A stretch of DNA of 64,000 nucleotides from Methylomonas sp. ZR1. Its GTDB lineage: Bacteria > Pseudomonadota > Gammaproteobacteria > Methylococcales > Methylomonadaceae. The position numbers were made by a program, and so were the translations under genes. The stretch spans positions 2,480,001 through 2,544,000 of the forward strand of contig NZ_RCST01000001.1 of NCBI RefSeq assembly GCF_013141865.1. The letters are read 5' to 3'. The notes beneath the pieces are model-generated. The model saw only the letters and a program-made list of their open reading frames with translations. It was not told the origin of the DNA and searched no databases. Shown here piece after piece: positions 1 to 64,000 of the stretch. How positions within the stretch are numbered: position 1 is the first letter of the stretch; every line of letters begins with the position of its first letter.

Positions 1-439
1 CCAGATTGGTTTCATCCGAGACCCGGATAGGCTTGCCGTTTTTCCAGGCGCCCTTGCCTTTTTCCGCGCAGTAATAATCGTCCAAGGCCGGGCCGTAAAC
101 CGCGCCCATCATCAATTCACCGTCGATTTCCAAGGCTACGCTGATGCCCCAAAAATATTGGCCTTTCGAAAATGAATGAGTGCCATCGATCGGATCGACG
201 ATCCAGCGGCTGGTTTGGTTGGCGGTTTGGCCGCTTTCCTCCCCCCAAAAACCGTACTCCGGACAATGCTCGCTGAGCGCTTGTTTCAGATAATTTTCCA
301 CTGCGACATCGGCATCGGTGACCAAGTCGCGAGCGCTTTTTTTGTTAATCGCCAGAGAGTCCAGATCGTTGAAATATCGCATCGCCACATCGCCGGCCGC
401 GCGGACGATGGTTTCTAAAGCTTCAAGAGTGATGGGCAT
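1..439 (-). CDS. Inositol monophosphatase family phosphatase, C-terminus cut by window edge
   Basis: Reading the minus strand from an ATG at 439 gives an open frame with no stop before the window edge. It begins MPITLEALETIVRAAG, then shows a GEESG metal-site segment and the WIVDPIDGTHSF motif. These are the two Mg-binding signatures of the inositol monophosphatase / FBPase superfamily. Members remove phosphate from inositol phosphate, histidinol phosphate (HisN) or PAP (CysQ). The part seen, about 146 residues, does not decide among them. It follows the second amtB gene on the same strand, separated by a strong hairpin, so co-transcription is doubtful. The family assignment is secure; the substrate is open. 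Confidence 0.85.
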   Translation of the reverse strand, partial: MPITLEALETIVRAAGDVAMRYFNDLDSLAINKKSARDLVTDADVAVENYLKQALSEHCPEYGFWGEESGQTANQTSRWIVDPIDGTHSFSKGQYFWGISVALEIDGELMMGAVYGPALDDYYCAEKGKGAWKNGKPIRVSDETNL

Positions 440-462
440 GATTTTCCTGATTTTGTAGGGAT

Positions 463-492
463 GCGGGCAAGGCGGCGATCCGCCCTGCCCGC
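463..492 (-). terminator. GC-rich hairpin between amtB and the phosphatase gene
   Basis: A 13-bp stem with one mismatch (arms 463-475 and 480-492, loop of four bases) sits 31 bases past the amtB stop at 524. No run of T follows on the minus strand. It could be a weak terminator or an RNA-stability hairpin at the amtB 3' end rather than a classic intrinsic terminator. Confidence 0.5.
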
Positions 493-523
493 TATGAAAA
501 GCTTAAATTCTAACCGTTAATGG

Positions 524-1816
524 TTACAGATTGTGATAGCCGGTTTCTTCGTGCAACACAATATCCAGACCTTGCTGCTCTTCGTCTTCGCTGACGCGCA
601 AACCGATGAACACGCCGATGAGTTTCAATAAAACATAGCTGAACAAAGCGCTCCAGGCCGCCGTCACTAAAACCGCAAGCGTTTGCACGCCGACTTGCTC
701 GGCAATAGTCACGCCGTTCAATCCCAAGCCGCCGAAACTTTCAGCAGCAAACACGCCGGTTAAAATCGAACCGACGCAGCCGCCGACGCCATGTACCGGA
801 AACACGTCCAAGGAATCGTCGATTTTCAAACGGCGTTTGACGAATTGCGTGGCGTAAAAACACACGGCGCCAGCCACAATACCAATAACCAAACCACCCA
901 TGGGCCCGACAAATCCAGAGGCCGGCGTAATGGTGCCCAAGCCGGCGACCATCCCGGTGACGATACCTAAAACACTGGGCTTACTAAAACGCAGCCATTC
1001 AATGGTCATCCAGGTTAAAGCACCGGCGGCCGCGGCGATATGCGTCACGGCAATCGCCATCCCGGCACTGCCGTCGGCTTTTAACGCGCTACCACCGTTG
1101 AAGCCGAACCAGCCGAACCAAAGCATCCCGGCACCGGTCACGACCATGGTCATATTGTGCGGCGGCATCGCCACCGTGGGAAAGCCTTTACGGCGCCCCA
1201 ACACTAATGCCGCCACCAGAGATGCCACCCCGGCGTTGACGTGAATCACAATCCCGCCGGCGAAGTCCTTCGCACCCATCGCCGCCAGCCAGCCGTTGCC
1301 CCATATCCAATGGCAAATCGGCATATACACCACAATCAGCCAAAGTCCGCTAAACCACAGCATGGCTGAAAACTTCATCCGTTCGGCAAACGCGCCAACG
1401 ATCAAGGCCGGGGTAATAATCGCAAAAGTCATTTGAAACATGAAAAACACGGTTTCCGGAATATCGCCGATCAAAGTTTGCGTGTTCATGTCCGGCAGAA
1501 AAATCTTGCTGCCGCTCCCCAAAAACGGCTGCCAGCTGCCGCCATCGGCAAATACGAAGCTGTATACACCGGCCAGCCACAGTAGCGATACCAGACAGGT
1601 AATCGCAAAACATTGCATCAATACCGACAGCACGTTCTTGCTTCTGACCAAACCGCCATAAAACAGCGACAGGCCAGGAATGGTCATGAATAAAACCAGC
1701 GCGGTGGAGGTTAAAACCCAAGCGGTGTTGGCTTGGTTAATGCCTTCGGCCCAAGCCTGCTGCGGCAACATCAAGCTGTATGCCATTAGCATCAGCGTTC
1801 TTTTTATTGTTGTCAT
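524..1816 (-). CDS. amtB: Ammonium transporter AmtB (second copy)
   Basis: This 430-residue polytopic inner-membrane protein belongs to the Amt/MEP/Rh family and conducts NH4+/NH3 into the cell. It opens with a signal-like hydrophobic segment ending in AWAEG. The family landmarks are present: GGLVRSKN after the first helix, the first pore histidine in DFAGGIVIHVNAG, and the second in DDSLDVFPVHGVGG. The C-terminal cytoplasmic tail GLRVSEDEEQQGLD is the region that couples to PII. It lies downstream of a glnK gene, but the 133-base gap between them contains a near-perfect hairpin, unlike the tightly coupled pair further right. It shares its architecture with the amtB at about 3.9 kb, so the two are paralogues or differently expressed copies. 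Confidence 0.95.
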   Translation of the reverse strand: MTTIKRTLMLMAYSLMLPQQAWAEGINQANTAWVLTSTALVLFMTIPGLSLFYGGLVRSKNVLSVLMQCFAITCLVSLLWLAGVYSFVFADGGSWQPFLGSGSKIFLPDMNTQTLIGDIPETVFFMFQMTFAIITPALIVGAFAERMKFSAMLWFSGLWLIVVYMPICHWIWGNGWLAAMGAKDFAGGIVIHVNAGVASLVAALVLGRRKGFPTVAMPPHNMTMVVTGAGMLWFGWFGFNGGSALKADGSAGMAIAVTHIAAAAGALTWMTIEWLRFSKPSVLGIVTGMVAGLGTITPASGFVGPMGGLVIGIVAGAVCFYATQFVKRRLKIDDSLDVFPVHGVGGCVGSILTGVFAAESFGGLGLNGVTIAEQVGVQTLAVLVTAAWSALFSYVLLKLIGVFIGLRVSEDEEQQGLDIVLHEETGYHNL

Positions 1817-1870
1817 TGTCTTTCACTAGATGATGGTGTGTTGTTATTTTTAAGCGGTCTATAAACAACA

Positions 1871-1913
1871 AAATCGCCCTGGTCTGCGAATTTCGCGCAG
1901 ACCAGGGCGATTT
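1871..1913 (-). terminator. Perfect 18-bp hairpin between glnK and amtB
   Basis: Arms 1871-1888 and 1896-1913 pair perfectly around a 7-base loop. A/T runs flank both outer sides, so it looks like a terminator in either direction. It lies after the glnK stop and 54 bases before the amtB start on the minus strand. As an internal terminator it would lower amtB transcription relative to glnK. Confidence 0.75.
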
Positions 1914-1949
1914 TTGATGTTCTACTGCTTTTTATTTTTTGTTGAAGAC

Positions 1950-2309
<360 letters not shown>

Positions 2310-2382
2310 TTAAAAAGCTGTTTCGTCACTGTTGCCACCATAATAAATAATTCCGGTAGAACCTACAATTTACCCGAGCAAA

Positions 2383-2399
2383 AGCACCAAAGTAGTGCT
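2383..2399 (-). promoter_or_regulatory. NtrC-type binding site upstream of second glnK
   Basis: The 17-base element has GCAC, seven bases, then GTGC, with CA after the left half (AGCACCAAAGTAGTGCT). This matches the NtrC enhancer layout (consensus TGCACCA-N3-TGGTGCA). It lies about 95 bases before the glnK start. The same arrangement occurs at 4359-4375 before the other glnK. Function is inferred from the consensus and context only. Confidence 0.6.
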
Positions 2400-2469
2400 T
2401 CATGATAACAAAAACGGGCAGCCATCGCCGACCACCCGTTTCTTTTCGCGTTAACCGCAGCTTTCAACC

Positions 2470-3873
2470 CTAAACGTGATAAGCGGTTTCGCCATGCTCG
2501 GTGACATCCAGACCTTCGCGCTCGGTCGCTTCGCTAACCCGCAGACCAAGAGCCACATCGGCAATTTTGAAGGCAATGAAGGACACCACGCCGGACCAAA
2601 CGATGGCGATGCCTACACCCCAAGCTTGGCTGGCAAGCTGGGTAAGCACGCTGTAGTCAGGCAAGGTTGCGTTGGTGACGTAATCCCAGACGCCGGTACC
2701 ACCCAAATCAGGGCTGGCAACCACAGCAGTACCCAAGGCGCCGATAATACCGCCCACCCCGTGCACACCAAACGCATCCAGCGAATCGTCGTAACTCATC
2801 GCGTGTTTCAAAAAGGTTACCGACCAGAAGCATACTGCACCGACTACTAAGCCCAAACCGATAGCTCCCATCGGGCCTGACCAGCCGCAAGCAGGCGTAA
2901 TCGCAACTAAACCGGCCACCGCGCCTGAGGTAGCGCCCAGCATGCTAGGTTTACCACGCACAGCCCATTCCGCACCCATCCAGGCCAGAGTTGCCGCCGC
3001 TGCCGCCAACAATGTGTTGACGAAAACCAATGCCGCCAGACCGTTGGCTTCCAGGTTGGAGCCAGCGTTGAAGCCAAACCAGCCTATCCATAACAAGGAT
3101 GCGCCTATCATGTTCATCGTCACGCTGTGCGGCGCGATAAATTCTTTACCATAACCAATACGCTTGCCTATCATTAAGCAACCGACCAAGCCGGCGATAC
3201 CTGCGTTGATATGTACCACCGTGCCGCCGGCAAAATCCAAGGCGCCTTTTTGGAATAAAAAGCCCGCAGTCGCACCGGCAGTTTCCGCAGCGGCCGCATC
3301 GGTATAGGCATCAGGGCCTGCCCAGTACCAAACCATATGCGCCATCGGTAAGTAGCAGAAACTAAACCAGATCACGGTAAACAACAGCACCGCTGAAAAT
3401 TTAACCCGCTCGGCAAATGCGCCGATGATCAACGCGGGCGTGATGGCCGAGAAAGTCAGCTGGAACGCTACATAAATAAATTCAGGTACATAAGCCCCTT
3501 TGCTGAAAGTGGCCGCCATCGAATCCGGGGTAATACCCTTCAAAAATGCCTTGCTGAAACCGCCGAAGAAAGCGTTACCCTCGGTAAACGCGACGCTGTA
3601 GCCGAACGTCGCCCACATAATCGCCGTCAACGAAAAGATCACAAAGACCTGCATCAAGATAGACAGCATGTTTTTAGCACGCACCATACCACCGTAGAAC
3701 AAGGCCAAGCCAGGTATTACCATTAACGCAACCAGTACGGTGGCAACTATCATCCAGGCGGTATCGCCTTTGTTAACGGTGGCTTGCACGACCGGTGCCG
3801 CCACTTCTTCCGCAAACGCCATGCCCGAGAGTCCAAACAGCGCGAACAGCGCCATGCCTGTTAAATATTTCAT
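2470..3873 (-). CDS. amtB: Ammonium transporter AmtB (first copy)
   Basis: This is an Amt-family ammonium channel of the inner membrane with a cleavable-looking signal peptide ending AMAFAEE. Pore histidines sit in DFAGGTVVHINAG and DDSLDAFGVHGVGG, and the PII-coupling tail GLRVSEATEREGLDVTEHGE ends the protein. The frame is open to an ATG at 3894, one base after the glnK stop. I prefer the ATG at 3873 because GGGGAAA lies at a good distance before it and the signal peptide then starts normally. Either way, glnK and amtB are closely coupled. It is longer than the second copy because of an alanine-rich loop (AAAAETAGATAG) before the first pore histidine. Confidence 0.95.
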   Translation of the reverse strand: MKYLTGMALFALFGLSGMAFAEEVAAPVVQATVNKGDTAWMIVATVLVALMVIPGLALFYGGMVRAKNMLSILMQVFVIFSLTAIMWATFGYSVAFTEGNAFFGGFSKAFLKGITPDSMAATFSKGAYVPEFIYVAFQLTFSAITPALIIGAFAERVKFSAVLLFTVIWFSFCYLPMAHMVWYWAGPDAYTDAAAAETAGATAGFLFQKGALDFAGGTVVHINAGIAGLVGCLMIGKRIGYGKEFIAPHSVTMNMIGASLLWIGWFGFNAGSNLEANGLAALVFVNTLLAAAAATLAWMGAEWAVRGKPSMLGATSGAVAGLVAITPACGWSGPMGAIGLGLVVGAVCFWSVTFLKHAMSYDDSLDAFGVHGVGGIIGALGTAVVASPDLGGTGVWDYVTNATLPDYSVLTQLASQAWGVGIAIVWSGVVSFIAFKIADVALGLRVSEATEREGLDVTEHGETAYHV

Positions 3874-3895
3874 TGTTGGTTTCCCCATCTTCATA

Positions 3896-4237
<342 letters not shown>

Positions 4238-4281
4238 TCAACACCTCTTTGCTTGAGTTAATAAATTCCCGAAACAAGCAA

Positions 4282-4297
4282 AGCATGATGCATGCCA
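4282..4297 (-). promoter_or_regulatory. Sigma54 (RpoN) promoter of glnK-amtB
   Basis: On the minus strand the sequence is TGGCATGCATCATGCT. The invariant GG (-24) and GC (-12) are spaced exactly as in the consensus TGGCACG-N4-TTGCW, with 10 of 12 informative bases matching. Transcription would start near 4270, about 35 bases before the glnK ATG. Confidence 0.8.
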
Positions 4298-4358
4298 CTA
4301 TTTATTCCCCTGATTTTTAAAGCTTTATTAAACACATCCATTAAAAGCACAACAGAAT

Positions 4359-4375
4359 CGCACCAAATCAGTGCA
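4359..4375. promoter_or_regulatory. NtrC-type enhancer site
   Basis: CGCACCAAATCAGTGCA has the GCAC-N7-GTGC spacing of NtrC sites. It is centred about 95 bases upstream of the inferred glnK start point, the usual enhancer distance for sigma54 activation. It could also serve the divergent porin promoter, at roughly 245 bases. Confidence 0.65.
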
Positions 4376-4387
4376 ACGCTTTTTGGA

Positions 4388-4527
4388 TTGCACCATTGCA
4401 ACTCAATACCACCCTACAGGCCTTGATCTGCCAGTTTCAGTGGTTTGCTTTAAGAATAAACGGGGCGTTGTCGCAACATAGCAACACTGCATTACTTTGG
4501 TGCAACAAAAAGAATTTGCACCATTGC
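4388..4527. promoter_or_regulatory. Intergenic region with repeated TTGCACCATTGC half-sites
   Basis: The 408-base gap between the divergent glnK and porin genes holds two exact copies of TTGCACCATTGC (4388-4399 and 4516-4527). It also has an inverted pair, GGTGCAA at 4499-4505 and TTGCACC at 4516-4522. These resemble single NtrC half-sites. The right-hand cluster lies about 90-110 bases before the inferred porin transcription start. The rest of the gap is AT-rich with no open frame. Confidence 0.45.
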
Positions 4528-4585
4528 GAATCATGAACTAGTCTACATATACCACCTATCTTATTGATTTTTAATAAATCGAATA

Positions 4586-4601
4586 TGGCCTAAAAACTGC
4601 T
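4586..4601 (+). promoter_or_regulatory. Sigma54-type promoter of the porin gene
   Basis: TGGCCTAAAAACTGCT has GG and GC at the -24/-12 spacing, with the conserved TGGC and TGCT ends. The centre of the -24 half departs from consensus. Transcription would begin near 4613, leaving a 30-base leader before the ATG at 4643. Half-sites for NtrC lie about 100 bases upstream. Confidence 0.6.
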
Positions 4602-4642
4602 ATAGAATCTTCAGTAGTCACTGAACCAAGGGGATAACCACC

Positions 4643-6019
4643 ATGAGAAACAACACAACGTTAACAAAATCACACAGCCGCGCTTGCTTAGCCGGGTTAA
4701 TGGTGATTTGCAGTGCCTCCGCTAGCGCGGACAGCTGGACAGAAGCATCCGGACTACTGGGTGCCGCGGGGATTGACCCAAACGCATCGAAATTCATGAC
4801 CGATCATAATCTGAAGGTTGGCGGCTGGCTGAACAGTAGCGTCGGCGCCAACATGAATAGCAACGGTGACGGTTTTAACGGCCCAGTGACATTCAACGAC
4901 CGTAGCGGTGAATTGCAACTCAACCAGTTGTATCTGTATTTGCAAAAAGCTATCAATGTGAACGGCGACTCTTTCGACATCGGCGGTCGCGTCGATGTGA
5001 TGTACGGTACCGATGCCGCGTTTACACAAGCTTACGGTTCATTCGGATTCGACCCCGGCACCCTAGCGGACAGTGACCGTGGCAACTGGGATCTGAATTT
5101 GAGCGGACATGGGGAACGCTTCTACGGCTTGGCATTACCACAAGCATACGCCGAGTTTAACCTCCCATTCGGTAATGGTATCGCAGTCAAAGCCGGGCAC
5201 TTTTATACTCCAATCGGTTACGAAGTAGTTACCGCTCCCGATAACTTCTTCATCACCAAACCCTACACTATGCAATATGGCGAACCATTTACCCATACCG
5301 GCATACTAGCAACCTACGCATTCAATCCGAATTGGACAGTAATGGGCGGTGCAGTTACCGGAAGCAACTCGGGCGGCTGGGACGGCAACTGGGACAGAGA
5401 CCTGGGCAACTGGGCTTGGTTGGGCGGGGTAACCTGGACAAGCGACGACGCCGGCACATCTCTGGCTATTACATCAACGGCTGGCGAACGCTCCGAAAAC
5501 AGCAAAGACACATGGGCCATGTACAGCATCGTCGGCAAGCACAATTTCACCGACAAGTTGCATTACATCATTCAACACGATCACGGTTTTGCCAATAATA
5601 TCTGGACCGGGAACGCAAGCCTTGCAGGACTTCCAGACGGCAGGGAAGACGCCGAATGGTATGGCATCAACCAATATTTGATTTATGACGTCAACGACAA
5701 AGTCTCAGCCGGTCTGCGCGCAGAATGGTTCCGTGATCATAACGGCATCCGTGTTCTCGGCCCTGGCCGTTGCTATGCTGCGGCAGGCACAGTCGGCGAC
5801 AACTTCGCTTGTGGCAGCAACTACGGCGCTAACTATGTCCCGTTTCAAGAAGCCAGCGGATATTACGCCGTTACAGCCGGCTTGAGCTACAAACCGGCAA
5901 AATGGTTGAACTTGCGTCCAAACCTGCGTTACGACTTTACCGATAATGCTAAAGCGTTCGACAACGGTACACGCCACAACCAATTCTTGGTTACTGCGGA
6001 CGTAGTCATCACTTTCTAA
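4643..6019 (+). CDS. Outer-membrane beta-barrel porin, BBP2/OmpL-like
   Basis: This 458-residue protein has a long signal peptide ending SASASADS. The remainder is rich in alternating aromatic/glycine strands and ends in an outer-membrane C-terminal Phe (VITF). Segments such as LPQAYAEFNLPFGNG and VKAGHFYTPIGYE are typical of the putative beta-barrel porin-2 (DUF1597/OmpL-like) family. Its substrate is not known. It sits between glnK-amtB and glnA and is preceded by a sigma54-type promoter, so I infer a nitrogen-regulated porin for uptake of a small nitrogen source across the outer membrane. The start is supported by AAGGGG eleven bases before the ATG. Confidence 0.85.
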   Translation: MRNNTTLTKSHSRACLAGLMVICSASASADSWTEASGLLGAAGIDPNASKFMTDHNLKVGGWLNSSVGANMNSNGDGFNGPVTFNDRSGELQLNQLYLYLQKAINVNGDSFDIGGRVDVMYGTDAAFTQAYGSFGFDPGTLADSDRGNWDLNLSGHGERFYGLALPQAYAEFNLPFGNGIAVKAGHFYTPIGYEVVTAPDNFFITKPYTMQYGEPFTHTGILATYAFNPNWTVMGGAVTGSNSGGWDGNWDRDLGNWAWLGGVTWTSDDAGTSLAITSTAGERSENSKDTWAMYSIVGKHNFTDKLHYIIQHDHGFANNIWTGNASLAGLPDGREDAEWYGINQYLIYDVNDKVSAGLRAEWFRDHNGIRVLGPGRCYAAAGTVGDNFACGSNYGANYVPFQEASGYYAVTAGLSYKPAKWLNLRPNLRYDFTDNAKAFDNGTRHNQFLVTADVVITF

Positions 6020-6057
6020 GTTGGTAGCCTAAGTAAATCATCGTTATAAAGCTGTAC

Positions 6058-6088
6058 GCCTCCATTGCGTTGAAAGCCCTTTGGAGGC
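6058..6088 (+). terminator. Hairpin after the porin gene
   Basis: Arms GCCTCCA (6058-6064) and TGGAGGC (6082-6088) are followed by TCTGTTTGTT. This is a modest intrinsic-terminator-like structure 39 bases after the porin stop. Confidence 0.5.
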
Positions 6089-6183
6089 TCTGTTTGTTAT
6101 AGCTCTTTACTACGTTTGATGATATTGTTAAATCGTTTAAGCTTCTCAACCAAAACAACTACAACCTACGGAGACCCTCACTA

Positions 6184-7593
6184 ATGTCTGTTGATCACGT
6201 TCTGAAATTAATCCAAGAAAACGACGTCAAATTTGTCGACTTCCGCTTCTGCGACACTCGCGGTAAAGAACAACACGTTACTTTCCCAGCGCACACCATC
6301 GACGAAGACACCTTTGAAGAAGGTAACATGTTTGACGGTTCGTCCATCGCCGGCTGGAAACACATCAACGAATCGGACATGATTCTGATGCCGGACCCCA
6401 GCACCGCGGTTATCGATCCTTTCTTCGACGACAAAACCCTGATCTTGCGTTGCGATATTATCGAACCGAAAGACATGCAAGGTTACGCTCGTGACCCACG
6501 CTCTATAGCCAAACGCGCTGAAGCCTATTTGCAATCTACCGGTATCGCCGACACCGCGTTCTTCGGTCCTGAAAACGAATTCTTCATTTTTGACGACGTC
6601 CGCTGGAACACCAGCATGGGTGGCTGCTCCTACCAAATCGACTCAGAAGAAGCCGGCTGGAACTCAGAAAAAGTTTACGAAAACGGCAACATCGGTCACC
6701 GTCCAGGCGTTAAAGGTGGTTACTTCCCCGTACCGCCAGTCGATTCATTCCAAGACATGCGCTCTGCAATGTGCCTGGTTCTGGAAGAAATCGGCCAAAC
6801 CGTTGAAGTACACCACCACGAAGTGGCAACTGCCGGTCAGTGCGAAATCGGTGTTAAATTCAATACTTTGGTTAAAAAAGCCGACGAAGTACTGGGCTTG
6901 AAATACGTGATTGCCAACATCGCGCACGCTTACGGCAAAACCGCAACCTTCATGCCTAAACCACTGGTTGGCGACAACGGCAGCGGCATGCACGTTCACC
7001 AATCTTTGGCTAAAGGCGGCGTCAACCTGTTCACCGGCAACCTGTATGGCGGCTTGTCAGAAACCGCGCTGTACTACATTGGCGGCATCATCAAACACGC
7101 CAAAGCATTGAACGCAATTACCAACCCATCAACTAACAGCTACAAACGTCTGGTTCCTGGCTTCGAAGCTCCGGTAATGCTGGCTTACTCAGCACGTAAC
7201 CGCTCTGCGTCTATCCGTATTCCTTACGTCACCAACCCTAAAGGCCGCCGTATCGAAGTACGTTTCCCAGACTCCACCGCTAACCCATACTTGGCGTTTT
7301 CTGCCATGTTGATGGCCGGTCTTGACGGTATCCAAAACAAAATTCACCCAGGTGAAGCGATGGATAAAGACTTGTACGACTTGCCGCCAGAAGAAGAAAA
7401 AGCGATTCCACAAGTGGCTTTCTCTTTGGACGAAGCCTTGGCGGCTCTGGATGCAGACCGCGAATTCTTGACTCGTGGCGGCGTATTCACTGACGACGTA
7501 ATCGATGGCTACATCGCATTGAAACAAGAAGATGTGACTCGTCTGCGTATGAGCACTCACCCTGTTGAGCTGGATATGTACTACAGCCTATAA
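6184..7593 (+). CDS. glnA: Glutamine synthetase, type I
   Basis: This 469-residue cytoplasmic enzyme joins ammonia to glutamate using ATP and forms a dodecamer. It has the GSI-beta features: N-terminal [19 protein letters not shown], the latch DGSSIAGW, catalytic NEFF, the ATP segment [12 protein letters not shown], and the adenylylation loop DLYDLPPEE with Tyr398. That tyrosine implies GlnE control. The length equals that of enterobacterial GlnA. It follows the porin on the same strand with its own 164-base upstream region. I found no convincing sigma54 promoter there, so its regulation is unresolved. A strong terminator follows. Confidence 0.98.
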
Positions 7594-7634
7594 ATAGTTA
7601 AGCCCGTTCTTAACGGGCCCACACTATCCCACAG

Positions 7635-7666
7635 CCCCGCAAGCTTTCGGCTTCGCGGGGTTTTTT
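7635..7666 (+). terminator. Rho-independent terminator of glnA
   Basis: CCCCGCAAGC pairs with GCTTCGCGGGG (one bulged base) and is followed directly by six T. A smaller hairpin (GCCCGTT..AACGGGC) precedes it right after the stop codon. Confidence 0.85.
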
Positions 7667-7724
7667 ATGCACTGGCGTACACCCTACACACCTGCGCCGC
7701 TTTTTAGCTGCGTCGAAGAACAAG

Positions 7725-8084
7725 CTATTTGTCATCCTCCGGCAATTCAGGCGCCTTCCATGATCCGCGCTTATGGGCTTCCATCACGGTTTGCCACCCA
7801 TTCTCCAGCTCCTTTTCAGTGATACCAAATTGCTGAAGAATGCCATTAAGGCCGGACGGCACGTCAAACGCTGGCTTGGCAATATTATTGGCACGCGGCA
7901 CGCCCTTGGAAGATGAAATTATTACACTGCCATTAATTGGTTTGATGGCTCCTTTAGCACACCGCGCCTGATCATCGGTATACAAGGTTTTTCCATCGAC
8001 CACACATTTCATTGGCTCGGCCAACGCCTGACAAACCGGTAAAAATGCGAATATGCTAAAGCCCATTAAAAATAGTATTTTCAC
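7725..8084 (-). CDS. Small secreted protein, DUF4124-like N-terminus
   Basis: This 119-residue protein has a clear signal peptide (MKILFLMGFSIFAFLPVCQALA). After it comes a short cysteine-bracketed stretch, KCVVDGKTLYTDDQARC, that resembles DUF4124 envelope proteins. The rest is polar and low in motif content. No function can be assigned. It converges on glnA from the other side of the glnA terminator and stands alone. Confidence 0.6.
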   Translation of the reverse strand: MKILFLMGFSIFAFLPVCQALAEPMKCVVDGKTLYTDDQARCAKGAIKPINGSVIISSSKGVPRANNIAKPAFDVPSGLNGILQQFGITEKELENGWQTVMEAHKRGSWKAPELPEDDK

Positions 8085-8334
8085 GGCCTAATTCCATTGG
8101 TTTAAAAGAAAGACATTCGCAGCTCGAACGCAAAGTGCGCCGGAAAAACCGACAGCCAATTTGTTTTCGCTCACAACCTTTACCGATAAGTCTAGCTTGG
8201 AATGCCCCTGCCCATTCGATTGGAGATGCTGTTTATAATCTCGCAGCGGAGGCACATTAATTGCTGTGCAACTGAAGGGGGCACAACTCCTTTATTCCAG
8301 ACACACTTTTCTTAGCACTATTTAGGCGACAATT

Positions 8335-9714
<1,380 letters not shown>

Positions 9715-10042
9715 CAACGGCTTAAACGCAATCTCAAGCTGTTTTTATACCCTCTTTCGCAAGAATCTCCAGCGGAGCGTCGCCCCTGCATGGAAACGGG
9801 TAGCCAATCACATAAATGGTACGCTGCGAATAAGATTTTCTGCGCGGCTCGGCTTTGAGAACCTTCTGCATGAGGGAATGACGAGCTTTTAGGCGCCCGC
9901 TTTAATCGCTATTCACGCTATCCTTACAAATTACAGTTCGCCTTAATGCCTTTAGTCTATTGAAGGCCACACAAGCCCCGGCGTCGACGAGCACAGCCTG
10001 AACGGCATAAGCGTAATAAACAAGACCGGGTAAACAATAAAA
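9715..10042. other. Intergenic stretch without recognised features
   Basis: These 328 bases lie between the converging sdaA and globin-like genes. I found no open frame with coding character, no clear terminator with a T-run, and no repeat. Confidence 0.5.
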
Positions 10043-10609
10043 CTAGCCATGCGTCCGGAAGTCGGTCGTTTTTTCACCATCATCATAAATAGCTTGGCCC
10101 CTGCCCAGAATACCGTCCCGGCCGGAAGCCGCGAATGCCATGATCTGCTCAGCCGTTTCCTGCGGAACTTGCAATTGATTGAGGCTGTTTTGCAACAGTT
10201 CCAACACCACATCGTAGTTATCGTCAATGGGCTGTAATCTTAAAAAATGGGAATGTCCGGGACAGAGCAGGGTCAGATGGGGTTTCTCGTCGCTACCGAC
10301 TAGATCGCCCGTAACGAACATCTCCAAAAACGCAAAGTCTCGATTATTCACCAAACTGGGCTTGGCGTTTCCTCTGGCAAAAGCCGCCGCAAAATAATCA
10401 TCAGCCAATTCGGCAAGTTTTTTAGGCTCGACCGGCTCTGCGCTGAGCAAAGCATTAACAAGTTGCTTCAGCGGTTTGGTTTGTTCTTCTATGGGCCTGG
10501 AGTAAAAATACCGGTTGATACGATAGTCATCGAGCATGCCGGCATAGAAAATGTCCACGATTTTGGACACCAGGTTCTCGTCAATTTTTGGCAATAGTTT
10601 ATCGTTCAT
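10043..10609 (-). CDS. Truncated-hemoglobin-like protein
   Basis: This 188-residue protein resembles group 1 truncated hemoglobins. It has an N-terminal helix with SKIVDIFYAGMLDDYRINRYF (the YxRxxxDxRxxxFF-like region) and a later PGHSHFLRLQPIDDNYDVV. In that later segment a histidine precedes the F/G-helix pattern, like the proximal histidine region of trHbN. It is longer than the usual 120-130 residues because of a middle insertion and a charged C-terminal tail (GQAIYDDGEKTTDF). Heme binding is likely but unproven. The gene is monocistronic, and an IS110 element is inserted just upstream of its start, so its native promoter may have been displaced. Confidence 0.65.
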   Translation of the reverse strand: MNDKLLPKIDENLVSKIVDIFYAGMLDDYRINRYFYSRPIEEQTKPLKQLVNALLSAEPVEPKKLAELADDYFAAAFARGNAKPSLVNNRDFAFLEMFVTGDLVGSDEKPHLTLLCPGHSHFLRLQPIDDNYDVVLELLQNSLNQLQVPQETAEQIMAFAASGRDGILGRGQAIYDDGEKTTDFRTHG

Positions 10610-10688
10610 CGTTTTATCCCCCGTTTTTGTAGTTAACCAGCTTATTTGCTTAAGTCAAATACCGCATGAGTAGATACTGTTATCCAAG

Positions 10689-11835
<1,147 letters not shown>

Positions 11836-12047
11836 GCGAGATTTCATTATCTCCTGAAAAACACGGGTGGATAATACAAGGTCCCTTTTGCGTCTATTAA
11901 GCGCAGCACCAGAGTATAAGTCCGATCCGATAATATCCGCTTAAACGTTTTTCAAAAATCAGCGTCCGCCAGCTAGAGTCATAGCCTCTGAAAAAAAAAT
12001 TTTTAGCAAACAACATTAAGGTCCAATGTTAAGTCTCTGAAGATACG

Positions 12048-12122
12048 TAACATTGAAAAATCGCGCGACAGATGTCGTTTAAAAACCACTTGAAATCCTT
12101 GTTTAACATAGGAAAATCGCGC
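12048..12122 (+). repeat. Two imperfect direct repeats upstream of the small protein gene
   Basis: TAACATTGAAAAATCGCGC (12048-12066) and TAACATAGGAAAATCGCGC (12104-12122) differ at only two of 19 positions and are 56 bases apart. They lie between the IS110 element and the 46-residue gene. The second copy runs straight into a terminator-like hairpin. They could be operators or remnants of a duplicated leader. Confidence 0.5.
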
Positions 12123-12140
12123 CCGAAGCGGGATTTTTTT
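12122..12140 (+). terminator. Terminator-like hairpin in the leader of the small protein gene
   Basis: CCCG-AAG-CGGG is followed by A and seven T. It ends about 40 bases before the ATG at 12182. That leaves little space for a promoter downstream, so it may act as an attenuator or end a short independent transcript. Confidence 0.55.
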
Positions 12141-12181
12141 AGACGCTGTTCACACTTTATTCGATCAAAAGAGGAGGCATT

Positions 12182-12322
12182 ATGAAAATTGCACTTGTCG
12201 CTATGGCCGGAGTCACTATCGGGGCACTGATAGCTATTTCAGCTTTTCAATTATTGAAAGTCATTTTTCAAGAAATGTACAAAATGGCAGCTGAAGCTTG
12301 GTATAGCCCCGAACAACATTAA
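12182..12322 (+). CDS. Small membrane protein, 46 residues
   Basis: A very strong ribosome-binding site (AGAGGAGG) lies seven bases before the ATG. The product begins MKIALVAMAGVTIGALIAIS and has one hydrophobic helix at residues 3-25. An amphipathic segment (LLKVIFQEMYKMAAEAW) follows, and the protein ends in YSPEQH. This pattern suggests a single-pass inner-membrane microprotein. I do not recognise a family. A terminator-like hairpin precedes it and a clear terminator follows at 12414-12447. Confidence 0.65.
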   Translation: MKIALVAMAGVTIGALIAISAFQLLKVIFQEMYKMAAEAWYSPEQH

Positions 12323-12413
12323 AGCGGCCCGTATACATCCTTGCGGACGGGTTAAGTAACAGGCGAAAACCAGCCCTTCGCTCGTCCCCCAGCTTTAATG
12401 CCCATACTCAAAA

Positions 12414-12447
12414 AAAATGCCCCGCCAGTTTCCCGACGGGGCATTTT
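12414..12447. terminator. Bidirectional terminator between small protein gene and BI-1 gene
   Basis: AAAATGCCCCG and CGGGGCATTTT pair perfectly around a 12-base loop, with A/T runs on both sides. It serves the converging 12182 (+) and 12517 (-) genes. Confidence 0.85.
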
Positions 12448-12516
12448 CTTTATCAACGTTGCTCTAACAGTCCGCTTTGTCTAGCACGCAAAGTGATAAG
12501 GTATTTGACCGAATTA

Positions 12517-13185
12517 TCAGTCGTTACCACCGAATACGCCCAACAGTTGCAGTAAGCTGGTGAACAGGTTGTAGATGGACACGTACAATGACACGGTAGC
12601 TAAAATGTAGTTGGTTTCGCCGCCGTGGATGATTTCACTGGTTTGATACAAAATCATACCGGACATCAACAATACGAACATCGCGGAAACCGCCAACGAC
12701 AGCGCGGGCACCGAGAACAGTAACGCAGCCAAACCCGCGAAGAACGCTACCAGAACCCCCACCATCAGGAAGCCGGCCATAAAACTAAAATCCTTGCGGG
12801 TGGTCAAGGCATAGCCTGACAAGCCAAGGAAAATCACGCCGGTACCGCCCAGTGCGGTTAAAATCAGTTCATGACCGTTGCTGAACGCATGAATATACAT
12901 GTTTAAAATCGGCCCCAAGGTCATCCCCATGAAACCGGTCAATGCAAACACAAACACCAAGCCCAAAGCACTGTTACTGAAACGGGTGGTTAAAAACAGC
13001 AGGCCGAAATAGCCTACCATGGTGATAATCAAGCCCGGATGCGGCAAATCCAGCGTCATGGCTACCGCAGCCATAGCGGCGCTGAACAGCAAAGTCATCG
13101 ATAGCAATAAATAAGTATTCTTTAAAACCTTATTGGTCGCCAGTATGCCGGCTTCCGAACGAGCAGTTGCAGTATTTAAACGCAT
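12517..13185 (-). CDS. Bax inhibitor-1 family inner-membrane protein
   Basis: This 222-residue protein has seven predicted hydrophobic segments and the BI-1/YccA signatures TYLLLSMTLLFSAAMA near the N-terminus, GFMGMTLGPILNMY in the middle, and a C-terminal LYVSIYNLFTSLLQLLGVFGG. E. coli YccA interacts with the FtsH protease, and other relatives are pH-gated calcium leaks. The role here is inferred only from the family. It is a single gene, divergent from the globin-lapD operon. Confidence 0.92.
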   Translation of the reverse strand: MRLNTATARSEAGILATNKVLKNTYLLLSMTLLFSAAMAAVAMTLDLPHPGLIITMVGYFGLLFLTTRFSNSALGLVFVFALTGFMGMTLGPILNMYIHAFSNGHELILTALGGTGVIFLGLSGYALTTRKDFSFMAGFLMVGVLVAFFAGLAALLFSVPALSLAVSAMFVLLMSGMILYQTSEIIHGGETNYILATVSLYVSIYNLFTSLLQLLGVFGGND

Positions 13186-13311
13186 GATCAGTTATCCTCT
13201 CAAAGTTACAAGTAATGCTATGACCGCGCAACGGCCCTGGAGTTTCAAGGCATTGTCGGTACCGTCTGCTAGTATACCTAAAGAAATTGCACATACGAGG
13301 TTAAATAGGAC

Positions 13312-13704
13312 ATGAGCCCCACCCCCTACGAGTTAATCGGCGGCGAGAATGCGTTGCGCAGCCTGGTCGACAGATTCTACTTTTACATGGATATTCTGCC
13401 GGAAGCCCAGGGCATCCGGGCCATGCATGCCCCCAGCTTGGCAAGCGCCAAAGACAAATTATTTAAGTTCTTCTCCGGCTGGCTGGGCGGCCCCAATTTG
13501 TTTATCGAAGAATTCGGCCATCCCATGCTACGCGCCAGACACTTTCCGTTTCAAATTGGCGAATCGGAGCGCGATCAATGGATGTTATGCATGAACAAGG
13601 CTTTGGACGAAATTGAGACAGACCCACGCCTGCGCGAAAACATCCGAACCGCCTTACAACAACTCGCGACGCATATGATCAATCAAGAAGCCACGGGAAG
13701 CTGA
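13312..13704 (+). CDS. Group 2 truncated hemoglobin
   Basis: This 130-residue globin begins YELIGGENALRSLVDRFYFYMD, followed by the trHb2 hallmark segment GWLGGPNLFIEEFGHPMLRARHFPF. The His of RARHF is the proximal heme ligand and the Trp in DQWMLCM is the conserved G8 tryptophan. Such proteins bind O2 or NO and are often linked to NO or peroxide detoxification. The stop is five bases before the lapD start, so the globin is probably co-transcribed with it. That suggests an oxygen or NO input near a c-di-GMP biofilm switch, although coupling may only be transcriptional. Confidence 0.93.
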   Translation: MSPTPYELIGGENALRSLVDRFYFYMDILPEAQGIRAMHAPSLASAKDKLFKFFSGWLGGPNLFIEEFGHPMLRARHFPFQIGESERDQWMLCMNKALDEIETDPRLRENIRTALQQLATHMINQEATGS

Positions 13705-13709
13705 GCCAA

Positions 13710-15614
13710 ATGTCATTATCCAAACAATTGTTAATCCTGATATCGGCGCTGTTTTTGATGATTTTCAGTGTCAATTTCGCATTGAGCGTCAACAACATCA
13801 AGGACTATCTGGAAGGCGAATCAAAAAACCATGCCCAAGATACGGCCACCTCGCTGGGTCTATCGCTTAGCCCTTACATGGTTGATAACCGCGACCCGGT
13901 GATTAAAACCATGATGAGCGCCATTTTTGATATGGGTTATTACAAGGAGATCAGGCTGGTCGACGCCGACAACAAAGAGTTGGTAGCCCTGAGCAGCGAC
14001 AAACGCATAGAAGGCGTGCCGGACTGGTTTACCGAACTGCTGCCCATGACATCCGCCACCGCCGAAAGCGAAATCAGCTCGGGCTGGAACATGAGCGGCG
14101 TGATCTACGTGACAGTCAACTCCGGCTATGCCTATTTAAAACTGTATGAACAAGCCAAATCCGGATTTTATTATTCCCTGGCGGCATTTTTACTATCCAT
14201 TGCCCTGTTAGCCTTGTTATTGCGCGTCACCCTGGCATCGCTAAGTAGAATCGATTTACTGGCTCAGCAGATCAGCGACGGCCATTTCGAAAGCATCGAA
14301 GCCTTGCCCTGGACCCGCGAAGTGCGCAACGTGGCGGCATCAATGAACACCATGTCGCATAAGATCAAAACTACGATAGCAGCGTTGCATGGCAAGCTGG
14401 ATCAAATGGGCGCCAGCCTGTTACGCGATGACTTGACCGGGCTGTATAAAAAGTCCGTGTTCGAAACCGACATGAAAAATTTGGCATTGGAAGACGCCGA
14501 TGCTTTTGTGGTTTTGATTAAAATCGATAGTTTGGTTGATCTGGTCAAAGAGCGCGATAGCGACGTGATCGATCAATTCTTACAAGCGTTTGCCGCCATC
14601 CTGGGAAAAATCGCCGATCTGGCTGGAGCACAAGCCGGCAAAGCTTATCGATTCTACGGCGCCGAATTTGCACTCGTGCTGAAGCTTGGGAATTCGGAAC
14701 AATTGGAAGAGTTGATGAAAACCTTGAGCAACGAAGTAACCGAATTAGGCGAACGTTACCAAAAAACCGATTTGGCCCACATTGGCGTGGTTGCTTTCAA
14801 TCCGCTGCTGACCACCGAAATTTTATTGGAAGCCGCCCACGAAGCTTATGAACAAGCGCATCTGATCGGCACTAACAGTTATTTCATCCGCACCGGCGAT
14901 AATTTTGCGCGTGATATTGCCACCTGGAAGGACTTGGTCTTCGATTGCGTCGATAACGACGGTTACTCGGTTTGGTATATTGGCCAGATCGCCGCATTCA
15001 GTAGCGGCGAACTGTTGATGGAAGAGGCTTTCATTCAGGTACACGATAAACAGGGCGGCCTGGTGGCCATCGGTCCATTCATCTCGATTGCCGAAAAATT
15101 CGCCAAAATCGTCGATCTGGATAAAGGTGTGATACGCATCGCGCTAGATCATATTCAACACAATCACATCGAGCACGCCATCGCCGTCAACGTATCGACC
15201 CGCACTATCAAAAACAGCGATTTCCGGCTCTGGTTGGAAAAACTGATCAAACAAAATCCGGCGGAAGCCAAAAAACTGGTGTTCAGTTTGTCGGCTTATG
15301 CCGTCGTCAAGGATATAGACGCCTATCAGGCCTTCATCGAAACCGTGCATCATTGGGGCGCCAGGGTGATGATCAAACGCTTCGAAACCCAATCCATGTC
15401 GGCGGAATTGGTCAAACGCCTGAAACCCGACTTTATTCGCCTGGCCCGCGACATCGGTAACGGCATCGACAGTTCCTCGCAAAAACACGCTTTTGTGCAA
15501 ACCATGCAAGAAATTTCCACATTGCTGGATATTTCGATCTTGGCGGAAAACGTGCAATCGGATCAGGATTATCGCCGCTTAAAGGCGATAGGAATCGTCG
15601 GTGCCAGCCGTTAA
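13710..15614 (+). CDS. lapD: LapD-like c-di-GMP receptor (degenerate GGDEF-EAL)
   Basis: This 634-residue inner-membrane protein has TM1 at about 5-27, a periplasmic LapD/MoxY-type domain to about 150 and TM2 at about 153-173. A HAMP segment (LLAQQISDGHFESI) follows, then GGDEF-like and EAL-like domains. The GGDEF signature is degraded to YGAEF, and EAL is replaced within ELLMEEAFIQVH. Synthesis and hydrolysis are therefore unlikely, as in known LapD receptors. LapD binds c-di-GMP inside the cell and sequesters the protease LapG in the periplasm. The overlapping downstream gene is lapG, which makes the assignment firm. No LapA-type adhesin gene is in the window. Confidence 0.93.
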   Translation: MSLSKQLLILISALFLMIFSVNFALSVNNIKDYLEGESKNHAQDTATSLGLSLSPYMVDNRDPVIKTMMSAIFDMGYYKEIRLVDADNKELVALSSDKRIEGVPDWFTELLPMTSATAESEISSGWNMSGVIYVTVNSGYAYLKLYEQAKSGFYYSLAAFLLSIALLALLLRVTLASLSRIDLLAQQISDGHFESIEALPWTREVRNVAASMNTMSHKIKTTIAALHGKLDQMGASLLRDDLTGLYKKSVFETDMKNLALEDADAFVVLIKIDSLVDLVKERDSDVIDQFLQAFAAILGKIADLAGAQAGKAYRFYGAEFALVLKLGNSEQLEELMKTLSNEVTELGERYQKTDLAHIGVVAFNPLLTTEILLEAAHEAYEQAHLIGTNSYFIRTGDNFARDIATWKDLVFDCVDNDGYSVWYIGQIAAFSSGELLMEEAFIQVHDKQGGLVAIGPFISIAEKFAKIVDLDKGVIRIALDHIQHNHIEHAIAVNVSTRTIKNSDFRLWLEKLIKQNPAEAKKLVFSLSAYAVVKDIDAYQAFIETVHHWGARVMIKRFETQSMSAELVKRLKPDFIRLARDIGNGIDSSSQKHAFVQTMQEISTLLDISILAENVQSDQDYRRLKAIGIVGASR

Positions 15615-16272
15615 CAAGGGCGCACTCAACGCTGCCAAAATCGCTATTATCGCCTTCAGCCTGTGTTTCGGCATTGTGCTGGCAGCCGGCCTGTTAATCG
15701 ATCAGAGTCTGCTGGATAGAGTCGAAAAAAAATACGGTGCGGCCGCCAAGCAACGTTTTGTGGACTGGCAAAGTTTGATCGAGAACGGCAAGAGCTGGCC
15801 TGAAGCAGAGAAATTGGAGCGGGTGAATAACTTTTTCAACGGTAACGTCGAGTTTGTTGACGATATTATCCTGTGGCAAAAAACCGATTACTGGGCGGCA
15901 CCTACCGAGTTTCTGGCTAAAGGCGCCGGCGATTGCGAAGATTACTCAATCGCCAAATATTTTACTTTGGTAGAAATGGGCGTCGATGAAAGTAAACTGC
16001 GGATTACCTACGTCAAGGCTTTGGAACTGAATCAGGCGCACATGGTATTAACCTATTTCGACTCGCCGCGCGCGGTACCCTTGGTGCTGGATAATCTGAA
16101 GCCGAGCATAGTCCCCGCTACGCAGCGCAGCGACTTGCAGCCCGTATACAGCTTTAACGGTACCGGCTTATGGCTTGCCAAAAGCAAAGGCTCCGGGCAA
16201 CATGTCGGCGGTTCGGACCGCTTAAGCATGTGGACCGAGCTTAAATTAAGAATGCTGGAATCACCTTTTTGA
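15601..16272 (+). CDS. lapG: LapG-type periplasmic cysteine protease
   Basis: This 223-residue bacterial transglutaminase-like cysteine protease (DUF920) starts at a GTG that overlaps the end of lapD by 14 bases. An N-terminal hydrophobic segment (residues 12-32) directs export. The catalytic triad is visible: Cys112 in GDCEDYSIAKYF, His147 in NQAHMVLTYF and Asp164 in LVLDNL. Known LapG cuts the N-terminus of the LapA adhesin and releases biofilm cells when c-di-GMP is low. The adjacent DCED also matches the calcium-binding motif of the family. Confidence 0.95.
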   Translation: MPAVNKGALNAAKIAIIAFSLCFGIVLAAGLLIDQSLLDRVEKKYGAAAKQRFVDWQSLIENGKSWPEAEKLERVNNFFNGNVEFVDDIILWQKTDYWAAPTEFLAKGAGDCEDYSIAKYFTLVEMGVDESKLRITYVKALELNQAHMVLTYFDSPRAVPLVLDNLKPSIVPATQRSDLQPVYSFNGTGLWLAKSKGSGQHVGGSDRLSMWTELKLRMLESPF

Positions 16273-17003
16273 ACAAGCAAACCGCCTCCTTACCTTACAA
16301 GCTGCGCCGCAGCAGCCGGGCCAAAAACACCCGCATCGTGGTCACCGCCGACAAAATAGAAGTGGTAGCCCCGCTCAAAGTGTCCGAACGGCACATTCAG
16401 GATTTTGTGCATGCCCAAAAAGACTGGATAGAAGCCGCACTAAAGCGCGTCGCCGGCAGAGTGCAAACCGCCGCCCCCAAGCTAGCACCAATCGAGTATC
16501 GGGATGGCGCGCATATACCGTACCAAGGCCGCCGCTTACCGCTAAAAATCACCACCGGCAAAGCCAAAACGGTCCGCATCGAATTGCTGAACGACGAGAT
16601 GTTTTGGGTGAAATTACCGGTTGGGATTGCCGATGAACAACACTCCGCACTGATCCAGCAAGCTTTGATCCGCTGGATGAAAAACCAGGCCAAACAGCAT
16701 GTCCAGCAATGGGTCGATCTGCACGCACCGCACTTTGCCCTGTTTCCGCGCAGCATCCGCATCAAAACCCAAAAAAGCCGCTGGGGCAGCTGCGGTCCGC
16801 AAAACGACATCAATATGAATTGGCTACTGCTGCTGGCTCCGGCCGCCGTTTTGGAATACGTGGTAGTCCACGAACTTTGCCACATCAAACACAAAAATCA
16901 TTCTCCGGCTTTTTGGCAATTGGTTGGCGAACACCTACCCGACTTTAAACAACGCCGGCTCTGGCTAAAACAGCACGGCGCCAGCGTGATGCAAGGCTTG
17001 TAA
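16269..17003 (+). CDS. YgjP-like M48/DUF45 metallopeptidase
   Basis: This 244-residue protein has the zinc-protease motif VVVHELCHIKHKNHSPAFW (His201, Glu202, His205, third ligand probably His211) and the family segment KSRWGSCGPQNDINMNW. It starts at a TTG overlapping the lapG stop by four bases, so translation is coupled. The function of YgjP-like proteins is not settled. No signal peptide is seen, so it is probably cytoplasmic. Confidence 0.9.
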   Translation: MNKQTASLPYKLRRSSRAKNTRIVVTADKIEVVAPLKVSERHIQDFVHAQKDWIEAALKRVAGRVQTAAPKLAPIEYRDGAHIPYQGRRLPLKITTGKAKTVRIELLNDEMFWVKLPVGIADEQHSALIQQALIRWMKNQAKQHVQQWVDLHAPHFALFPRSIRIKTQKSRWGSCGPQNDINMNWLLLLAPAAVLEYVVVHELCHIKHKNHSPAFWQLVGEHLPDFKQRRLWLKQHGASVMQGL

Positions 17004-17482
17004 TGCTGAAAAAGTTGGGATTTTATATATTTGCGGCACTGTTTATCTTTGCGGGGCAATTTTTAGTCCATCAGGATTTGGTCAGCGGCACCCCGCCACC
17101 CATAGTGCAAACCACGCTGACCGGCGAAAACCCCATGCCACGCATAAATAAAGGACCGGCTGTGTTGTATTTCTGGGCGGAATGGTGCGGGATATGCCGA
17201 AGTATGCAGGGCAGCGTCAGCAACATAATGCGGGATTATCCGGGCTTGACGGTAGCGGTGCGCTCCGGAGACGACAGCAAATTACAAAACTATCTAAACG
17301 ACAAACAACTGAACTGGCCGGTTGTGAACGACAACAGCGGCAATCTCGGTCAACGCTATGGGATTAGAGGCGTGCCGGCTGTATTTTTTATTAACGCCAC
17401 CGGCGAGATTGTCTTTACGACAGTAGGCTATACGTCGGAATGGGGTATGCGTTTTAGACTTTGGCTGGCAGGATTGAGCTGA
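17003..17482 (+). CDS. Membrane-anchored thioredoxin-like protein (ScsD/TlpA type)
   Basis: This 159-residue protein has an N-terminal membrane anchor (residues 4-22) and a periplasmic thioredoxin fold. The active site is WAEWCGICRSM (Cys62, Cys65) and the cis-proline is in GVPAVFFINATGE. It resembles the copper-sensitivity suppressor ScsD and TlpA-like disulfide reductases. Its start overlaps the upstream stop by one base, making it the last gene of the lapD operon. Confidence 0.88.
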   Translation: MLKKLGFYIFAALFIFAGQFLVHQDLVSGTPPPIVQTTLTGENPMPRINKGPAVLYFWAEWCGICRSMQGSVSNIMRDYPGLTVAVRSGDDSKLQNYLNDKQLNWPVVNDNSGNLGQRYGIRGVPAVFFINATGEIVFTTVGYTSEWGMRFRLWLAGLS

Positions 17483-17505
17483 TTTTATCGAGGAAACAAT
17501 CCGGA

Positions 17506-17895
17506 TTAATGATCGGCTTGTTCAGCCAAATCACCCAGGGCCGCCAATTCCCGCTCCAGCAACTCGCTATCGCCCAGGTTGAGTTCCACCAATCGGCGTA
17601 AGTTGGAAATGCTGTCTATATCGATATGCACGCATTTAAAACCCACCCTGTTGGCATCGGCATGAGTTGCCGCCACTTCCATGCTGATACTGATTTCTTC
17701 GGATAAGTCGAATTTCAAGTTATATAAGGTATCGGCCTGACCGGCTAAGGGCTGCTCACAATCCAACAGGCAACCGCGCAGGGACAGATCAATAATTTTG
17801 CAAGGATAGGTTTGCCCCGAACCGGTTAACACAGCCCCTGTATGGTAAAAAATCCTATGAAAACGGCGTTTATCATCGCTTTTTTCAAATGTCAT
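17506..17895 (-). CDS. PilZ-domain protein
   Basis: About 129 residues from an ATG four bases after the FHA gene stop; an upstream in-frame start would overlap that gene by 41 bases. The c-di-GMP-binding pattern is present in an N-terminal DDKRRFHRIFYH (RxxxR-like) and in KIIDLSLRGCLLDC (D/NxSxxG). It is thus a probable c-di-GMP effector. With LapD nearby, this is the second c-di-GMP receptor in the stretch, though on the opposite strand. Confidence 0.85.
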   Translation of the reverse strand: MTFEKSDDKRRFHRIFYHTGAVLTGSGQTYPCKIIDLSLRGCLLDCEQPLAGQADTLYNLKFDLSEEISISMEVAATHADANRVGFKCVHIDIDSISNLRRLVELNLGDSELLERELAALGDLAEQADH

Positions 17896-17899
17896 ACGC

Positions 17900-18544
17900 T
17901 TAATCCAAGAAAAATTGCATTGAGGTACTATCAACGACAATCACATCGTTGCGTTGCAACTGTACGGTGCGGTCGCCTAAGGGCTCATCGTTAATCGCCA
18001 GCCCCTCATGCCCTTGCAAGGCGGAAAGGAAATAGCCGTCCTTGCGTCTGGCTATCACAATAACCCCTGCGCCTTCGTGGCCCAGGCGGGTCATGGCTTT
18101 CTTCAAGCGCAGAATTCGACCGATATGGATGCCGTTCAATACTTGCAAATTGGCTTCGGGGGATTTGACGGCATCTTCCAGCTTTTCATTTAAGGCCCGC
18201 ACGTCTGCATCGCCAAAGTCGGCTGGCGTCGATACCAGGACTTTTTCCGAAAATTCATCGGTCGTGTTGTAGACGATATAGTGCTTGCCGATATTGATGA
18301 TGTCGTTGTTTTGCAGACTCCATTCTTTGGTGTGCTGATCGTTGACCAACAGCGGAAATTTTTCGTTCAATTGCTTGAGAACGCAATTGCCATCTTTAAT
18401 CACGGCAACGGCATGCGCGGGCGCGACGGCAAGACTATCAACCACTAGGTCATTGGTTTCATCACGACCAATATGCACTACACCAGAATCAAAAACACCT
18501 GTATGGATTGCATTGTCTTTAAAATAAACGGTAAATTTCGCCAT
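17900..18544 (-). CDS. FHA-domain protein
   Basis: This 214-residue cytoplasmic protein has two FHA-like beta-sandwich stretches. The first begins HTGVFDSGVVHIGRDETNDL and continues with APAHAVAVI. The second, C-terminal one has RLGHEGAGVIVIARRKDGYF and ALQGHEGLAINDEPLGD. FHA domains bind phosphothreonine. The kinase partner is not evident here. It forms a two-gene unit with the PilZ protein. Confidence 0.75.
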   Translation of the reverse strand: MAKFTVYFKDNAIHTGVFDSGVVHIGRDETNDLVVDSLAVAPAHAVAVIKDGNCVLKQLNEKFPLLVNDQHTKEWSLQNNDIINIGKHYIVYNTTDEFSEKVLVSTPADFGDADVRALNEKLEDAVKSPEANLQVLNGIHIGRILRLKKAMTRLGHEGAGVIVIARRKDGYFLSALQGHEGLAINDEPLGDRTVQLQRNDVIVVDSTSMQFFLD

Positions 18545-18794
18545 CTCTGTTGTTCAAGTAATCCCTGCGCCCGGCTAGTAGTATAGCCATTAAAGCCAAG
18601 CTTGCAGATTAATCAATAATTATTTTGATATTACATTATTTTTTAAATCCAAACCTATGATAGCCAAAGACTATTTGCATGCTTCTAACACGTCCGCGGT
18701 GCCCGAATAAATAAAAATATACAGTCGCCAAGCGGCGCGCCATGTGGCAACATCCACGGTTAGACTTTCCCATCAATACATTAAGTCATCGATC

Positions 18795-20924
18795 ATGAAT
18801 CCAACTCAGCCCCATGCACCAAGCGAGCCCTTGATTTCGCAAGACATCTATATTGCCGGTGTCGACGAGGGTAACGGTAAATCCTTGATCATGTTGGCCA
18901 TCATCGAAATGTTGTCCGGCTACGCCGACAATATCGGTTTTTTTCGGCCCATTATTCAAAGCGATACCGACAAAGACGATTTGATTCAATTCATTAGCCA
19001 CCGCTATCAGCTCTCCACACCCTACGATGCCATGTATGGATGTACCAGCGCGGAAGCCAGGCAGCTCTTGGCAAACGAACAGTACGACGAACTGCTGAAA
19101 ACCATTCTGGCTAAATACCGGGCCTTAAAGGCCCGTTGCGATCATGTGCTCTGCGTCGGCAGCGACTATCGACACGGCAACGCCATTTCCGAATTCGATT
19201 TCAACGCCGATGTCGCCAACAATTTGGGCTGCCTGATGATGCCGGTTATGCAGGGCGAAAATCGTAGCGACGAACAAATTTTAAATGGTTTGGCCAGCCT
19301 GAAACATTCCATGCACGAGCACGATTGCGAATCGCTGGCCACAGTCATCATCGGGGTCGCGCAAAATCAAATTGCCAGCCTGCGCCACAGCTTGAATCAT
19401 TCCACTGAATTTCCGGTGTACGTGGTGCCCGCCGAATCGTCCCTGGAAAAACCTACCGTCGGCAATATTGCCAAGGTTATCGGCGCTAAAGTGTTTTCCG
19501 GCGAAAACGCCACCATGAGCCGCGAGGTGTACCACTACAAAGTGGCGGCCATGTTGGTGCCGGACTTTCTGGACTATGTGGAAACCGGCGACTTGATCAT
19601 CACGCCTGGCGATAGATCGGACATCATCATGGCCAGCCTGATGGCCTACAACTCCAGTAACTATCCGCAAATCGCCGGCTTGATATTAACCGGCCACCAA
19701 CAGCCTGCCCCGCAAGTGCAAAAATTGATCGATGGCCTGGGCGGCACACCGTTTGCGGTACTCGGCGTCGATTCCGACACCTTCACCACGGCTATGCAGG
19801 TCAGCCAGGTCACCGCCCGCCTGCATTCGCAAGATGACCGCAAGATCGCCACCGCGCTGGGACTAATCGAAAGTAACATGAATATGGTGGAACTGCGGCT
19901 GCGGCTGTGCAGCAAGGTTTCGCATAAAATCACGCCGCTGATGTTCGAGTACGATCTGTTGCAGCGCGCCAAAGCCAAGAAGCAGCATATCGTGCTACCG
20001 GAAGGCAATGAAGAGCGGATTCTGCGCGCGGCAGAGATTTTGCTGCTGCGCGATGTCGTGAAAATCACCCTACTGGGTAACGAAGCCGAGATCCGGCAAA
20101 AAATTCAGGCCATGGCTTTGAAGATGGACAATGTCAACATCATCGACCCGATTAAATCGGATCTGCGGCCCTTGTTCGCGGAAACCTATTACCAAGCCCG
20201 CAAGCATCGATGCATTGTTTACGATACTGCCTTCGACCTAATGGCCGATCCCAGCTATTTCGGCACCTTGATGATTCATCTTTCTTATGCCGACGGCATG
20301 GTCTCCGGCGCGGTGCATTCGACGCAACATACCATTCGTCCGGCCTTCGAAATCATCAAAACCAAACCGGGCGCGTCCATTGTTTCCAGCGTGTTTTTCA
20401 TGTGCCTGGAAGATCGCGTATTGGTCTATGGCGATTGTGCGGTGATTCCCAACCCCAACGCTGCGCAATTGGCCGACATCGCGATCAACGCCGCCGAAAC
20501 GGCACGCATGTTCAACATCGAGCCGCGCGTTGCCATGCTGTCCTACTCCACCGGTGAATCCGGCAAGGGCGAAGCGGTGGACAAAGTCAGAGACGCCGTC
20601 AAAATCGCTCAAAGTCTGCGTCCGGACCTACAGCTGGAAGGCCCGATGCAATACGATGCCGCCGTGGACGCCAGCGTTGCTAAAACCAAACTACCCGACA
20701 GCCAAGTTGCCGGCCGGGCCACAGTATTGATTTTTCCGGACCTGAATACCGGCAACAACACTTATAAAGCGGTACAGCGTTCCTCCGGCGCAATCGCTGT
20801 CGGCCCCATCCTGCAAGGCTTGAACAAACCGGTCAATGATTTGAGCCGCGGCTGCACCGTGACAGACATCGTCAACACCGTCGTCATCACCGCGATTCAA
20901 GCCCAAGAAGCCGACAAAACATGA
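18795..20924 (+). CDS. pta: Phosphate acetyltransferase
   Basis: This protein of about 709 residues interconverts acetyl-CoA and acetyl phosphate. It has the long enterobacterial architecture: an N-terminal P-loop-like domain (IAGVDEGNGKSLIMLAII), a central DRTGG domain, and the C-terminal PTA catalytic domain from about KKQHIVLPEGNEERILRAAE onward. The catalytic stretch includes GMVSGAVHSTQHTIRPAF. The frame extends 17 codons upstream to 18744, but the ATG at 18795 fits the family better. It overlaps the next gene by four bases and is followed by ackA, forming an acetate/acetyl-phosphate module. Confidence 0.95.
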   Translation: MNPTQPHAPSEPLISQDIYIAGVDEGNGKSLIMLAIIEMLSGYADNIGFFRPIIQSDTDKDDLIQFISHRYQLSTPYDAMYGCTSAEARQLLANEQYDELLKTILAKYRALKARCDHVLCVGSDYRHGNAISEFDFNADVANNLGCLMMPVMQGENRSDEQILNGLASLKHSMHEHDCESLATVIIGVAQNQIASLRHSLNHSTEFPVYVVPAESSLEKPTVGNIAKVIGAKVFSGENATMSREVYHYKVAAMLVPDFLDYVETGDLIITPGDRSDIIMASLMAYNSSNYPQIAGLILTGHQQPAPQVQKLIDGLGGTPFAVLGVDSDTFTTAMQVSQVTARLHSQDDRKIATALGLIESNMNMVELRLRLCSKVSHKITPLMFEYDLLQRAKAKKQHIVLPEGNEERILRAAEILLLRDVVKITLLGNEAEIRQKIQAMALKMDNVNIIDPIKSDLRPLFAETYYQARKHRCIVYDTAFDLMADPSYFGTLMIHLSYADGMVSGAVHSTQHTIRPAFEIIKTKPGASIVSSVFFMCLEDRVLVYGDCAVIPNPNAAQLADIAINAAETARMFNIEPRVAMLSYSTGESGKGEAVDKVRDAVKIAQSLRPDLQLEGPMQYDAAVDASVAKTKLPDSQVAGRATVLIFPDLNTGNNTYKAVQRSSGAIAVGPILQGLNKPVNDLSRGCTVTDIVNTVVITAIQAQEADKT

Positions 20925-21448
20925 TATATAAAACGCTATCAAGCAGTTTGCTGTTTTGCCTTCTAAGCTTTAATTTACAGGCACAGACCCGCATCGCCAT
21001 CCTGGATTTTGAATTGAAAGACCTGACACTGGCTCCCGGCGTCCCCGCCGAATTGCAAAGAACCGCGTCGATCAAACCGCTGCTGGAACAAGAATTAGCC
21101 CGCGCCGGCTATCTAATCGTAGCCATACCGCACCAGGCACAGCAAGCCGCCAATAGCGGCGTTGGCTATTTGTTCGACCATGCCGACGCCGCCGCGCAAC
21201 TTGGCAAGCTATACCACGCCGACTACATTTTGGTGGGGCGGCTACACAAACCCAGCTTTTTATTCGCATATCTAATGGGGCGTTTGGTCAAGGTAGACAA
21301 TGGTAGATTGGTCGGCGATTACATTGCCGAATCCAAAGGCCCCAACGCCAGCCTGACCATCAAAGCCGTGGAAAGCCTGACCACGAAAATCGACCATGAT
21401 CTGGAGCGCCGCTACAGCCCACCGCCACCGGCGAAGCTTGTACATTAA
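20921..21448 (+). CDS. DUF2380/DUF3280-type secreted protein between pta and ackA
   Basis: This 175-residue protein has a signal peptide (LLFCLLSFNLQAQT), then TRIAILDFELKDLTL and ADYILVGRLHKPSFLFAYL, typical of DUF2380/DUF3280 proteins. The family fold resembles periplasmic or outer-membrane assembly factors that start with IAVLDF, but the function is unknown. The start codon overlaps the pta stop and the stop lies 24 bases before ackA. It is therefore locked into the acetate operon. Confidence 0.75.
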   Translation: MIYKTLSSSLLFCLLSFNLQAQTRIAILDFELKDLTLAPGVPAELQRTASIKPLLEQELARAGYLIVAIPHQAQQAANSGVGYLFDHADAAAQLGKLYHADYILVGRLHKPSFLFAYLMGRLVKVDNGRLVGDYIAESKGPNASLTIKAVESLTTKIDHDLERRYSPPPPAKLVH

Positions 21449-21472
21449 TCACCCCACCCTTTTACGATATTC

Positions 21473-22678
21473 ATGAAAATCCTGGTGCTCAACGCCGGCA
21501 GTTCATCGGTTAAATACAGCTTATTCGAGATGTCTGATCGCTCGGTGCTGATCGCCGGTATCATCGAACGTATCGGCGAAGATGCCGCTAGCCATAGTTA
21601 TGCGCTGGCGAATAATGACCGGACACGTGACGAAATCAATTGCCGCAACCATCAACAAGCCTTGCAATTGTTGTTCGAAACACTGGCTGCCTGCCGCGTT
21701 TTGACCGACCGCCGCGAACTGGCCGGCATTGGTCATCGGGTGGTGCATGGCGGCGAACATTTTCGTGAACCGGCCTTAATCGATGCGCAAGTGATGCAGC
21801 GCATTGCCGAAGTGATCCCATTGGCGCCGCTGCATAACCCTGCCAATCTTTTGGGCATTGAGGAAGCCATCCGGCAAATGGACGATACGCCGCAAGTGGC
21901 GGTATTCGACACGGCGTTTCATCAAACCCTGCCCGATTATGCCTATCGCTATGCCGTGCCCAACCATCTTTATACCGATCATGGCGTCAGACGTTACGGC
22001 TTCCACGGTACCTCGCACCGCTATGTTGCCGAGCAAGCCGCGCAGTATCTTAGCAAACCGTTGTCTGAGACCAATCTGATCACTTTACACCTGGGCAACG
22101 GTGCCAGCGTCACCGCCATCCAAAACGGTCGGAGTATCGATACATCGATGGGTATGACGCCGCTGGAAGGTTTGATGATGGGCAGCCGCTGCGGCGACAT
22201 CGATCCGGCCATCCATTTTTATCTAAGTCGCACACTGAATTTGTCCAATGAGGCCATAGAAACCTTGTTAAACAAAGAAAGCGGCTGCAAAGGCGTTTGC
22301 GGCGAAAACGATATGCGGGCGATACACCGGATGGTGGAAGCCGGCGACGATCATGCCCGGCTGGCGTTAGCGATGTACGCCTATCGCATCAAAAAATACA
22401 TCGGCGCTTATTTTGCGGCGCTGGGCCGAGTCGATGCCTTGGTATTTACCGGCGGCATCGGCGAGAACGACGCTTGGCTGCGCGAACACGTCTGTCTGGA
22501 AATGCAAATCTTCGGTATTGCCTTGGACCCGGAAAGAAACCAAAAACCGGTGAAACCATGCGACAACATCAGCCCAGCCAACGCCGGCGTGGCGATATTG
22601 GTGATTGCCACGAACGAGGAACTGGAAATTGCCATCCAGGCCCAGCAATGCCTGGAACAAAAGCACGCCCTAAATTAG
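21473..22678 (+). CDS. ackA: Acetate kinase
   Basis: This 401-residue enzyme makes acetate and ATP from acetyl phosphate. It has the ASKHA-family signatures KILVLNAGSSSVKYSLFE at the start, the proton-site region GHRVVHGGEHF, the active-site stretch RRYGFHGTSHRYVA, the phosphate loop HLGNGASVTAI, and GVDALVFTGGIGEN-like VDALVFTGGIGENDAW. Length and motif order are standard. With pta it lets carbon overflow as acetate or provides acetyl phosphate as a phosphodonor. Confidence 0.97.
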   Translation: MKILVLNAGSSSVKYSLFEMSDRSVLIAGIIERIGEDAASHSYALANNDRTRDEINCRNHQQALQLLFETLAACRVLTDRRELAGIGHRVVHGGEHFREPALIDAQVMQRIAEVIPLAPLHNPANLLGIEEAIRQMDDTPQVAVFDTAFHQTLPDYAYRYAVPNHLYTDHGVRRYGFHGTSHRYVAEQAAQYLSKPLSETNLITLHLGNGASVTAIQNGRSIDTSMGMTPLEGLMMGSRCGDIDPAIHFYLSRTLNLSNEAIETLLNKESGCKGVCGENDMRAIHRMVEAGDDHARLALAMYAYRIKKYIGAYFAALGRVDALVFTGGIGENDAWLREHVCLEMQIFGIALDPERNQKPVKPCDNISPANAGVAILVIATNEELEIAIQAQQCLEQKHALN

Positions 22679-22883
22679 CCGGCCGTAGGCACAAACTACT
22701 AGGCGTTATCAACACAGCCGAGAAGAAGTATTTCATCTGGCGGCTCAAAGAAACATTTCCGTAACATTTCAACCCTATGATCTCGAAAGCGGTCCGCACC
22801 GCCCTTCGGGATTGTTACTGTCAGTTTGTTGTTTTCACAACGCTTCAAACTCAAATCTTCAAATAGGCCGCAAAAAAAACCAA

Positions 22884-22898
22884 TGTGATAATATTGCA
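22884..22898. promoter_or_regulatory. Zur-like operator, upstream copy
   Basis: TGTGATAATATTGCA matches the gammaproteobacterial Zur core TGTTATA-N-TATAACA at 11 of 14 defined positions. Its centre is 23 bases from the stronger box at 22907-22921, about two helical turns, so two Zur dimers could bind on one face of the DNA. Confidence 0.55.
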
Positions 22899-22906
22899 TT
22901 CATGTG

Positions 22907-22921
22907 CGTTACAATATAACA
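22907..22921. promoter_or_regulatory. Zur-like operator upstream of the zinc locus
   Basis: CGTTACAATATAACA matches the Zur consensus core TGTTATA-N-TATAACA at 12 of 14 defined positions, with a nearly perfect GTTA...TAAC palindrome. It lies 35 bases before the receptor start, where repressor binding would overlap the promoter. The zinc-related content of the downstream genes independently supports Zur control. Confidence 0.75.
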
Positions 22922-22955
22922 TCTTTGCACATCTTTACTGACTGCTCTACTTCTC

Positions 22956-24986
22956 ATGAAAAAAACCGCTGCCCTAATTTTAATGCTGCCATCGCCGGTT
23001 TTGTTGGCCGAAGAACTTGCGATTCAAGCACTAGACGAAATCATCGTCACGGCACCGCTGCAAGATAAAAAATCGGACAGTCCGGTACCGGTCACCGTGT
23101 TGAGCGACGACGATTTACGTATGAAGACCGGCCACAGCATCGGCGATACCTTAAAAAACGAATTGGGCATCAGCAGCCAATCTTTCGGCCCCGGCGTCGG
23201 CACCCCGGTGATACGCGGCCAGGCCGGCCCGAGGGTGAGAGTCTTGAGCAACGGCATCGGCAGCAATGATGTCTCGGCGATCAGCCCAGACCACGCCACC
23301 AGCGTCGAACCGCTGCTGGCGGAGCGCATCGAAGTCCTGCGCGGCCCGGCCACCCTACTCTACGGCAGCGGCGCGATGGGCGGCGTGGTTAACGTCATCG
23401 ATAACCGCATCCCAGGCCGCCAGTTCGACAAGCTGGTAGGTGCGGCGCTCGAACAACGCTTCGATTCCACCTCAGACGAAACCAGCACCACGATGAAAGT
23501 CGAGGGCGGCAAGGACAACATCGCTTACCACCTGGACGGTTTTTACCGCCACCGCAACAATCTGGACATTGGCGGCAGCGGCATAGACACCGCTAAAGTG
23601 GCCATCACCGATCCCAGCTTGGCGATTGTCGACAACCCCAAAGGCTATCTGAACAACACCGGCGCCGAAGCGATCAGCGGCTCGGCAGGCTTGTCCTGGA
23701 TCGGTGCCCCCGGTTTTGCGGGCGTATCCATCAATAATCTAAATAACAACTACGCCATCGCTCCGGACGGCACCGGCGACGAAACCGTCAGCATCGCGAT
23801 GCGGCAAACCAAATACGATTTTAAGAGCGAATTAAACAACCCGTTCCGCTTCGCGAAAAGTCTACGCACCCGGCTGGGTTACACCGATTACCAACACACC
23901 GAAATTGCCAACGGCGAGCCCGGCGCCTATTACACCAACCAGTCTTACGAGGGCCGCATGGAAATGGCTCACCAAGACTTGGGACCGTTGCGCGGCGTGG
24001 TGGGTTTTCAAGCCCAAGCCAGCGATTTTAATGCGATCGAAAAACTCACCGGCGACAGCATCGTCCCGCGTTCGGACATCAGCAGTTACGGTGTATTTGC
24101 CGTGGAATCGTTCGATATTGGCGCGGTGACCTATCAACTAGGCACGCGCGTCGAACAAACCGATATTCGCCCGGACGGTTTCGCCAATCTCAGCTACACG
24201 CCCGTCAGCGCGTCGGCTTCGGCCGTTTGGAAACTGGATAATCGCAACAGCCTGAATCTGGCAGTCACGCGCTCCTCGCGCGCCCCGCAAGTCCAGGAAC
24301 TACTATCCGACGGCTACCACGACGCCACTCGCAGTTACGACAGAGGCGACCTGGGTTTAAGAGAAGAAACCTCCTACAACCTGGATCTGGGTTACCGCTT
24401 CAAAACCGACTGGTTACGCGCCGAATTCGACTTATTCCACAACTGGGCCAGCGATTATATTTTCCAGCAACGCAGCGGTGAATTCGTCGATCAAGACGGC
24501 AATCCCTGCGTGGCGGATTGCGTGCCTTTGGTTACCAGCGGGCAACACGACGCCATCTTCAAAGGCTACGAAGCCAAACTGATTATGCCCATGATGGAAA
24601 ACCAGGTCGGCTTATTAGAGATGACCTTATTCAGCGACTACACCCGCGGCGAATTTCTCAACGGCAGCGACGTACCGCGCATGCCGCCTTTGCGCTACGG
24701 CCTACAACTGGATTTCAACCGGGACAAATTATCCACCTATTTGCGCTTTACCCGAGCCGAATCCCAGCCCCATGCCGGCGATTTCGAAACCTCCACCGCG
24801 GGCTATTTCTTGCTGAATGTCGGCGCCAACTATCAGGTCCAGGCCTATAAAGACGCCAAACTGATGGTGTTCGCCAAAGGTAACAACTTGCTGGATCAAA
24901 ACATCCGCAACTCGACATCTTACTTGCGAAACTTTGCGCCGGAAGCCGGACGCGGCGCGGAAGTCGGCTTTAGAGTCAGTTATTAG
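22956..24986 (+). CDS. znuD: TonB-dependent outer-membrane receptor, ZnuD-like
   Basis: This 676-residue receptor has a signal peptide (MKKTAALILMLPSPVLLAEE), a TonB box (DEIIVTA), a plug domain and a 22-strand barrel ending in VGFRVSY. The plug carries GPGVGTPVIRGQAGPRVRVL and DVSAISPDHATSVEPLLA, which are characteristic of ZnuD zinc receptors. It lacks a long histidine-rich loop, so substrate choice rests on family resemblance and context. It is first in the zinc locus and directly behind two Zur-like boxes. A terminator follows it, so it may be expressed more strongly than the genes behind it. Confidence 0.85.
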   Translation: MKKTAALILMLPSPVLLAEELAIQALDEIIVTAPLQDKKSDSPVPVTVLSDDDLRMKTGHSIGDTLKNELGISSQSFGPGVGTPVIRGQAGPRVRVLSNGIGSNDVSAISPDHATSVEPLLAERIEVLRGPATLLYGSGAMGGVVNVIDNRIPGRQFDKLVGAALEQRFDSTSDETSTTMKVEGGKDNIAYHLDGFYRHRNNLDIGGSGIDTAKVAITDPSLAIVDNPKGYLNNTGAEAISGSAGLSWIGAPGFAGVSINNLNNNYAIAPDGTGDETVSIAMRQTKYDFKSELNNPFRFAKSLRTRLGYTDYQHTEIANGEPGAYYTNQSYEGRMEMAHQDLGPLRGVVGFQAQASDFNAIEKLTGDSIVPRSDISSYGVFAVESFDIGAVTYQLGTRVEQTDIRPDGFANLSYTPVSASASAVWKLDNRNSLNLAVTRSSRAPQVQELLSDGYHDATRSYDRGDLGLREETSYNLDLGYRFKTDWLRAEFDLFHNWASDYIFQQRSGEFVDQDGNPCVADCVPLVTSGQHDAIFKGYEAKLIMPMMENQVGLLEMTLFSDYTRGEFLNGSDVPRMPPLRYGLQLDFNRDKLSTYLRFTRAESQPHAGDFETSTAGYFLLNVGANYQVQAYKDAKLMVFAKGNNLLDQNIRNSTSYLRNFAPEAGRGAEVGFRVSY

Positions 24987-24998
24987 AACGCTGAAACC

Positions 24999-25029
24999 GG
25001 CGCTGTTTTTTTCGACAGCGCCTTTTTTT
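24999..25029 (+). terminator. Terminator between receptor and first COG0523 gene
   Basis: GGCGCTGT pairs with ACAGCGCC around an 8-base loop and is followed by seven T. It lies 13 bases after the receptor stop and only 37 bases before the next ATG. Downstream genes would depend on read-through or on a promoter squeezed into that gap. Confidence 0.85.
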
Positions 25030-25066
25030 GGCCAAGCAAACGCCACAATATATCATCCAAAACACC

Positions 25067-26284
25067 ATGACCCTCGCATCCGCACCAGCCAAACAACTCC
25101 CTGTCACCGTACTGTCCGGCTTCCTGGGTGCGGGTAAAACCACCTTGTTGAACCACATCCTCAACAACCGGGAGAATTTAAGAGTGGCCGTAATTGTCAA
25201 CGACATGAGCGAGGTGAATATCGATGCGGCAACGGTCAAAAACCAAGTACAACTGAATCGTGGCCAGGAAAAACTGGTCGAAATAAGCAACGGGTGCATT
25301 TGCTGCACGCTACGCGAGGACTTGCTGATCGAGGTCGGCAACTTGGCCAAGGATGGCCGCTTTGATTACTTGGTAATCGAATCCACCGGCATTGCCGAGC
25401 CTTTGCCGATTGCGGAAACCTTCACGTTTCGCGACGAACAGGGTTTGAGTTTATCGGACATTGCCCGCCTGGATACGTTGGTGACCGTGGTGGACGCGGT
25501 CAACTTTATGCGCAATTACCTGGAAGCCTTGAGTTTAAAAGAAACCGGCGAATCACTCGGCGAAGACGACGCACGTAACGTCGCCGATTTGCTGGTCGAT
25601 CAAATTGAATTTGCCAACGTCATTCTGATTTCCAAAATTGATCTGATCGCCAGCGACGAGCTTATCAACCTAAAAGCGGTGTTACACAGCCTCAACCCCG
25701 ATGCGGAAATCCTCCCTATCGTGATGGGTCAGGTCGATTTAAGCAAAGTACTCGACACCGGCTTGTTCGATTTCGAAAAAGCCGAGCAAGCCCCAGGCTG
25801 GTTAAAAGAATTGCGGGGCGAACATAAACCGGAGACCGAGGAATACGGCATAAGCAGCTTCGTTTACACCGCCCGGCGCCCCTTTCATCCGCAGCGTTTC
25901 TATGATCATCTGCACCACGGCGATTGGGATAACGGCACCTTGTTGCGTTCCAAAGGTTTTTTTTGGTTGGCATCGCGCCCGGATCACGCCGGCAGCTGGT
26001 CACAAGCGGGCGGCGTGATGCACCATGGTTTGGCGGGTCGCTGGTGGGCGACAGTACCGCGCCAGGAATGGCCGCAAGACTATATGCTGGACATCCAGTC
26101 ACAATGGGCCGAACCCCACGGCGACTGCCGCCAAGAGCTAGTATTTATCGGTCAAAACCTCAATGCCGACCAAGTGCGCCGCGAATTGGACGAGTGCCTG
26201 TTAACCGACGCCGAACTGGCAGCCGGCCCGGCAGTTTGGCGACACTATCAAGATGAATTTCCGCAGTGGTTTGCCGATGGCTAG
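25067..26284 (+). CDS. COG0523 GTPase, ZigA/YciC-type zinc metallochaperone
   Basis: This protein of about 405 residues belongs to the G3E GTPase family. It shows the P-loop [24 protein letters not shown], the metal-binding CxCC motif [18 protein letters not shown], and the guanine motif ISKID. The C-terminal CobW_C domain contains [18 protein letters not shown] and a histidine-containing HHGDWDNG. This long form is typical of zinc-starvation chaperones (ZigA, ZagA, YciC) that hand zinc to client enzymes. I chose the ATG at 25067 because the frame upstream runs into the terminator. Confidence 0.92.
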
Positions 26285-26522
26285 CATCGACAGCTATCTG
26301 CATATCATCGGCATTGAATTGTTGCTTATTCTAGCCATGCTCTTGCCCTTGATTGACAGGCCGTCCGCCAAACGTGTGCTGTCAAAACTGTTTTTGACTG
26401 TGTTGGGGTTCATGCTGGCGCATTTTGCTACCCATGCCTTGCCGAACAAATTAGCCGGATTTATTTACAGTTCTCAGCACGCATACCACTCGCTCAAAGC
26501 CAAAACACCCCATCGCACATGA
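26277..26522 (+). CDS. Small two-helix membrane protein in the zinc locus
   Basis: About 81 residues from the ATG overlapping the COG0523 stop. Two hydrophobic segments are seen ([19 protein letters not shown] at 10-24 and [18 protein letters not shown] at about 40-57). The tail has several histidines ([14 protein letters not shown]). It overlaps the next gene by four bases, so it is translationally coupled on both sides. I recognise no family. Position suggests a zinc-transport accessory protein, but that is inference. Confidence 0.7.
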
Positions 26523-27304
26523 CTATCGCTATCAACACTATGGCCGGCGCCATTGCGGCCTGTCTCGCCGTCAGCCTTTGCTCGTTGTCCAGCATATTTG
26601 CATTATGGTTGAAACCCGACGCCTTGCATCGGGTAGTACCGTATCTAGTCGCGCTGGCAGTCGGCGTACTCCTGGGCGATGCTTTTATTCATTTGATCCC
26701 CGATGCCATAGACCGCCACGGCAGTGTCAGCGATGTCTGCCTGACGGTATTGGTGGGTGTATTCGGTTTCTTTGTATTGGAAAAATTGGTGCGCTGGCGG
26801 CACGACCATAATGTCGACACCACACCAACCGGTGGCGAGGTCATGCCATTGGCTAAAATGAATCTGATCGGCGATGCCATGCACAACTTCGTCGACGGCA
26901 TCTTGATTGCCGGCAGTTTTCTCGCTGATACGGCGCTGGGATTGACCACCACCCTGGCCATTATCGCCCACGAAGTCCCGCAAGAACTGGGCGATGTCGG
27001 CGCATTGCTGCGCGGCGGCTACTCGCCCAAACAAGCCGTACTCTACAACTTTTATTGCTCGCTGACGGTTCTGCCGGGGGCGATCTTTACCTTGTTACTC
27101 AGCCAGTTAGCCGAATCTTCCTTGTCGCTACTGTTACCCATCGCTGCCGGCGGCTTTATTTATATCGCCGCCTCCGATCTGATTCCGGTATTACACGAAC
27201 CATGCAGTTTTCCCAGCCTGAGCGGACAAACCGCCGCGTTTGGTTTCGGCATCGTGTTTATGCAATTCATCGTATTTTTCGAACAGTTCCTGATCGCTGG
27301 TTAA
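26519..27304 (+). CDS. ZIP-family zinc permease
   Basis: This 261-residue inner-membrane protein has eight likely helices. It carries the two ZIP metal-site signatures: HNFVDG in helix 4 (His122, Asp126) and HEVPQE in helix 5 (His151, Glu152, Glu156). A short histidine-containing cytoplasmic loop (RWRHDHNVD) lies between helices 3 and 4. ZIP proteins import zinc or iron. Context with a Zur box, ZnuD-like receptor and COG0523 GTPases favours zinc. It stands here in place of the ZnuABC transporter usual in Zur regulons. Confidence 0.9.
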   Translation: MTIAINTMAGAIAACLAVSLCSLSSIFALWLKPDALHRVVPYLVALAVGVLLGDAFIHLIPDAIDRHGSVSDVCLTVLVGVFGFFVLEKLVRWRHDHNVDTTPTGGEVMPLAKMNLIGDAMHNFVDGILIAGSFLADTALGLTTTLAIIAHEVPQELGDVGALLRGGYSPKQAVLYNFYCSLTVLPGAIFTLLLSQLAESSLSLLLPIAAGGFIYIAASDLIPVLHEPCSFPSLSGQTAAFGFGIVFMQFIVFFEQFLIAG

Positions 27305-27313
27305 GGAGTTTTT

Positions 27314-28030
27314 GTGTTTGCCCGCATACCCTTTCGTCAATCATCCCTGTCGCCGTTAGCCGGCCCCACATCCTTCCAGCCCGTTTCGTATCGGCCATCG
27401 ACCCGCACCGTCGTCTCCACAAACTTTGTGGATTTGACGCGCATCTACGAGGACGACGTGAACTTTTGCTTAATAGAACGACCATTGCCGGCCACCATTG
27501 AAGGCTTTATCTATCAGGCCTTGAAGCTATTCGGCCCCTGGGAACTCAGTCAGCCCGTCAATCCATCTGATTTTAACTATACAAACCTGTGGCCCCAAGC
27601 CAGCCAACTCGATGGCTATGACACATGGCTGGCAGACATCGAACTATTGACGACGGCGTTCTGCGAGCTATTCGAACTCAAGCAAACCGGCTTGCGCCTA
27701 AGGACCTTGAAAACCGCCATGTGTCCACGCTTTCATGTGGATAGAGTGCCCGCGCGGATGATTTGTAGCTACGGCGGCATCGGCACCGAATGGCTACCGG
27801 AATATGCGCTGGATCGACGAAAACTGGGGATGGGTAGTGGCGGCCTGGATGATGCGCAGTCCGGTTTGATCGCCGACCAAACCGCCATTCGGCGGATGCC
27901 CGCCTATGCCGTGGGCCTGATGAAAGGCGAAGCCTGGGAAGGTAACGAAGGCCAGGGTTTTGTGCATCGATCACCTACGCCAACGGCGGTGCAGCCGCGG
28001 CGCTTGGTACTGACGCTGGATATGCTGTGA
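27314..28030 (+). CDS. DUF1826 protein, possible Fe(II)/2-oxoglutarate-type fold
   Basis: This 238-residue protein starts at a GTG nine bases after the ZIP stop, with AAGGAG upstream. It matches DUF1826, a family often found next to COG0523 and ZIP genes. The conserved core reads CPRFHVDRVPARMICSYGG then GTEWLPE. It thus has HxD (His141, Asp143), a distal His218 (FVHRSP) and Arg229/230 before LVLTLDM. That HxD...H...R order is the layout of non-heme iron dioxygenases. This is my inference; the family has no confirmed activity that I know of. Confidence 0.8.
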   Translation: MFARIPFRQSSLSPLAGPTSFQPVSYRPSTRTVVSTNFVDLTRIYEDDVNFCLIERPLPATIEGFIYQALKLFGPWELSQPVNPSDFNYTNLWPQASQLDGYDTWLADIELLTTAFCELFELKQTGLRLRTLKTAMCPRFHVDRVPARMICSYGGIGTEWLPEYALDRRKLGMGSGGLDDAQSGLIADQTAIRRMPAYAVGLMKGEAWEGNEGQGFVHRSPTPTAVQPRRLVLTLDML

Positions 28031-28040
28031 GGGTGCGGCA

Positions 28041-29726
28041 TTGCTGATCAAATTAGCAGGCGGACACCTCTACGATCCCGCACAAAACCGGCAAGGTGAA
28101 TCGCACGATCTATTTATCCGTGATGGCATAATCACAGCCGACCCGGGCCCCGACGCCAAGTTCGATCAGGTATACGACGTATCCGGCCAGATTGTCATGG
28201 CCGGCGCGGTGGATATTCACAGCCATATTGCCGGCGGCAACGTCAACACCGCACGCCTGTTGTTGCCTGAACAACACCGCAATCACATGGAACGGCGCTT
28301 GCATCATCCCTTCAGCACGGCGAAATGGTCGACCACCGACACCGGCTACCGCTACGCGCGCATGGGCTACACCACGGTGGTCGAACCGGCCATGTTACCG
28401 GTCAATGCCTTGGACGTGCATTTGCAGATGGCCGATATACCCATCCTGGATACCGCCGCGCTAGCCATTCTGGGTAACGACGACTTGTTGTTGCGACTGA
28501 TACGAGCCAAAGCCAGCCAAAACCAAATCAACGACTACGTGGCCTGGACTTTACACGCTACCCGCGCGCTGGGCTTGAAAGTCATCAACGCCGGTGGTGC
28601 CAACGCCTTTAAAAGCAATGCCCGCCAATTCGCTTTGGATGACATCGTCCCCGACTACGGCGTCAGCTCCCGGCAAATTCTGCAAACCTTGCAAACTGCC
28701 GTATGCCAACTAGGCGTGCCACACCCGGTACATGTGCATTGCAACAACTTGGGTATTCCAGGAAATATCGAAACCATCATAGACACCATGGCAGCCGCGC
28801 AAGGACTGCCTATGCATCTAGCCCACGTCCAGTTCTACGCCTATGGCAAGGACGGCAGTAAGGGCTTTTCCTCGGCAGCCGCGCAACTTCTGGAAGCGTT
28901 CAACCGCCATCCGAATATCACCATGGATGTCGGCCAGGTGCTGTTCGGCCAGACCGTGACCATTTCCGGCGATGTCATCGCTCAATACAGCCGCCACGCG
29001 GATGCCAGCCCCAATAAATGGGTAATGTGGGACGCCGAGTGTGAAGGTTCCGGCGGCGTGGTGCCTTACCGATACCGGGAAGCCAGTTTCGTCAACACCT
29101 TGCAATGGGCCATCGGCTTGGAGCTTTTTTTGCTTGCAGAAGCCCCGGAGCGTTTATTCTTTACCACCGACCATCCGAACGGCGCACCGTTTACCGCCTA
29201 CCCAGAATTGATCCGACTGTTGATGGACGCCGATTACCGCCAGGCCTATATGGCAGGCTTAAATCAAGAAGCGCTGGCGATGACCTTATTGCCCAACCTC
29301 AAGCGCGAATTTACCTTAAACGAAATTGCCAACATGACCCGCAGTGCTGCCGCAAAGCTATTGGGCTTGCATGATCGCGGTCATCTGGCACCTGGGGCAA
29401 TAGCCGACATTGCCGTCTACGACCCGGCGGGAATTGGCAGATGCGATCCGATCACCGGTGCATTTACTACCCATCCTCAAGCAAATATCGCTGCCATGTT
29501 CGCCAATGCCGCTCTAATGTTTAAACACGGTGAATTAGTGGTGCAAAACGGCGTGGTCGTGGCGCGGCCAAGCGGCCGAGCTCAAATGCTGCAACCCAAT
29601 TACGATGCCCGCATCACGCGGACGGTGCAAGATCATTTCAACCGGTTCTACAGTTTGAAACTTAACAATTTCGCCATCAACGATGCCGACTTCGCAGAAC
29701 GCCCCCGGTTTAGGGTGCACCGCTGA
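28041..29726 (+). CDS. fhcA: Formylmethanofuran dehydrogenase subunit A homologue (FhcA/FwdA)
   Basis: This 561-residue amidohydrolase is full length for FhcA/FwdA. In methylotrophs FhcA is the formyl-hydrolysing subunit of the formyltransferase/hydrolase complex, which releases formate from the H4MPT-linked formaldehyde oxidation pathway. The binuclear zinc site appears complete: His60 and His62 (DIHSH), Lys180 ([10 protein letters not shown]), His231/His233 (HPVHVHCN), His262 (HLAHVQFY) and Asp377 (TTDHPNG). It starts at a TTG with GAGGG seven bases before it, eleven bases after DUF1826. No fhcB, fhcC or fhcD is nearby. It may be the main subunit displaced, or a second, zinc-starvation isoform. 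Confidence 0.9.
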
Positions 29727-29769
29727 TAAGCGGACGAACACAAAAATCCTGAATAATTCACGTAAACTC

Positions 29770-30558
29770 ATGCTCCCTATCGAAGACATTCAAGGCCGCC
29801 CTGACACACGGCGCATTGCCATCGACAAAGTCGGCATCAAAGACATTCTGCACCCGATCCGGGTCAAAGAGAAAAGTGGCGGCGAACAGCGCACCGTTGC
29901 GCACTTTGCGATGTACGTCAATTTGCCGCACGACTTCAAAGGCACCCATATGTCCCGTTTTGTGGAAATCTTGAACGATCACGACCGGGAAATCAGCATT
30001 GCCTCTTTTCCGGCGATGCTGCAGGACATGCTCGCCAAATTGGAGGCCGAATCCGGGTATATCGAGATGCGTTTTCCCTACTTCATCGATAAAGCAGCGC
30101 CGGTCAGTGACGTCCGCAGCTTAATGGACTATCAAGTCAGTTTTATTGGCGAAATCGATAACGCCGGCTGTCGCATCAAAGTGAAGGTGATAGTGCCGGT
30201 CACCAGTCTGTGCCCTTGCTCCAAGGAAATTTCCGAACGCGGTGCGCATAATCAACGCTCACACGTCAGCGTGACTGTAGAGGCCAAGTCGTTTATCTGG
30301 CTTGAAGAACTGATCACGCTGGTAGAAGCCGAAGCCTCCTCGCAAATTTACGGCCTTTTAAAGCGCCCGGACGAAAAATACGTCACCGAATACGCCTACG
30401 ACCACCCCAAATTTGTCGAGGACATGGTGCGCGATGTAGCCGCCCGCTTGAACGCAGAGCCACGGATCATCAGTTACAGCGTCGAATCGGAAAACTTCGA
30501 GTCTATTCATAATCACTCAGCTTATGCACTGATACAGCGTGTCAATTCCCCATCCTGA
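29770..30558 (+). CDS. folE2: GTP cyclohydrolase IB (zinc-independent)
   Basis: This 262-residue cytoplasmic enzyme converts GTP to dihydroneopterin triphosphate, the precursor of folate and, in methylotrophs, of methanopterin. The FolE2 landmarks are present: the catalytic cysteine region [10 protein letters not shown], then [10 protein letters not shown] and the metal-ligand glutamate in [11 protein letters not shown]. Unlike FolE it can use several metals, and it is a well-known Zur-regulated substitute under zinc limitation. The ATG at 29770 is preferred over an upstream frame extension that would overlap fhcA. Its presence is the strongest functional argument that this operon answers zinc starvation. 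Confidence 0.96.
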
Positions 30559-30568
30559 CGGAGGCCCT

Positions 30569-31564
30569 ATGAACGCCAACCTCAAAACTAACAGCGCCGT
30601 GCCCGTGACCATTCTCACCGGCTTTCTCGGGGCCGGCAAAACCACTTTGTTGAACCGGATTCTCAGCGAAGACCACGGCAAACGGATTGCGGTGATCGAA
30701 AACGAATTCGGCGAAGCCGGTATCGACAACGAACTTTTAGTGCAAGCCGACGAACAAATTGTCACCATGAATAACGGATGTATCTGTTGCACCGTGCGCG
30801 GCGACTTGGTGCGTATTCTCGGCGAACTCAGCGACGGCCGCGAATCCGGAGAACTCCAATTTGAGCGGGTCATCATTGAAACCACCGGTTTGGCGGATCC
30901 GGCTCCGGTTGCCCAAACCTTTTTCATCGACGAAAACATTGCCGAAAACTACCAGCTGGACGCCATCATCACCGTCGTCGATGCCGTGCACGCCCACCTC
31001 CAGCTAGCCGAACACCACGAAGCGCAAGAGCAAGTCGGCTTTGCTGATCGCATCCTGCTATCTAAAACCGACCTCCAAGAACCGGACATTGTTTTAGATT
31101 TGGAAACCCGCCTCCGAGCTATGAACCCCAGAGCGCCAATCAAACACGTGCATTTCGGCCAAACTGAACTCGGCGATATTCTGGATATCGACGGCTTTAA
31201 CCTGGATGACATTTTGAAAATCGAACCGGATTTTCTGGAAGACATCAGCCACAAGCACGAGGACGACATCCGTGCCTTGGTCTACCAAACCGACCGGCCT
31301 CTGGATGCCGCGCGGATTCTGGCATTCCTGAACATCATGATCCGCGACTACGGCAACGACTTGCTCCGCTACAAGGGCATTCTTAACATCGCCGGCTGCG
31401 AACAAAAAGTGATTTATCAAGGTGTGCATATGCTGATGACCGAGACTTTCGGCAACCCTTGGCAAGCCGATGAAGCACGGGAATCGAGTATGGTGTTTAT
31501 CGGTCGCAACTTACCCAAGGAGGATATGCTGGAGGCCTTGGCTTCTTGCCGGGTAGGCGTTTAG
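30569..31564 (+). CDS. COG0523 GTPase (YjiA-like)
   Basis: This protein of about 331 residues shows the P-loop [25 protein letters not shown], the CxCC motif NNGCICCTVRGDL, ETTGLADPAPV and the guanine motif LSKTD. The CobW_C domain contains ALVYQTDRPLDAARI and the local cluster HKHEDD. It is shorter than the first COG0523 protein in this locus and of another subtype, closer to YjiA. The start at 30569 has GACGGAGG six bases upstream and lies ten bases after folE2. It is likely a zinc metallochaperone working with the neighbouring genes. Confidence 0.92.
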   Translation: MNANLKTNSAVPVTILTGFLGAGKTTLLNRILSEDHGKRIAVIENEFGEAGIDNELLVQADEQIVTMNNGCICCTVRGDLVRILGELSDGRESGELQFERVIIETTGLADPAPVAQTFFIDENIAENYQLDAIITVVDAVHAHLQLAEHHEAQEQVGFADRILLSKTDLQEPDIVLDLETRLRAMNPRAPIKHVHFGQTELGDILDIDGFNLDDILKIEPDFLEDISHKHEDDIRALVYQTDRPLDAARILAFLNIMIRDYGNDLLRYKGILNIAGCEQKVIYQGVHMLMTETFGNPWQADEARESSMVFIGRNLPKEDMLEALASCRVGV

Positions 31565-31753
31565 ACAAAGTCGCTGAATGGGTTTTTGGGCACTGGGCAG
31601 ATGGCCAGTCACCAGTTGTCTTTGACGTTCCGGTTCAAAAAACAGGCATAATTCGCTTTTACAGATAACCGATCCGAATAGGTAAATTAAATTTGTATTC
31701 GCTTGGACCTCGTAATCACAGCTTTTCATGAAGAAAGCGGCGACCTTTTGAAA

Positions 31754-32728
31754 ATGCCCGATCCAGACAAAATCCCTATTTTTGTGCTCACCGGCTTCCT
31801 CGGCAGCGGCAAAACCACCTTGTTGAATCGATTTTTGGCTGACGGGGTAAAGACCGCTGTGGTGATAAACGAGTTCGGCGAAATACCGGTCGATCAGGAT
31901 TTGTTGGCAAACCAAAATCTGCCGCTGACCGTGCTGTCCGGCGGGTGTCTATGCTGCAAGGTCAAAGGCGCGTTGGCGCCCACGTTAAAAAACCTGTGGA
32001 TGACCTGGGAGCAAGCGGCAAGCAAGCCTTTCGCACGCATGATTATCGAAGCCAGCGGCATCGCCAGCCCGGAACCGATTCTGGATACTCTGTTGCGCGA
32101 GCGCTGGCTGCCTGGCCGTTATCATTTGCAAAACGTCATCACTACCTTGGCTATACCCTCGGCTGCAGCACAGCTGGACAGTTTTGCCGAAGCGCGGGCG
32201 CAGGTGGCTTGGGCCGATACCTTATTGCTGACCCATGCCGACGTAAGCAATGCCGACCAGCAAGCCGCGTTGGCAACCCGCTTGCAAGTTCTAGCGCCGG
32301 CCACGCCCAGACTGACGGCAGAAGACTTTCATGCACTTAGCCTGCTGACTAAAGCAGGCCCAAGCTTGCGCCGCTTGCCTCCTGCCGGCCCGTTACCGGT
32401 ACATAACTTTCGCAGTATCTCGCTGCATCTGGAACAAATTCTGCCCTGGCAGCACCTGCAAACCCTCCTCCAACAGCTGCTTAACCGCCACCCACAAGAC
32501 TTATTGCGCATCAAAGGCGTGGTTTATCTTGCCGAACAAACCGAACCGATGGTGATTCAGGCAGCCGGCACTCGACTGTACCCACCTACCCCATTAACCG
32601 CCAGAACAAGCGACGACGGCCGCAGCCGGCTGGTATTCATCGTTAACGGCGAGCCAACGGCTTTTGCTACCGATCTAAACAAGGCTTTTGTTCCGCTGCT
32701 TAGCGGGAACGCTATCAAGCTGCATTGA
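31754..32728 (+). CDS. COG0523 GTPase, third paralogue
   Basis: This protein of about 324 residues shows GFLGSGKTTLLNRF, VVINEFGEIPVDQDLL, the metal motif SGGCLCCKVKG, EASGIASPEPI, and a weaker guanine region (LLTHAD instead of SKxD). The C-terminal CobW_C part is divergent. It resembles CobW/YjiA-like proteins of unknown client. The ATG at 31754 is the first good methionine before IPIFVLTGFLGSGK; an upstream TTG at 31703 is possible. The 190-base gap after the preceding gene may hold a separate promoter, so membership in the zinc operon is less certain. Confidence 0.85.
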   Translation: MPDPDKIPIFVLTGFLGSGKTTLLNRFLADGVKTAVVINEFGEIPVDQDLLANQNLPLTVLSGGCLCCKVKGALAPTLKNLWMTWEQAASKPFARMIIEASGIASPEPILDTLLRERWLPGRYHLQNVITTLAIPSAAAQLDSFAEARAQVAWADTLLLTHADVSNADQQAALATRLQVLAPATPRLTAEDFHALSLLTKAGPSLRRLPPAGPLPVHNFRSISLHLEQILPWQHLQTLLQQLLNRHPQDLLRIKGVVYLAEQTEPMVIQAAGTRLYPPTPLTARTSDDGRSRLVFIVNGEPTAFATDLNKAFVPLLSGNAIKLH

Positions 32729-32860
32729 TTTATTAAACCAAACGGCATTTAAGGACCGGGGTGACAATGGCCCAGCGGGAATCCACGCAAACCCAGTATC
32801 CGGCGGCATTTTGTATTACCATAGCCCAGGGCATTAGCAAATTTATCCGGGAGGCGGCAT

Positions 32861-33331
32861 ATGCAAGGCGACAAACAAGTCATAGCTCACTTAAACGAAT
32901 TGCTGGCAGGCGAACTGACCGCAATAGACCAGTATTTTATTCATTCCAGGATGTATGAAAACTGGGGCTTTACCAAATTATACGAACGCATCAATCACGA
33001 GGTTCAAGACGAAACCAACCATGCGGATGCCTTGATCAAGCGAATTTTGTTTCTGGAAGGCACACCGGATTTATCCAAACGCGAACCGCTGGCAGTCGGC
33101 ACCAACGTGCCGGAGATGCTGAAAAACGATCTGGCGGTGGAATACAAAGTGGTTGCGGATTTGCGCAAAGTCATCGCCTATTGCGAAACCGTGCGCGATT
33201 ACCAAACACGGGAAATTCTGGAAGTGATGCTGGACGACACCGAGGAAGATCATGCGCACTGGCTGGAAAAACAATTGAGCTTGATTGATATGATTGGTTT
33301 GCCAAATTATCTGCAATCGCAAATATCCTGA
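32861..33331 (+). CDS. bfr: Bacterioferritin, heme-ligand-less subunit
   Basis: This 156-residue ferritin-fold protein aligns end to end with bacterioferritin ([32 protein letters not shown]). The ferroxidase ligands Glu18, Glu51, His54, the Glu of AVEYK, and Glu/His of EEDHAHWLE are present. The heme-ligating methionine expected at position 52 is threonine (DETNH), so this subunit probably cannot bind heme alone. It stores iron oxidised by O2 or peroxide. A strong ribosome-binding site (GGGAGG) precedes it and a terminator follows. A second, Met52-type subunit may be encoded elsewhere. Confidence 0.93.
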
Positions 33332-33352
33332 CTCGGCACTTTGCACAGCAAT

Positions 33353-33386
33353 AGCCGCAGTCGCTTTTAGTGACTGCGGCTTTTTT
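33353..33386 (+). terminator. Rho-independent terminator after bfr
   Basis: AGCCGCAGTC and GACTGCGGCT pair perfectly over ten bases around a 9-base loop and are followed by a T-run. It ends the rightward block that begins at the zinc locus. Confidence 0.92.
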
Positions 33387-33444
33387 ATGCCAGCCGCTAC
33401 CGATTGACAGCCCATAGTTTTAAAACCTCACTCAGCTTACAGCC

Positions 33445-36400
33445 TTACAAATCCGCAGCTTGTAAAAGCAATAAAGCGGCTTGATAGTCGAACGCTTCGA
33501 TTTGCCTGGCAAAATCCGGATATGCAGCCCCCAATTTTGACCGCAGCAACACGGCGTATTCCCGCGCCAAACGGCTGGCTTGCGCATCGCCAATTGCCAA
33601 AAGACTTGCCAGTGCAGCTACGACTTGGCGCATATTTTCCGCATCGATAATTTCCTCATCCGCGTCGCTGCTTGCCGGTTGGGAAGGTAAATCCAGGATA
33701 GCGCGAACCAAATGCGTCAATTCGCTATCGCACAACGCCGCCAACTCCATGCAGACCGCCAAATCGCTGCTCTCGGCTATCGCCCGGTCCAATTTAGCCG
33801 CCAAATCGGCAACCTGTTTGGCACCCAGCGTGCCGGCAACGCCTTTTAAGCAGTGACTGATGCGTTTTGCTTCGGCGGATTTGCCATCAACCAAGTAGGC
33901 CTGAACTTGTTTCAAGTCTTCATTGTGGGCATCGGCAAACATGCTCAACAATCGTTGATATTTATCCACGTCGCCCTTCACTACAGCCAGGCCTTGCTTG
34001 GTGTCCAGGCCGCTGATGGCCAGCAAAGCCGGCGGCAGCGTATCGTCCGTTGCCCCTGTTTTTGCCGAAAAGCGCCCTGCCTCCGCTTTATCGGGCCTCA
34101 GGGGACGCGGATCAGAACGCGGTGCCAACCAGCGCAACAAGGCCGCGTAAAGATCTTCCGGAATCACCGGTTTAGCGACAAAATCGTTCATACCCGCAGC
34201 GAGCGAAACATGCCGGTCTTCCTCAAACGCGGCGGCAGTCATGGCCAAAATCGGCAAGCCGGCAAAACTCGGCTGCGCACGTATCGCCCGCGTCGCCTCC
34301 AGACCGTCCATTTCCGGCATCTGTACATCCATCAACACCAGATCGTAGGCGTTCTCGCCGATTTTTTCGAGGGCGATTCGCCCGTTCTCGGCGGTATCCA
34401 CTGCCAAACCCACGCCATGCAACAACTCCAGCGCCACTTCCCGATTGATCGGATTATCTTCCACTAAAAGCAAACGCGCGCCGGCGTAATCTCGGCGTAA
34501 CGCCATTTCCGCGTCGACGGGCTTTTCACTGGGGTGTAAAGGCATGACGCCGTGCCCGCGTTGAACCAGGGCGGTAAACCAAAAGCAACTGCCTTCGCCC
34601 AATACGCTATCGACGCCGGCATCGCCGCCCATCATATTCGCCAGACGGCGGGTAATCGCCAAGCCCAAGCCTGTCCCGCCATATTTGCGGGTGGTCGACA
34701 CATCGGCCTGGGTGAAAGCCTGAAATAAACCGGCTTGTTGCTCCGCTTCTATACCGATTCCGGAATCGTTCACCTCGAAGCGCAGCAGCAAGCCCGCGGC
34801 GGTTTCCTCCTGCACCATCGCCCGCAACCGGATCGAACCGCGTTCGGTAAACTTCACGGCATTGGTGGCGTAGTTGAGCATCGCTTGGCGCAGACGCATC
34901 GGATCCCCGCGCAGCCATTGCGGAACGCCCTGCCCATCCACCTCTATGCTCAAGGCCTTGGCCCGCGCCTGATCGGCGATAATGGAACGAATGTGGTCCA
35001 ATACCGCCGCCAGGGAAAAATCGGTTTGCTCCAGCTCCAGCCGGCCGGCTTCGATCTTCGATAAATCCAGCACGTCGTTAATAATCGACAATAGATGTTG
35101 GGCGGCGCCATCGATTTTGTCCAAACGCTCGCTTTGTTCCGGATTGGGACTGCTTTGCCGCAGCAAATAAGTCAAGCCGATGATGGCATTCATGGGGGTA
35201 CGAATCTCGTGACTCATATTGGCCAAAAAGGCGCTCTTGGCTTGATTGGCGGCATCGGCCAACAGTTTCGCCGCTTCCAGTTCGGCCGTGCGGCTGGCCA
35301 CTAAATCTTCCAGGTGGTGCCGATACTGATCCAGCTCCAGCGCCACACGTTTCTTCTCGGTGATGTCTTCCTGTACCGCAACAAAATGGGTTACGATGCC
35401 GTCGGCCTGACGGATTGGCACGATAATGGCAAATTCCACATACTCGCTACCGTCCTTGCGTTTATTGATAAATTCGCCTTTCCAGGTCTGACCACAGCCC
35501 AGTGCGGTCCACAGCGCCCGATAATTTTCCGGCGGGGTTTTTTTCGATTGCAATATGCGCGGATTACGGCCGATGACCTCGTCGCGCCGGTAGCCGCTCA
35601 CCTGCAAAAACGCCTCGTTAACGTATTCGATATCGCCGTTCAGGTTGGTGATGATAATACTGGCCGGACTTTGTTCCACCGCCTGCGCCAACTTACGCAG
35701 TTGCTGTTCGGTTTGTTTGCGCTCACTAATATCCAGATTGACCCCAAACAGCATGATCGGTTTACCCGCGGCATCGTATTGCGCACGGCCCTTGCTGCTC
35801 AGCCATCGCGTTTCGCCGGTTGGCAAAATATAGCGAAACTCCACCTCGAACGCCTCGCCACGCAAAATGCGGCTTTCCCACTGTGCATCAATCAAATGCT
35901 GATCGTCCGGATGCACTCTTGCGCGCCAGTCGGCGTTGAACCGCACACTGCCGGGTTCCAAGCCATACAGCCGCTCGCATTCCGGCGACCAATAACCGCG
36001 ATCATTGACAATATCCCAATCCCAAATCCCGACATGCGCCCCCTCCTGCGCCAGCATTAAACGCCGTTCGCTCGCGCGCAAGGCTTCCGCGGCAGCTTCC
36101 GCGCGCTGGCGGGCCGCGATGGCATCTTCCATCAAATTTAAGGCCGCCAGTTGCGCCTGATGCTGCTCTAACAGCGCTTGCTCCTGGCTTTGCCGCAAGG
36201 CCTGCTCCGCTTCACGCCTTAACCGGCGTTGATCGCGTTCCTCGACCGCTCTGAGCAGGGAAGGCACCAAGCGGACCGGATTGTCCTTGTACACGAAATC
36301 GACCATCCCCAGCCGTAACAACTCCATCGCGACTTCTTCGCCGACACTGGCGGAGACCAGAATAACCGGCAAATCTTTACTGTGCGTTTGAATGAATTGC

Positions 36401-36603
36401 AAGGTATCGCGAATATCCATTCCCGGTACCGCGTAATCCGACAGCACCAAATCCCAGTCGTCTTGCAAAGCCAGCGCCAGCGCCGCGCGGCTATCTATCC
36501 GCCGGCATGCCACGCTTAGGCCGTTCTGCTGCAAGTGGTGCACCAGGGCCAGATAATCAGCCTGTAATTCTTCGATAATCAGTAATTTCAATTCAGGATT
36601 CAT
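33445..36603 (-). CDS. Hybrid sensor histidine kinase (REC-PAS-PAS-HK-REC-HPt)
   Basis: About 1,052 residues from the ATG at 36603; an open extension to 36699 would overlap the previous gene. An N-terminal receiver ([10 protein letters not shown], about 5-125) comes first. Two PAS/PAC domains follow (about 185-310 and 315-430), each ending in ISERKQ or ITEKKR. Next are HisKA with [18 protein letters not shown], a HATPase with [16 protein letters not shown] residues and GTGLGLAI, and a second receiver ([26 protein letters not shown]). The C-terminal HPt domain has [12 protein letters not shown]. It is the only kinase in its operon, so it is the likely output of the two PAS sensors upstream. 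Confidence 0.95.
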
Positions 36604-36655
36604 AGACCCATCACGATCATCATGGCGGCTAAGTAATACGCAAACCGGGCGCGTT

Positions 36656-39304
36656 TCATCCCGGCACATTCCCAACCGGGTTTGTGCCGGCTTGCTCAAT
36701 AAACGCCAGCGGATAGGGGCGTTCCTGTCCCAGTTGCCCGGACAGCTCGTTGATGGTTTGTTTCAATGCGATCATATCCATTTCCCTGCCGACCATGGCT
36801 CTGTTGAAACGCTGCAGGGCCTCAGTTTGCTCGCGTAGCGCAACCTCGGCGGCTTTGCGCTCGCTAATATCTAAGGCATAGGCCACACGCCTGATGGATT
36901 TGCCGTCGCCGGATTTGATAATAGTCACGTCTATCATCACCGGAAAACGACTGCCGTCCTTGCGTTGATGTTCCGCCTCAAATACCCCATGACAGGTCGA
37001 ATCCAGAATATTAATCTGCTGTTTGATCTGTTCGACCCAATCGGCCGGATACACCGTCATGACCGGTTTGCCGATCAATTCTTCTCGGGCGTAACCACGC
37101 TCCCTAGCAAATACCGGATTCACAGCCAAGAACACATTGCTCTGCGCGTCGGCAATCGCCAGTCCGAATTCGGCATTTTCGAATGCTTGCGCCCAGAGCT
37201 TGAGTTCGTTTTCAGTATTTTTACGTTCGGTAATATCGATACAAACCCCAAATACCCTTTGCGCCCGGCCCATATCATCGTAACTGGCTCCGCCCTTGCA
37301 ATTTAGCCATCTGAAACGCCCCGGCTCCGCTTGCACCCGAAAATCAAAATCAAAAGTCCGATGCGCGGCAACCGCTGAATCTCGAAAATGCTCCAACTCG
37401 GCCAAATCGTCGGGATGCACGCGCTGGGAAAAAGCCGAGTAGTCCCCGGAAAAAGCGCCTGGCGCATAACCGAACATCGTCTCAAGTTCCGGAGTCCATT
37501 GCACTTTGTCGTTATCAATATGCCAATCCCAGATGCCGATATTGGCAGTACTTTGGGCCAGACGTAAGCGCTCCTCGCTTTCGACCAAGGCCATTTCCGC
37601 CAATTTGCGCTCGGTGATATTGGTGTGAGAAACCACCGCGCCGCCTTCCCCAAATCCCAAAGGCGTGACAACCATGGCAAACCAACGCTGCTTCTGTGCG
37701 GAATGGCAGGCATATTCATACCTGAAGCGGGGAAGCCGGCCTTCCAGCACCGCCGACAATCCGTTGAATACGGCCTGCGACCCTTGCCGATACGGACCCG
37801 ATGCCTGCTGGCAAATCTGCAAATAATTGGTGCCTATGCTGCAAATATCAGCGGATTGCCCGCATGCCAGAGCATCATCCTCGGCAAACTGCTGCCAGGG
37901 TCGATTGACGGAGACAATCACACCATCGCGGTTCAGCACGGCGATGTTGGCGCTCACCGAATCCAAAATAGCCCGCTTAAATTCTTCGCTTTCGCGCAGC
38001 GACGCATTCGCCGCTTCAAGCGCTTTGCGGGCCGCCAGCGCATCTTCCATCAAATTGAGTGCGGCTAGCCTGGCCTCGCGTTGCTTTTCCAGGGCCACCC
38101 GCTGCGCCTCTTGCAGCGCAAGTTCGGCTTGTTTACGTGGGGTAACATCCTGCACGGTACCATGCAAAGCCACGATATTAGCCTGCTCATCACGGACCGC
38201 TTCGCCGCGGGCCACTACCCAGCGATGCAGTTCGCCATCGTTCTGCAATTCCACCTCGCATTCATAAGGCAAGCCGTCGCTACAAGCCTGAGCTACGGCA
38301 GCTTGCAAGCGCTGCCAGCTATCGGGCTTAAAATACCGCCCAACCTCGTCATAGCCGGCTGGCGGTAAATGAGGGGCGCGGCCGAATAAACTGTATATCT
38401 GCTCCGACCACTTCGATTCGCCGGTGCGCAAGTCCCATTCCCAACTGCCCAAGGCGGCTAAACGCTGAGCGACTTTCAAAGCCATCTCGCTTTCATGTAG
38501 CGCCAGTAACGCTTGTTCACGCTGTTCTATGTTTTCCATGAGCAAGATAAAACACGCAGGGCTACCATCCGGCTTACGCGCCACGGAAGCGCTTAATCTA
38601 ATCCAGACAACACTGCCGTTCTTATGAATGAAACGCTTGTCTCCGGAAAAACTATCTATTTCACCTTCACCTGTCGGCATCTGCAACAAATCGCCAAAAT
38701 CCTCCCAATAGGTAATGTCCGAAAAATTGCTGCTTAGCAATTCTTCCAGGCTATAACCCACTATCTCGCAAAATTGGCGGTTAGCCTTCAGCCAGCGCCC
38801 GTCCGGTGCCAATAAACAAATGCCTATCGCCGCTTGTTCGAACGTAGTCTGAAATAGGGTTTGGCTAACCTGCAGTTGGTCGCGCGCGTCCAGCAATTGT
38901 TGCCAGTGAGCATTTTCGCGTTGCCGAGTCCGCAGCAGGAATTCGCTGAGCAGGCTGATTAAAACACCATTGCCAATCAATAACGTCCATTGCACTACAT
39001 CGTAAGGGCCGGCAATTGCCAAGCTGCGATAGGGAGGCAACAGTTGGAAATCGCTGACCATCGCCGCCATCAATGTCGCCAATAATCCAGGCCCCAAGCC
39101 GCCGAACAAGGCACTCACGACCACCGGAAACAAAAACAACAGCAACATCGGGCGCTCGCCAAAGGATGCCGGCAAACTCAGGCGGATTGCCAGCGCGGCC
39201 AATACCAGGACCACCGCCGACACGTAGGCGAGTCTATGGCTGCTCCGGTAACGGGAAGGCACCAACGCGGAAAAATCGCCCAATGGCAACTCGGGGATAC
39301 TCAT
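36656..39304 (-). CDS. Membrane multi-PAS sensor without kinase domain
   Basis: This 882-residue protein has four N-terminal transmembrane helices of the DUF4118/KdpD type ([19 protein letters not shown] to about residue 120). About five PAS/PAC repeats follow, closing with [33 protein letters not shown] and ISERKAAE. It ends with the linker [20 protein letters not shown] and a short tail, and has no HisKA, GGDEF or EAL domain. The same linker ends the neighbouring sensor. It overlaps that gene by four bases. It probably signals through protein contact with the hybrid kinase encoded next. Confidence 0.88.
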
Positions 39305-41622
39305 AAACGGTCTTCTTCCGCAACCGATGTATCGCCGCCCATTAACCCGTCCGCATTGCTTACTGATATTCCGTCCGGTTTGAGAGGGTCCAAGCCGGAT
39401 TCGGTGTGAACTTCAGCAAAATCATGACCAACAGCACTTTCGGGTTGGGTTGAGAGAAACGCCAATGTATAGGGGGGCTGGCGACCAAGCTGCGCATACA
39501 GATCATTGACCTGCTGCTTTAAATTAACCATGTCCAGCTCGCGGCCAACCATGGCCCGATTAAATCGCTCCAATTCATCATTCCGCGCTTTTAATTCCGC
39601 GGCCTGGAGATTAAGTTGATCTTCGGCGGCTTTGCGGGCGCTGACATCCAGAATAAAACCAATCACCGCAGGCCGGTTTTTATAATCGAAGCTGCGGCCA
39701 TGGACTTCAACATGAATGCAGTGGCCGTTTTGGTGCAAGCCTTCGAAACGGTAGTTAAGGTCTTCAATCTCGCCATCAATCCGTCGGCGCAAATTTTCCA
39801 ACACCATCTGCCTGTCCTGCGGACAGACCAGATCGGCCACTGTTTTGCCGTCGATAATATCCTCGGTCCACTGATAGCCGAAGATCCTGGCAAACCCTGG
39901 ATTCACGTAAACAAAGCGTGCATCTTGAATAATATAAATGCCGGCCAGTGACTGTTCCACCAAACCGCGAAAGCGCGCCTCGCTCTCGCGCAGCTTCAGC
40001 TCGGCCTGTTTACGTTCGGTAATGTCCCGCGAGATACCGAACACCCCGATGGTTTTACCGTTTGCATCGCACAGCGGGCCTTTGGTAGTCAAGAAAGTTC
40101 TTGATCCGAATTGGGTGTCCAGGGTTTCTTCTTCCGTCAGCGTGATATTTTCCGCCATTACCCGGCGGCTAAACTCTTTCAAGTGCTCGGCCTGATGCGG
40201 CGGAAATAGCGCGCTATCGTCCTGGCCGATAACTTCCTCGACCGGCTTGCCGACAAAATTAGCGGCGGCGGTATTAAACAAAATATACCGGCCGTCTAGG
40301 TCTTTGGCATAGATCGCGTCCACGGACAAATCGGAGATTGCCGCTAATAAATCAAGCGCCCGCAAACGCTCCGCTTGCGCCTTCTGCACCGCCGTGGCCA
40401 AGGCCAGGCTCTGACTTTGCCGCAACAGATAAAAACCGGCGCAGACGATAAAAATGGTCAAACTACCGACACAAACAATCCAGACGACTTCGCTTCTGGC
40501 TTTGCTGTAGATTTCGACCTTATCCAACTTAGTCAGTAACAGCCAGTCGGTACCGCTAATCGCCTGTACCAGACCGATGACGGAGACATTACGGTAATCC
40601 TTGGCTTCCAGGATGTTGTCGAGACTAACCGGACTTTGCAGCGCCTTGCCGGCCAGCAAGTTAGGCGTGTTGAGCGGCAAACGCAGCGAAGCAGCCGCAT
40701 CAGGGCGAAAACGCAGCGGATTCAGATAGAGAATCTTATCGCCGGCACGCCGAAACAACAAGGTTTCGCCGCTGCCGCTCGCCACAGGCCAACTCTCCAG
40801 AACCGGAAACAGCCACTCGCTGAGATCGATATGTAAAACAATCAGCGGCGCCGCTACCGGCTGCGCTGTCAGCGGCACCACCAAATCCAGCAGGACGCGC
40901 CCGCTATCATCTCTGTAGGGATTAACTAATTGGATTTGCCGCGATTTGGTCGACAACTCTGTAAGTTTTAGCAGCTCAGGCAACAGCGTGGCGGGAGCTT
41001 TCGCGGAACGCCATAAGCGTTCGCCATCGGGTCTAAGCAGACTGATAGCCGTGACGCCCCAGCTTTTGCGAAATTGTTCCAAACGGCTTTGCAGGCGTTC
41101 GGCACTTTGCAGATCCCCATCAATCTGCCAACGATGATACAAGTCGATGATAAATTCGCTGGTTTGGATAAAATCCGCGTCGCCGCGCCGTTCAGTCAGC
41201 CAGTCGCTGATTTGCCTGGACTTGAGGCCGGCGACCGCCTGAAGCCGGCCGAACTCTTCTTGGGTGTGTTGCTCGATCGTCAGCGCCGCGCTGGCAGCCA
41301 TCAAAGCCAGGATGGCGACTATCAATAAGCCCAGCGACAACCAATGGCTACGCGGTGCCTGGGGAACGGTTTGCGGTTCGCTGTTTCGACCAAACCAGCG
41401 CCGCATCAAACCGTAGAGCAATAAAGAAGTCACCAATACATAAACCCAGCCTTTCAGCATGCTGGCTAGCGTCAGCTGGTCCGGGTCTTTGAATACGTGG
41501 TGTACCAATTGATCCGATACCAAAATCCAGCTGGCGGCGAAGATGGCGTATACCAGTACGACGGCTAAGACGCTTTTGCGGCTGACCTGCGCTGAGTTTG
41601 ATGGATCGTTATTCGACTGCAT
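39301..41622 (-). CDS. Membrane sensor with extracytoplasmic domain and PAS repeats, no kinase
   Basis: This 773-residue protein has TM helices at about 17-35, 57-75 and 95-115. A periplasmic sensing domain of dCACHE-like size (about 120-375) follows, containing LRPDGERLWRS and LVVPLTAQPV. Then come another helix (WIVCVGSLTIFIVCAGFYLL), two PAS/PAC domains ending ITERKQAE and VSARKAAE, and the linker [20 protein letters not shown]. No output domain follows. It is probably the external-signal input of this operon. The end overlaps the next gene by four bases. Confidence 0.88.
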   Translation of the reverse strand: MQSNNDPSNSAQVSRKSVLAVVLVYAIFAASWILVSDQLVHHVFKDPDQLTLASMLKGWVYVLVTSLLLYGLMRRWFGRNSEPQTVPQAPRSHWLSLGLLIVAILALMAASAALTIEQHTQEEFGRLQAVAGLKSRQISDWLTERRGDADFIQTSEFIIDLYHRWQIDGDLQSAERLQSRLEQFRKSWGVTAISLLRPDGERLWRSAKAPATLLPELLKLTELSTKSRQIQLVNPYRDDSGRVLLDLVVPLTAQPVAAPLIVLHIDLSEWLFPVLESWPVASGSGETLLFRRAGDKILYLNPLRFRPDAAASLRLPLNTPNLLAGKALQSPVSLDNILEAKDYRNVSVIGLVQAISGTDWLLLTKLDKVEIYSKARSEVVWIVCVGSLTIFIVCAGFYLLRQSQSLALATAVQKAQAERLRALDLLAAISDLSVDAIYAKDLDGRYILFNTAAANFVGKPVEEVIGQDDSALFPPHQAEHLKEFSRRVMAENITLTEEETLDTQFGSRTFLTTKGPLCDANGKTIGVFGISRDITERKQAELKLRESEARFRGLVEQSLAGIYIIQDARFVYVNPGFARIFGYQWTEDIIDGKTVADLVCPQDRQMVLENLRRRIDGEIEDLNYRFEGLHQNGHCIHVEVHGRSFDYKNRPAVIGFILDVSARKAAEDQLNLQAAELKARNDELERFNRAMVGRELDMVNLKQQVNDLYAQLGRQPPYTLAFLSTQPESAVGHDFAEVHTESGLDPLKPDGISVSNADGLMGGDTSVAEEDRL

Positions 41623-41639
41623 GGGCTTGCAAAGTCTAA

Positions 41640-42560
41640 TTAATGGTCGAAGCCGTACAAAAAGGACACGCCGTTGACCACAGCTGTTACCGTGTTGCCG
41701 TTACCTTGATATTCCAGACGATCAAAGCTCATCAATCTGGCCATCGCGATACCGCGGCCATGCAAATCGAACACCCGTTCCGGGGAAAAATCCAGGAAGT
41801 CTTGCCAATCGAAACCATCACCCTGGTCTTGAATGGTGAACACCAGCTTATCCGGCAGACGCTGGAAATGCACAGTAACAAAACGCCGGCTGAATTCCGG
41901 GAGTGTCAAACGTCTTTGAATTTCCTCCAGCCAGACTCCCGCCAGCATCAATTCGCCTTTTTCCGCATAAGAAACCCCCAGATTACCGTGCTCGACCGCA
42001 TTGACCATCAACTCCTGCAAACCCTGGATGACGCGCTCCGGCTCCGGACAGGATTGGGCTAAACAATGACTCAACACCTTCGCTTCATCGAGATCGCGAA
42101 AACGAAATACGGCGGATTGCACTAGTGCCAAAGGACGCCCGGCGCGATTGGCTGTTTCGGACATTTCCTGCAACTCACGGCGTTGTTGCAGTGCGGCATT
42201 GATCACGGCGATCAAGATTTCCGGTTGAATCGGTTTGGTCAGATAGTAATAAGCCCCCTGACTAAGCCCTTCCTGGATGCTTCTTTTGTCGCTGCGGGCG
42301 GTCTGCAGAATCACTGGTATGGCAGCCAAGACCCGATCTCCCTTGATCAATCGCAGTAATTCCATACCGTTCATCCCCGGCAAGCCCCGGTCCAACAGCA
42401 CCAGGTCGTAGCCCATCCGGTCGTGCTGCAATGTTTCCCAGGCAATGCAGCCATTTGCGCAAACCGTCACCTGAAAGCCCTCGGCAGCGAGTAAATCCCG
42501 AATGATGATGGCGATGATTTCCTCGTCTTCAACCAACAATATACGAGCGTGTTGCGTCAT
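41640..42560 (-). CDS. Response regulator with RsbW-like ATPase output
   Basis: This 306-residue protein has a receiver domain (about 6-122: LLVEDEEII, phosphoacceptor in LVLLDRGLPGMNG, lysine in YLTKP). It is fused to a HATPase_c_2 domain with LQELMVNAVEHGNLG and DQGDGFDW...GRGIAMARLM. That pairing resembles anti-sigma kinases of partner-switching systems under receiver control. No cognate STAS or sigma gene is adjacent. The phosphatase-ATPase protein at 59.4-61 kb has a closely similar C-terminal ATPase and might act in the same pathway. Confidence 0.9.
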   Translation of the reverse strand: MTQHARILLVEDEEIIAIIIRDLLAAEGFQVTVCANGCIAWETLQHDRMGYDLVLLDRGLPGMNGMELLRLIKGDRVLAAIPVILQTARSDKRSIQEGLSQGAYYYLTKPIQPEILIAVINAALQQRRELQEMSETANRAGRPLALVQSAVFRFRDLDEAKVLSHCLAQSCPEPERVIQGLQELMVNAVEHGNLGVSYAEKGELMLAGVWLEEIQRRLTLPEFSRRFVTVHFQRLPDKLVFTIQDQGDGFDWQDFLDFSPERVFDLHGRGIAMARLMSFDRLEYQGNGNTVTAVVNGVSFLYGFDH

Positions 42561-42567
42561 GACTCAT

Positions 42568-43668
42568 TTACTCCGGGATTGAATCGAGATGGCGTTGGGC
42601 AATAGCGCAGAATGAATCGAAATCGGCTAAAAATGCATCGGCTATGTCCGGATCAAAGTGGCGACCACGTCCCTCAGCAATAATAGTCTTGACTTCAGCA
42701 AAAGCCATGGGCTCTTTGTAAACGCGCCGGGAAATCAAGGCGTCGAATACATCCGCCAGCGCCATAATCCGCGCGGAAACCGGAATGGCATCGCCGGCCA
42801 ACGCCTCCGGGTAGCCGCTGCCATCCCACTTTTCATGGTGCCAATGCGCGATTTCCTTCGCCAAAATCAGAAACTCCACCGAGCGCGTCGCATCGCGTTC
42901 GGCCATTTCTATCGCATCGCTGCCCAATTTGGCATGGGTCTTCATCACCGCCCATTCTTCGGGAGTGAGTTTGCCTGGCTTTTGCAGGATCGCGTCCGGT
43001 ATCCCAACTTTGCCGATATCGTGTAGCGGCGCGGAGCGTGTCAGCAATTCGATGTAATGATCGGTCAATGTCGCGAAAAAGCGCGGATGGCTCTGCAATG
43101 CAAGCGCCAAATGCTGTACGTAACCTTGGGTGCGCAAGATGTGGTTGCCGGTTTCCGGATCGCGAATTTCCGCCAGATGCGCCAAGGCGCGAATGCTGAC
43201 TTTTTGAATCAACTCGTTTTCGCTCATCCGTTTCGCTATTTCCATTTCCAAGTAGGTGTTTTCGTCGCGCAACCAATCTCTGGCCTGCTTTAACTCCAAC
43301 TGGGTGCGGATCCGCGCTAAAACGATGGGTGGCAGAATGGGTTTGGTAATGTAATCGACCGCGCCGACATCCAATCCATGCAGTTCGGACTCCATGCTGT
43401 CCATCGCCGTGACGAATATCACCGGAATCGTGCGCGTAATGGGATCGGCGCGCAGATGCTCGAAGACTTGGTAACCGTCCATGCCCGGCATCATCACGTC
43501 AAGCAAAATCAAGTCCGGATAAGGCTGATTGGCGGCCATCTGCAAGGCTCTTTGCCCGGAGGTAGCGACGCGCACGCGGTATTGCGGTTGCAGTAATTCG
43601 CTGATGACGGTGAGATTTTCCGGAGAATCATCGACTACCAAAATGGTTTTGCTTTTAGTATCCAACAT
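42568..43668 (-). CDS. HD-GYP response regulator (c-di-GMP phosphodiesterase, RpfG type)
   Basis: This 366-residue protein has a receiver (about 8-125: ILVVDDSPENL, LILLDVMMPGMDG, KPI). An HD-GYP domain with LLTRSAPLHDIGKVGIPD and HHEKWDGSGYPEAL keeps the HD pair and the full GYP motif. It should therefore hydrolyse c-di-GMP when activated. It is the first gene of the five-gene minus-strand signalling operon and lies seven bases before the receiver-ATPase gene. Confidence 0.94.
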   Translation of the reverse strand: MLDTKSKTILVVDDSPENLTVISELLQPQYRVRVATSGQRALQMAANQPYPDLILLDVMMPGMDGYQVFEHLRADPITRTIPVIFVTAMDSMESELHGLDVGAVDYITKPILPPIVLARIRTQLELKQARDWLRDENTYLEMEIAKRMSENELIQKVSIRALAHLAEIRDPETGNHILRTQGYVQHLALALQSHPRFFATLTDHYIELLTRSAPLHDIGKVGIPDAILQKPGKLTPEEWAVMKTHAKLGSDAIEMAERDATRSVEFLILAKEIAHWHHEKWDGSGYPEALAGDAIPVSARIMALADVFDALISRRVYKEPMAFAEVKTIIAEGRGRHFDPDIADAFLADFDSFCAIAQRHLDSIPE

Positions 43669-43786
43669 ACTTCCCCCGAGAACGGCCGATTATTGTTGTT
43701 ATGGCCTGAAGAAAATTCATCAATTTTGCTAGTTTACATAGTGAAATGAACAATATCCCGATAATAAACGGAATTACCAAACCTGA

Positions 43787-45076
<1,290 letters not shown>

Positions 45077-45109
45077 AAACCGCCGTTACGTTTCAAAATA
45101 CGGTGGTTT
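45077..45109 (+). terminator. Hairpin after tgt
   Basis: AAACCGCCGT (45077-45086) pairs with ACGGTGGTTT (45100-45109) with one G-U pair around a 13-base loop. It starts immediately after the tgt stop. There is no long T-run, so termination may be partial. Confidence 0.5.
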
Positions 45110-45147
45110 GCCGGCAAGCCGCCGGATGCTTTACCCGTGTTGAGCGG

Positions 45148-46299
45148 CTAAGCACCGCCCAACATCTCTAAGGCCAGTTGCGCCATATTTTTTGAGCCGC
45201 CGCCATCACCAAGCTGATGTTTGACGGCCTGCAACGCCGCTAGACAATTTTGCCGATAATCCCCGTCGTCCAACAGTTGCACAATCTCGGCCGCCAAATT
45301 TTCCGGTGTTAGTTGCTCCTGAATCAATTCCTTGACGATGGCTTTGCCGGCAATGATATTCGGCAGCCCGATAAATGGAATTTTTACCAAGCGCTTACCC
45401 AACCAGTAACTAAACGCCGCCAGCCGGTATACGATGACCATCGGCACCCCGAGTAAGGCAATTTCCAGCGAGGCGGTGCCGGAAGTGGTCATCACCGCAT
45501 CGCAGCATTGGATGACATCATAGGGCTGCTGTTTGATCACCTTAACGGCTAGCGAAGTGTTTACGAAATGCGCAGCCAATACCGCATCGCTGATCGAATC
45601 GGCTTGCGGCAAGACAAACTGCAATTCCGGCCGCTGCGCGGCCAAACTAGCCGCCGCTGCCAACATCACCGGCAGGATACGTTTGATCTCGTTGCCGCGG
45701 CTGCCAGGGAGTATGCCGACGACAGGCCGATGGGGATCCAGGCCAAACAACGCGCAATCTTCGGAGCGACTGCGCTGCGGATGGACTTTATCGACGGAAG
45801 GATGACCCACATAACGGACCGGGACATTTTCGGCTTCGTAATAGCGGGTCTCGAACGGAAAAATCACCGCCATCATGTCGATGGCCTTGCCGTAGGTCAC
45901 CACCCTGCCCGGCCGCCAAGCCCAAACTTGCGGACTGACGTAAAACAACACCTTCACGCCTTGGCTTTTTGCAAAGCGCGCCAGCTTGAGGTTGAACTCT
46001 TTGTAATCGACGCAAACCAGCAAATCCGGTTTTTCATCGCGAATGATCTGTTTCAGTAAATTCAATGCGCGGCGGATCTCGCCGTAGTGCTTCAAAATTT
46101 CCACCAAACCGATCACGCCGATGCCGGCCGAGTCGTAGCGCACGTCGATACCGGCCTGGCGCATTTTGCTGCCGCCCATGCCGATGCCGCGCACCGCCGG
46201 ACAGCGCTGTTTCAATTCCAGAAACATATTGGCGGCGTGTTGGTCGCCGGAGGATTCGCCGGCGCTAAACAGCACCGTGTAGGCAGATTGATTGGTCAT
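45148..46299 (-). CDS. lpxB: Lipid-A-disaccharide synthase
   Basis: This 383-residue glycosyltransferase (GT19) joins UDP-2,3-diacyl-hexosamine and lipid X in lipid A synthesis on the inner-membrane face. It shows LFSAGESSGDQHAANM at the start, IGMGGSKMRQAG, YVSPQVWAWRPGRV, ILPGSRGNEIKRILP and TSGTASLEIALLGVPMVIVY. Upstream on the same strand are gnnB and gnnA, which convert UDP-GlcNAc to its 3-amino form. Its substrates here are therefore probably built on 2,3-diamino-glucose. A short palindromic repeat separates it from gnnB. Confidence 0.97.
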   Translation of the reverse strand: MTNQSAYTVLFSAGESSGDQHAANMFLELKQRCPAVRGIGMGGSKMRQAGIDVRYDSAGIGVIGLVEILKHYGEIRRALNLLKQIIRDEKPDLLVCVDYKEFNLKLARFAKSQGVKVLFYVSPQVWAWRPGRVVTYGKAIDMMAVIFPFETRYYEAENVPVRYVGHPSVDKVHPQRSRSEDCALFGLDPHRPVVGILPGSRGNEIKRILPVMLAAAASLAAQRPELQFVLPQADSISDAVLAAHFVNTSLAVKVIKQQPYDVIQCCDAVMTTSGTASLEIALLGVPMVIVYRLAAFSYWLGKRLVKIPFIGLPNIIAGKAIVKELIQEQLTPENLAAEIVQLLDDGDYRQNCLAALQAVKHQLGDGGGSKNMAQLALEMLGGA

Positions 46300-46311
46300 T
46301 TGAGAGTTGTT

Positions 46312-46338
46312 GGTGGGCTGCGTGTTGCTTAGCCCACC
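46312..46338. repeat. Palindromic GGTGGGCT...AGCCCACC repeat
   Basis: Arms at 46312-46319 and 46331-46338 are perfectly complementary and are followed by CTAC. Such GTGGGC palindromes recur between genes in many proteobacteria. Here it lies between gnnB and lpxB, where it could also act as a weak terminator. Confidence 0.55.
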
Positions 46339-46360
46339 CTACATTAATGCGTTTCGGAAT

Positions 46361-47458
46361 TTACGCTTGGAAAACGCCGCGAATGACGCCGACAATTTGC
46401 TTGACGGTATCGTCGCTCAGATTGGAACAAATCGGTAAAGAGAAGCAACGCGCCGCAACCGACTCAGTAACCGGCAGGGAAAGGCCGGCGCACTCTTCTT
46501 TAAACACATTTTGTTGATGCAGCGGTACCGGATAGTAGACGGCACAGCCAATCTTCTGCTCTTGCAAGGCTTTCATGACCTCGTCGCGGCGGTCGGACAA
46601 CAAAGTGTATTGATGATAGACATGCACACCAATGCCGTCTTCATACGGCGTAGTCAAAGGCAAATCGGCCATCAGATCAGAATACAAGTGCGCGGCATGG
46701 CGGCGAGCTGAATTGTATTGATCGATGCGTTTTAACTTAGCGCGCAACACCACGGCCTGTAGCTCGTCCAGTCGGCTGTTGTAGCCTATCACGTCATGGT
46801 AATAGCGCACGTCCGAACCGTGATTGCGGTATTGCTTGATCTTGGCCGCCGTCGCGTCGGAATCGGTCGTCACCAAGCCGCCGTCGCCGAAGCAGCCCAG
46901 GTTCTTGCTGGGAAAGAAACTAAAACCGGCCGCGTTGCCGAAACTGCCGGTTTGCTTGTTGTAAACCGTCGCGCCGAAGGATTGCGCGCAGTCTTCTATC
47001 AGTTTCAAACCATGTTTGTCGCAAATAGCTTTGATGGCCGGCAAATCGGCAGGTTGACCGAACAGATGCACCGGCATCACCGCCTTGGTTTTGGCTGTGA
47101 TGGCTTTTTCGATATTTTCCGGGGTGATATTGAACGTGCCCGGATCGATGTCGACAAACACCGGTTTGGCGCCAACGTATTTGATTGCTTCTGCGGTGGC
47201 AATAAAAGTAAATGCGCTAGTAATGACTTCGTCGCCCGCGCCTATGCCTTCCGCCAATAAGGCTAAATGCAATGCATCGGTACCGGATGCGCAACCGATG
47301 GCATGTTTAACGCCCAGATACGCAGCGGCTTCTTTTTCAAAAGCCTGCACATTCGGCCCCAGGATAAACGCGCAATTGTTAAGGGTTTCGGTGAAACCGC
47401 CGACGATTTCATCTTGAATTTCCGCATACTGCGCTTGCAGATTGACCATGGGGATCAT
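46361..47458 (-). CDS. gnnB: Sugar nucleotide aminotransferase, GnnB-like (DegT/DnrJ/EryC1/StrS)
   Basis: This 365-residue PLP enzyme has MVNLQAQYAEIQDEI at the start, ASGTDALHLALLAEGIG, HLFGQPADLPAI, EDCAQSFGA and the PLP-lysine stretch FFPSKNLGCFGDGG. In Acidithiobacillus and Leptospira, GnnB transaminates the 3-keto sugar made by GnnA to give UDP-GlcNAc3N for lipid A. Position between a GnnA-type oxidoreductase and lpxB supports the same role. An alternative is a WlbC/WbpE-like enzyme for surface polysaccharide. Confidence 0.85.
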   Translation of the reverse strand: MIPMVNLQAQYAEIQDEIVGGFTETLNNCAFILGPNVQAFEKEAAAYLGVKHAIGCASGTDALHLALLAEGIGAGDEVITSAFTFIATAEAIKYVGAKPVFVDIDPGTFNITPENIEKAITAKTKAVMPVHLFGQPADLPAIKAICDKHGLKLIEDCAQSFGATVYNKQTGSFGNAAGFSFFPSKNLGCFGDGGLVTTDSDATAAKIKQYRNHGSDVRYYHDVIGYNSRLDELQAVVLRAKLKRIDQYNSARRHAAHLYSDLMADLPLTTPYEDGIGVHVYHQYTLLSDRRDEVMKALQEQKIGCAVYYPVPLHQQNVFKEECAGLSLPVTESVAARCFSLPICSNLSDDTVKQIVGVIRGVFQA

Positions 47459-47470
47459 AGTGTCAGCCCT

Positions 47471-48409
47471 TTATCGATGGGTTAAAAATTTGGTGATTTC
47501 TATCGCGGTAGCCAAGGCTTTGCGGCCCGCTTCGCCGGGGACCAGCGGATTCTCGCCGGTCTTGATGCAATTGACAAAATGTTTAATCTCATCAAGCAAG
47601 GCATCGCCGCTTTCAAAGACCGATTCTTCGGTGACGATTTCCGGAATACCGGGGAACATTTCTTTATCGCCGGTTCTGTGTTTAATCAAAACCCGATTCT
47701 GAAAATCCACGGAAATATAGGAACAAGGACGGAACATGCGCATCTTGCGTTCCATTTTCATGCTGATGCGGCTGGCGGTGACATTGGCCACGCAACCGTT
47801 TTTAAAGGTGATGCGGGCATTGGCGATGTCGGTGCCTTGCGTCAGCACCGCCGTGCCGCTGGCATCGATTTTTTCCACTTCCGAATCGACCAGCGCCATG
47901 ATGATGTCGATGTCGTGAATCATTAAATCCAACACCACGCTGACATCGTTGGCGCGCGGATTGAACGGAGACAAGCGATGCGACTCGATGAACAGAGGTT
48001 TGTCTTCCATTTTCTCCAAACCGCGTACGGCAGGGTTGAAGCGTTCCAAATGCCCGACCTGCAGAATAACGTTCTTTTCCTTGGCAATCGCGATCAGTTC
48101 ATCGGCTTCTTCTACGGTAACGGTGATCGGCTTTTCCACCAGTACATGCGCACCGGCATTCAGAAAGTCTTTGGACACGCTGTGATGGTAGCTGGTGGGC
48201 ACCACAACACTCACCGCATCGACTTTGCCGAGTAAATCATGGTAATTCGTCAACGCTTGAGCGCCGTTTTTTTCGGCAACTTGTTGCGCCGCCTCGGCAT
48301 TGATGTCAACCACCGCCACCAACTCGCAATCCTTTAACGATGCGTATTTTTCCGCATGAAATTTTCCTAAATATCCGGCACCTATCACGGCACATTTCAG
48401 TTTATTCAT
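47471..48409 (-). CDS. gnnA: Gfo/Idh/MocA oxidoreductase, GnnA-like
   Basis: This protein of about 312 residues has the NAD-binding start MNKLKCAVIGAGYLGKFHAE and the family motif HVLVEKPITVT. The catalytic HLERFNPAV and the histidine stretch DLMIHDIDIIMALV are also present. I start it at the ATG at 48409; the frame reaches 48478 but the Rossmann motif fixes the N-terminus. In the GnnA/GnnB pathway it oxidises the 3-OH of UDP-GlcNAc. The next gene, twelve bases on, is gnnB. Confidence 0.82.
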   Translation of the reverse strand: MNKLKCAVIGAGYLGKFHAEKYASLKDCELVAVVDINAEAAQQVAEKNGAQALTNYHDLLGKVDAVSVVVPTSYHHSVSKDFLNAGAHVLVEKPITVTVEEADELIAIAKEKNVILQVGHLERFNPAVRGLEKMEDKPLFIESHRLSPFNPRANDVSVVLDLMIHDIDIIMALVDSEVEKIDASGTAVLTQGTDIANARITFKNGCVANVTASRISMKMERKMRMFRPCSYISVDFQNRVLIKHRTGDKEMFPGIPEIVTEESVFESGDALLDEIKHFVNCIKTGENPLVPGEAGRKALATAIEITKFLTHR

Positions 48410-48780
48410 AAACGACCTAAGCTTGATTCGCGGTTTCCCAGCCTTTGACAGACGCGCGCCGGGCATAAAACCGTTCATTGTAACATCAGATTCTGTGTTG
48501 AATAAGCCGCACCAGCATTCGCAAACGGATCGGCGAATGATTAACCAAGCCCTTAGATACCATTCGCCTTTATGCCCTTGAGGCTACTGGGTCTATCGAA
48601 GGACAAACCACTCCAGGCTTTGACGAACTCAGTTCGAACGGGGCGCCAGGGATAAGTTGAGTTCGTTGAATAAGGCCAGCCCCATGCATCAACTTGAAAT
48701 GCCGACAAAAGCAACTAACCTTGCCTCGATACGAAGATTCTGAAAAAAATGTAGTCCTAAGCTTACACACAGAGACAGAT
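48410..48780. other. Divergent intergenic region with degenerate repeats
   Basis: This stretch lies between gnnA (-) and the porin (+). It contains a 13-base palindrome, CGAACTCAGTTCG (48624-48636), and a related AGTTGAGTTCGTTG about 20 bases on. GTTGAATAAG occurs twice (about 48498 and 48666). These look like remnants of a dispersed repeat. No gene or clear promoter was recognised. Confidence 0.4.
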
Positions 48781-50247
48781 ATGCATCCAAGAAACCAGCG
48801 AATAGCTATCGCCCTGCTCAGCCTGGCAGCCCACGCCAACGCGCATGCCACCGCTGCGGAAGACGAACATATCCGCCAGATTGTGCAAGGCGTGCTGAAA
48901 GAAAAAGACCAGAAAATCGAACAACTGGAAGCCCGTATCAAACAACTGGAACAAGAAAGAAGCGGCGCTGTAGCGGCAGCGCCAAGCCCGGCAGTCGCTA
49001 AGGCCGGCGAACCCGCCCCGGCACCGGTGAAAACGGCTGCGAACGGCAAACCTGAACCAACCGTGGACACCAAACTCCAGGCCCTGGACAAAAAAATTGC
49101 CGCATTAAAAGAAGCGGCCGAAGCCAACGGCCTGCAAATGAGCGGTTTTTTCGACATCAACGCCAAAACCGGCAACTCCACCGATCAAACTTTCAGCGTC
49201 GGCTCGGTGGAACTGGATCTGGACTATGTACACGACGACCACTTCGGTGCCAGCTCGGCTTTAGTGTTATGCGGCAACTCATCCAACGCCGACTATGGTG
49301 CGCCCGGTGCGGTATTCTGCGGTAACAGCGGCCCCGGCGCGCTGAGTGGCGGCAGCACAATGGCCGGTATCGCCGTCGCGCTGGTCGACTACCATATGTT
49401 TAATGATCGTATCCCGCCACGCGGCCGGATTTTCAATAACAAAGGTCTGCACATCCAGGCCGGCCGTTTCGACTTACCGTTCGGCAACGATTACCAAAAC
49501 TTCGCTAACAAAGACCGCATCACTGTTACCGCACCGTTGACCACCTCCCGCATGCAATTGGGCGGTTACAATGCCGACGGCATTCGTTCCTACGGTGCCT
49601 GGGATATATTCAACTATTCGGTATTCTGGACCGACGCGCTGTACGCCAATGACGGCCATACCGTCGGCGGCCGGGTGGGCCTGGCTATGGGGCAAAATAC
49701 CTACAAAATCCACAACGCCAATCCGGAAGGTATCGAAATCGGTGTCTCCCATCTGAGCGAGTTCGATGGCGAAAACCGCATCCGCAATACCGTTTACGGC
49801 GCTGACTTGAGTATCGGCTACGGCATGTGGCGTTTACAAAACGAATTCATGCTGCTGAACGCACATCAACAGGTGTTTTTGGAACAAGACGCGGATGGCA
49901 ACCCACTACCTGTCATCATCCCCGATCCAAACACCAGCCCGTTCGGCAAGGGCCACCAATTGGGCTACCACTCCACGCTGACCGTGGATTTGGAAAGCCT
50001 GAGCAAACAGCCCATCGTGGTGTTCGCCCGCTACAGCCGCTGGCAGCCTTCGCAAGACCTTGGCCTGGACTTTGATGGCAGCACCGTGGCGATCAACGAT
50101 CTCTCCATGCTTAGCCTCGGGTTTAACTACAAATTCAGCGATCATTTACGGGTCAAATTTGAATACAACGATTCGCTGGGCACCGAAACCGCCGAGCGTT
50201 ATTTCGACAGAAAACTGGGCATAGCCCAAATCGTCATGTCTTTTTAA
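48781..50247 (+). CDS. Outer-membrane porin with N-terminal coiled coil
   Basis: About 488 residues from the ATG at 48781. The signal peptide (LLSLAAHANAHATA) is followed by a coiled coil, with DQKIEQLEARIKQLEQE around residues 41-57. An Ala/Pro-rich linker follows, then a beta-barrel ending in IAQIVMSF. The layout (periplasmic trimeric coiled coil plus barrel) fits DUF3573-like porins. An internal GNSSNADYGAPGAVFCGNSG holds a cysteine that pairs with one at LVLCGN. Two bases after the stop begins a tetraheme cytochrome gene, so porin and cytochrome are co-expressed. Confidence 0.85.
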   Translation: MHPRNQRIAIALLSLAAHANAHATAAEDEHIRQIVQGVLKEKDQKIEQLEARIKQLEQERSGAVAAAPSPAVAKAGEPAPAPVKTAANGKPEPTVDTKLQALDKKIAALKEAAEANGLQMSGFFDINAKTGNSTDQTFSVGSVELDLDYVHDDHFGASSALVLCGNSSNADYGAPGAVFCGNSGPGALSGGSTMAGIAVALVDYHMFNDRIPPRGRIFNNKGLHIQAGRFDLPFGNDYQNFANKDRITVTAPLTTSRMQLGGYNADGIRSYGAWDIFNYSVFWTDALYANDGHTVGGRVGLAMGQNTYKIHNANPEGIEIGVSHLSEFDGENRIRNTVYGADLSIGYGMWRLQNEFMLLNAHQQVFLEQDADGNPLPVIIPDPNTSPFGKGHQLGYHSTLTVDLESLSKQPIVVFARYSRWQPSQDLGLDFDGSTVAINDLSMLSLGFNYKFSDHLRVKFEYNDSLGTETAERYFDRKLGIAQIVMSF

Positions 50248-50249
50248 TC

Positions 50250-50756
50250 ATGAACAAGCTCCTATACAAATGCTTATTGGCCGGCGGCACCGGCGCACTT
50301 TTGTTATTGTTCGTCAGTGGCGCGCATACCGCCGACGACAATCCGCACCTCATTTCCAAGCAATCGCCGCAAGCGGGGTGTAGTAATTGCCATACCACGA
50401 CGCCGGAAATCAAAGAGGACGGCATTTTACACAGCAAAAATATATCAGCGGATCAAACCACCTTTAGCAAGGACGGCGTGGCCATGTGCTCCTCGTGCCA
50501 TAATCCCAACCAAGGCCACAAAGTGGGCTTGAATATCGACTTTCCGGTACCCGCCGACTTACCGCTTAACGAGGAAAACGACATTACCTGTCTGACCTGC
50601 CACTACACGCACGGCAAGCTGGATAGCGACCGGCCGCAAGCCAGCCACAGCTTCATGGATAAACTAATGAACGCCGAAAGGCTGAAAAAAAGCTTTTTAC
50701 TCCGCCGTAACAACAGCGACGGCGAGCTCTGTTTAACTTGTCACAACGTCAACTAA
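50250..50756 (+). CDS. Periplasmic tetraheme cytochrome c
   Basis: This 168-residue protein has a signal peptide (LLAGGTGALLLLFVSGAHTA) and four CxxCH heme sites: Cys44-His48, Cys80-His84, Cys114-His118 and Cys161-His165. The spacing and additional histidines (HSKNIS, GHKVG, YTHGK, ASHSF) suggest bis-histidine hemes of a DmsE/NrfB-like or cytochrome c7-type fold. It should carry electrons in the periplasm. The start is two bases after the porin stop, and the end overlaps the upstream extension of the HAMP gene frame. Confidence 0.92.
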   Translation: MNKLLYKCLLAGGTGALLLLFVSGAHTADDNPHLISKQSPQAGCSNCHTTTPEIKEDGILHSKNISADQTTFSKDGVAMCSSCHNPNQGHKVGLNIDFPVPADLPLNEENDITCLTCHYTHGKLDSDRPQASHSFMDKLMNAERLKKSFLLRRNNSDGELCLTCHNVN

Positions 50757-50767
50757 GGTTCCTGAAA

Positions 50768-51349
50768 ATGAACAATACCGTTACCAAACGTCGCCAAATT
50801 TTTATCAAAAGGGATTTTCAAGGCCGTTTCATCCTCGGCGCTTTTGCACTGATATTGCTGGCCGGATTATGTTCGGCCTTACTGATTTATTGGATGACCG
50901 GCGGCGATCTGCAGGCCCAATCCCAGTCGGCGCACGCCAATATCGTTAATGCGGCGGAACGCCTGGGCGTATCGATTTTAATCGGCAACTTGGTGGCCAT
51001 TTTGGTTGCCGGCGGCATTGCGGTGAGCACCGTTCTTTACGCCTCGCATAAAATCGCCGGGCCCTTATATCGCTTCGAAACACTCTGCCAAGAGGTCGGC
51101 GACGGCAAGCTTGATACCGTCACGCACTTGCGAGAAAACGATCAGCTACAGGATTTGGCGCTGTCGTTTTCGAATATGGTTGCCAAACTACGCAACCGCC
51201 GCGAGCATCGCGCACGCTTAATTGCCGAACTCAACCGGCAGATCGGTTTGTACGCCTTAAACAACGGCGACGCCCTGTCAGAAGCCCAACACCATGCCGT
51301 TGCGGCAATGGCGGCGTTGGTGACTGATTTAGAAAAACTTGAAAAATAA
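50768..51349 (+). CDS. Two-helix membrane protein with HAMP domain
   Basis: About 193 residues from the ATG at 50768, eleven bases after the cytochrome stop (a start at 50738 would overlap it). TM1 lies at about 24-44 (FILGAFALILLAGLCSALLIYW) and TM2 at about 75-100. Then comes a HAMP segment (YASHKIAGPLYRFETLCQEV...LQDLALSFSNMVAKL) and a short helical tail. There is no output domain. It probably relays a periplasmic signal, perhaps cytochrome redox state, to the chemoreceptor encoded just downstream. Confidence 0.8.
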   Translation: MNNTVTKRRQIFIKRDFQGRFILGAFALILLAGLCSALLIYWMTGGDLQAQSQSAHANIVNAAERLGVSILIGNLVAILVAGGIAVSTVLYASHKIAGPLYRFETLCQEVGDGKLDTVTHLRENDQLQDLALSFSNMVAKLRNRREHRARLIAELNRQIGLYALNNGDALSEAQHHAVAAMAALVTDLEKLEK

Positions 51350-51364
51350 TTACCCAAAAACCTC

Positions 51365-52981
51365 ATGTTTAAAAATATCTCAATCAAATCTTCGCTGATC
51401 TTCATTGCTTCCGCTTTGGCATTTGCCAATCTGCTGTTTGTGTTGTCGCTGTGGCATGCGTTTCAGTCCATAGACGACAACTTGCAAGCAGCCGCGCAAA
51501 AACAAAACACCTCGGACTATTTGTCTCATGTGCGTTTTCATGTCGTGCAGATTCAACAATTTCTGACCGACGTCGGCGCGACGCATGATGATGATGGCTT
51601 TGCGGAAGCCAAAGAAAACCTAGACGCCGCATTGTTAAATCTGGACAAAGCCGAACAATCTCACCCGGCATTGCACGCGCAAGTCGAAACATTGAAACGG
51701 GAAATTCAAGTAATGCACGATGCCGGCGTAAAGATGGCTTGGGATTACATTAAGCTGGGCACCGAGGCAGGCACCGTTACCATGAAGGCGCCGGGCTCAG
51801 GTCTTGACGACACAGCTGCCACGCTGACCGAAGAATTAATCAGAATTACCGAGCAACTTGATCGGGAGCTTGCCCTCGCCAAACAACAATTAAGTTCGTC
51901 TTTGCACGATTACAGCCTATCGCGTATTGCTTTTTCCATCGGGTTGCTACTGTTTGTGACGGTCTGTTTGAGCATGCTTTATTTCAAAATAGAACCACCA
52001 TTGACCGAGCTGCAAAAATCGCTGTATCTGCTTAGACAGGGCGGCGGCGATTTGACCCGGCGCATTCCGCACGAAGGCAGTGACGAAGTCGGCATTATCG
52101 TCACCCAGTTCAACGAATTTTTAAGCGTGTTACACAGCCTGATGCGGCAAGTGGCGACGGAATCCAACCAGTTGAACACCGCCTCGAACCGCTTGAGCCA
52201 AATGTCCGAGCGGGTACAAGAGGATATTTTGAAACAGCAGATGGGCACGGATCAGGTCGCGGCAACGGTAACGGAACTATCCGCGACAGTGACGGAAGTG
52301 TCCAACAACACGGCTAACGCCGCGCAAACGGCGCAGAAAAGCAGCGTGGCCGCCAACCACGGCAAGGCAGTGGTGACCAACACGGTGCAATCGATTCATG
52401 CGCTGTCTAACAATATCGACAGGGCCAGCACCGTAATCGGTAATGTCGAGCAAAACTGCGTGAATGTCAGCTCGGTGCTGGATGTGATTCAGAGCATCGC
52501 CGATCAGACCAATTTATTGGCGCTCAATGCGGCGATAGAGGCGGCCAGAGCCGGCGAACAAGGCCGTGGTTTTGCGGTAGTGGCGGACGAAGTGCGCACA
52601 CTGGCCAGCCGAACCCAGGATTCCACGCATGAAATTCAAGCGATGATAGAGCGCTTGCAGCAAGGCTCGCGGGAAGCGGTGAAAGCCATGTCGGAAAGCC
52701 GAAATCAGGCTAAGGAGACCGTTGAAGTCATCGAAAGTACCGGCGAGTTGCTGGACAACATTTCCAGCATGGTGGCGCAAATTTCCACCATGAATACGCA
52801 TATTTCCGACGCGGTGAAAGAACAAAAAATCGTCGTCGAGCACATTAATCAAAACATCAATTCGATTAATGACGTCACCATCAACAACTCGAAGGACGCC
52901 GAGCAAACAGCGGAAGAAGCCCATCATTTGCAAAAAATCGCCGGTAATTTACATACCACGATTTCCCAATTCAAACTGTAA
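51365..52981 (+). CDS. Methyl-accepting chemotaxis protein
   Basis: This 538-residue transmembrane receptor has TM1 at about 12-33, a helical periplasmic domain, and TM2 at about 185-205. HAMP (about 206-260) and a long signalling coiled coil follow. The hairpin tip reads [37 protein letters not shown]. The ligand is unknown. It lies 15 bases after the HAMP gene and is fourth in a porin-cytochrome-HAMP-receptor set, so an energy- or redox-taxis role is a reasonable inference. Confidence 0.95.
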
Positions 52982-52991
52982 GCCACCCAGC

Positions 52992-53024
52992 GCGCTATTC
53001 GGTTTGCCTGCAAGCCAATAGCGC
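52992..53024. terminator. Hairpin between chemoreceptor and Uma2 genes
   Basis: GCGCTATT pairs with AATAGCGC, and inside it GGTTTG pairs with CAAGCC around a CCTG loop, with one bulged C. It separates converging genes and likely ends both transcripts. Confidence 0.7.
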
Positions 53025-53025
53025 C

Positions 53026-53583
53026 TTACAACTCAAATACCTCCGCCAAGGGCAAAATCAACTCCGGCAAGCTCAATAGGGGCAAATCTTCCTCAACCCC
53101 AAAAACGTCGGCATTGGCATAGCGACCGTCTGCGCCCAGAAAAAAACGCTGAACATAATTTTCCAACGGGTCGATGACCACATATTCCCTCACGCCGGCA
53201 CGCTCGTAGAGCGCTTTCTTTTCACGCATATCCTTCAGCGCCGTGCTAGGGGATAAAACCTCTACCACCAAATCCGGCGCCCCGTGTATGGCTTTTTCGC
53301 CAATCTTTTCCGGATTGCAGACCACTAACAAATCCGGTTGCACCACGTCATGCTCGGAGAGAATGACGTCCACAGGGGCGATGAAAGGCTTGCAGGGCTT
53401 ACCTTTTAAAAATTGTTCCATCCGGCTAAAAACACGTCCAGCAACCGTCTGATGTTTGATGCTGGGTGCGGGACTCATATTGTAAGGAACACCGTCGATT
53501 AACTCCCAGCGCTCGTCGTCCGGCCATCCCGTATAGTCGGCGATACTGAAGGTTTGTACCGACGATTTAGGCACGCTATTCAT
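53026..53583 (-). CDS. Uma2 family (DUF820) putative endonuclease
   Basis: This 185-residue protein has the restriction-endonuclease-like core ERWELIDGVPYNMSPAPS, VVQPDLLVV and PDLVVEVLSPSTALKDMREKK with the PD-(D/E)xK elements. A C-terminal VIDPLENYVQRFF follows. The biological function of Uma2 proteins is not established; they are abundant in cyanobacteria and scattered elsewhere. It starts nine bases after copA on the same strand, perhaps transcribed with it by chance. Confidence 0.88.
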   Translation of the reverse strand: MNSVPKSSVQTFSIADYTGWPDDERWELIDGVPYNMSPAPSIKHQTVAGRVFSRMEQFLKGKPCKPFIAPVDVILSEHDVVQPDLLVVCNPEKIGEKAIHGAPDLVVEVLSPSTALKDMREKKALYERAGVREYVVIDPLENYVQRFFLGADGRYANADVFGVEEDLPLLSLPELILPLAEVFEL

Positions 53584-53592
53584 TCTTCGCCC

Positions 53593-55842
53593 CTACTGAA
53601 CATCCAGTTTAATCCAGCGCAAACGATTGGCGTTGCTGACGACCGTGACCGATGACATGGCCATGGCCGCGCCGGCAATCATCGGGTTGAGTAACAAGCC
53701 AAATAGCGGATACAGCAAACCGGCTGCAACCGGAATGCCGATGGTGTTATAAAAAAACGCACCCAACAGGTTTTGCTTGATATTGGCAACCGTCAATGTC
53801 GACAGCGCCATCGCCTCGGACACCTTCAATAAGGAGCCTTGCAGCAACACAATGTCGGCGCTTTCGATAGCCACGTCGGTGCCGGTGCCAATCGCAAAAC
53901 CGACATCCGCTTGCGCCAGGGCCGGCGCGTCGTTGATACCGTCACCGACCATGCCGACAATTTCGCCTTGCTGTTGCAAGGCTTTTACCACGGCGGCTTT
54001 GTCTTGTGGCAAGACTTGCGCTCGGACTTCGCTGATTCCGGCTTGCGCCGCTATCGCTTGCGCGGTGATCTCGTTGTCGCCCGTCACCATCAGCACGCGG
54101 ATACCCTGCTTCCGTAATTGCCGTACCGCTGCGGCGGAATCGGGTTTAATCGGATCGGCCACAGAGACAATGCCAACCACCGAATTTTCCACCGCCAAAA
54201 ACATTGGCGTCTGGCCTTTTGCCGCCAATTCGGCCATTTTGTCGCGATGCTTGCTATCGTCGATGCCATGTTCCGCTAGCAACGCGGCATTACCGAACAA
54301 ACATTGCCGATCCGCGATGCGGCCGGCGATACCGTGCCCGGCCACGGCCTGAAATTTTCTGACCTTCTCCAACTTAAGCTGTTTTTGTTCGGCAGCCGCC
54401 AGTATCGCTGCGGCCAAGGGATGTTCGGACCCCGATTCCAGACTGGCGGCATACTGCAACACCTGGGCTTCGTCGACATCGCCAAAAGCGATCACCTCCG
54501 CCAGACTGGGCTTACCGGCGGTGACGGTGCCGGTCTTATCCAGAATCAGGCAAGTCAGCTTGCCCGCGCTTTGCAAGGCTTCGCCCTTGCGGATCAATAT
54601 ACCGATTTGCGCGGCACGACCGACCGCGACCATCACCGAAATCGGCGTCGCCAAACCCAGCGCGCACGGGCAAGCGATTACCAATACCGTCATGGACGTA
54701 ACAAATGCGTAACCCAGAGCCGGATCGGGACCGATACTCAACCAAATTAAAAAAGTCAGTACCGATATGCCCACCACGGTGGGGACAAATACCGCGGAAA
54801 TCTTGTCGGCCAATTTGGCGATGGCAGGCTTACTGTTCTGCGCTTGCCGCACACTTTGAATAATTTGCGCCAAAGCCGTATCACGGCCGATGCGGGTCGC
54901 GCTGAATAAAAAACTGCCTTGCTGATTAATCGTGCCGGCGGCGACACTGGCACCTTCGACTTTCTCAACCGGCATCGATTCGCCGGTGAGCATGGATTCG
55001 TCGATAGTCGAGTGGCCTTCCAATACCACCCCGTCCACGGCGACTTTTTCGCCGGGTCTAACCCGTAAGATTTCGCCCAGACCGACTTGTTCGATAGGAA
55101 TATCAATCTCTTGACCCTCGCGCACCACGCGAGCGGTGCGGGGTTGCAAGCCAATCAATGCGCGTATCGCCGCCGAGGTTTTACCCCGCGCGCGCGTTTC
55201 CAGCGCACTACCCAGATTGATGAAGGCCAAAATCACCGCAGAGGCTTCGAAATAAGCATGCGCGGACAACGAAGGCAGCTGACTGGAATAATCGATGACA
55301 ATACAAGAATACAGCCACGCCGAACCGGTACCCAGCGCGATCAGGGTGTCCATATTGGCTTGCTTAACGAGCAGCAATTTCAGCGCGCTGTGAAAAAAAT
55401 GTCCGCCGGAATAAAACATCACCGCCAACGTCAACAGGGCCACCTCGGACCAAAACACCGTGCCGGCGGCACTGCCCATGGCCGGAAACCAGTCCAGATG
55501 TGCGCCCAGCATCAAAGGCAGACCCAATGCGCCGGCCACGCCAGCTTTTCGCAGCAGGTCGCGATAACGCTCTTCTTCCTGCTTTTCCTCTTCACTCGGG
55601 TCTTCCAAGCCTTCCATCACCGCCGCATCGTAGCCGGCGGATTTCAAGGCCTGCTTCATGGCTTGATGATCGGGATCGCCGCCGACGGTAGCAGAGTGGT
55701 CGGCAAAATTGACGGTGACGGACGCAACCCCCGGCACCGATTGCAAGGCGGTTTCCACTGCGCTGACACAACCGGCGCAACGCATGCCGAGTATGGAAAG
55801 GCGTATTTCCTGCTGCTGATTAGTCGATTGATCTAAAGCCAT
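53593..55842 (-). CDS. copA: Copper-exporting P1B-type ATPase
   Basis: About 749 residues from the ATG at 55842; a 43-codon upstream extension is not conserved in character. One N-terminal HMA domain with GMRCAGC binds Cu(I). Then come six to eight TM helices with the CPCALGLATP motif, the actuator TGESMPV, the phosphorylation site DKTGTVT, the nucleotide-site SEHPLAAAI, and GDGINDAPALAQADVG. It exports Cu(I) from the cytoplasm. CopZ is encoded directly upstream. A methanotroph with copper-dependent particulate methane monooxygenase would need such control. Confidence 0.96.
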   Translation of the reverse strand: MALDQSTNQQQEIRLSILGMRCAGCVSAVETALQSVPGVASVTVNFADHSATVGGDPDHQAMKQALKSAGYDAAVMEGLEDPSEEEKQEEERYRDLLRKAGVAGALGLPLMLGAHLDWFPAMGSAAGTVFWSEVALLTLAVMFYSGGHFFHSALKLLLVKQANMDTLIALGTGSAWLYSCIVIDYSSQLPSLSAHAYFEASAVILAFINLGSALETRARGKTSAAIRALIGLQPRTARVVREGQEIDIPIEQVGLGEILRVRPGEKVAVDGVVLEGHSTIDESMLTGESMPVEKVEGASVAAGTINQQGSFLFSATRIGRDTALAQIIQSVRQAQNSKPAIAKLADKISAVFVPTVVGISVLTFLIWLSIGPDPALGYAFVTSMTVLVIACPCALGLATPISVMVAVGRAAQIGILIRKGEALQSAGKLTCLILDKTGTVTAGKPSLAEVIAFGDVDEAQVLQYAASLESGSEHPLAAAILAAAEQKQLKLEKVRKFQAVAGHGIAGRIADRQCLFGNAALLAEHGIDDSKHRDKMAELAAKGQTPMFLAVENSVVGIVSVADPIKPDSAAAVRQLRKQGIRVLMVTGDNEITAQAIAAQAGISEVRAQVLPQDKAAVVKALQQQGEIVGMVGDGINDAPALAQADVGFAIGTGTDVAIESADIVLLQGSLLKVSEAMALSTLTVANIKQNLLGAFFYNTIGIPVAAGLLYPLFGLLLNPMIAGAAMAMSSVTVVSNANRLRWIKLDVQ

Positions 55843-55894
55843 AACGATTCCCAAGCAATATCGTGTTGATCCGTAGGCAAACGCCGATGCGGTT

Positions 55895-56104
55895 TTATTC
55901 GACCTTGAAACCGGCGTCGATGATAACGTCTTCGATTTCGTCCAAGTCGGTTTGCGCCGGATCAAATTCAACTTCGACCCGTTTGTCTTTATGCGAAGCC
56001 TGCACCGTTACCACACCGGCAATCGCCGATACTTTACTGACGATGCTGCTCTCGCAACCGCCGCATTTCATACCGCTTACTGTTAACGTTGCTGATTCGG
56101 ACAT
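55895..56104 (-). CDS. copZ: Copper chaperone CopZ (HMA domain)
   Basis: This 69-residue single-domain protein begins MSESATLTVSGMKCGGC. The MxCxxC copper site is followed by an FDPAQTDLDEIEDVI helix and ends in GFKVE, so it is a complete HMA fold. AAGGAG six bases before the ATG at 56104 fixes the start; the frame open to 56269 is not used. It delivers Cu(I) to the CopA encoded 52 bases downstream. Confidence 0.93.
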   Translation of the reverse strand: MSESATLTVSGMKCGGCESSIVSKVSAIAGVVTVQASHKDKRVEVEFDPAQTDLDEIEDVIIDAGFKVE

Positions 56105-56224
56105 GTTGATCTCCTTATGATTGAAATTAAGAGCGGCCGGCCATTCTCGACTTAAACTGTTTGAACATGGTATAAGGCGCGACCTATTCGCATGATAGTG
56201 CAATGATCGGGAGCCCGTAAATAA

Positions 56225-57430
56225 ATGACAGATTTTCTGATTGGCAGACAGCAAATTCTGGACCGCCATCTGGACACTTTCGCCTACGAGATTTTATTCA
56301 GGGGCAAAGATTTCGATCTCAGTTTGAAAGATGGTGCCGCCAACGCCACAAATCAAGTTATTACCGATACGCTGCTGGAAATCGGCCTGAACGAACTGGT
56401 CGGCCCGCACAAAGCCTTCATTAATTTCACCACGCAAAACATCCTAGACAAAACGCCGCTGCATCTGCCCAAAGAGCGTATCGTCATCGAAGTACTGGAA
56501 AGCGTTACTATCGATGACAACATTGTCGCCAACCTGAAAGAATTATCACAACTGGGCTATACCATCGCGCTGGACGACTTCGTCTTGTCTCCGGAGTGGC
56601 TGCCCTTGCTGGAGTTTGCCGATATTATCAAGCTGGATGTGATGGCCGACGGCCTGGACGGCACCCGGCAACTGATTGAACAGCTAAAACCCTATAAACT
56701 CAAATTACTCGCGGAAAAAGTCGAAACGCATCAGGAGTTTGAAACCCTACGCGAATGGGGCTGCGAGCTGTTTCAAGGCTTTTTCTTCAGTAAACCGAAT
56801 ATTGTGGAAGGTAAACGGCTGGGCGTCAGCCAAACCGCCGCCATCCAATTACTGTCCGCAGTGAACAAGGCGGACGCCAGTTTTGCGGAAATCGGCAAGA
56901 TTATCTCGCAAGACGTCGGGATGAGTTTTAAATTGCTGCATTATTTGAATTCCGCGTTTTTTGGCTTGCCGCAAAAAATCGAATCCATTCAGCATGCCAT
57001 AGTTTGCCTGGGACTGGTCGAGATCAAACGCTGGGTGAATATTCTGGCCTTATCTTCCATGTCCGGCAAACCGTCCTCGGTGCTGCAAAACGTGCTGATC
57101 CGCGCCAAAATGTGTGAATTAATAGCGCGAGAACTTAAAGACGACCAGGAACACTATTTTCTAATCGGCATGCTGTCGGGTTTGGACAGCCTGTTGGACA
57201 TGCCGGCGAACAAAGTATTGGAACAATTGCCGCTGGCGGAAGATGTTGACGATGCCATTTTGAAATATCGCGGCAACGCTGGCGAAGCGTTACAATTCTG
57301 CATCGCCTACGAGCGCTGGGAACCTGGCCTTGGCACCTTCCGCGGCATAAATCCCGAGTGTATCGCCAATATCTATCTGGAGAGCATAGACTGGTGGGCG
57401 ACGCGCATTTTACCTTTCTTGGCCGCTTGA
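56225..57430 (+). CDS. EAL-like plus HDOD signalling protein (YuxH family)
   Basis: This 401-residue protein has an N-terminal EAL-type domain (about 1-200) in which the EAL motif is changed (FAYEILFRG). IALDDFVLSPEW and KLLAEKVETHQEF remain. The C-terminal HDOD domain (about 200-395) includes LLSAVNKADASFAEIGKIISQDVGMSFKLL. YuxH-like proteins lack clear phosphodiesterase activity and are viewed as regulatory scaffolds. It is divergent from copZ. Confidence 0.92.
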   Translation: MTDFLIGRQQILDRHLDTFAYEILFRGKDFDLSLKDGAANATNQVITDTLLEIGLNELVGPHKAFINFTTQNILDKTPLHLPKERIVIEVLESVTIDDNIVANLKELSQLGYTIALDDFVLSPEWLPLLEFADIIKLDVMADGLDGTRQLIEQLKPYKLKLLAEKVETHQEFETLREWGCELFQGFFFSKPNIVEGKRLGVSQTAAIQLLSAVNKADASFAEIGKIISQDVGMSFKLLHYLNSAFFGLPQKIESIQHAIVCLGLVEIKRWVNILALSSMSGKPSSVLQNVLIRAKMCELIARELKDDQEHYFLIGMLSGLDSLLDMPANKVLEQLPLAEDVDDAILKYRGNAGEALQFCIAYERWEPGLGTFRGINPECIANIYLESIDWWATRILPFLAA

Positions 57431-57458
57431 GCCATTTATCCTACCTACCGACATCATC

Positions 57459-57896
57459 ATGAAACTGAGACTGACTTTATTCTGGCTAGGCTGTCTGTTC
57501 GCGGCCCATCTTTACGCCACCGAATTAGGTGCGGTGACGGCAGAACAACTCATAAACATGCAGAAAAATCAGAATGCGCTGGTCGTGGATGTGCGTACCG
57601 CGCCGGAATGGCAAGCCACCGGCGTCATCGCCAACAGCCAAAAATTGGAATCCTTTGACGGGAACGGCCACTTCGACCAGGAAAAATGGCTGGCCAACTT
57701 GGAAAAACTGAAATCGTCGCCCGACCAACCGATCATTTTGGTTTGCCGTTCCGGGAATCGGAGCGGCAAGATCGGCCAAATCCTCACCGAACAGCTGGGC
57801 ATGAAAAATGTCTATCATTTGTCCAACGGTATCCAGTCATGGATCAAAGACGGCCGCCCCGTTAAAGCCGATTGTTTGACTACCGCCTGTAAGTAA
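57459..57896 (+). CDS. Secreted rhodanese-like protein
   Basis: This 145-residue protein has a signal peptide (LTLFWLGCLFAAHLYATE) and one rhodanese domain: LVVDVRTAPEW, then the active-site loop LVCRSGNRSGKI with Cys96, and GIQSWIKDGRPV. It may transfer sulfur or sense thiols in the periplasm. Two further cysteines end the chain (DCLTTACK). It is one base from hflD and is probably in an operon with hflD and mutM. Confidence 0.9.
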   Translation: MKLRLTLFWLGCLFAAHLYATELGAVTAEQLINMQKNQNALVVDVRTAPEWQATGVIANSQKLESFDGNGHFDQEKWLANLEKLKSSPDQPIILVCRSGNRSGKIGQILTEQLGMKNVYHLSNGIQSWIKDGRPVKADCLTTACK

Positions 57897-57897
57897 C

Positions 57898-58521
57898 ATG
57901 TCCCTGAACACGCTCAGTAACCAAACCATCGCGCTGGCCGGCATCGCCCAGGCCTGCTCCTTGGTGCATCAGCTTGCCGGCACCGGCACTTGTCCAAACG
58001 CCGCATTGGAAGCCAGCATCAGCAGTTTGCTGAAAATAGACGCAGACAGCGTGATTGATGTCTACGGCGGCTTGATCGGTATCGAACACGGCTTACAACA
58101 GCTCACAACCCAACTCGGCAGCCGGGTGCTGGCCAGTCCGGAACAGGCCCGATACGCGGCACAGATTGTCTATTTGCAAAAACAGTTGAACAAACAGCCG
58201 GACATGCAAAAAACCATACAGGCCGGCGTCAGCAAGGCTCAAGCTCAAACCGAACATTTCGGCGTGCTGCATGAAAATGTGCTGGCCAATCTGGCCGACG
58301 TGTATCACAGTACTATCAGCACACTGCAACCGCGCATTATGGTGCAAGGCGATCAGCAATACCTGGGCAACCAAAGTACTGTGAATAAAATACGCGCCTT
58401 ACTGTTGGCTGGCATACGCGCCACTTTATTGTGGCGGCAATGCGGCGGCAGCCGCTGGAAGCTATTGTTCTTCCGCAAAAAGATCCAGGACGAAGCCCAG
58501 TTTCTACTCACCCAAATCTGA
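57898..58521 (+). CDS. hflD: HflD homologue (DUF489)
   Basis: This 207-residue, mainly helical, membrane-associated protein begins NQTIALAGIAQACSLVHQLAGTG. It continues with DVYGGLIGIEHGLQQL and RYAAQIVYLQKQLNKQPDM, and ends KIRALLLAGIRATLLWRQCGGSRWKLLFFRKKI. These are diagnostic of HflD. E. coli HflD binds the lambda CII protein. Its cellular role is unclear, though it usually lies between mnmA and purB. Here it sits between a rhodanese and mutM instead. Confidence 0.93.
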   Translation: MSLNTLSNQTIALAGIAQACSLVHQLAGTGTCPNAALEASISSLLKIDADSVIDVYGGLIGIEHGLQQLTTQLGSRVLASPEQARYAAQIVYLQKQLNKQPDMQKTIQAGVSKAQAQTEHFGVLHENVLANLADVYHSTISTLQPRIMVQGDQQYLGNQSTVNKIRALLLAGIRATLLWRQCGGSRWKLLFFRKKIQDEAQFLLTQI

Positions 58522-58528
58522 CGCCAAC

Positions 58529-59344
58529 ATGCCGGAACTACCCGAGGTCGAAACCAGTCGGCGCGGCATTGCGCCGCATATTACCGGCAAAACCTTTAAA
58601 ACCGTGATTGTGCGTCACCCGCAGTTGCGTTGGCCGGTTCCCGAGTCCCTGACCACCGATTTGCCGGGCCAGCGTCTGGACGCTGTCGAGCGGCGCGGCA
58701 AATATTTATTACTCGGTACGGGGCGCGGCACGCTGATCCTGCATCTGGGCATGTCGGGGAATCTGCGCATCACCTCACCCGAGCAAACGCTGCGCAAGCA
58801 CGACCACATCGACTTCATTTTTGCCGACGATACGGTACTGCGCTTTAACGATCAGCGCCGCTTCGGCGCGGCCTTGTGGACTGCCGAAGATCCGATGTTG
58901 CATCCCTTGCTGGCCACGCTGGGGCCTGAACCGCTCTCCGCGGCATTCGACGCTAACTATTTGCGGCAGCGGGCGGCAAACCGCGCGGTGCCGATCAAAT
59001 CATTGATTATGGACAGCCATGTCGTGGTGGGCGTGGGGAATATTTATGCCAGCGAAGCCTTGTTCTTAGCAGGCGTACAGCCGATGCGCTGCGCCGGAGA
59101 ACTGGATACGCCGGCGTGCGAAGCGTTGGTGGCGGCGATCAAAACCGTATTGCAACAAGCCATCGATAAAGGCGGCACCACGTTGCGCGACTTTAGCAAT
59201 GCCGAGGGCAAGCCAGGGTATTTTAAGCAATCCCTGAATGTGTACGGTCGCGGCGGACAAGCCTGCCTGCGCTGCGAGGAACCAATTCAGCAACTCAAAA
59301 TCGGCCAACGCGCCAGCTACTATTGCGGCAATTGCCAACACTAA
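58529..59344 (+). CDS. mutM: Formamidopyrimidine-DNA glycosylase
   Basis: This 271-residue DNA repair enzyme removes 8-oxoguanine and cuts the abasic site. It begins MPELPEVETSRRGI (the catalytic Pro after Met removal). It shows the Lys of RRGKYLLL, HLGMSGNLRI, GNIYASEALFLAGV (H2TH region) and the C-terminal zinc finger CLRCEEPIQQ...YYCGNCQ. Standard length. It starts seven bases after hflD. Confidence 0.97.
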   Translation: MPELPEVETSRRGIAPHITGKTFKTVIVRHPQLRWPVPESLTTDLPGQRLDAVERRGKYLLLGTGRGTLILHLGMSGNLRITSPEQTLRKHDHIDFIFADDTVLRFNDQRRFGAALWTAEDPMLHPLLATLGPEPLSAAFDANYLRQRAANRAVPIKSLIMDSHVVVGVGNIYASEALFLAGVQPMRCAGELDTPACEALVAAIKTVLQQAIDKGGTTLRDFSNAEGKPGYFKQSLNVYGRGGQACLRCEEPIQQLKIGQRASYYCGNCQH

Positions 59345-59349
59345 GCCCG

Positions 59350-61053
59350 TTAATGCCGCCAATCGAAAACGGCGGTTACGCGATTGCCGCAACCGTGGTA
59401 GCTCAGGCTGCTGCATAAAGTCTCCAGCATGATAATGCCGCGGCCGCAATAGGCCTCATCACCCTTCCGCAAACCGATGCGCCGTCGCCAATCGAAGCCG
59501 TTGCCGCTATCGACGACTTTAACGATCAAGCGGCCACCGTATTCGGTCGCATGATGGATAAACGATAAGCGGATTTTGCCGCGCTGGAGCTGTTGCAAGC
59601 GTTCGTCCTTCATCGCATAAAAGCGCATAAAGCCCTCCGGACTGCTCTTCAGAGCCGAATCCAAGCCCAGCACGCCATGGTCCAGCGCATTCGCGAACAA
59701 TTCACTGACTATCATAAAAATATCCTGGCGATAATTCTGTAAACCCTGGATTTCCATGACGGTGTTGACCATGACCGGCACCGGATTGATCTGGCGCAAA
59801 CTATCGATGTCAAATTCCAGTACCTGCTTCCAGGTCGTCGCGGCGATCCGCTGCCGGGGAAGCCGAATTTCTCGCCGCCCCCAGGGAACGCTATCGACCG
59901 CACAGCTCAAAATAACCAGGGTATTGTCATCTTTCTGAATCGCACCGCCGGTGTGTGCTTCAAGGCTGGCCTGCAAATTTTTGATGGCGTCGGATTTACT
60001 TTGCCGGATAGCATTAAGAATGCGTTCCCCGCCGAAAAGCTCACCTTCAGCATTTTCCGCCTCAAAAATGCCATCCGTGAGCAGATATAAACGCTGATTC
60101 TCGCTTACCCGATGCAGTTGCTCTTCGATGTCAATCGAAGGCTGAATACCCAGCGGAATATTCAAAGAGCGTATCGCCAAAAAACTGTTGTCGGCATGAT
60201 TGACTAAAAAATGCTCGGGTAGCCCGCAGGTAATGCTTTTCATCGACGACGACTCGGGATACAGCGCCACCACCGTCGCCGCCAAAAAGCGGTTGGCCGG
60301 CAACACTCGATACAGTTTGGCGTTAATTTCGGTAACGATTTCGTTAATATCGAAACCTTTCCGCGTCATGCCATAGAAAATATCCGCCAGTGGCGTAGCC
60401 GCTATCGATGCCGACAAACCGTGGCCGGTAAAATCGCCCAACAGCACATGCAAATGATTTTCCGGGGTTTTGGCAATCAACACCAAATCGCCGTTAAACA
60501 AGGCCATCGGCGACATCACCACTTCCACGGCTTCAGTTTCCAGAAAGTCGGCTTTTAACACGTCGTTGAACAGTTTGGCCGCGACTTCATGTTCCAGGTC
60601 GGAAGTCTGCCAATAATCGAGCAACAGCGTTTTTTGCGCGTGCTCGTGCTGATACAACATGCGCAGTTTTAATGACGACCGTATTTTTAACAGCAATAAA
60701 TGCTGATTGACCGGTCGACAAATGACAGCGTCGATCTCAACAGCGGCGCAATGGTCCAGCAGCGTGTCGGTTAAATCATCGGCAATCAATATGATAGGCA
60801 GGTAGGAGTCGGCCGCATCGCGCATATCGGCTACCTGCCGCCAAGGCCAATCTCGACAGGCAATAATCAGTAAGTCCACTGGCGCATTTGTCAGCAGCTC
60901 CATCACCTCATCCGCACTCGACGCCACCGCACAGCGAAAATCCTGCGCGCGCAGCACGCCTTGCAAACTATCTGCACTTGGATTTGCTCCAGCATCCTCC
61001 AGCAAAACAACAGAGGTCTGAGCAGGCAGTGGAAATGGGCTGGGATGATTCAT
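59350..61053 (-). CDS. Pseudoreceiver-PP2C phosphatase-ATPase fusion (RsbU/RsbW type)
   Basis: About 567 residues from the ATG at 61053; a GTG ten codons upstream is possible. The N-terminal receiver-like domain (about 10-125) lacks the phosphoacceptor aspartate: the usual LxxLD is LLIIACRDWP, and the KP pair is RP. A SpoIIE/PP2C domain follows, with NGDLVLIAKTPENHLHVLLGDF split by DFTGHGLSASIAATP, plus YLLTDGIFEAENAEGE. The C-terminal HATPase_c_2 domain has IVSELFANALDHGVLG and DSGNGFDW...GRGIIMLETL. Both halves of a partner-switch (phosphatase and kinase) are thus in one chain. Confidence 0.92.
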   Translation of the reverse strand: MNHPSPFPLPAQTSVVLLEDAGANPSADSLQGVLRAQDFRCAVASSADEVMELLTNAPVDLLIIACRDWPWRQVADMRDAADSYLPIILIADDLTDTLLDHCAAVEIDAVICRPVNQHLLLLKIRSSLKLRMLYQHEHAQKTLLLDYWQTSDLEHEVAAKLFNDVLKADFLETEAVEVVMSPMALFNGDLVLIAKTPENHLHVLLGDFTGHGLSASIAATPLADIFYGMTRKGFDINEIVTEINAKLYRVLPANRFLAATVVALYPESSSMKSITCGLPEHFLVNHADNSFLAIRSLNIPLGIQPSIDIEEQLHRVSENQRLYLLTDGIFEAENAEGELFGGERILNAIRQSKSDAIKNLQASLEAHTGGAIQKDDNTLVILSCAVDSVPWGRREIRLPRQRIAATTWKQVLEFDIDSLRQINPVPVMVNTVMEIQGLQNYRQDIFMIVSELFANALDHGVLGLDSALKSSPEGFMRFYAMKDERLQQLQRGKIRLSFIHHATEYGGRLIVKVVDSGNGFDWRRRIGLRKGDEAYCGRGIIMLETLCSSLSYHGCGNRVTAVFDWRH

Positions 61054-61128
61054 TCTGAAGAGTTTGCCCGGCGCTCGATGCACGCTTATTGATTTATAAT
61101 TTGCGCTTCTTACACCATGCGGCTGGCT

Positions 61129-61500
61129 ATGACGATTTTATTTTTCTCGCTAAGAGGCGTACCCACGGACGAAGCGGACGATGTTCGGCAGTTACTGGCC
61201 GACAACGATATTGAATTTTACGAAACGTCAGCAGGCAACTGGGGCATTTCCATGCCGGCTATCTGGCTTTATCAACGCGATGACGTCGATAAAGCCAGAC
61301 AATTATTCAACGAATACCAACAAGAACGCGCCCTAAACCAACGCGCACTGTACCGGCAATTGAAGGCGCAAGGCGAATACCAAGGCTTTTTCCGCCACAA
61401 TCTGAACAAGCCCATCCGATTTCTCGGCTATAGCCTAGTCATTGCCCTGATTTTTTACGTCTCTTTGAAATGGTTGTTCGAGCTGGGCCTAGGCCTTTGA
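61129..61500 (+). CDS. DUF6164-like membrane-anchored protein
   Basis: This protein of about 123 residues starts MTILFFSLRGVPTDEADDVR, so I use the ATG at 61129 rather than 61117. The N-terminal half resembles a small ferredoxin-like sensor domain (LLADNDIEFYETSAGNWGI). The C-terminal half has one TM helix (FLGYSLVIALIFYVSLKWLF). It matches the DUF6164 pattern; function unknown. Confidence 0.75.
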   Translation: MTILFFSLRGVPTDEADDVRQLLADNDIEFYETSAGNWGISMPAIWLYQRDDVDKARQLFNEYQQERALNQRALYRQLKAQGEYQGFFRHNLNKPIRFLGYSLVIALIFYVSLKWLFELGLGL

Positions 61501-61507
61501 ATCGTCG

Positions 61508-61744
61508 TTAGTTAGACTGCAATATCGTCAACATCCGTTGGGCGTGTTCCGCCACTTCTATACCCAGGTCGGTCAGATACCCACCGTCATGCTGGGTGAC
61601 CAATCCTTTGTCGAACAGACGTTGCGCCGCCGCGATCAATACCGGCTCGGCATTGCCATGCACCTTGACGCCTTCTTGTACGGACTCCAGATTGAACAAG
61701 GATAAAAATTTGATTTCCGCGACCAATTCTTCGGTTAAAAGCAT
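61508..61744 (-). CDS. TIGR02647 family small DNA-binding-like protein
   Basis: This 78-residue protein contains EELVAEIKFLSLFNLES, VQEGVKVHGNA, AAAQRLFDKGLVTQHDGGYL and TDLGIEVAEHAQRMLTIL. It is a compact winged-helix-like pattern known as TIGR02647 in gammaproteobacteria. The function is uncharacterised. It is transcribed after the DUF3530 gene with a 24-base gap. Confidence 0.85.
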   Translation of the reverse strand: MLLTEELVAEIKFLSLFNLESVQEGVKVHGNAEPVLIAAAQRLFDKGLVTQHDGGYLTDLGIEVAEHAQRMLTILQSN

Positions 61745-61768
61745 GTGTTACACCCTTTGTAATAATTA

Positions 61769-62542
61769 TTAATCTTCGCTGACCGTCGTAGTCAGCCAAC
61801 TGTATACGCGCTTTACAAGCAAATCGTAATCTTGTTGATAGCCGTGATCCTCGCCATCCATTCTTATCTGCCGATACACCGGATTATCTTTACCGGCCAT
61901 ACGCCGTTGCCGGGCGCTATTGAGCACTGCCGGTAAATCAAACTCGGCATATACATCCAAAAAAGGCAATTGCACTTTTTTAATCAAATCGAGGCTTTGC
62001 GCCTGTGTTGCAGTGGTTTGCGGCACGGGCAAACTAATCGATACCAGCGCCGTCACGTCATTGGGTTTATCGGCAAGCCTGGACGTGGCCATCAAAGCGC
62101 CCATGCCGTAGCCGACAATTGCGATATGTTTCGCACCGTTTTTCAGCAGATGCTCCACAGCCGCATCAATCCGTCCACGTGCTTCTTCGAACAGCGGGTA
62201 ATAGTCTTCAGCCTGCGCGCCGCTTTCCCTGATAGGCATTTGTAAGGCAAGCGTCGCCCAATTATGCATCGGTAACGTGGTTCGCAAGCGATGAATCAAG
62301 GGCTTGGCATCGGGATGTTCGCCCATATCGTGCAGTACGATTGCCACCTGGCTGCTGTCGGTCTTTTCGGCTTCCGTGAAGAGCGCCAGAAAGGTTTTGT
62401 CGGCGGATTTCAACCAAGTCGCCTGCCCCATGGACAATTGTTGCTGAATAGCCGCAGCAAAGTCCTGCTCTCTGCGGCTATCGGTCGCAAACACCGATGT
62501 CGAAACTAGCAATAATGCCGCAAATAACGACGCATTGCGCAT
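61769..62542 (-). CDS. DUF3530 secreted alpha/beta-hydrolase-like protein
   Basis: This protein of about 257 residues has a signal peptide (SLFAALLLVSTSVFAT). The hydrolase-like core has VAIVLHDMGEHPDAKPLI, a nucleophile-elbow-like IVGYGMGALMA in which Gly-Met replaces the usual Ser, and PFLDVYAEFDLP. The missing serine makes ordinary esterase activity doubtful. The start may instead be the GTG at 62551. It follows the AI-2E family permease gene closely. Confidence 0.82.
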   Translation of the reverse strand: MRNASLFAALLLVSTSVFATDSRREQDFAAAIQQQLSMGQATWLKSADKTFLALFTEAEKTDSSQVAIVLHDMGEHPDAKPLIHRLRTTLPMHNWATLALQMPIRESGAQAEDYYPLFEEARGRIDAAVEHLLKNGAKHIAIVGYGMGALMATSRLADKPNDVTALVSISLPVPQTTATQAQSLDLIKKVQLPFLDVYAEFDLPAVLNSARQRRMAGKDNPVYRQIRMDGEDHGYQQDYDLLVKRVYSWLTTTVSED

Positions 62543-62550
62543 AGTGAACA

Positions 62551-63633
62551 CTAACCTTTGCTGTAAAAACCGCTAAAGGTATAACGCTCATGGATATGCC
62601 GCAACAGCACCATAATCACCGACGCCACCGGCAAGGCCAACAAGACGCCTAAAAACCCGAACAGCTGACCACCCGCCAGTACAGCAAACATCACTGCTAC
62701 GGGATGTAAACCGATTTTGTTTCCGACCAACCACGGCGTCAACAGCATGCCTTCCATACTCTGACCCACCGCAAAAACGATCAACACCGGCAATAAATGC
62801 ATCGCATCCTGAAATTGCAGCAAGGCCGCGATGCAGGCAAAGACGATACCGGTTATAGCGCCCATATACGGCACGAAACTGACCAAGCCGGCCAGCATGC
62901 CGATCACCAAGGCCAGTTCCAGATCCACCAACCATAAGCCGACGCTATAAATCACGCCCAGCGCCAGCATCACGTAAAACTGGCCGCGCATGAACGCACC
63001 CAACACCACGTCGGCCTCGCCGGCCAATTTGGCGACAGTGCCGGCAACGCGGCGTGGAAATAAATCGTGGATTCGCGCCACTAAGTCGTCCCAATCGCGC
63101 AGTAAATAGAAGGTAATCACCGGAATCAACACCAGATTCATCACCCAACCAACGATCACCGCACCGGAATGGGAGACAGATTGAATCAGGTTCTCGGCAA
63201 CGCCGTCGCCGTCTTGCCAATGACTCTTGATCAGATTAATCAATTGATCTTCGCGCAACGGTCTAATCGTGCGTCCCAGATATTTTTGCAAAACCGGCAC
63301 GACCGATTTGTTTATCCAGTTTAAATAAGACGGCAGTTTGTCGATGAATTCGCTGATTTGATATTCCAGGGCAGGAATGATGACGATCAGCAGCGCCGCT
63401 ATTGAAAAAATGATGCCGGAAAACACCACCATGACTGCCAGCGTCCGATTTAAACGCCAACCACGGAATTGCAAAGTTTCCAGCCTATCCACAACAGGAT
63501 CACCTAGGTAAGCGAGAATGGCCGCAAACGCAAAAGGCATCAGCACCGGCGCCAACACATACAATAGGCCGCCGAAAGCCAGTATAAAGGCCAGTACAAA
63601 CCATTTTTGCGAATCGTTCATCTCTACCATCAT
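62551..63633 (-). CDS. AI-2E family (PerM-like) transporter
   Basis: This 360-residue inner-membrane protein has about eight TM helices and the family segments FAFAAILAYLGDPVVDRLE, GLVSFVPYMGAITGIVFA, QSMEGMLLTPWLVGNKIGLH and LPVASVIMVLLRHIHERY. Members include TqsA (AI-2 export), PerM and Na+/H+ antiporters. The substrate cannot be told. The start at 63633 has AAGG near it and follows the DedA stop by six bases; an inner ATG at 63621 is possible. Confidence 0.92.
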   Translation of the reverse strand: MMVEMNDSQKWFVLAFILAFGGLLYVLAPVLMPFAFAAILAYLGDPVVDRLETLQFRGWRLNRTLAVMVVFSGIIFSIAALLIVIIPALEYQISEFIDKLPSYLNWINKSVVPVLQKYLGRTIRPLREDQLINLIKSHWQDGDGVAENLIQSVSHSGAVIVGWVMNLVLIPVITFYLLRDWDDLVARIHDLFPRRVAGTVAKLAGEADVVLGAFMRGQFYVMLALGVIYSVGLWLVDLELALVIGMLAGLVSFVPYMGAITGIVFACIAALLQFQDAMHLLPVLIVFAVGQSMEGMLLTPWLVGNKIGLHPVAVMFAVLAGGQLFGFLGVLLALPVASVIMVLLRHIHERYTFSGFYSKG

Positions 63634-63639
63634 GCGACC

Positions 63640-64000
63640 TTATTGCTTGGCTTGTTTACGGGCTTTCCAAACTTCCAGGACTATCGGCAAGATCGAAATC
63701 AACACGATGCCTAACACCACTAACTCGAAGTTTTTCTTCACCAGCGGAATATTGCCGAAGAAATAGCCGGCAAACACGCAAATCAACACCCACGCCACTC
63801 CGCCGATAATGTTATACAAAATGAAAGTGCTGTAAGGCATTTTCCCTATCCCGGCCACGAACGGCGCAAAGGTGCGCACGATAGGCACAAAGCGCGCTAA
63901 TACAATAGTTTTGCCGCCGTAGGTATCGTAGAACGCCTGGGCGCGGTCAAGATGTTCGCGGTTTACCCAACTGAGCGAATAGGCGCGTTGACCAATACTG
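63640..64000 (-). CDS. DedA family membrane protein, N-terminus cut by window edge
   Basis: About 119 C-terminal residues are visible. They include the DedA/SNARE-associated motif [21 protein letters not shown] and the following helix [20 protein letters not shown]. They end in a basic tail ([11 protein letters not shown]). DedA proteins act as undecaprenyl-phosphate or phospholipid flippases and in proton-motive-force homeostasis. The 5' part lies beyond position 64000. The gene is first in a row with the AI-2E permease and DUF3530 genes. Confidence 0.92.

Follow-up and report, generated by a model that had tools for sequence, protein, structure and literature searches.

Why should a gene for FhcA, one subunit of a four-subunit enzyme of one-carbon (C1) metabolism, stand by itself among zinc genes in a methanotroph? 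The question is raised by fhcA2, a stand-alone FhcA paralogue in the 64,000-nucleotide stretch of Methylomonas sp. ZR1 that we analysed (the window). We consider it likely that FhcA2 is a Zur-controlled zinc-starvation paralogue, which stands in for the other FhcA of the genome (FhcA1) on FhcB, FhcC and FhcD. The features of the locus are as follows:

22908..22920, + strand: Zur-type palindrome GTTACAATATAAC before znuD (candidate site; the sole perfect GTKAYAATATMAC match in the 5.18 Mb genome, and at the same place in sister loci)
22956..24986, + strand: ZnuD-like TonB-dependent receptor (best match NF038289, 396.7 bits, below the cut-off of 950)
24999..25022, + strand: terminator-like hairpin between znuD and zigA (window scan; GGCGC...GCGCC plus a T-run, also in the seven aligned sister regions)
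25042..25054, + strand: degenerate Zur-type site GCCACAATATATC before zigA (candidate site; alignment of eight Methylomonas regions)
25067..26284, + strand: zigA, COG0523 zinc metallochaperone GTPase (ORF listed from 25028; NF038288, 674.5 bits, cut-off 600)
26253..26522, + strand: 89-aa ORF without family match, between zigA and the ZIP gene (tblastn shows it conserved in some of the sister loci)
26519..27304, + strand: ZIP-family zinc transporter (PF02535, 141.8 bits)
27314..28030, + strand: DUF1826 gene (PF08856, 210.7 bits)
28041..29726, + strand: fhcA2, stand-alone FhcA paralogue (ORF of 561 aa, TTG start)
28218..28226, + strand: HSH motif, His60-x-His62 of FhcA2 (both His kept in 132 of 132 FhcA rows)
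28425..28427, + strand: Gln129 codon of FhcA2, clade-specific (alignment; Glu in the aligned fhc-cluster copies)
29770..30558, + strand: folE2, GTP cyclohydrolase (ORF listed from 29683; NF010200, 299.1 bits, cut-off 215)
30569..31564, + strand: COG0523 GTPase, YjiA-like, CICC motif (ORF listed from 30539; PF02492 and PF07683; NF008578, 328.9 bits, below the cut-off of 361)
31754..32728, + strand: second COG0523 GTPase, CLCC motif (ORF listed from 31703; PF02492, 121.1 bits)

A sequence-only reading of this DNA had placed fhcA2 tightly between DUF1826 and FolE2 in a zinc-starvation operon. The placing is confirmed: the DUF1826 gene ends (28030) 10 bases upstream of the fhcA2 start, and the likely ATG of folE2 (29770, which we prefer to the listed ORF start at 29683 because FolE2 homology begins at residue 34) lies 43 bases downstream of the fhcA2 end. 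The operon stands in part: the zinc genes do keep company on one strand, but the transcript is probably split by the terminator-like hairpin between znuD and zigA. A search of the genome for ZnuA-family proteins gave none at E 0.001, and its main zinc uptake may therefore run through the ZnuD-like receptor and the ZIP transporter of the cluster. After the zinc cluster comes a bacterioferritin gene (32861-33331), and directly past both, at 33445-41622, are three long minus-strand multi-PAS sensor genes, one of them a hybrid histidine kinase.

FhcA2 falls best in TIGR03121 (formylmethanofuran dehydrogenase subunit A), scoring 664.8 bits over residues 3-552 of 561 where the cut-off is 392.75; its Pfam match in the profile search is Amidohydro_3. 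PyrC (dihydroorotase), like FhcA2, is a binuclear enzyme of the amidohydrolase superfamily. Residues H60, H62, K180, H233, H262 and D377, which we take to be metal ligands by analogy with FwdA, are identical in all 132 aligned FhcA rows; no ligand position is changed in FhcA2, and a search across these rows for loss of zinc ligands found none, so the earlier description of a full-length FhcA with its apparent zinc ligands holds. Since every metal ligand is kept, zinc independence of FhcA2 is not visible in its sequence. The structure model used was built from a 69-row alignment (pLDDT 87.7), an 18-row model (pLDDT 61.0) being set aside as too poor. Its closest fold among known structures is FhcA of the Methylorubrum extorquens FhcABCD complex (PDB 6s6y; TM 0.90, 46-47% identity, aligned ligand positions kept), followed by FwdA, with other amidohydrolases only at about 0.5.

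FhcA2 differs from the 6s6y FhcA in genomic setting (no adjoining fhcB, fhcC or fhcD; a zinc cluster), in belonging to a separate clade, and in having Gln instead of Glu at residue 129. This position is Gln in all 53 Methylococcales-type FhcA2 rows (four of them from a group outside zinc clusters) and Glu in all 76 fhc-cluster rows, as well as in two more distant copies (loci L147 and L148); R318 is another clade-specific residue. Residues such as Q129 and R318 would suit a protein that no longer pairs with FhcBCD and hydrolyses some other formamide or amide during zinc shortage, as would the unrelated contexts of some clade members and the lack of adjoining fhcB, fhcC and fhcD in 40 of 40 loci, within the flanking DNA examined (see below). 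We nevertheless regard such a change of substrate as unlikely, because FhcA2 remains 37-61% (mostly 47-55%) identical to fhc-cluster FhcA, its model superposes on FhcA at the TM-score given above, the ligand positions are kept, and fhcB and fhcD are available in the same genome.

Does the genome then need a second FhcA? The sequence-only reading had asked whether another fhcA lies beside fhcB, fhcC or fhcD, and had named fhcA2 being the only fhcA, with constitutive expression from its own promoter, as grounds for giving up a zinc backup. The genome (5.18 Mb, two contigs) does contain a second one, FhcA1 (4961107-4962732, minus strand), 52% identical to FhcA2 and 2.45 Mb away from it, so that fhcA2 as the only fhcA is rejected. 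The FhcA1 gene has fhcB (353.1 bits) on one side and fhcD (458.8 bits) on the other; past fhcD comes an ORF with a GXGXG domain, as expected for fhcC, which, judging also by its position, it presumably is. FhcA1, presumably a zinc-dependent enzyme, is the clustered version and FhcA2 the stray one. That no fhc gene is near fhcA2 was also correct: the sole FhcD match of the genome and the sole FhcB over the cut-off are both at 4.96 Mb, adjoining FhcA1. Among Methylomonas, FhcD matches were found in 37 of 37 genomes, with a single match in 36 (partial in genome G578) and a full match plus an extra 26-residue fragment in the remaining one. A hidden second fhcBCD set for FhcA2 was rejected on these counts and on the lack of a second FhcB over the cut-off in the ZR1 genome. 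With a single FhcD match and a single FhcB over the cut-off in the genome, FhcA2 would have to share the FhcB and FhcD of FhcA1 in any complex. The genome also holds folE1 (259.3 bits, cut-off 181.6), so FolE2 is likewise a spare. ZR1 is close to Methylomonas sp. LW13 (locus L019; FhcA 99% identical). As a separate observation, in three genomes of the same class (loci L150, L151 and L152) a pair of fhcBADC-type clusters lies within a short distance, and one cluster of the pair has an FhcA just 43-46% identical to FhcA1; the fhcC of one L151 cluster had no match.

We built a careful FhcA tree (74 rows, midpoint-rooted). The zinc-locus copies form their own clade, as the sequence-only reading had proposed to check, though a few copies outside zinc loci are also in it: the FhcA2 clade (support 100/96) holds 22 rows from zinc loci, 3 from loci of other kinds and 2 outliers, and no fhc-cluster genes. 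Its sister group (97/95) is a clade of 14 copies from fhc clusters, in which all named members belong to the Alphaproteobacteria; the FhcA1 of Methylococcales is placed far from the FhcA2 clade, mostly with fhcA of the same class, and L147 and L148 are on long branches. A recent duplication of FhcA1 is rejected, since FhcA2 groups with another fhcA lineage in two trees; from this placement, FhcA2 is an old separate lineage, either acquired or long kept. For the same reason its fit to an FhcA1-type FhcBCD is not assured. FhcA2 is under purifying selection, with a dN/dS of 0.05-0.11 across six pairs, four of which have dS above 1; for FhcA1, three pairs out of five give 0.03-0.08 and the remaining two are saturated.

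FhcA matches are present in 192 of the 201 genomes of the family, and an FhcA2-type copy (at least 68% identity) in at least 45 genomes from at least 14 of 29 genera, by a count in which context was not confirmed genome by genome; the other FhcA rows among the matches listed have 51-55% identity. At least two FhcA matches (some possibly fragments) occur in 42 of these at least 45 genomes, and the three with a single match are 76-89% complete. At least three FhcA matches were counted in each of the genomes G154 and G138; in another (G186), the only copy among the matches listed appears to be that of locus L060, outside a zinc cluster. A contig search gave 46 FhcA loci, 6 from Alphaproteobacteria (by name) and 40 of Methylococcales type. 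fhcB, fhcD and fhcC adjoin FhcA in the former six, and were found beside the FhcA2-type gene in none of the 40, within flanking DNA that is short for some loci. The usual fhcBADC context, which is not a strict criterion for FhcA, was thus not seen for the FhcA2-type genes in this flanking DNA; in a phylum-wide draw of 398 genomes, all 17 others with FhcA at E 1e-100 have fhcB, fhcC or fhcD adjoining. Instead, 35 of the 40 loci have at least two zinc-cluster genes beside the FhcA2-type gene, L030 has one, and L035, L036, L060 and the fragment L064 have none.

FhcA2 shares the strand of the nearest panel gene in all zinc loci with one upstream (47/47) or downstream (45/45), and this gene encodes a COG0523 protein in 20/47 and 21/45, respectively. 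The latter counts fit, without proving it, the idea that FhcA2 is a COG0523 client. In this narrower and partly overlapping form of the favoured reading, FhcA2 would still be a zinc enzyme, a COG0523 client or extra dosage, steering scarce zinc to C1 oxidation; the retention of every ligand agrees with it as well, while for a dosage copy the simpler expectation is a recent duplication of FhcA1, not an old separate lineage. We rate this privileged zinc supply somewhat below an even chance.

Could the FhcA gene be in the zinc cluster merely by chance, with no zinc-related role? The five FhcA2-type loci outside zinc clusters would be in keeping with such hitch-hiking, but the association recurs in several named genera and reaches beyond the family, to L146 within the order and, with HisI, to L147 of a different order, and FhcA2 is held by purifying selection; we find the idea very improbable. 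For example, the L146 cluster contains Zur, ZnuD, DUF1826, FhcA2, DksA, HisI, COG0523, QueD and FolE2, and its DksA has two of the usual four cysteines of the C4 pattern replaced (C..T and C..A). L022 has ThrRS (676 bits), QueD (102.7) and HisI (161.6), all above their cut-offs; the best matches in L032 are Zur-like, gamma-carbonic-anhydrase-like and a zinc-type ABC ATPase, all below cut-off, with ZrgA present. Relatives of the Zur candidate of the ZR1 genome (query Zur2), itself under the cut-off of its model (140.5 of 167), occur in eight loci. FhcA2-clade copies outside zinc clusters, and without a Zur-type site, were seen in L035, L036, L060, L080 and L082 (some Methylobacter and relatives). 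DUF6671 is found near the copies in L035 and L036 (by Pfam) and L060 (by tblastn), and ORFs that look bioA- or cysD-like by eye are also near non-zinc copies. A stand-alone, long-branched FhcA in L149 (7260-8882) lies beside a same-strand run of ORFs resembling membrane proteins by eye, without zinc genes. A search of plasmids for FhcA gave 38 records at E 1e-100, all less than 60% identical.

Binding-site-like palindromes and gene context together point to Zur control of fhcA2. The palindrome GTTACAATATAAC is 35 bases upstream of the znuD start. In all eight chosen Methylomonas regions the znuD-zigA gap contains a terminator-like hairpin and then a Zur-type site just before zigA, and the fhcA2 transcription unit probably starts at this second candidate site (25042..25054 in the window). 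The site before zigA matches GTTATAATATAAC perfectly in SM2 and SURF-1; M. koyamae has GTTATAGTATAAC, three other regions have GCTACAATATAAC and LW13 has GCTACAATATATC; that of the window, GCCACAATATATC, has three mismatches to GTTAYAATATAAC and is the most degenerate of the eight. It weakens the case for Zur, since it has three mismatches and the hairpin cuts off the better znuD site, and it is the main weak point for Zur control in the ZR1 genome. Across the zinc loci tested, a site with at most one mismatch to GTTATAATATAAC, between -250 and +30 of ZnuD, ZigA or Zur, is present in 22 of 27 and missing in five; among random windows drawn from these loci, some of which may contain the real sites, 21 of 1080 reached this. 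None of 47 upstream windows in zinc loci has a Zur-type site of its own directly before fhcA2 (best, three mismatches).

By number alone, Zur-type patterns show no excess over controls, be it in the window or in the genome: one count gave 7 against 8.26 expected, GTKAYAATATMAC with one mismatch allowed occurs 14 times in the genome and 19 times in the reversed control, so it is no commoner, and a further pattern count gave 4 against 10 in the control, both strands counted. Defining a Zur regulon of the genome by pattern alone was therefore rejected as not separable from reversed controls, and because the counts are not above controls, the argument from these sites rests on position and conservation. 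In L147, HisI and FhcA2 lie behind a perfect 18-base palindrome; two other close palindromes in that genome (G319) adjoin ORFs without family match. In L148, a solitary FhcA2 is preceded, at a distance of about 80 bases, by the only match of the genome at two mismatches or fewer. This is a near-perfect 18-base palindrome, and FhcA2 is followed, 9 bases on, by a 989-residue FAD/Fe-S oxidoreductase (L148, 7472-12197, from a 1.7 Mb genome of another order).

How does FhcA2 compare with known zinc-starvation paralogues? The zinc-enzyme paralogues under Zur control beside COG0523 genes described in the main text of Haas et al. (2009; PMC2770081) are HisI, PyrC, gamma-CA (Cam), HemB, CysRS, ThrRS, AmiA, QueD and DksA, and also FolE2. 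FhcA is not among these nine paralogue families, and neither FhcA nor formylmethanofuran is mentioned in that main text, so FhcA2 is new with respect to that list. It resembles the listed families in being a zinc-enzyme paralogue with COG0523, FolE2, DUF1826 and candidate Zur-type sites nearby; as in zinc-starvation paralogues, the other version is elsewhere in the genome and the gene clusters with zinc-acquisition and COG0523 genes (35/40 loci). The company of FhcA2 loci (HisI, ThrRS, QueD, DksA) is that described in the same text. The difference is that FhcA is one subunit of a four-subunit C1 enzyme. According to Haas et al. (2009), the PyrC paralogue of Zur regulons is without zinc-binding residues, and the HisI, CysRS, ThrRS, QueD and AmiA paralogues keep their zinc ligands; FhcA2 would thus be a Zur-linked spare like PyrC, but with its ligands kept.

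The favoured reading, the zinc-starvation stand-in, would work as follows. At low zinc, Zur would leave the palindromes at znuD and zigA, and the zigA-ZIP-DUF1826-fhcA2-folE2-COG0523 unit would then be expressed; FhcA2 would replace the zinc-dependent FhcA1 on the single FhcB/C/D set, and the hydrolysis of formyl-methylofuran to formate would go on with FhcA2 as its catalyst. The folE2 of the same unit would back up the step that opens pterin synthesis (folates). FolE2-type pterin synthesis probably also feeds H4MPT, and fhcA2 and folE2 may cover two steps of the same C1 route together. Since all ligands are kept, we think that FhcA2 differs not by loss of the site but in how it gets or holds its metal, which may be by COG0523 delivery, by tighter binding, or with Fe, Mn or Co in the same site. 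The full version, that FhcA2 works without zinc or is loaded by the COG0523 GTPases, swaps into FhcABCD under Zur control and has FolE2 covering the pterins of the same pathway, we put forward tentatively, as rather less than an even bet. The sequence-only reading had linked C1 oxidation to zinc supply either through a backup hydrolase or through a COG0523 client; the link gains from the existence of a second fhcA and from the zinc-locus clade, and the two forms are not separable by sequence because unchanged ligands and COG0523 neighbours fit both.

These results suggest that many methanotrophs keep their one-carbon metabolism running on a spare FhcA when zinc runs out. If so, the oxidation of methane and methanol would be linked to the supply of zinc, and the zinc-starvation paralogues would gain a catalytic subunit that belongs to a multi-subunit C1 enzyme. 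FhcA1 and FhcA2, with the same ligands and an old divergence, would then be a natural pair for asking whether COG0523 GTPases load a defined client. A main formaldehyde-oxidation enzyme would exchange its whole catalytic subunit as zinc becomes scarce or plentiful, and methanotrophs would control their formaldehyde metabolism in part through zinc status.
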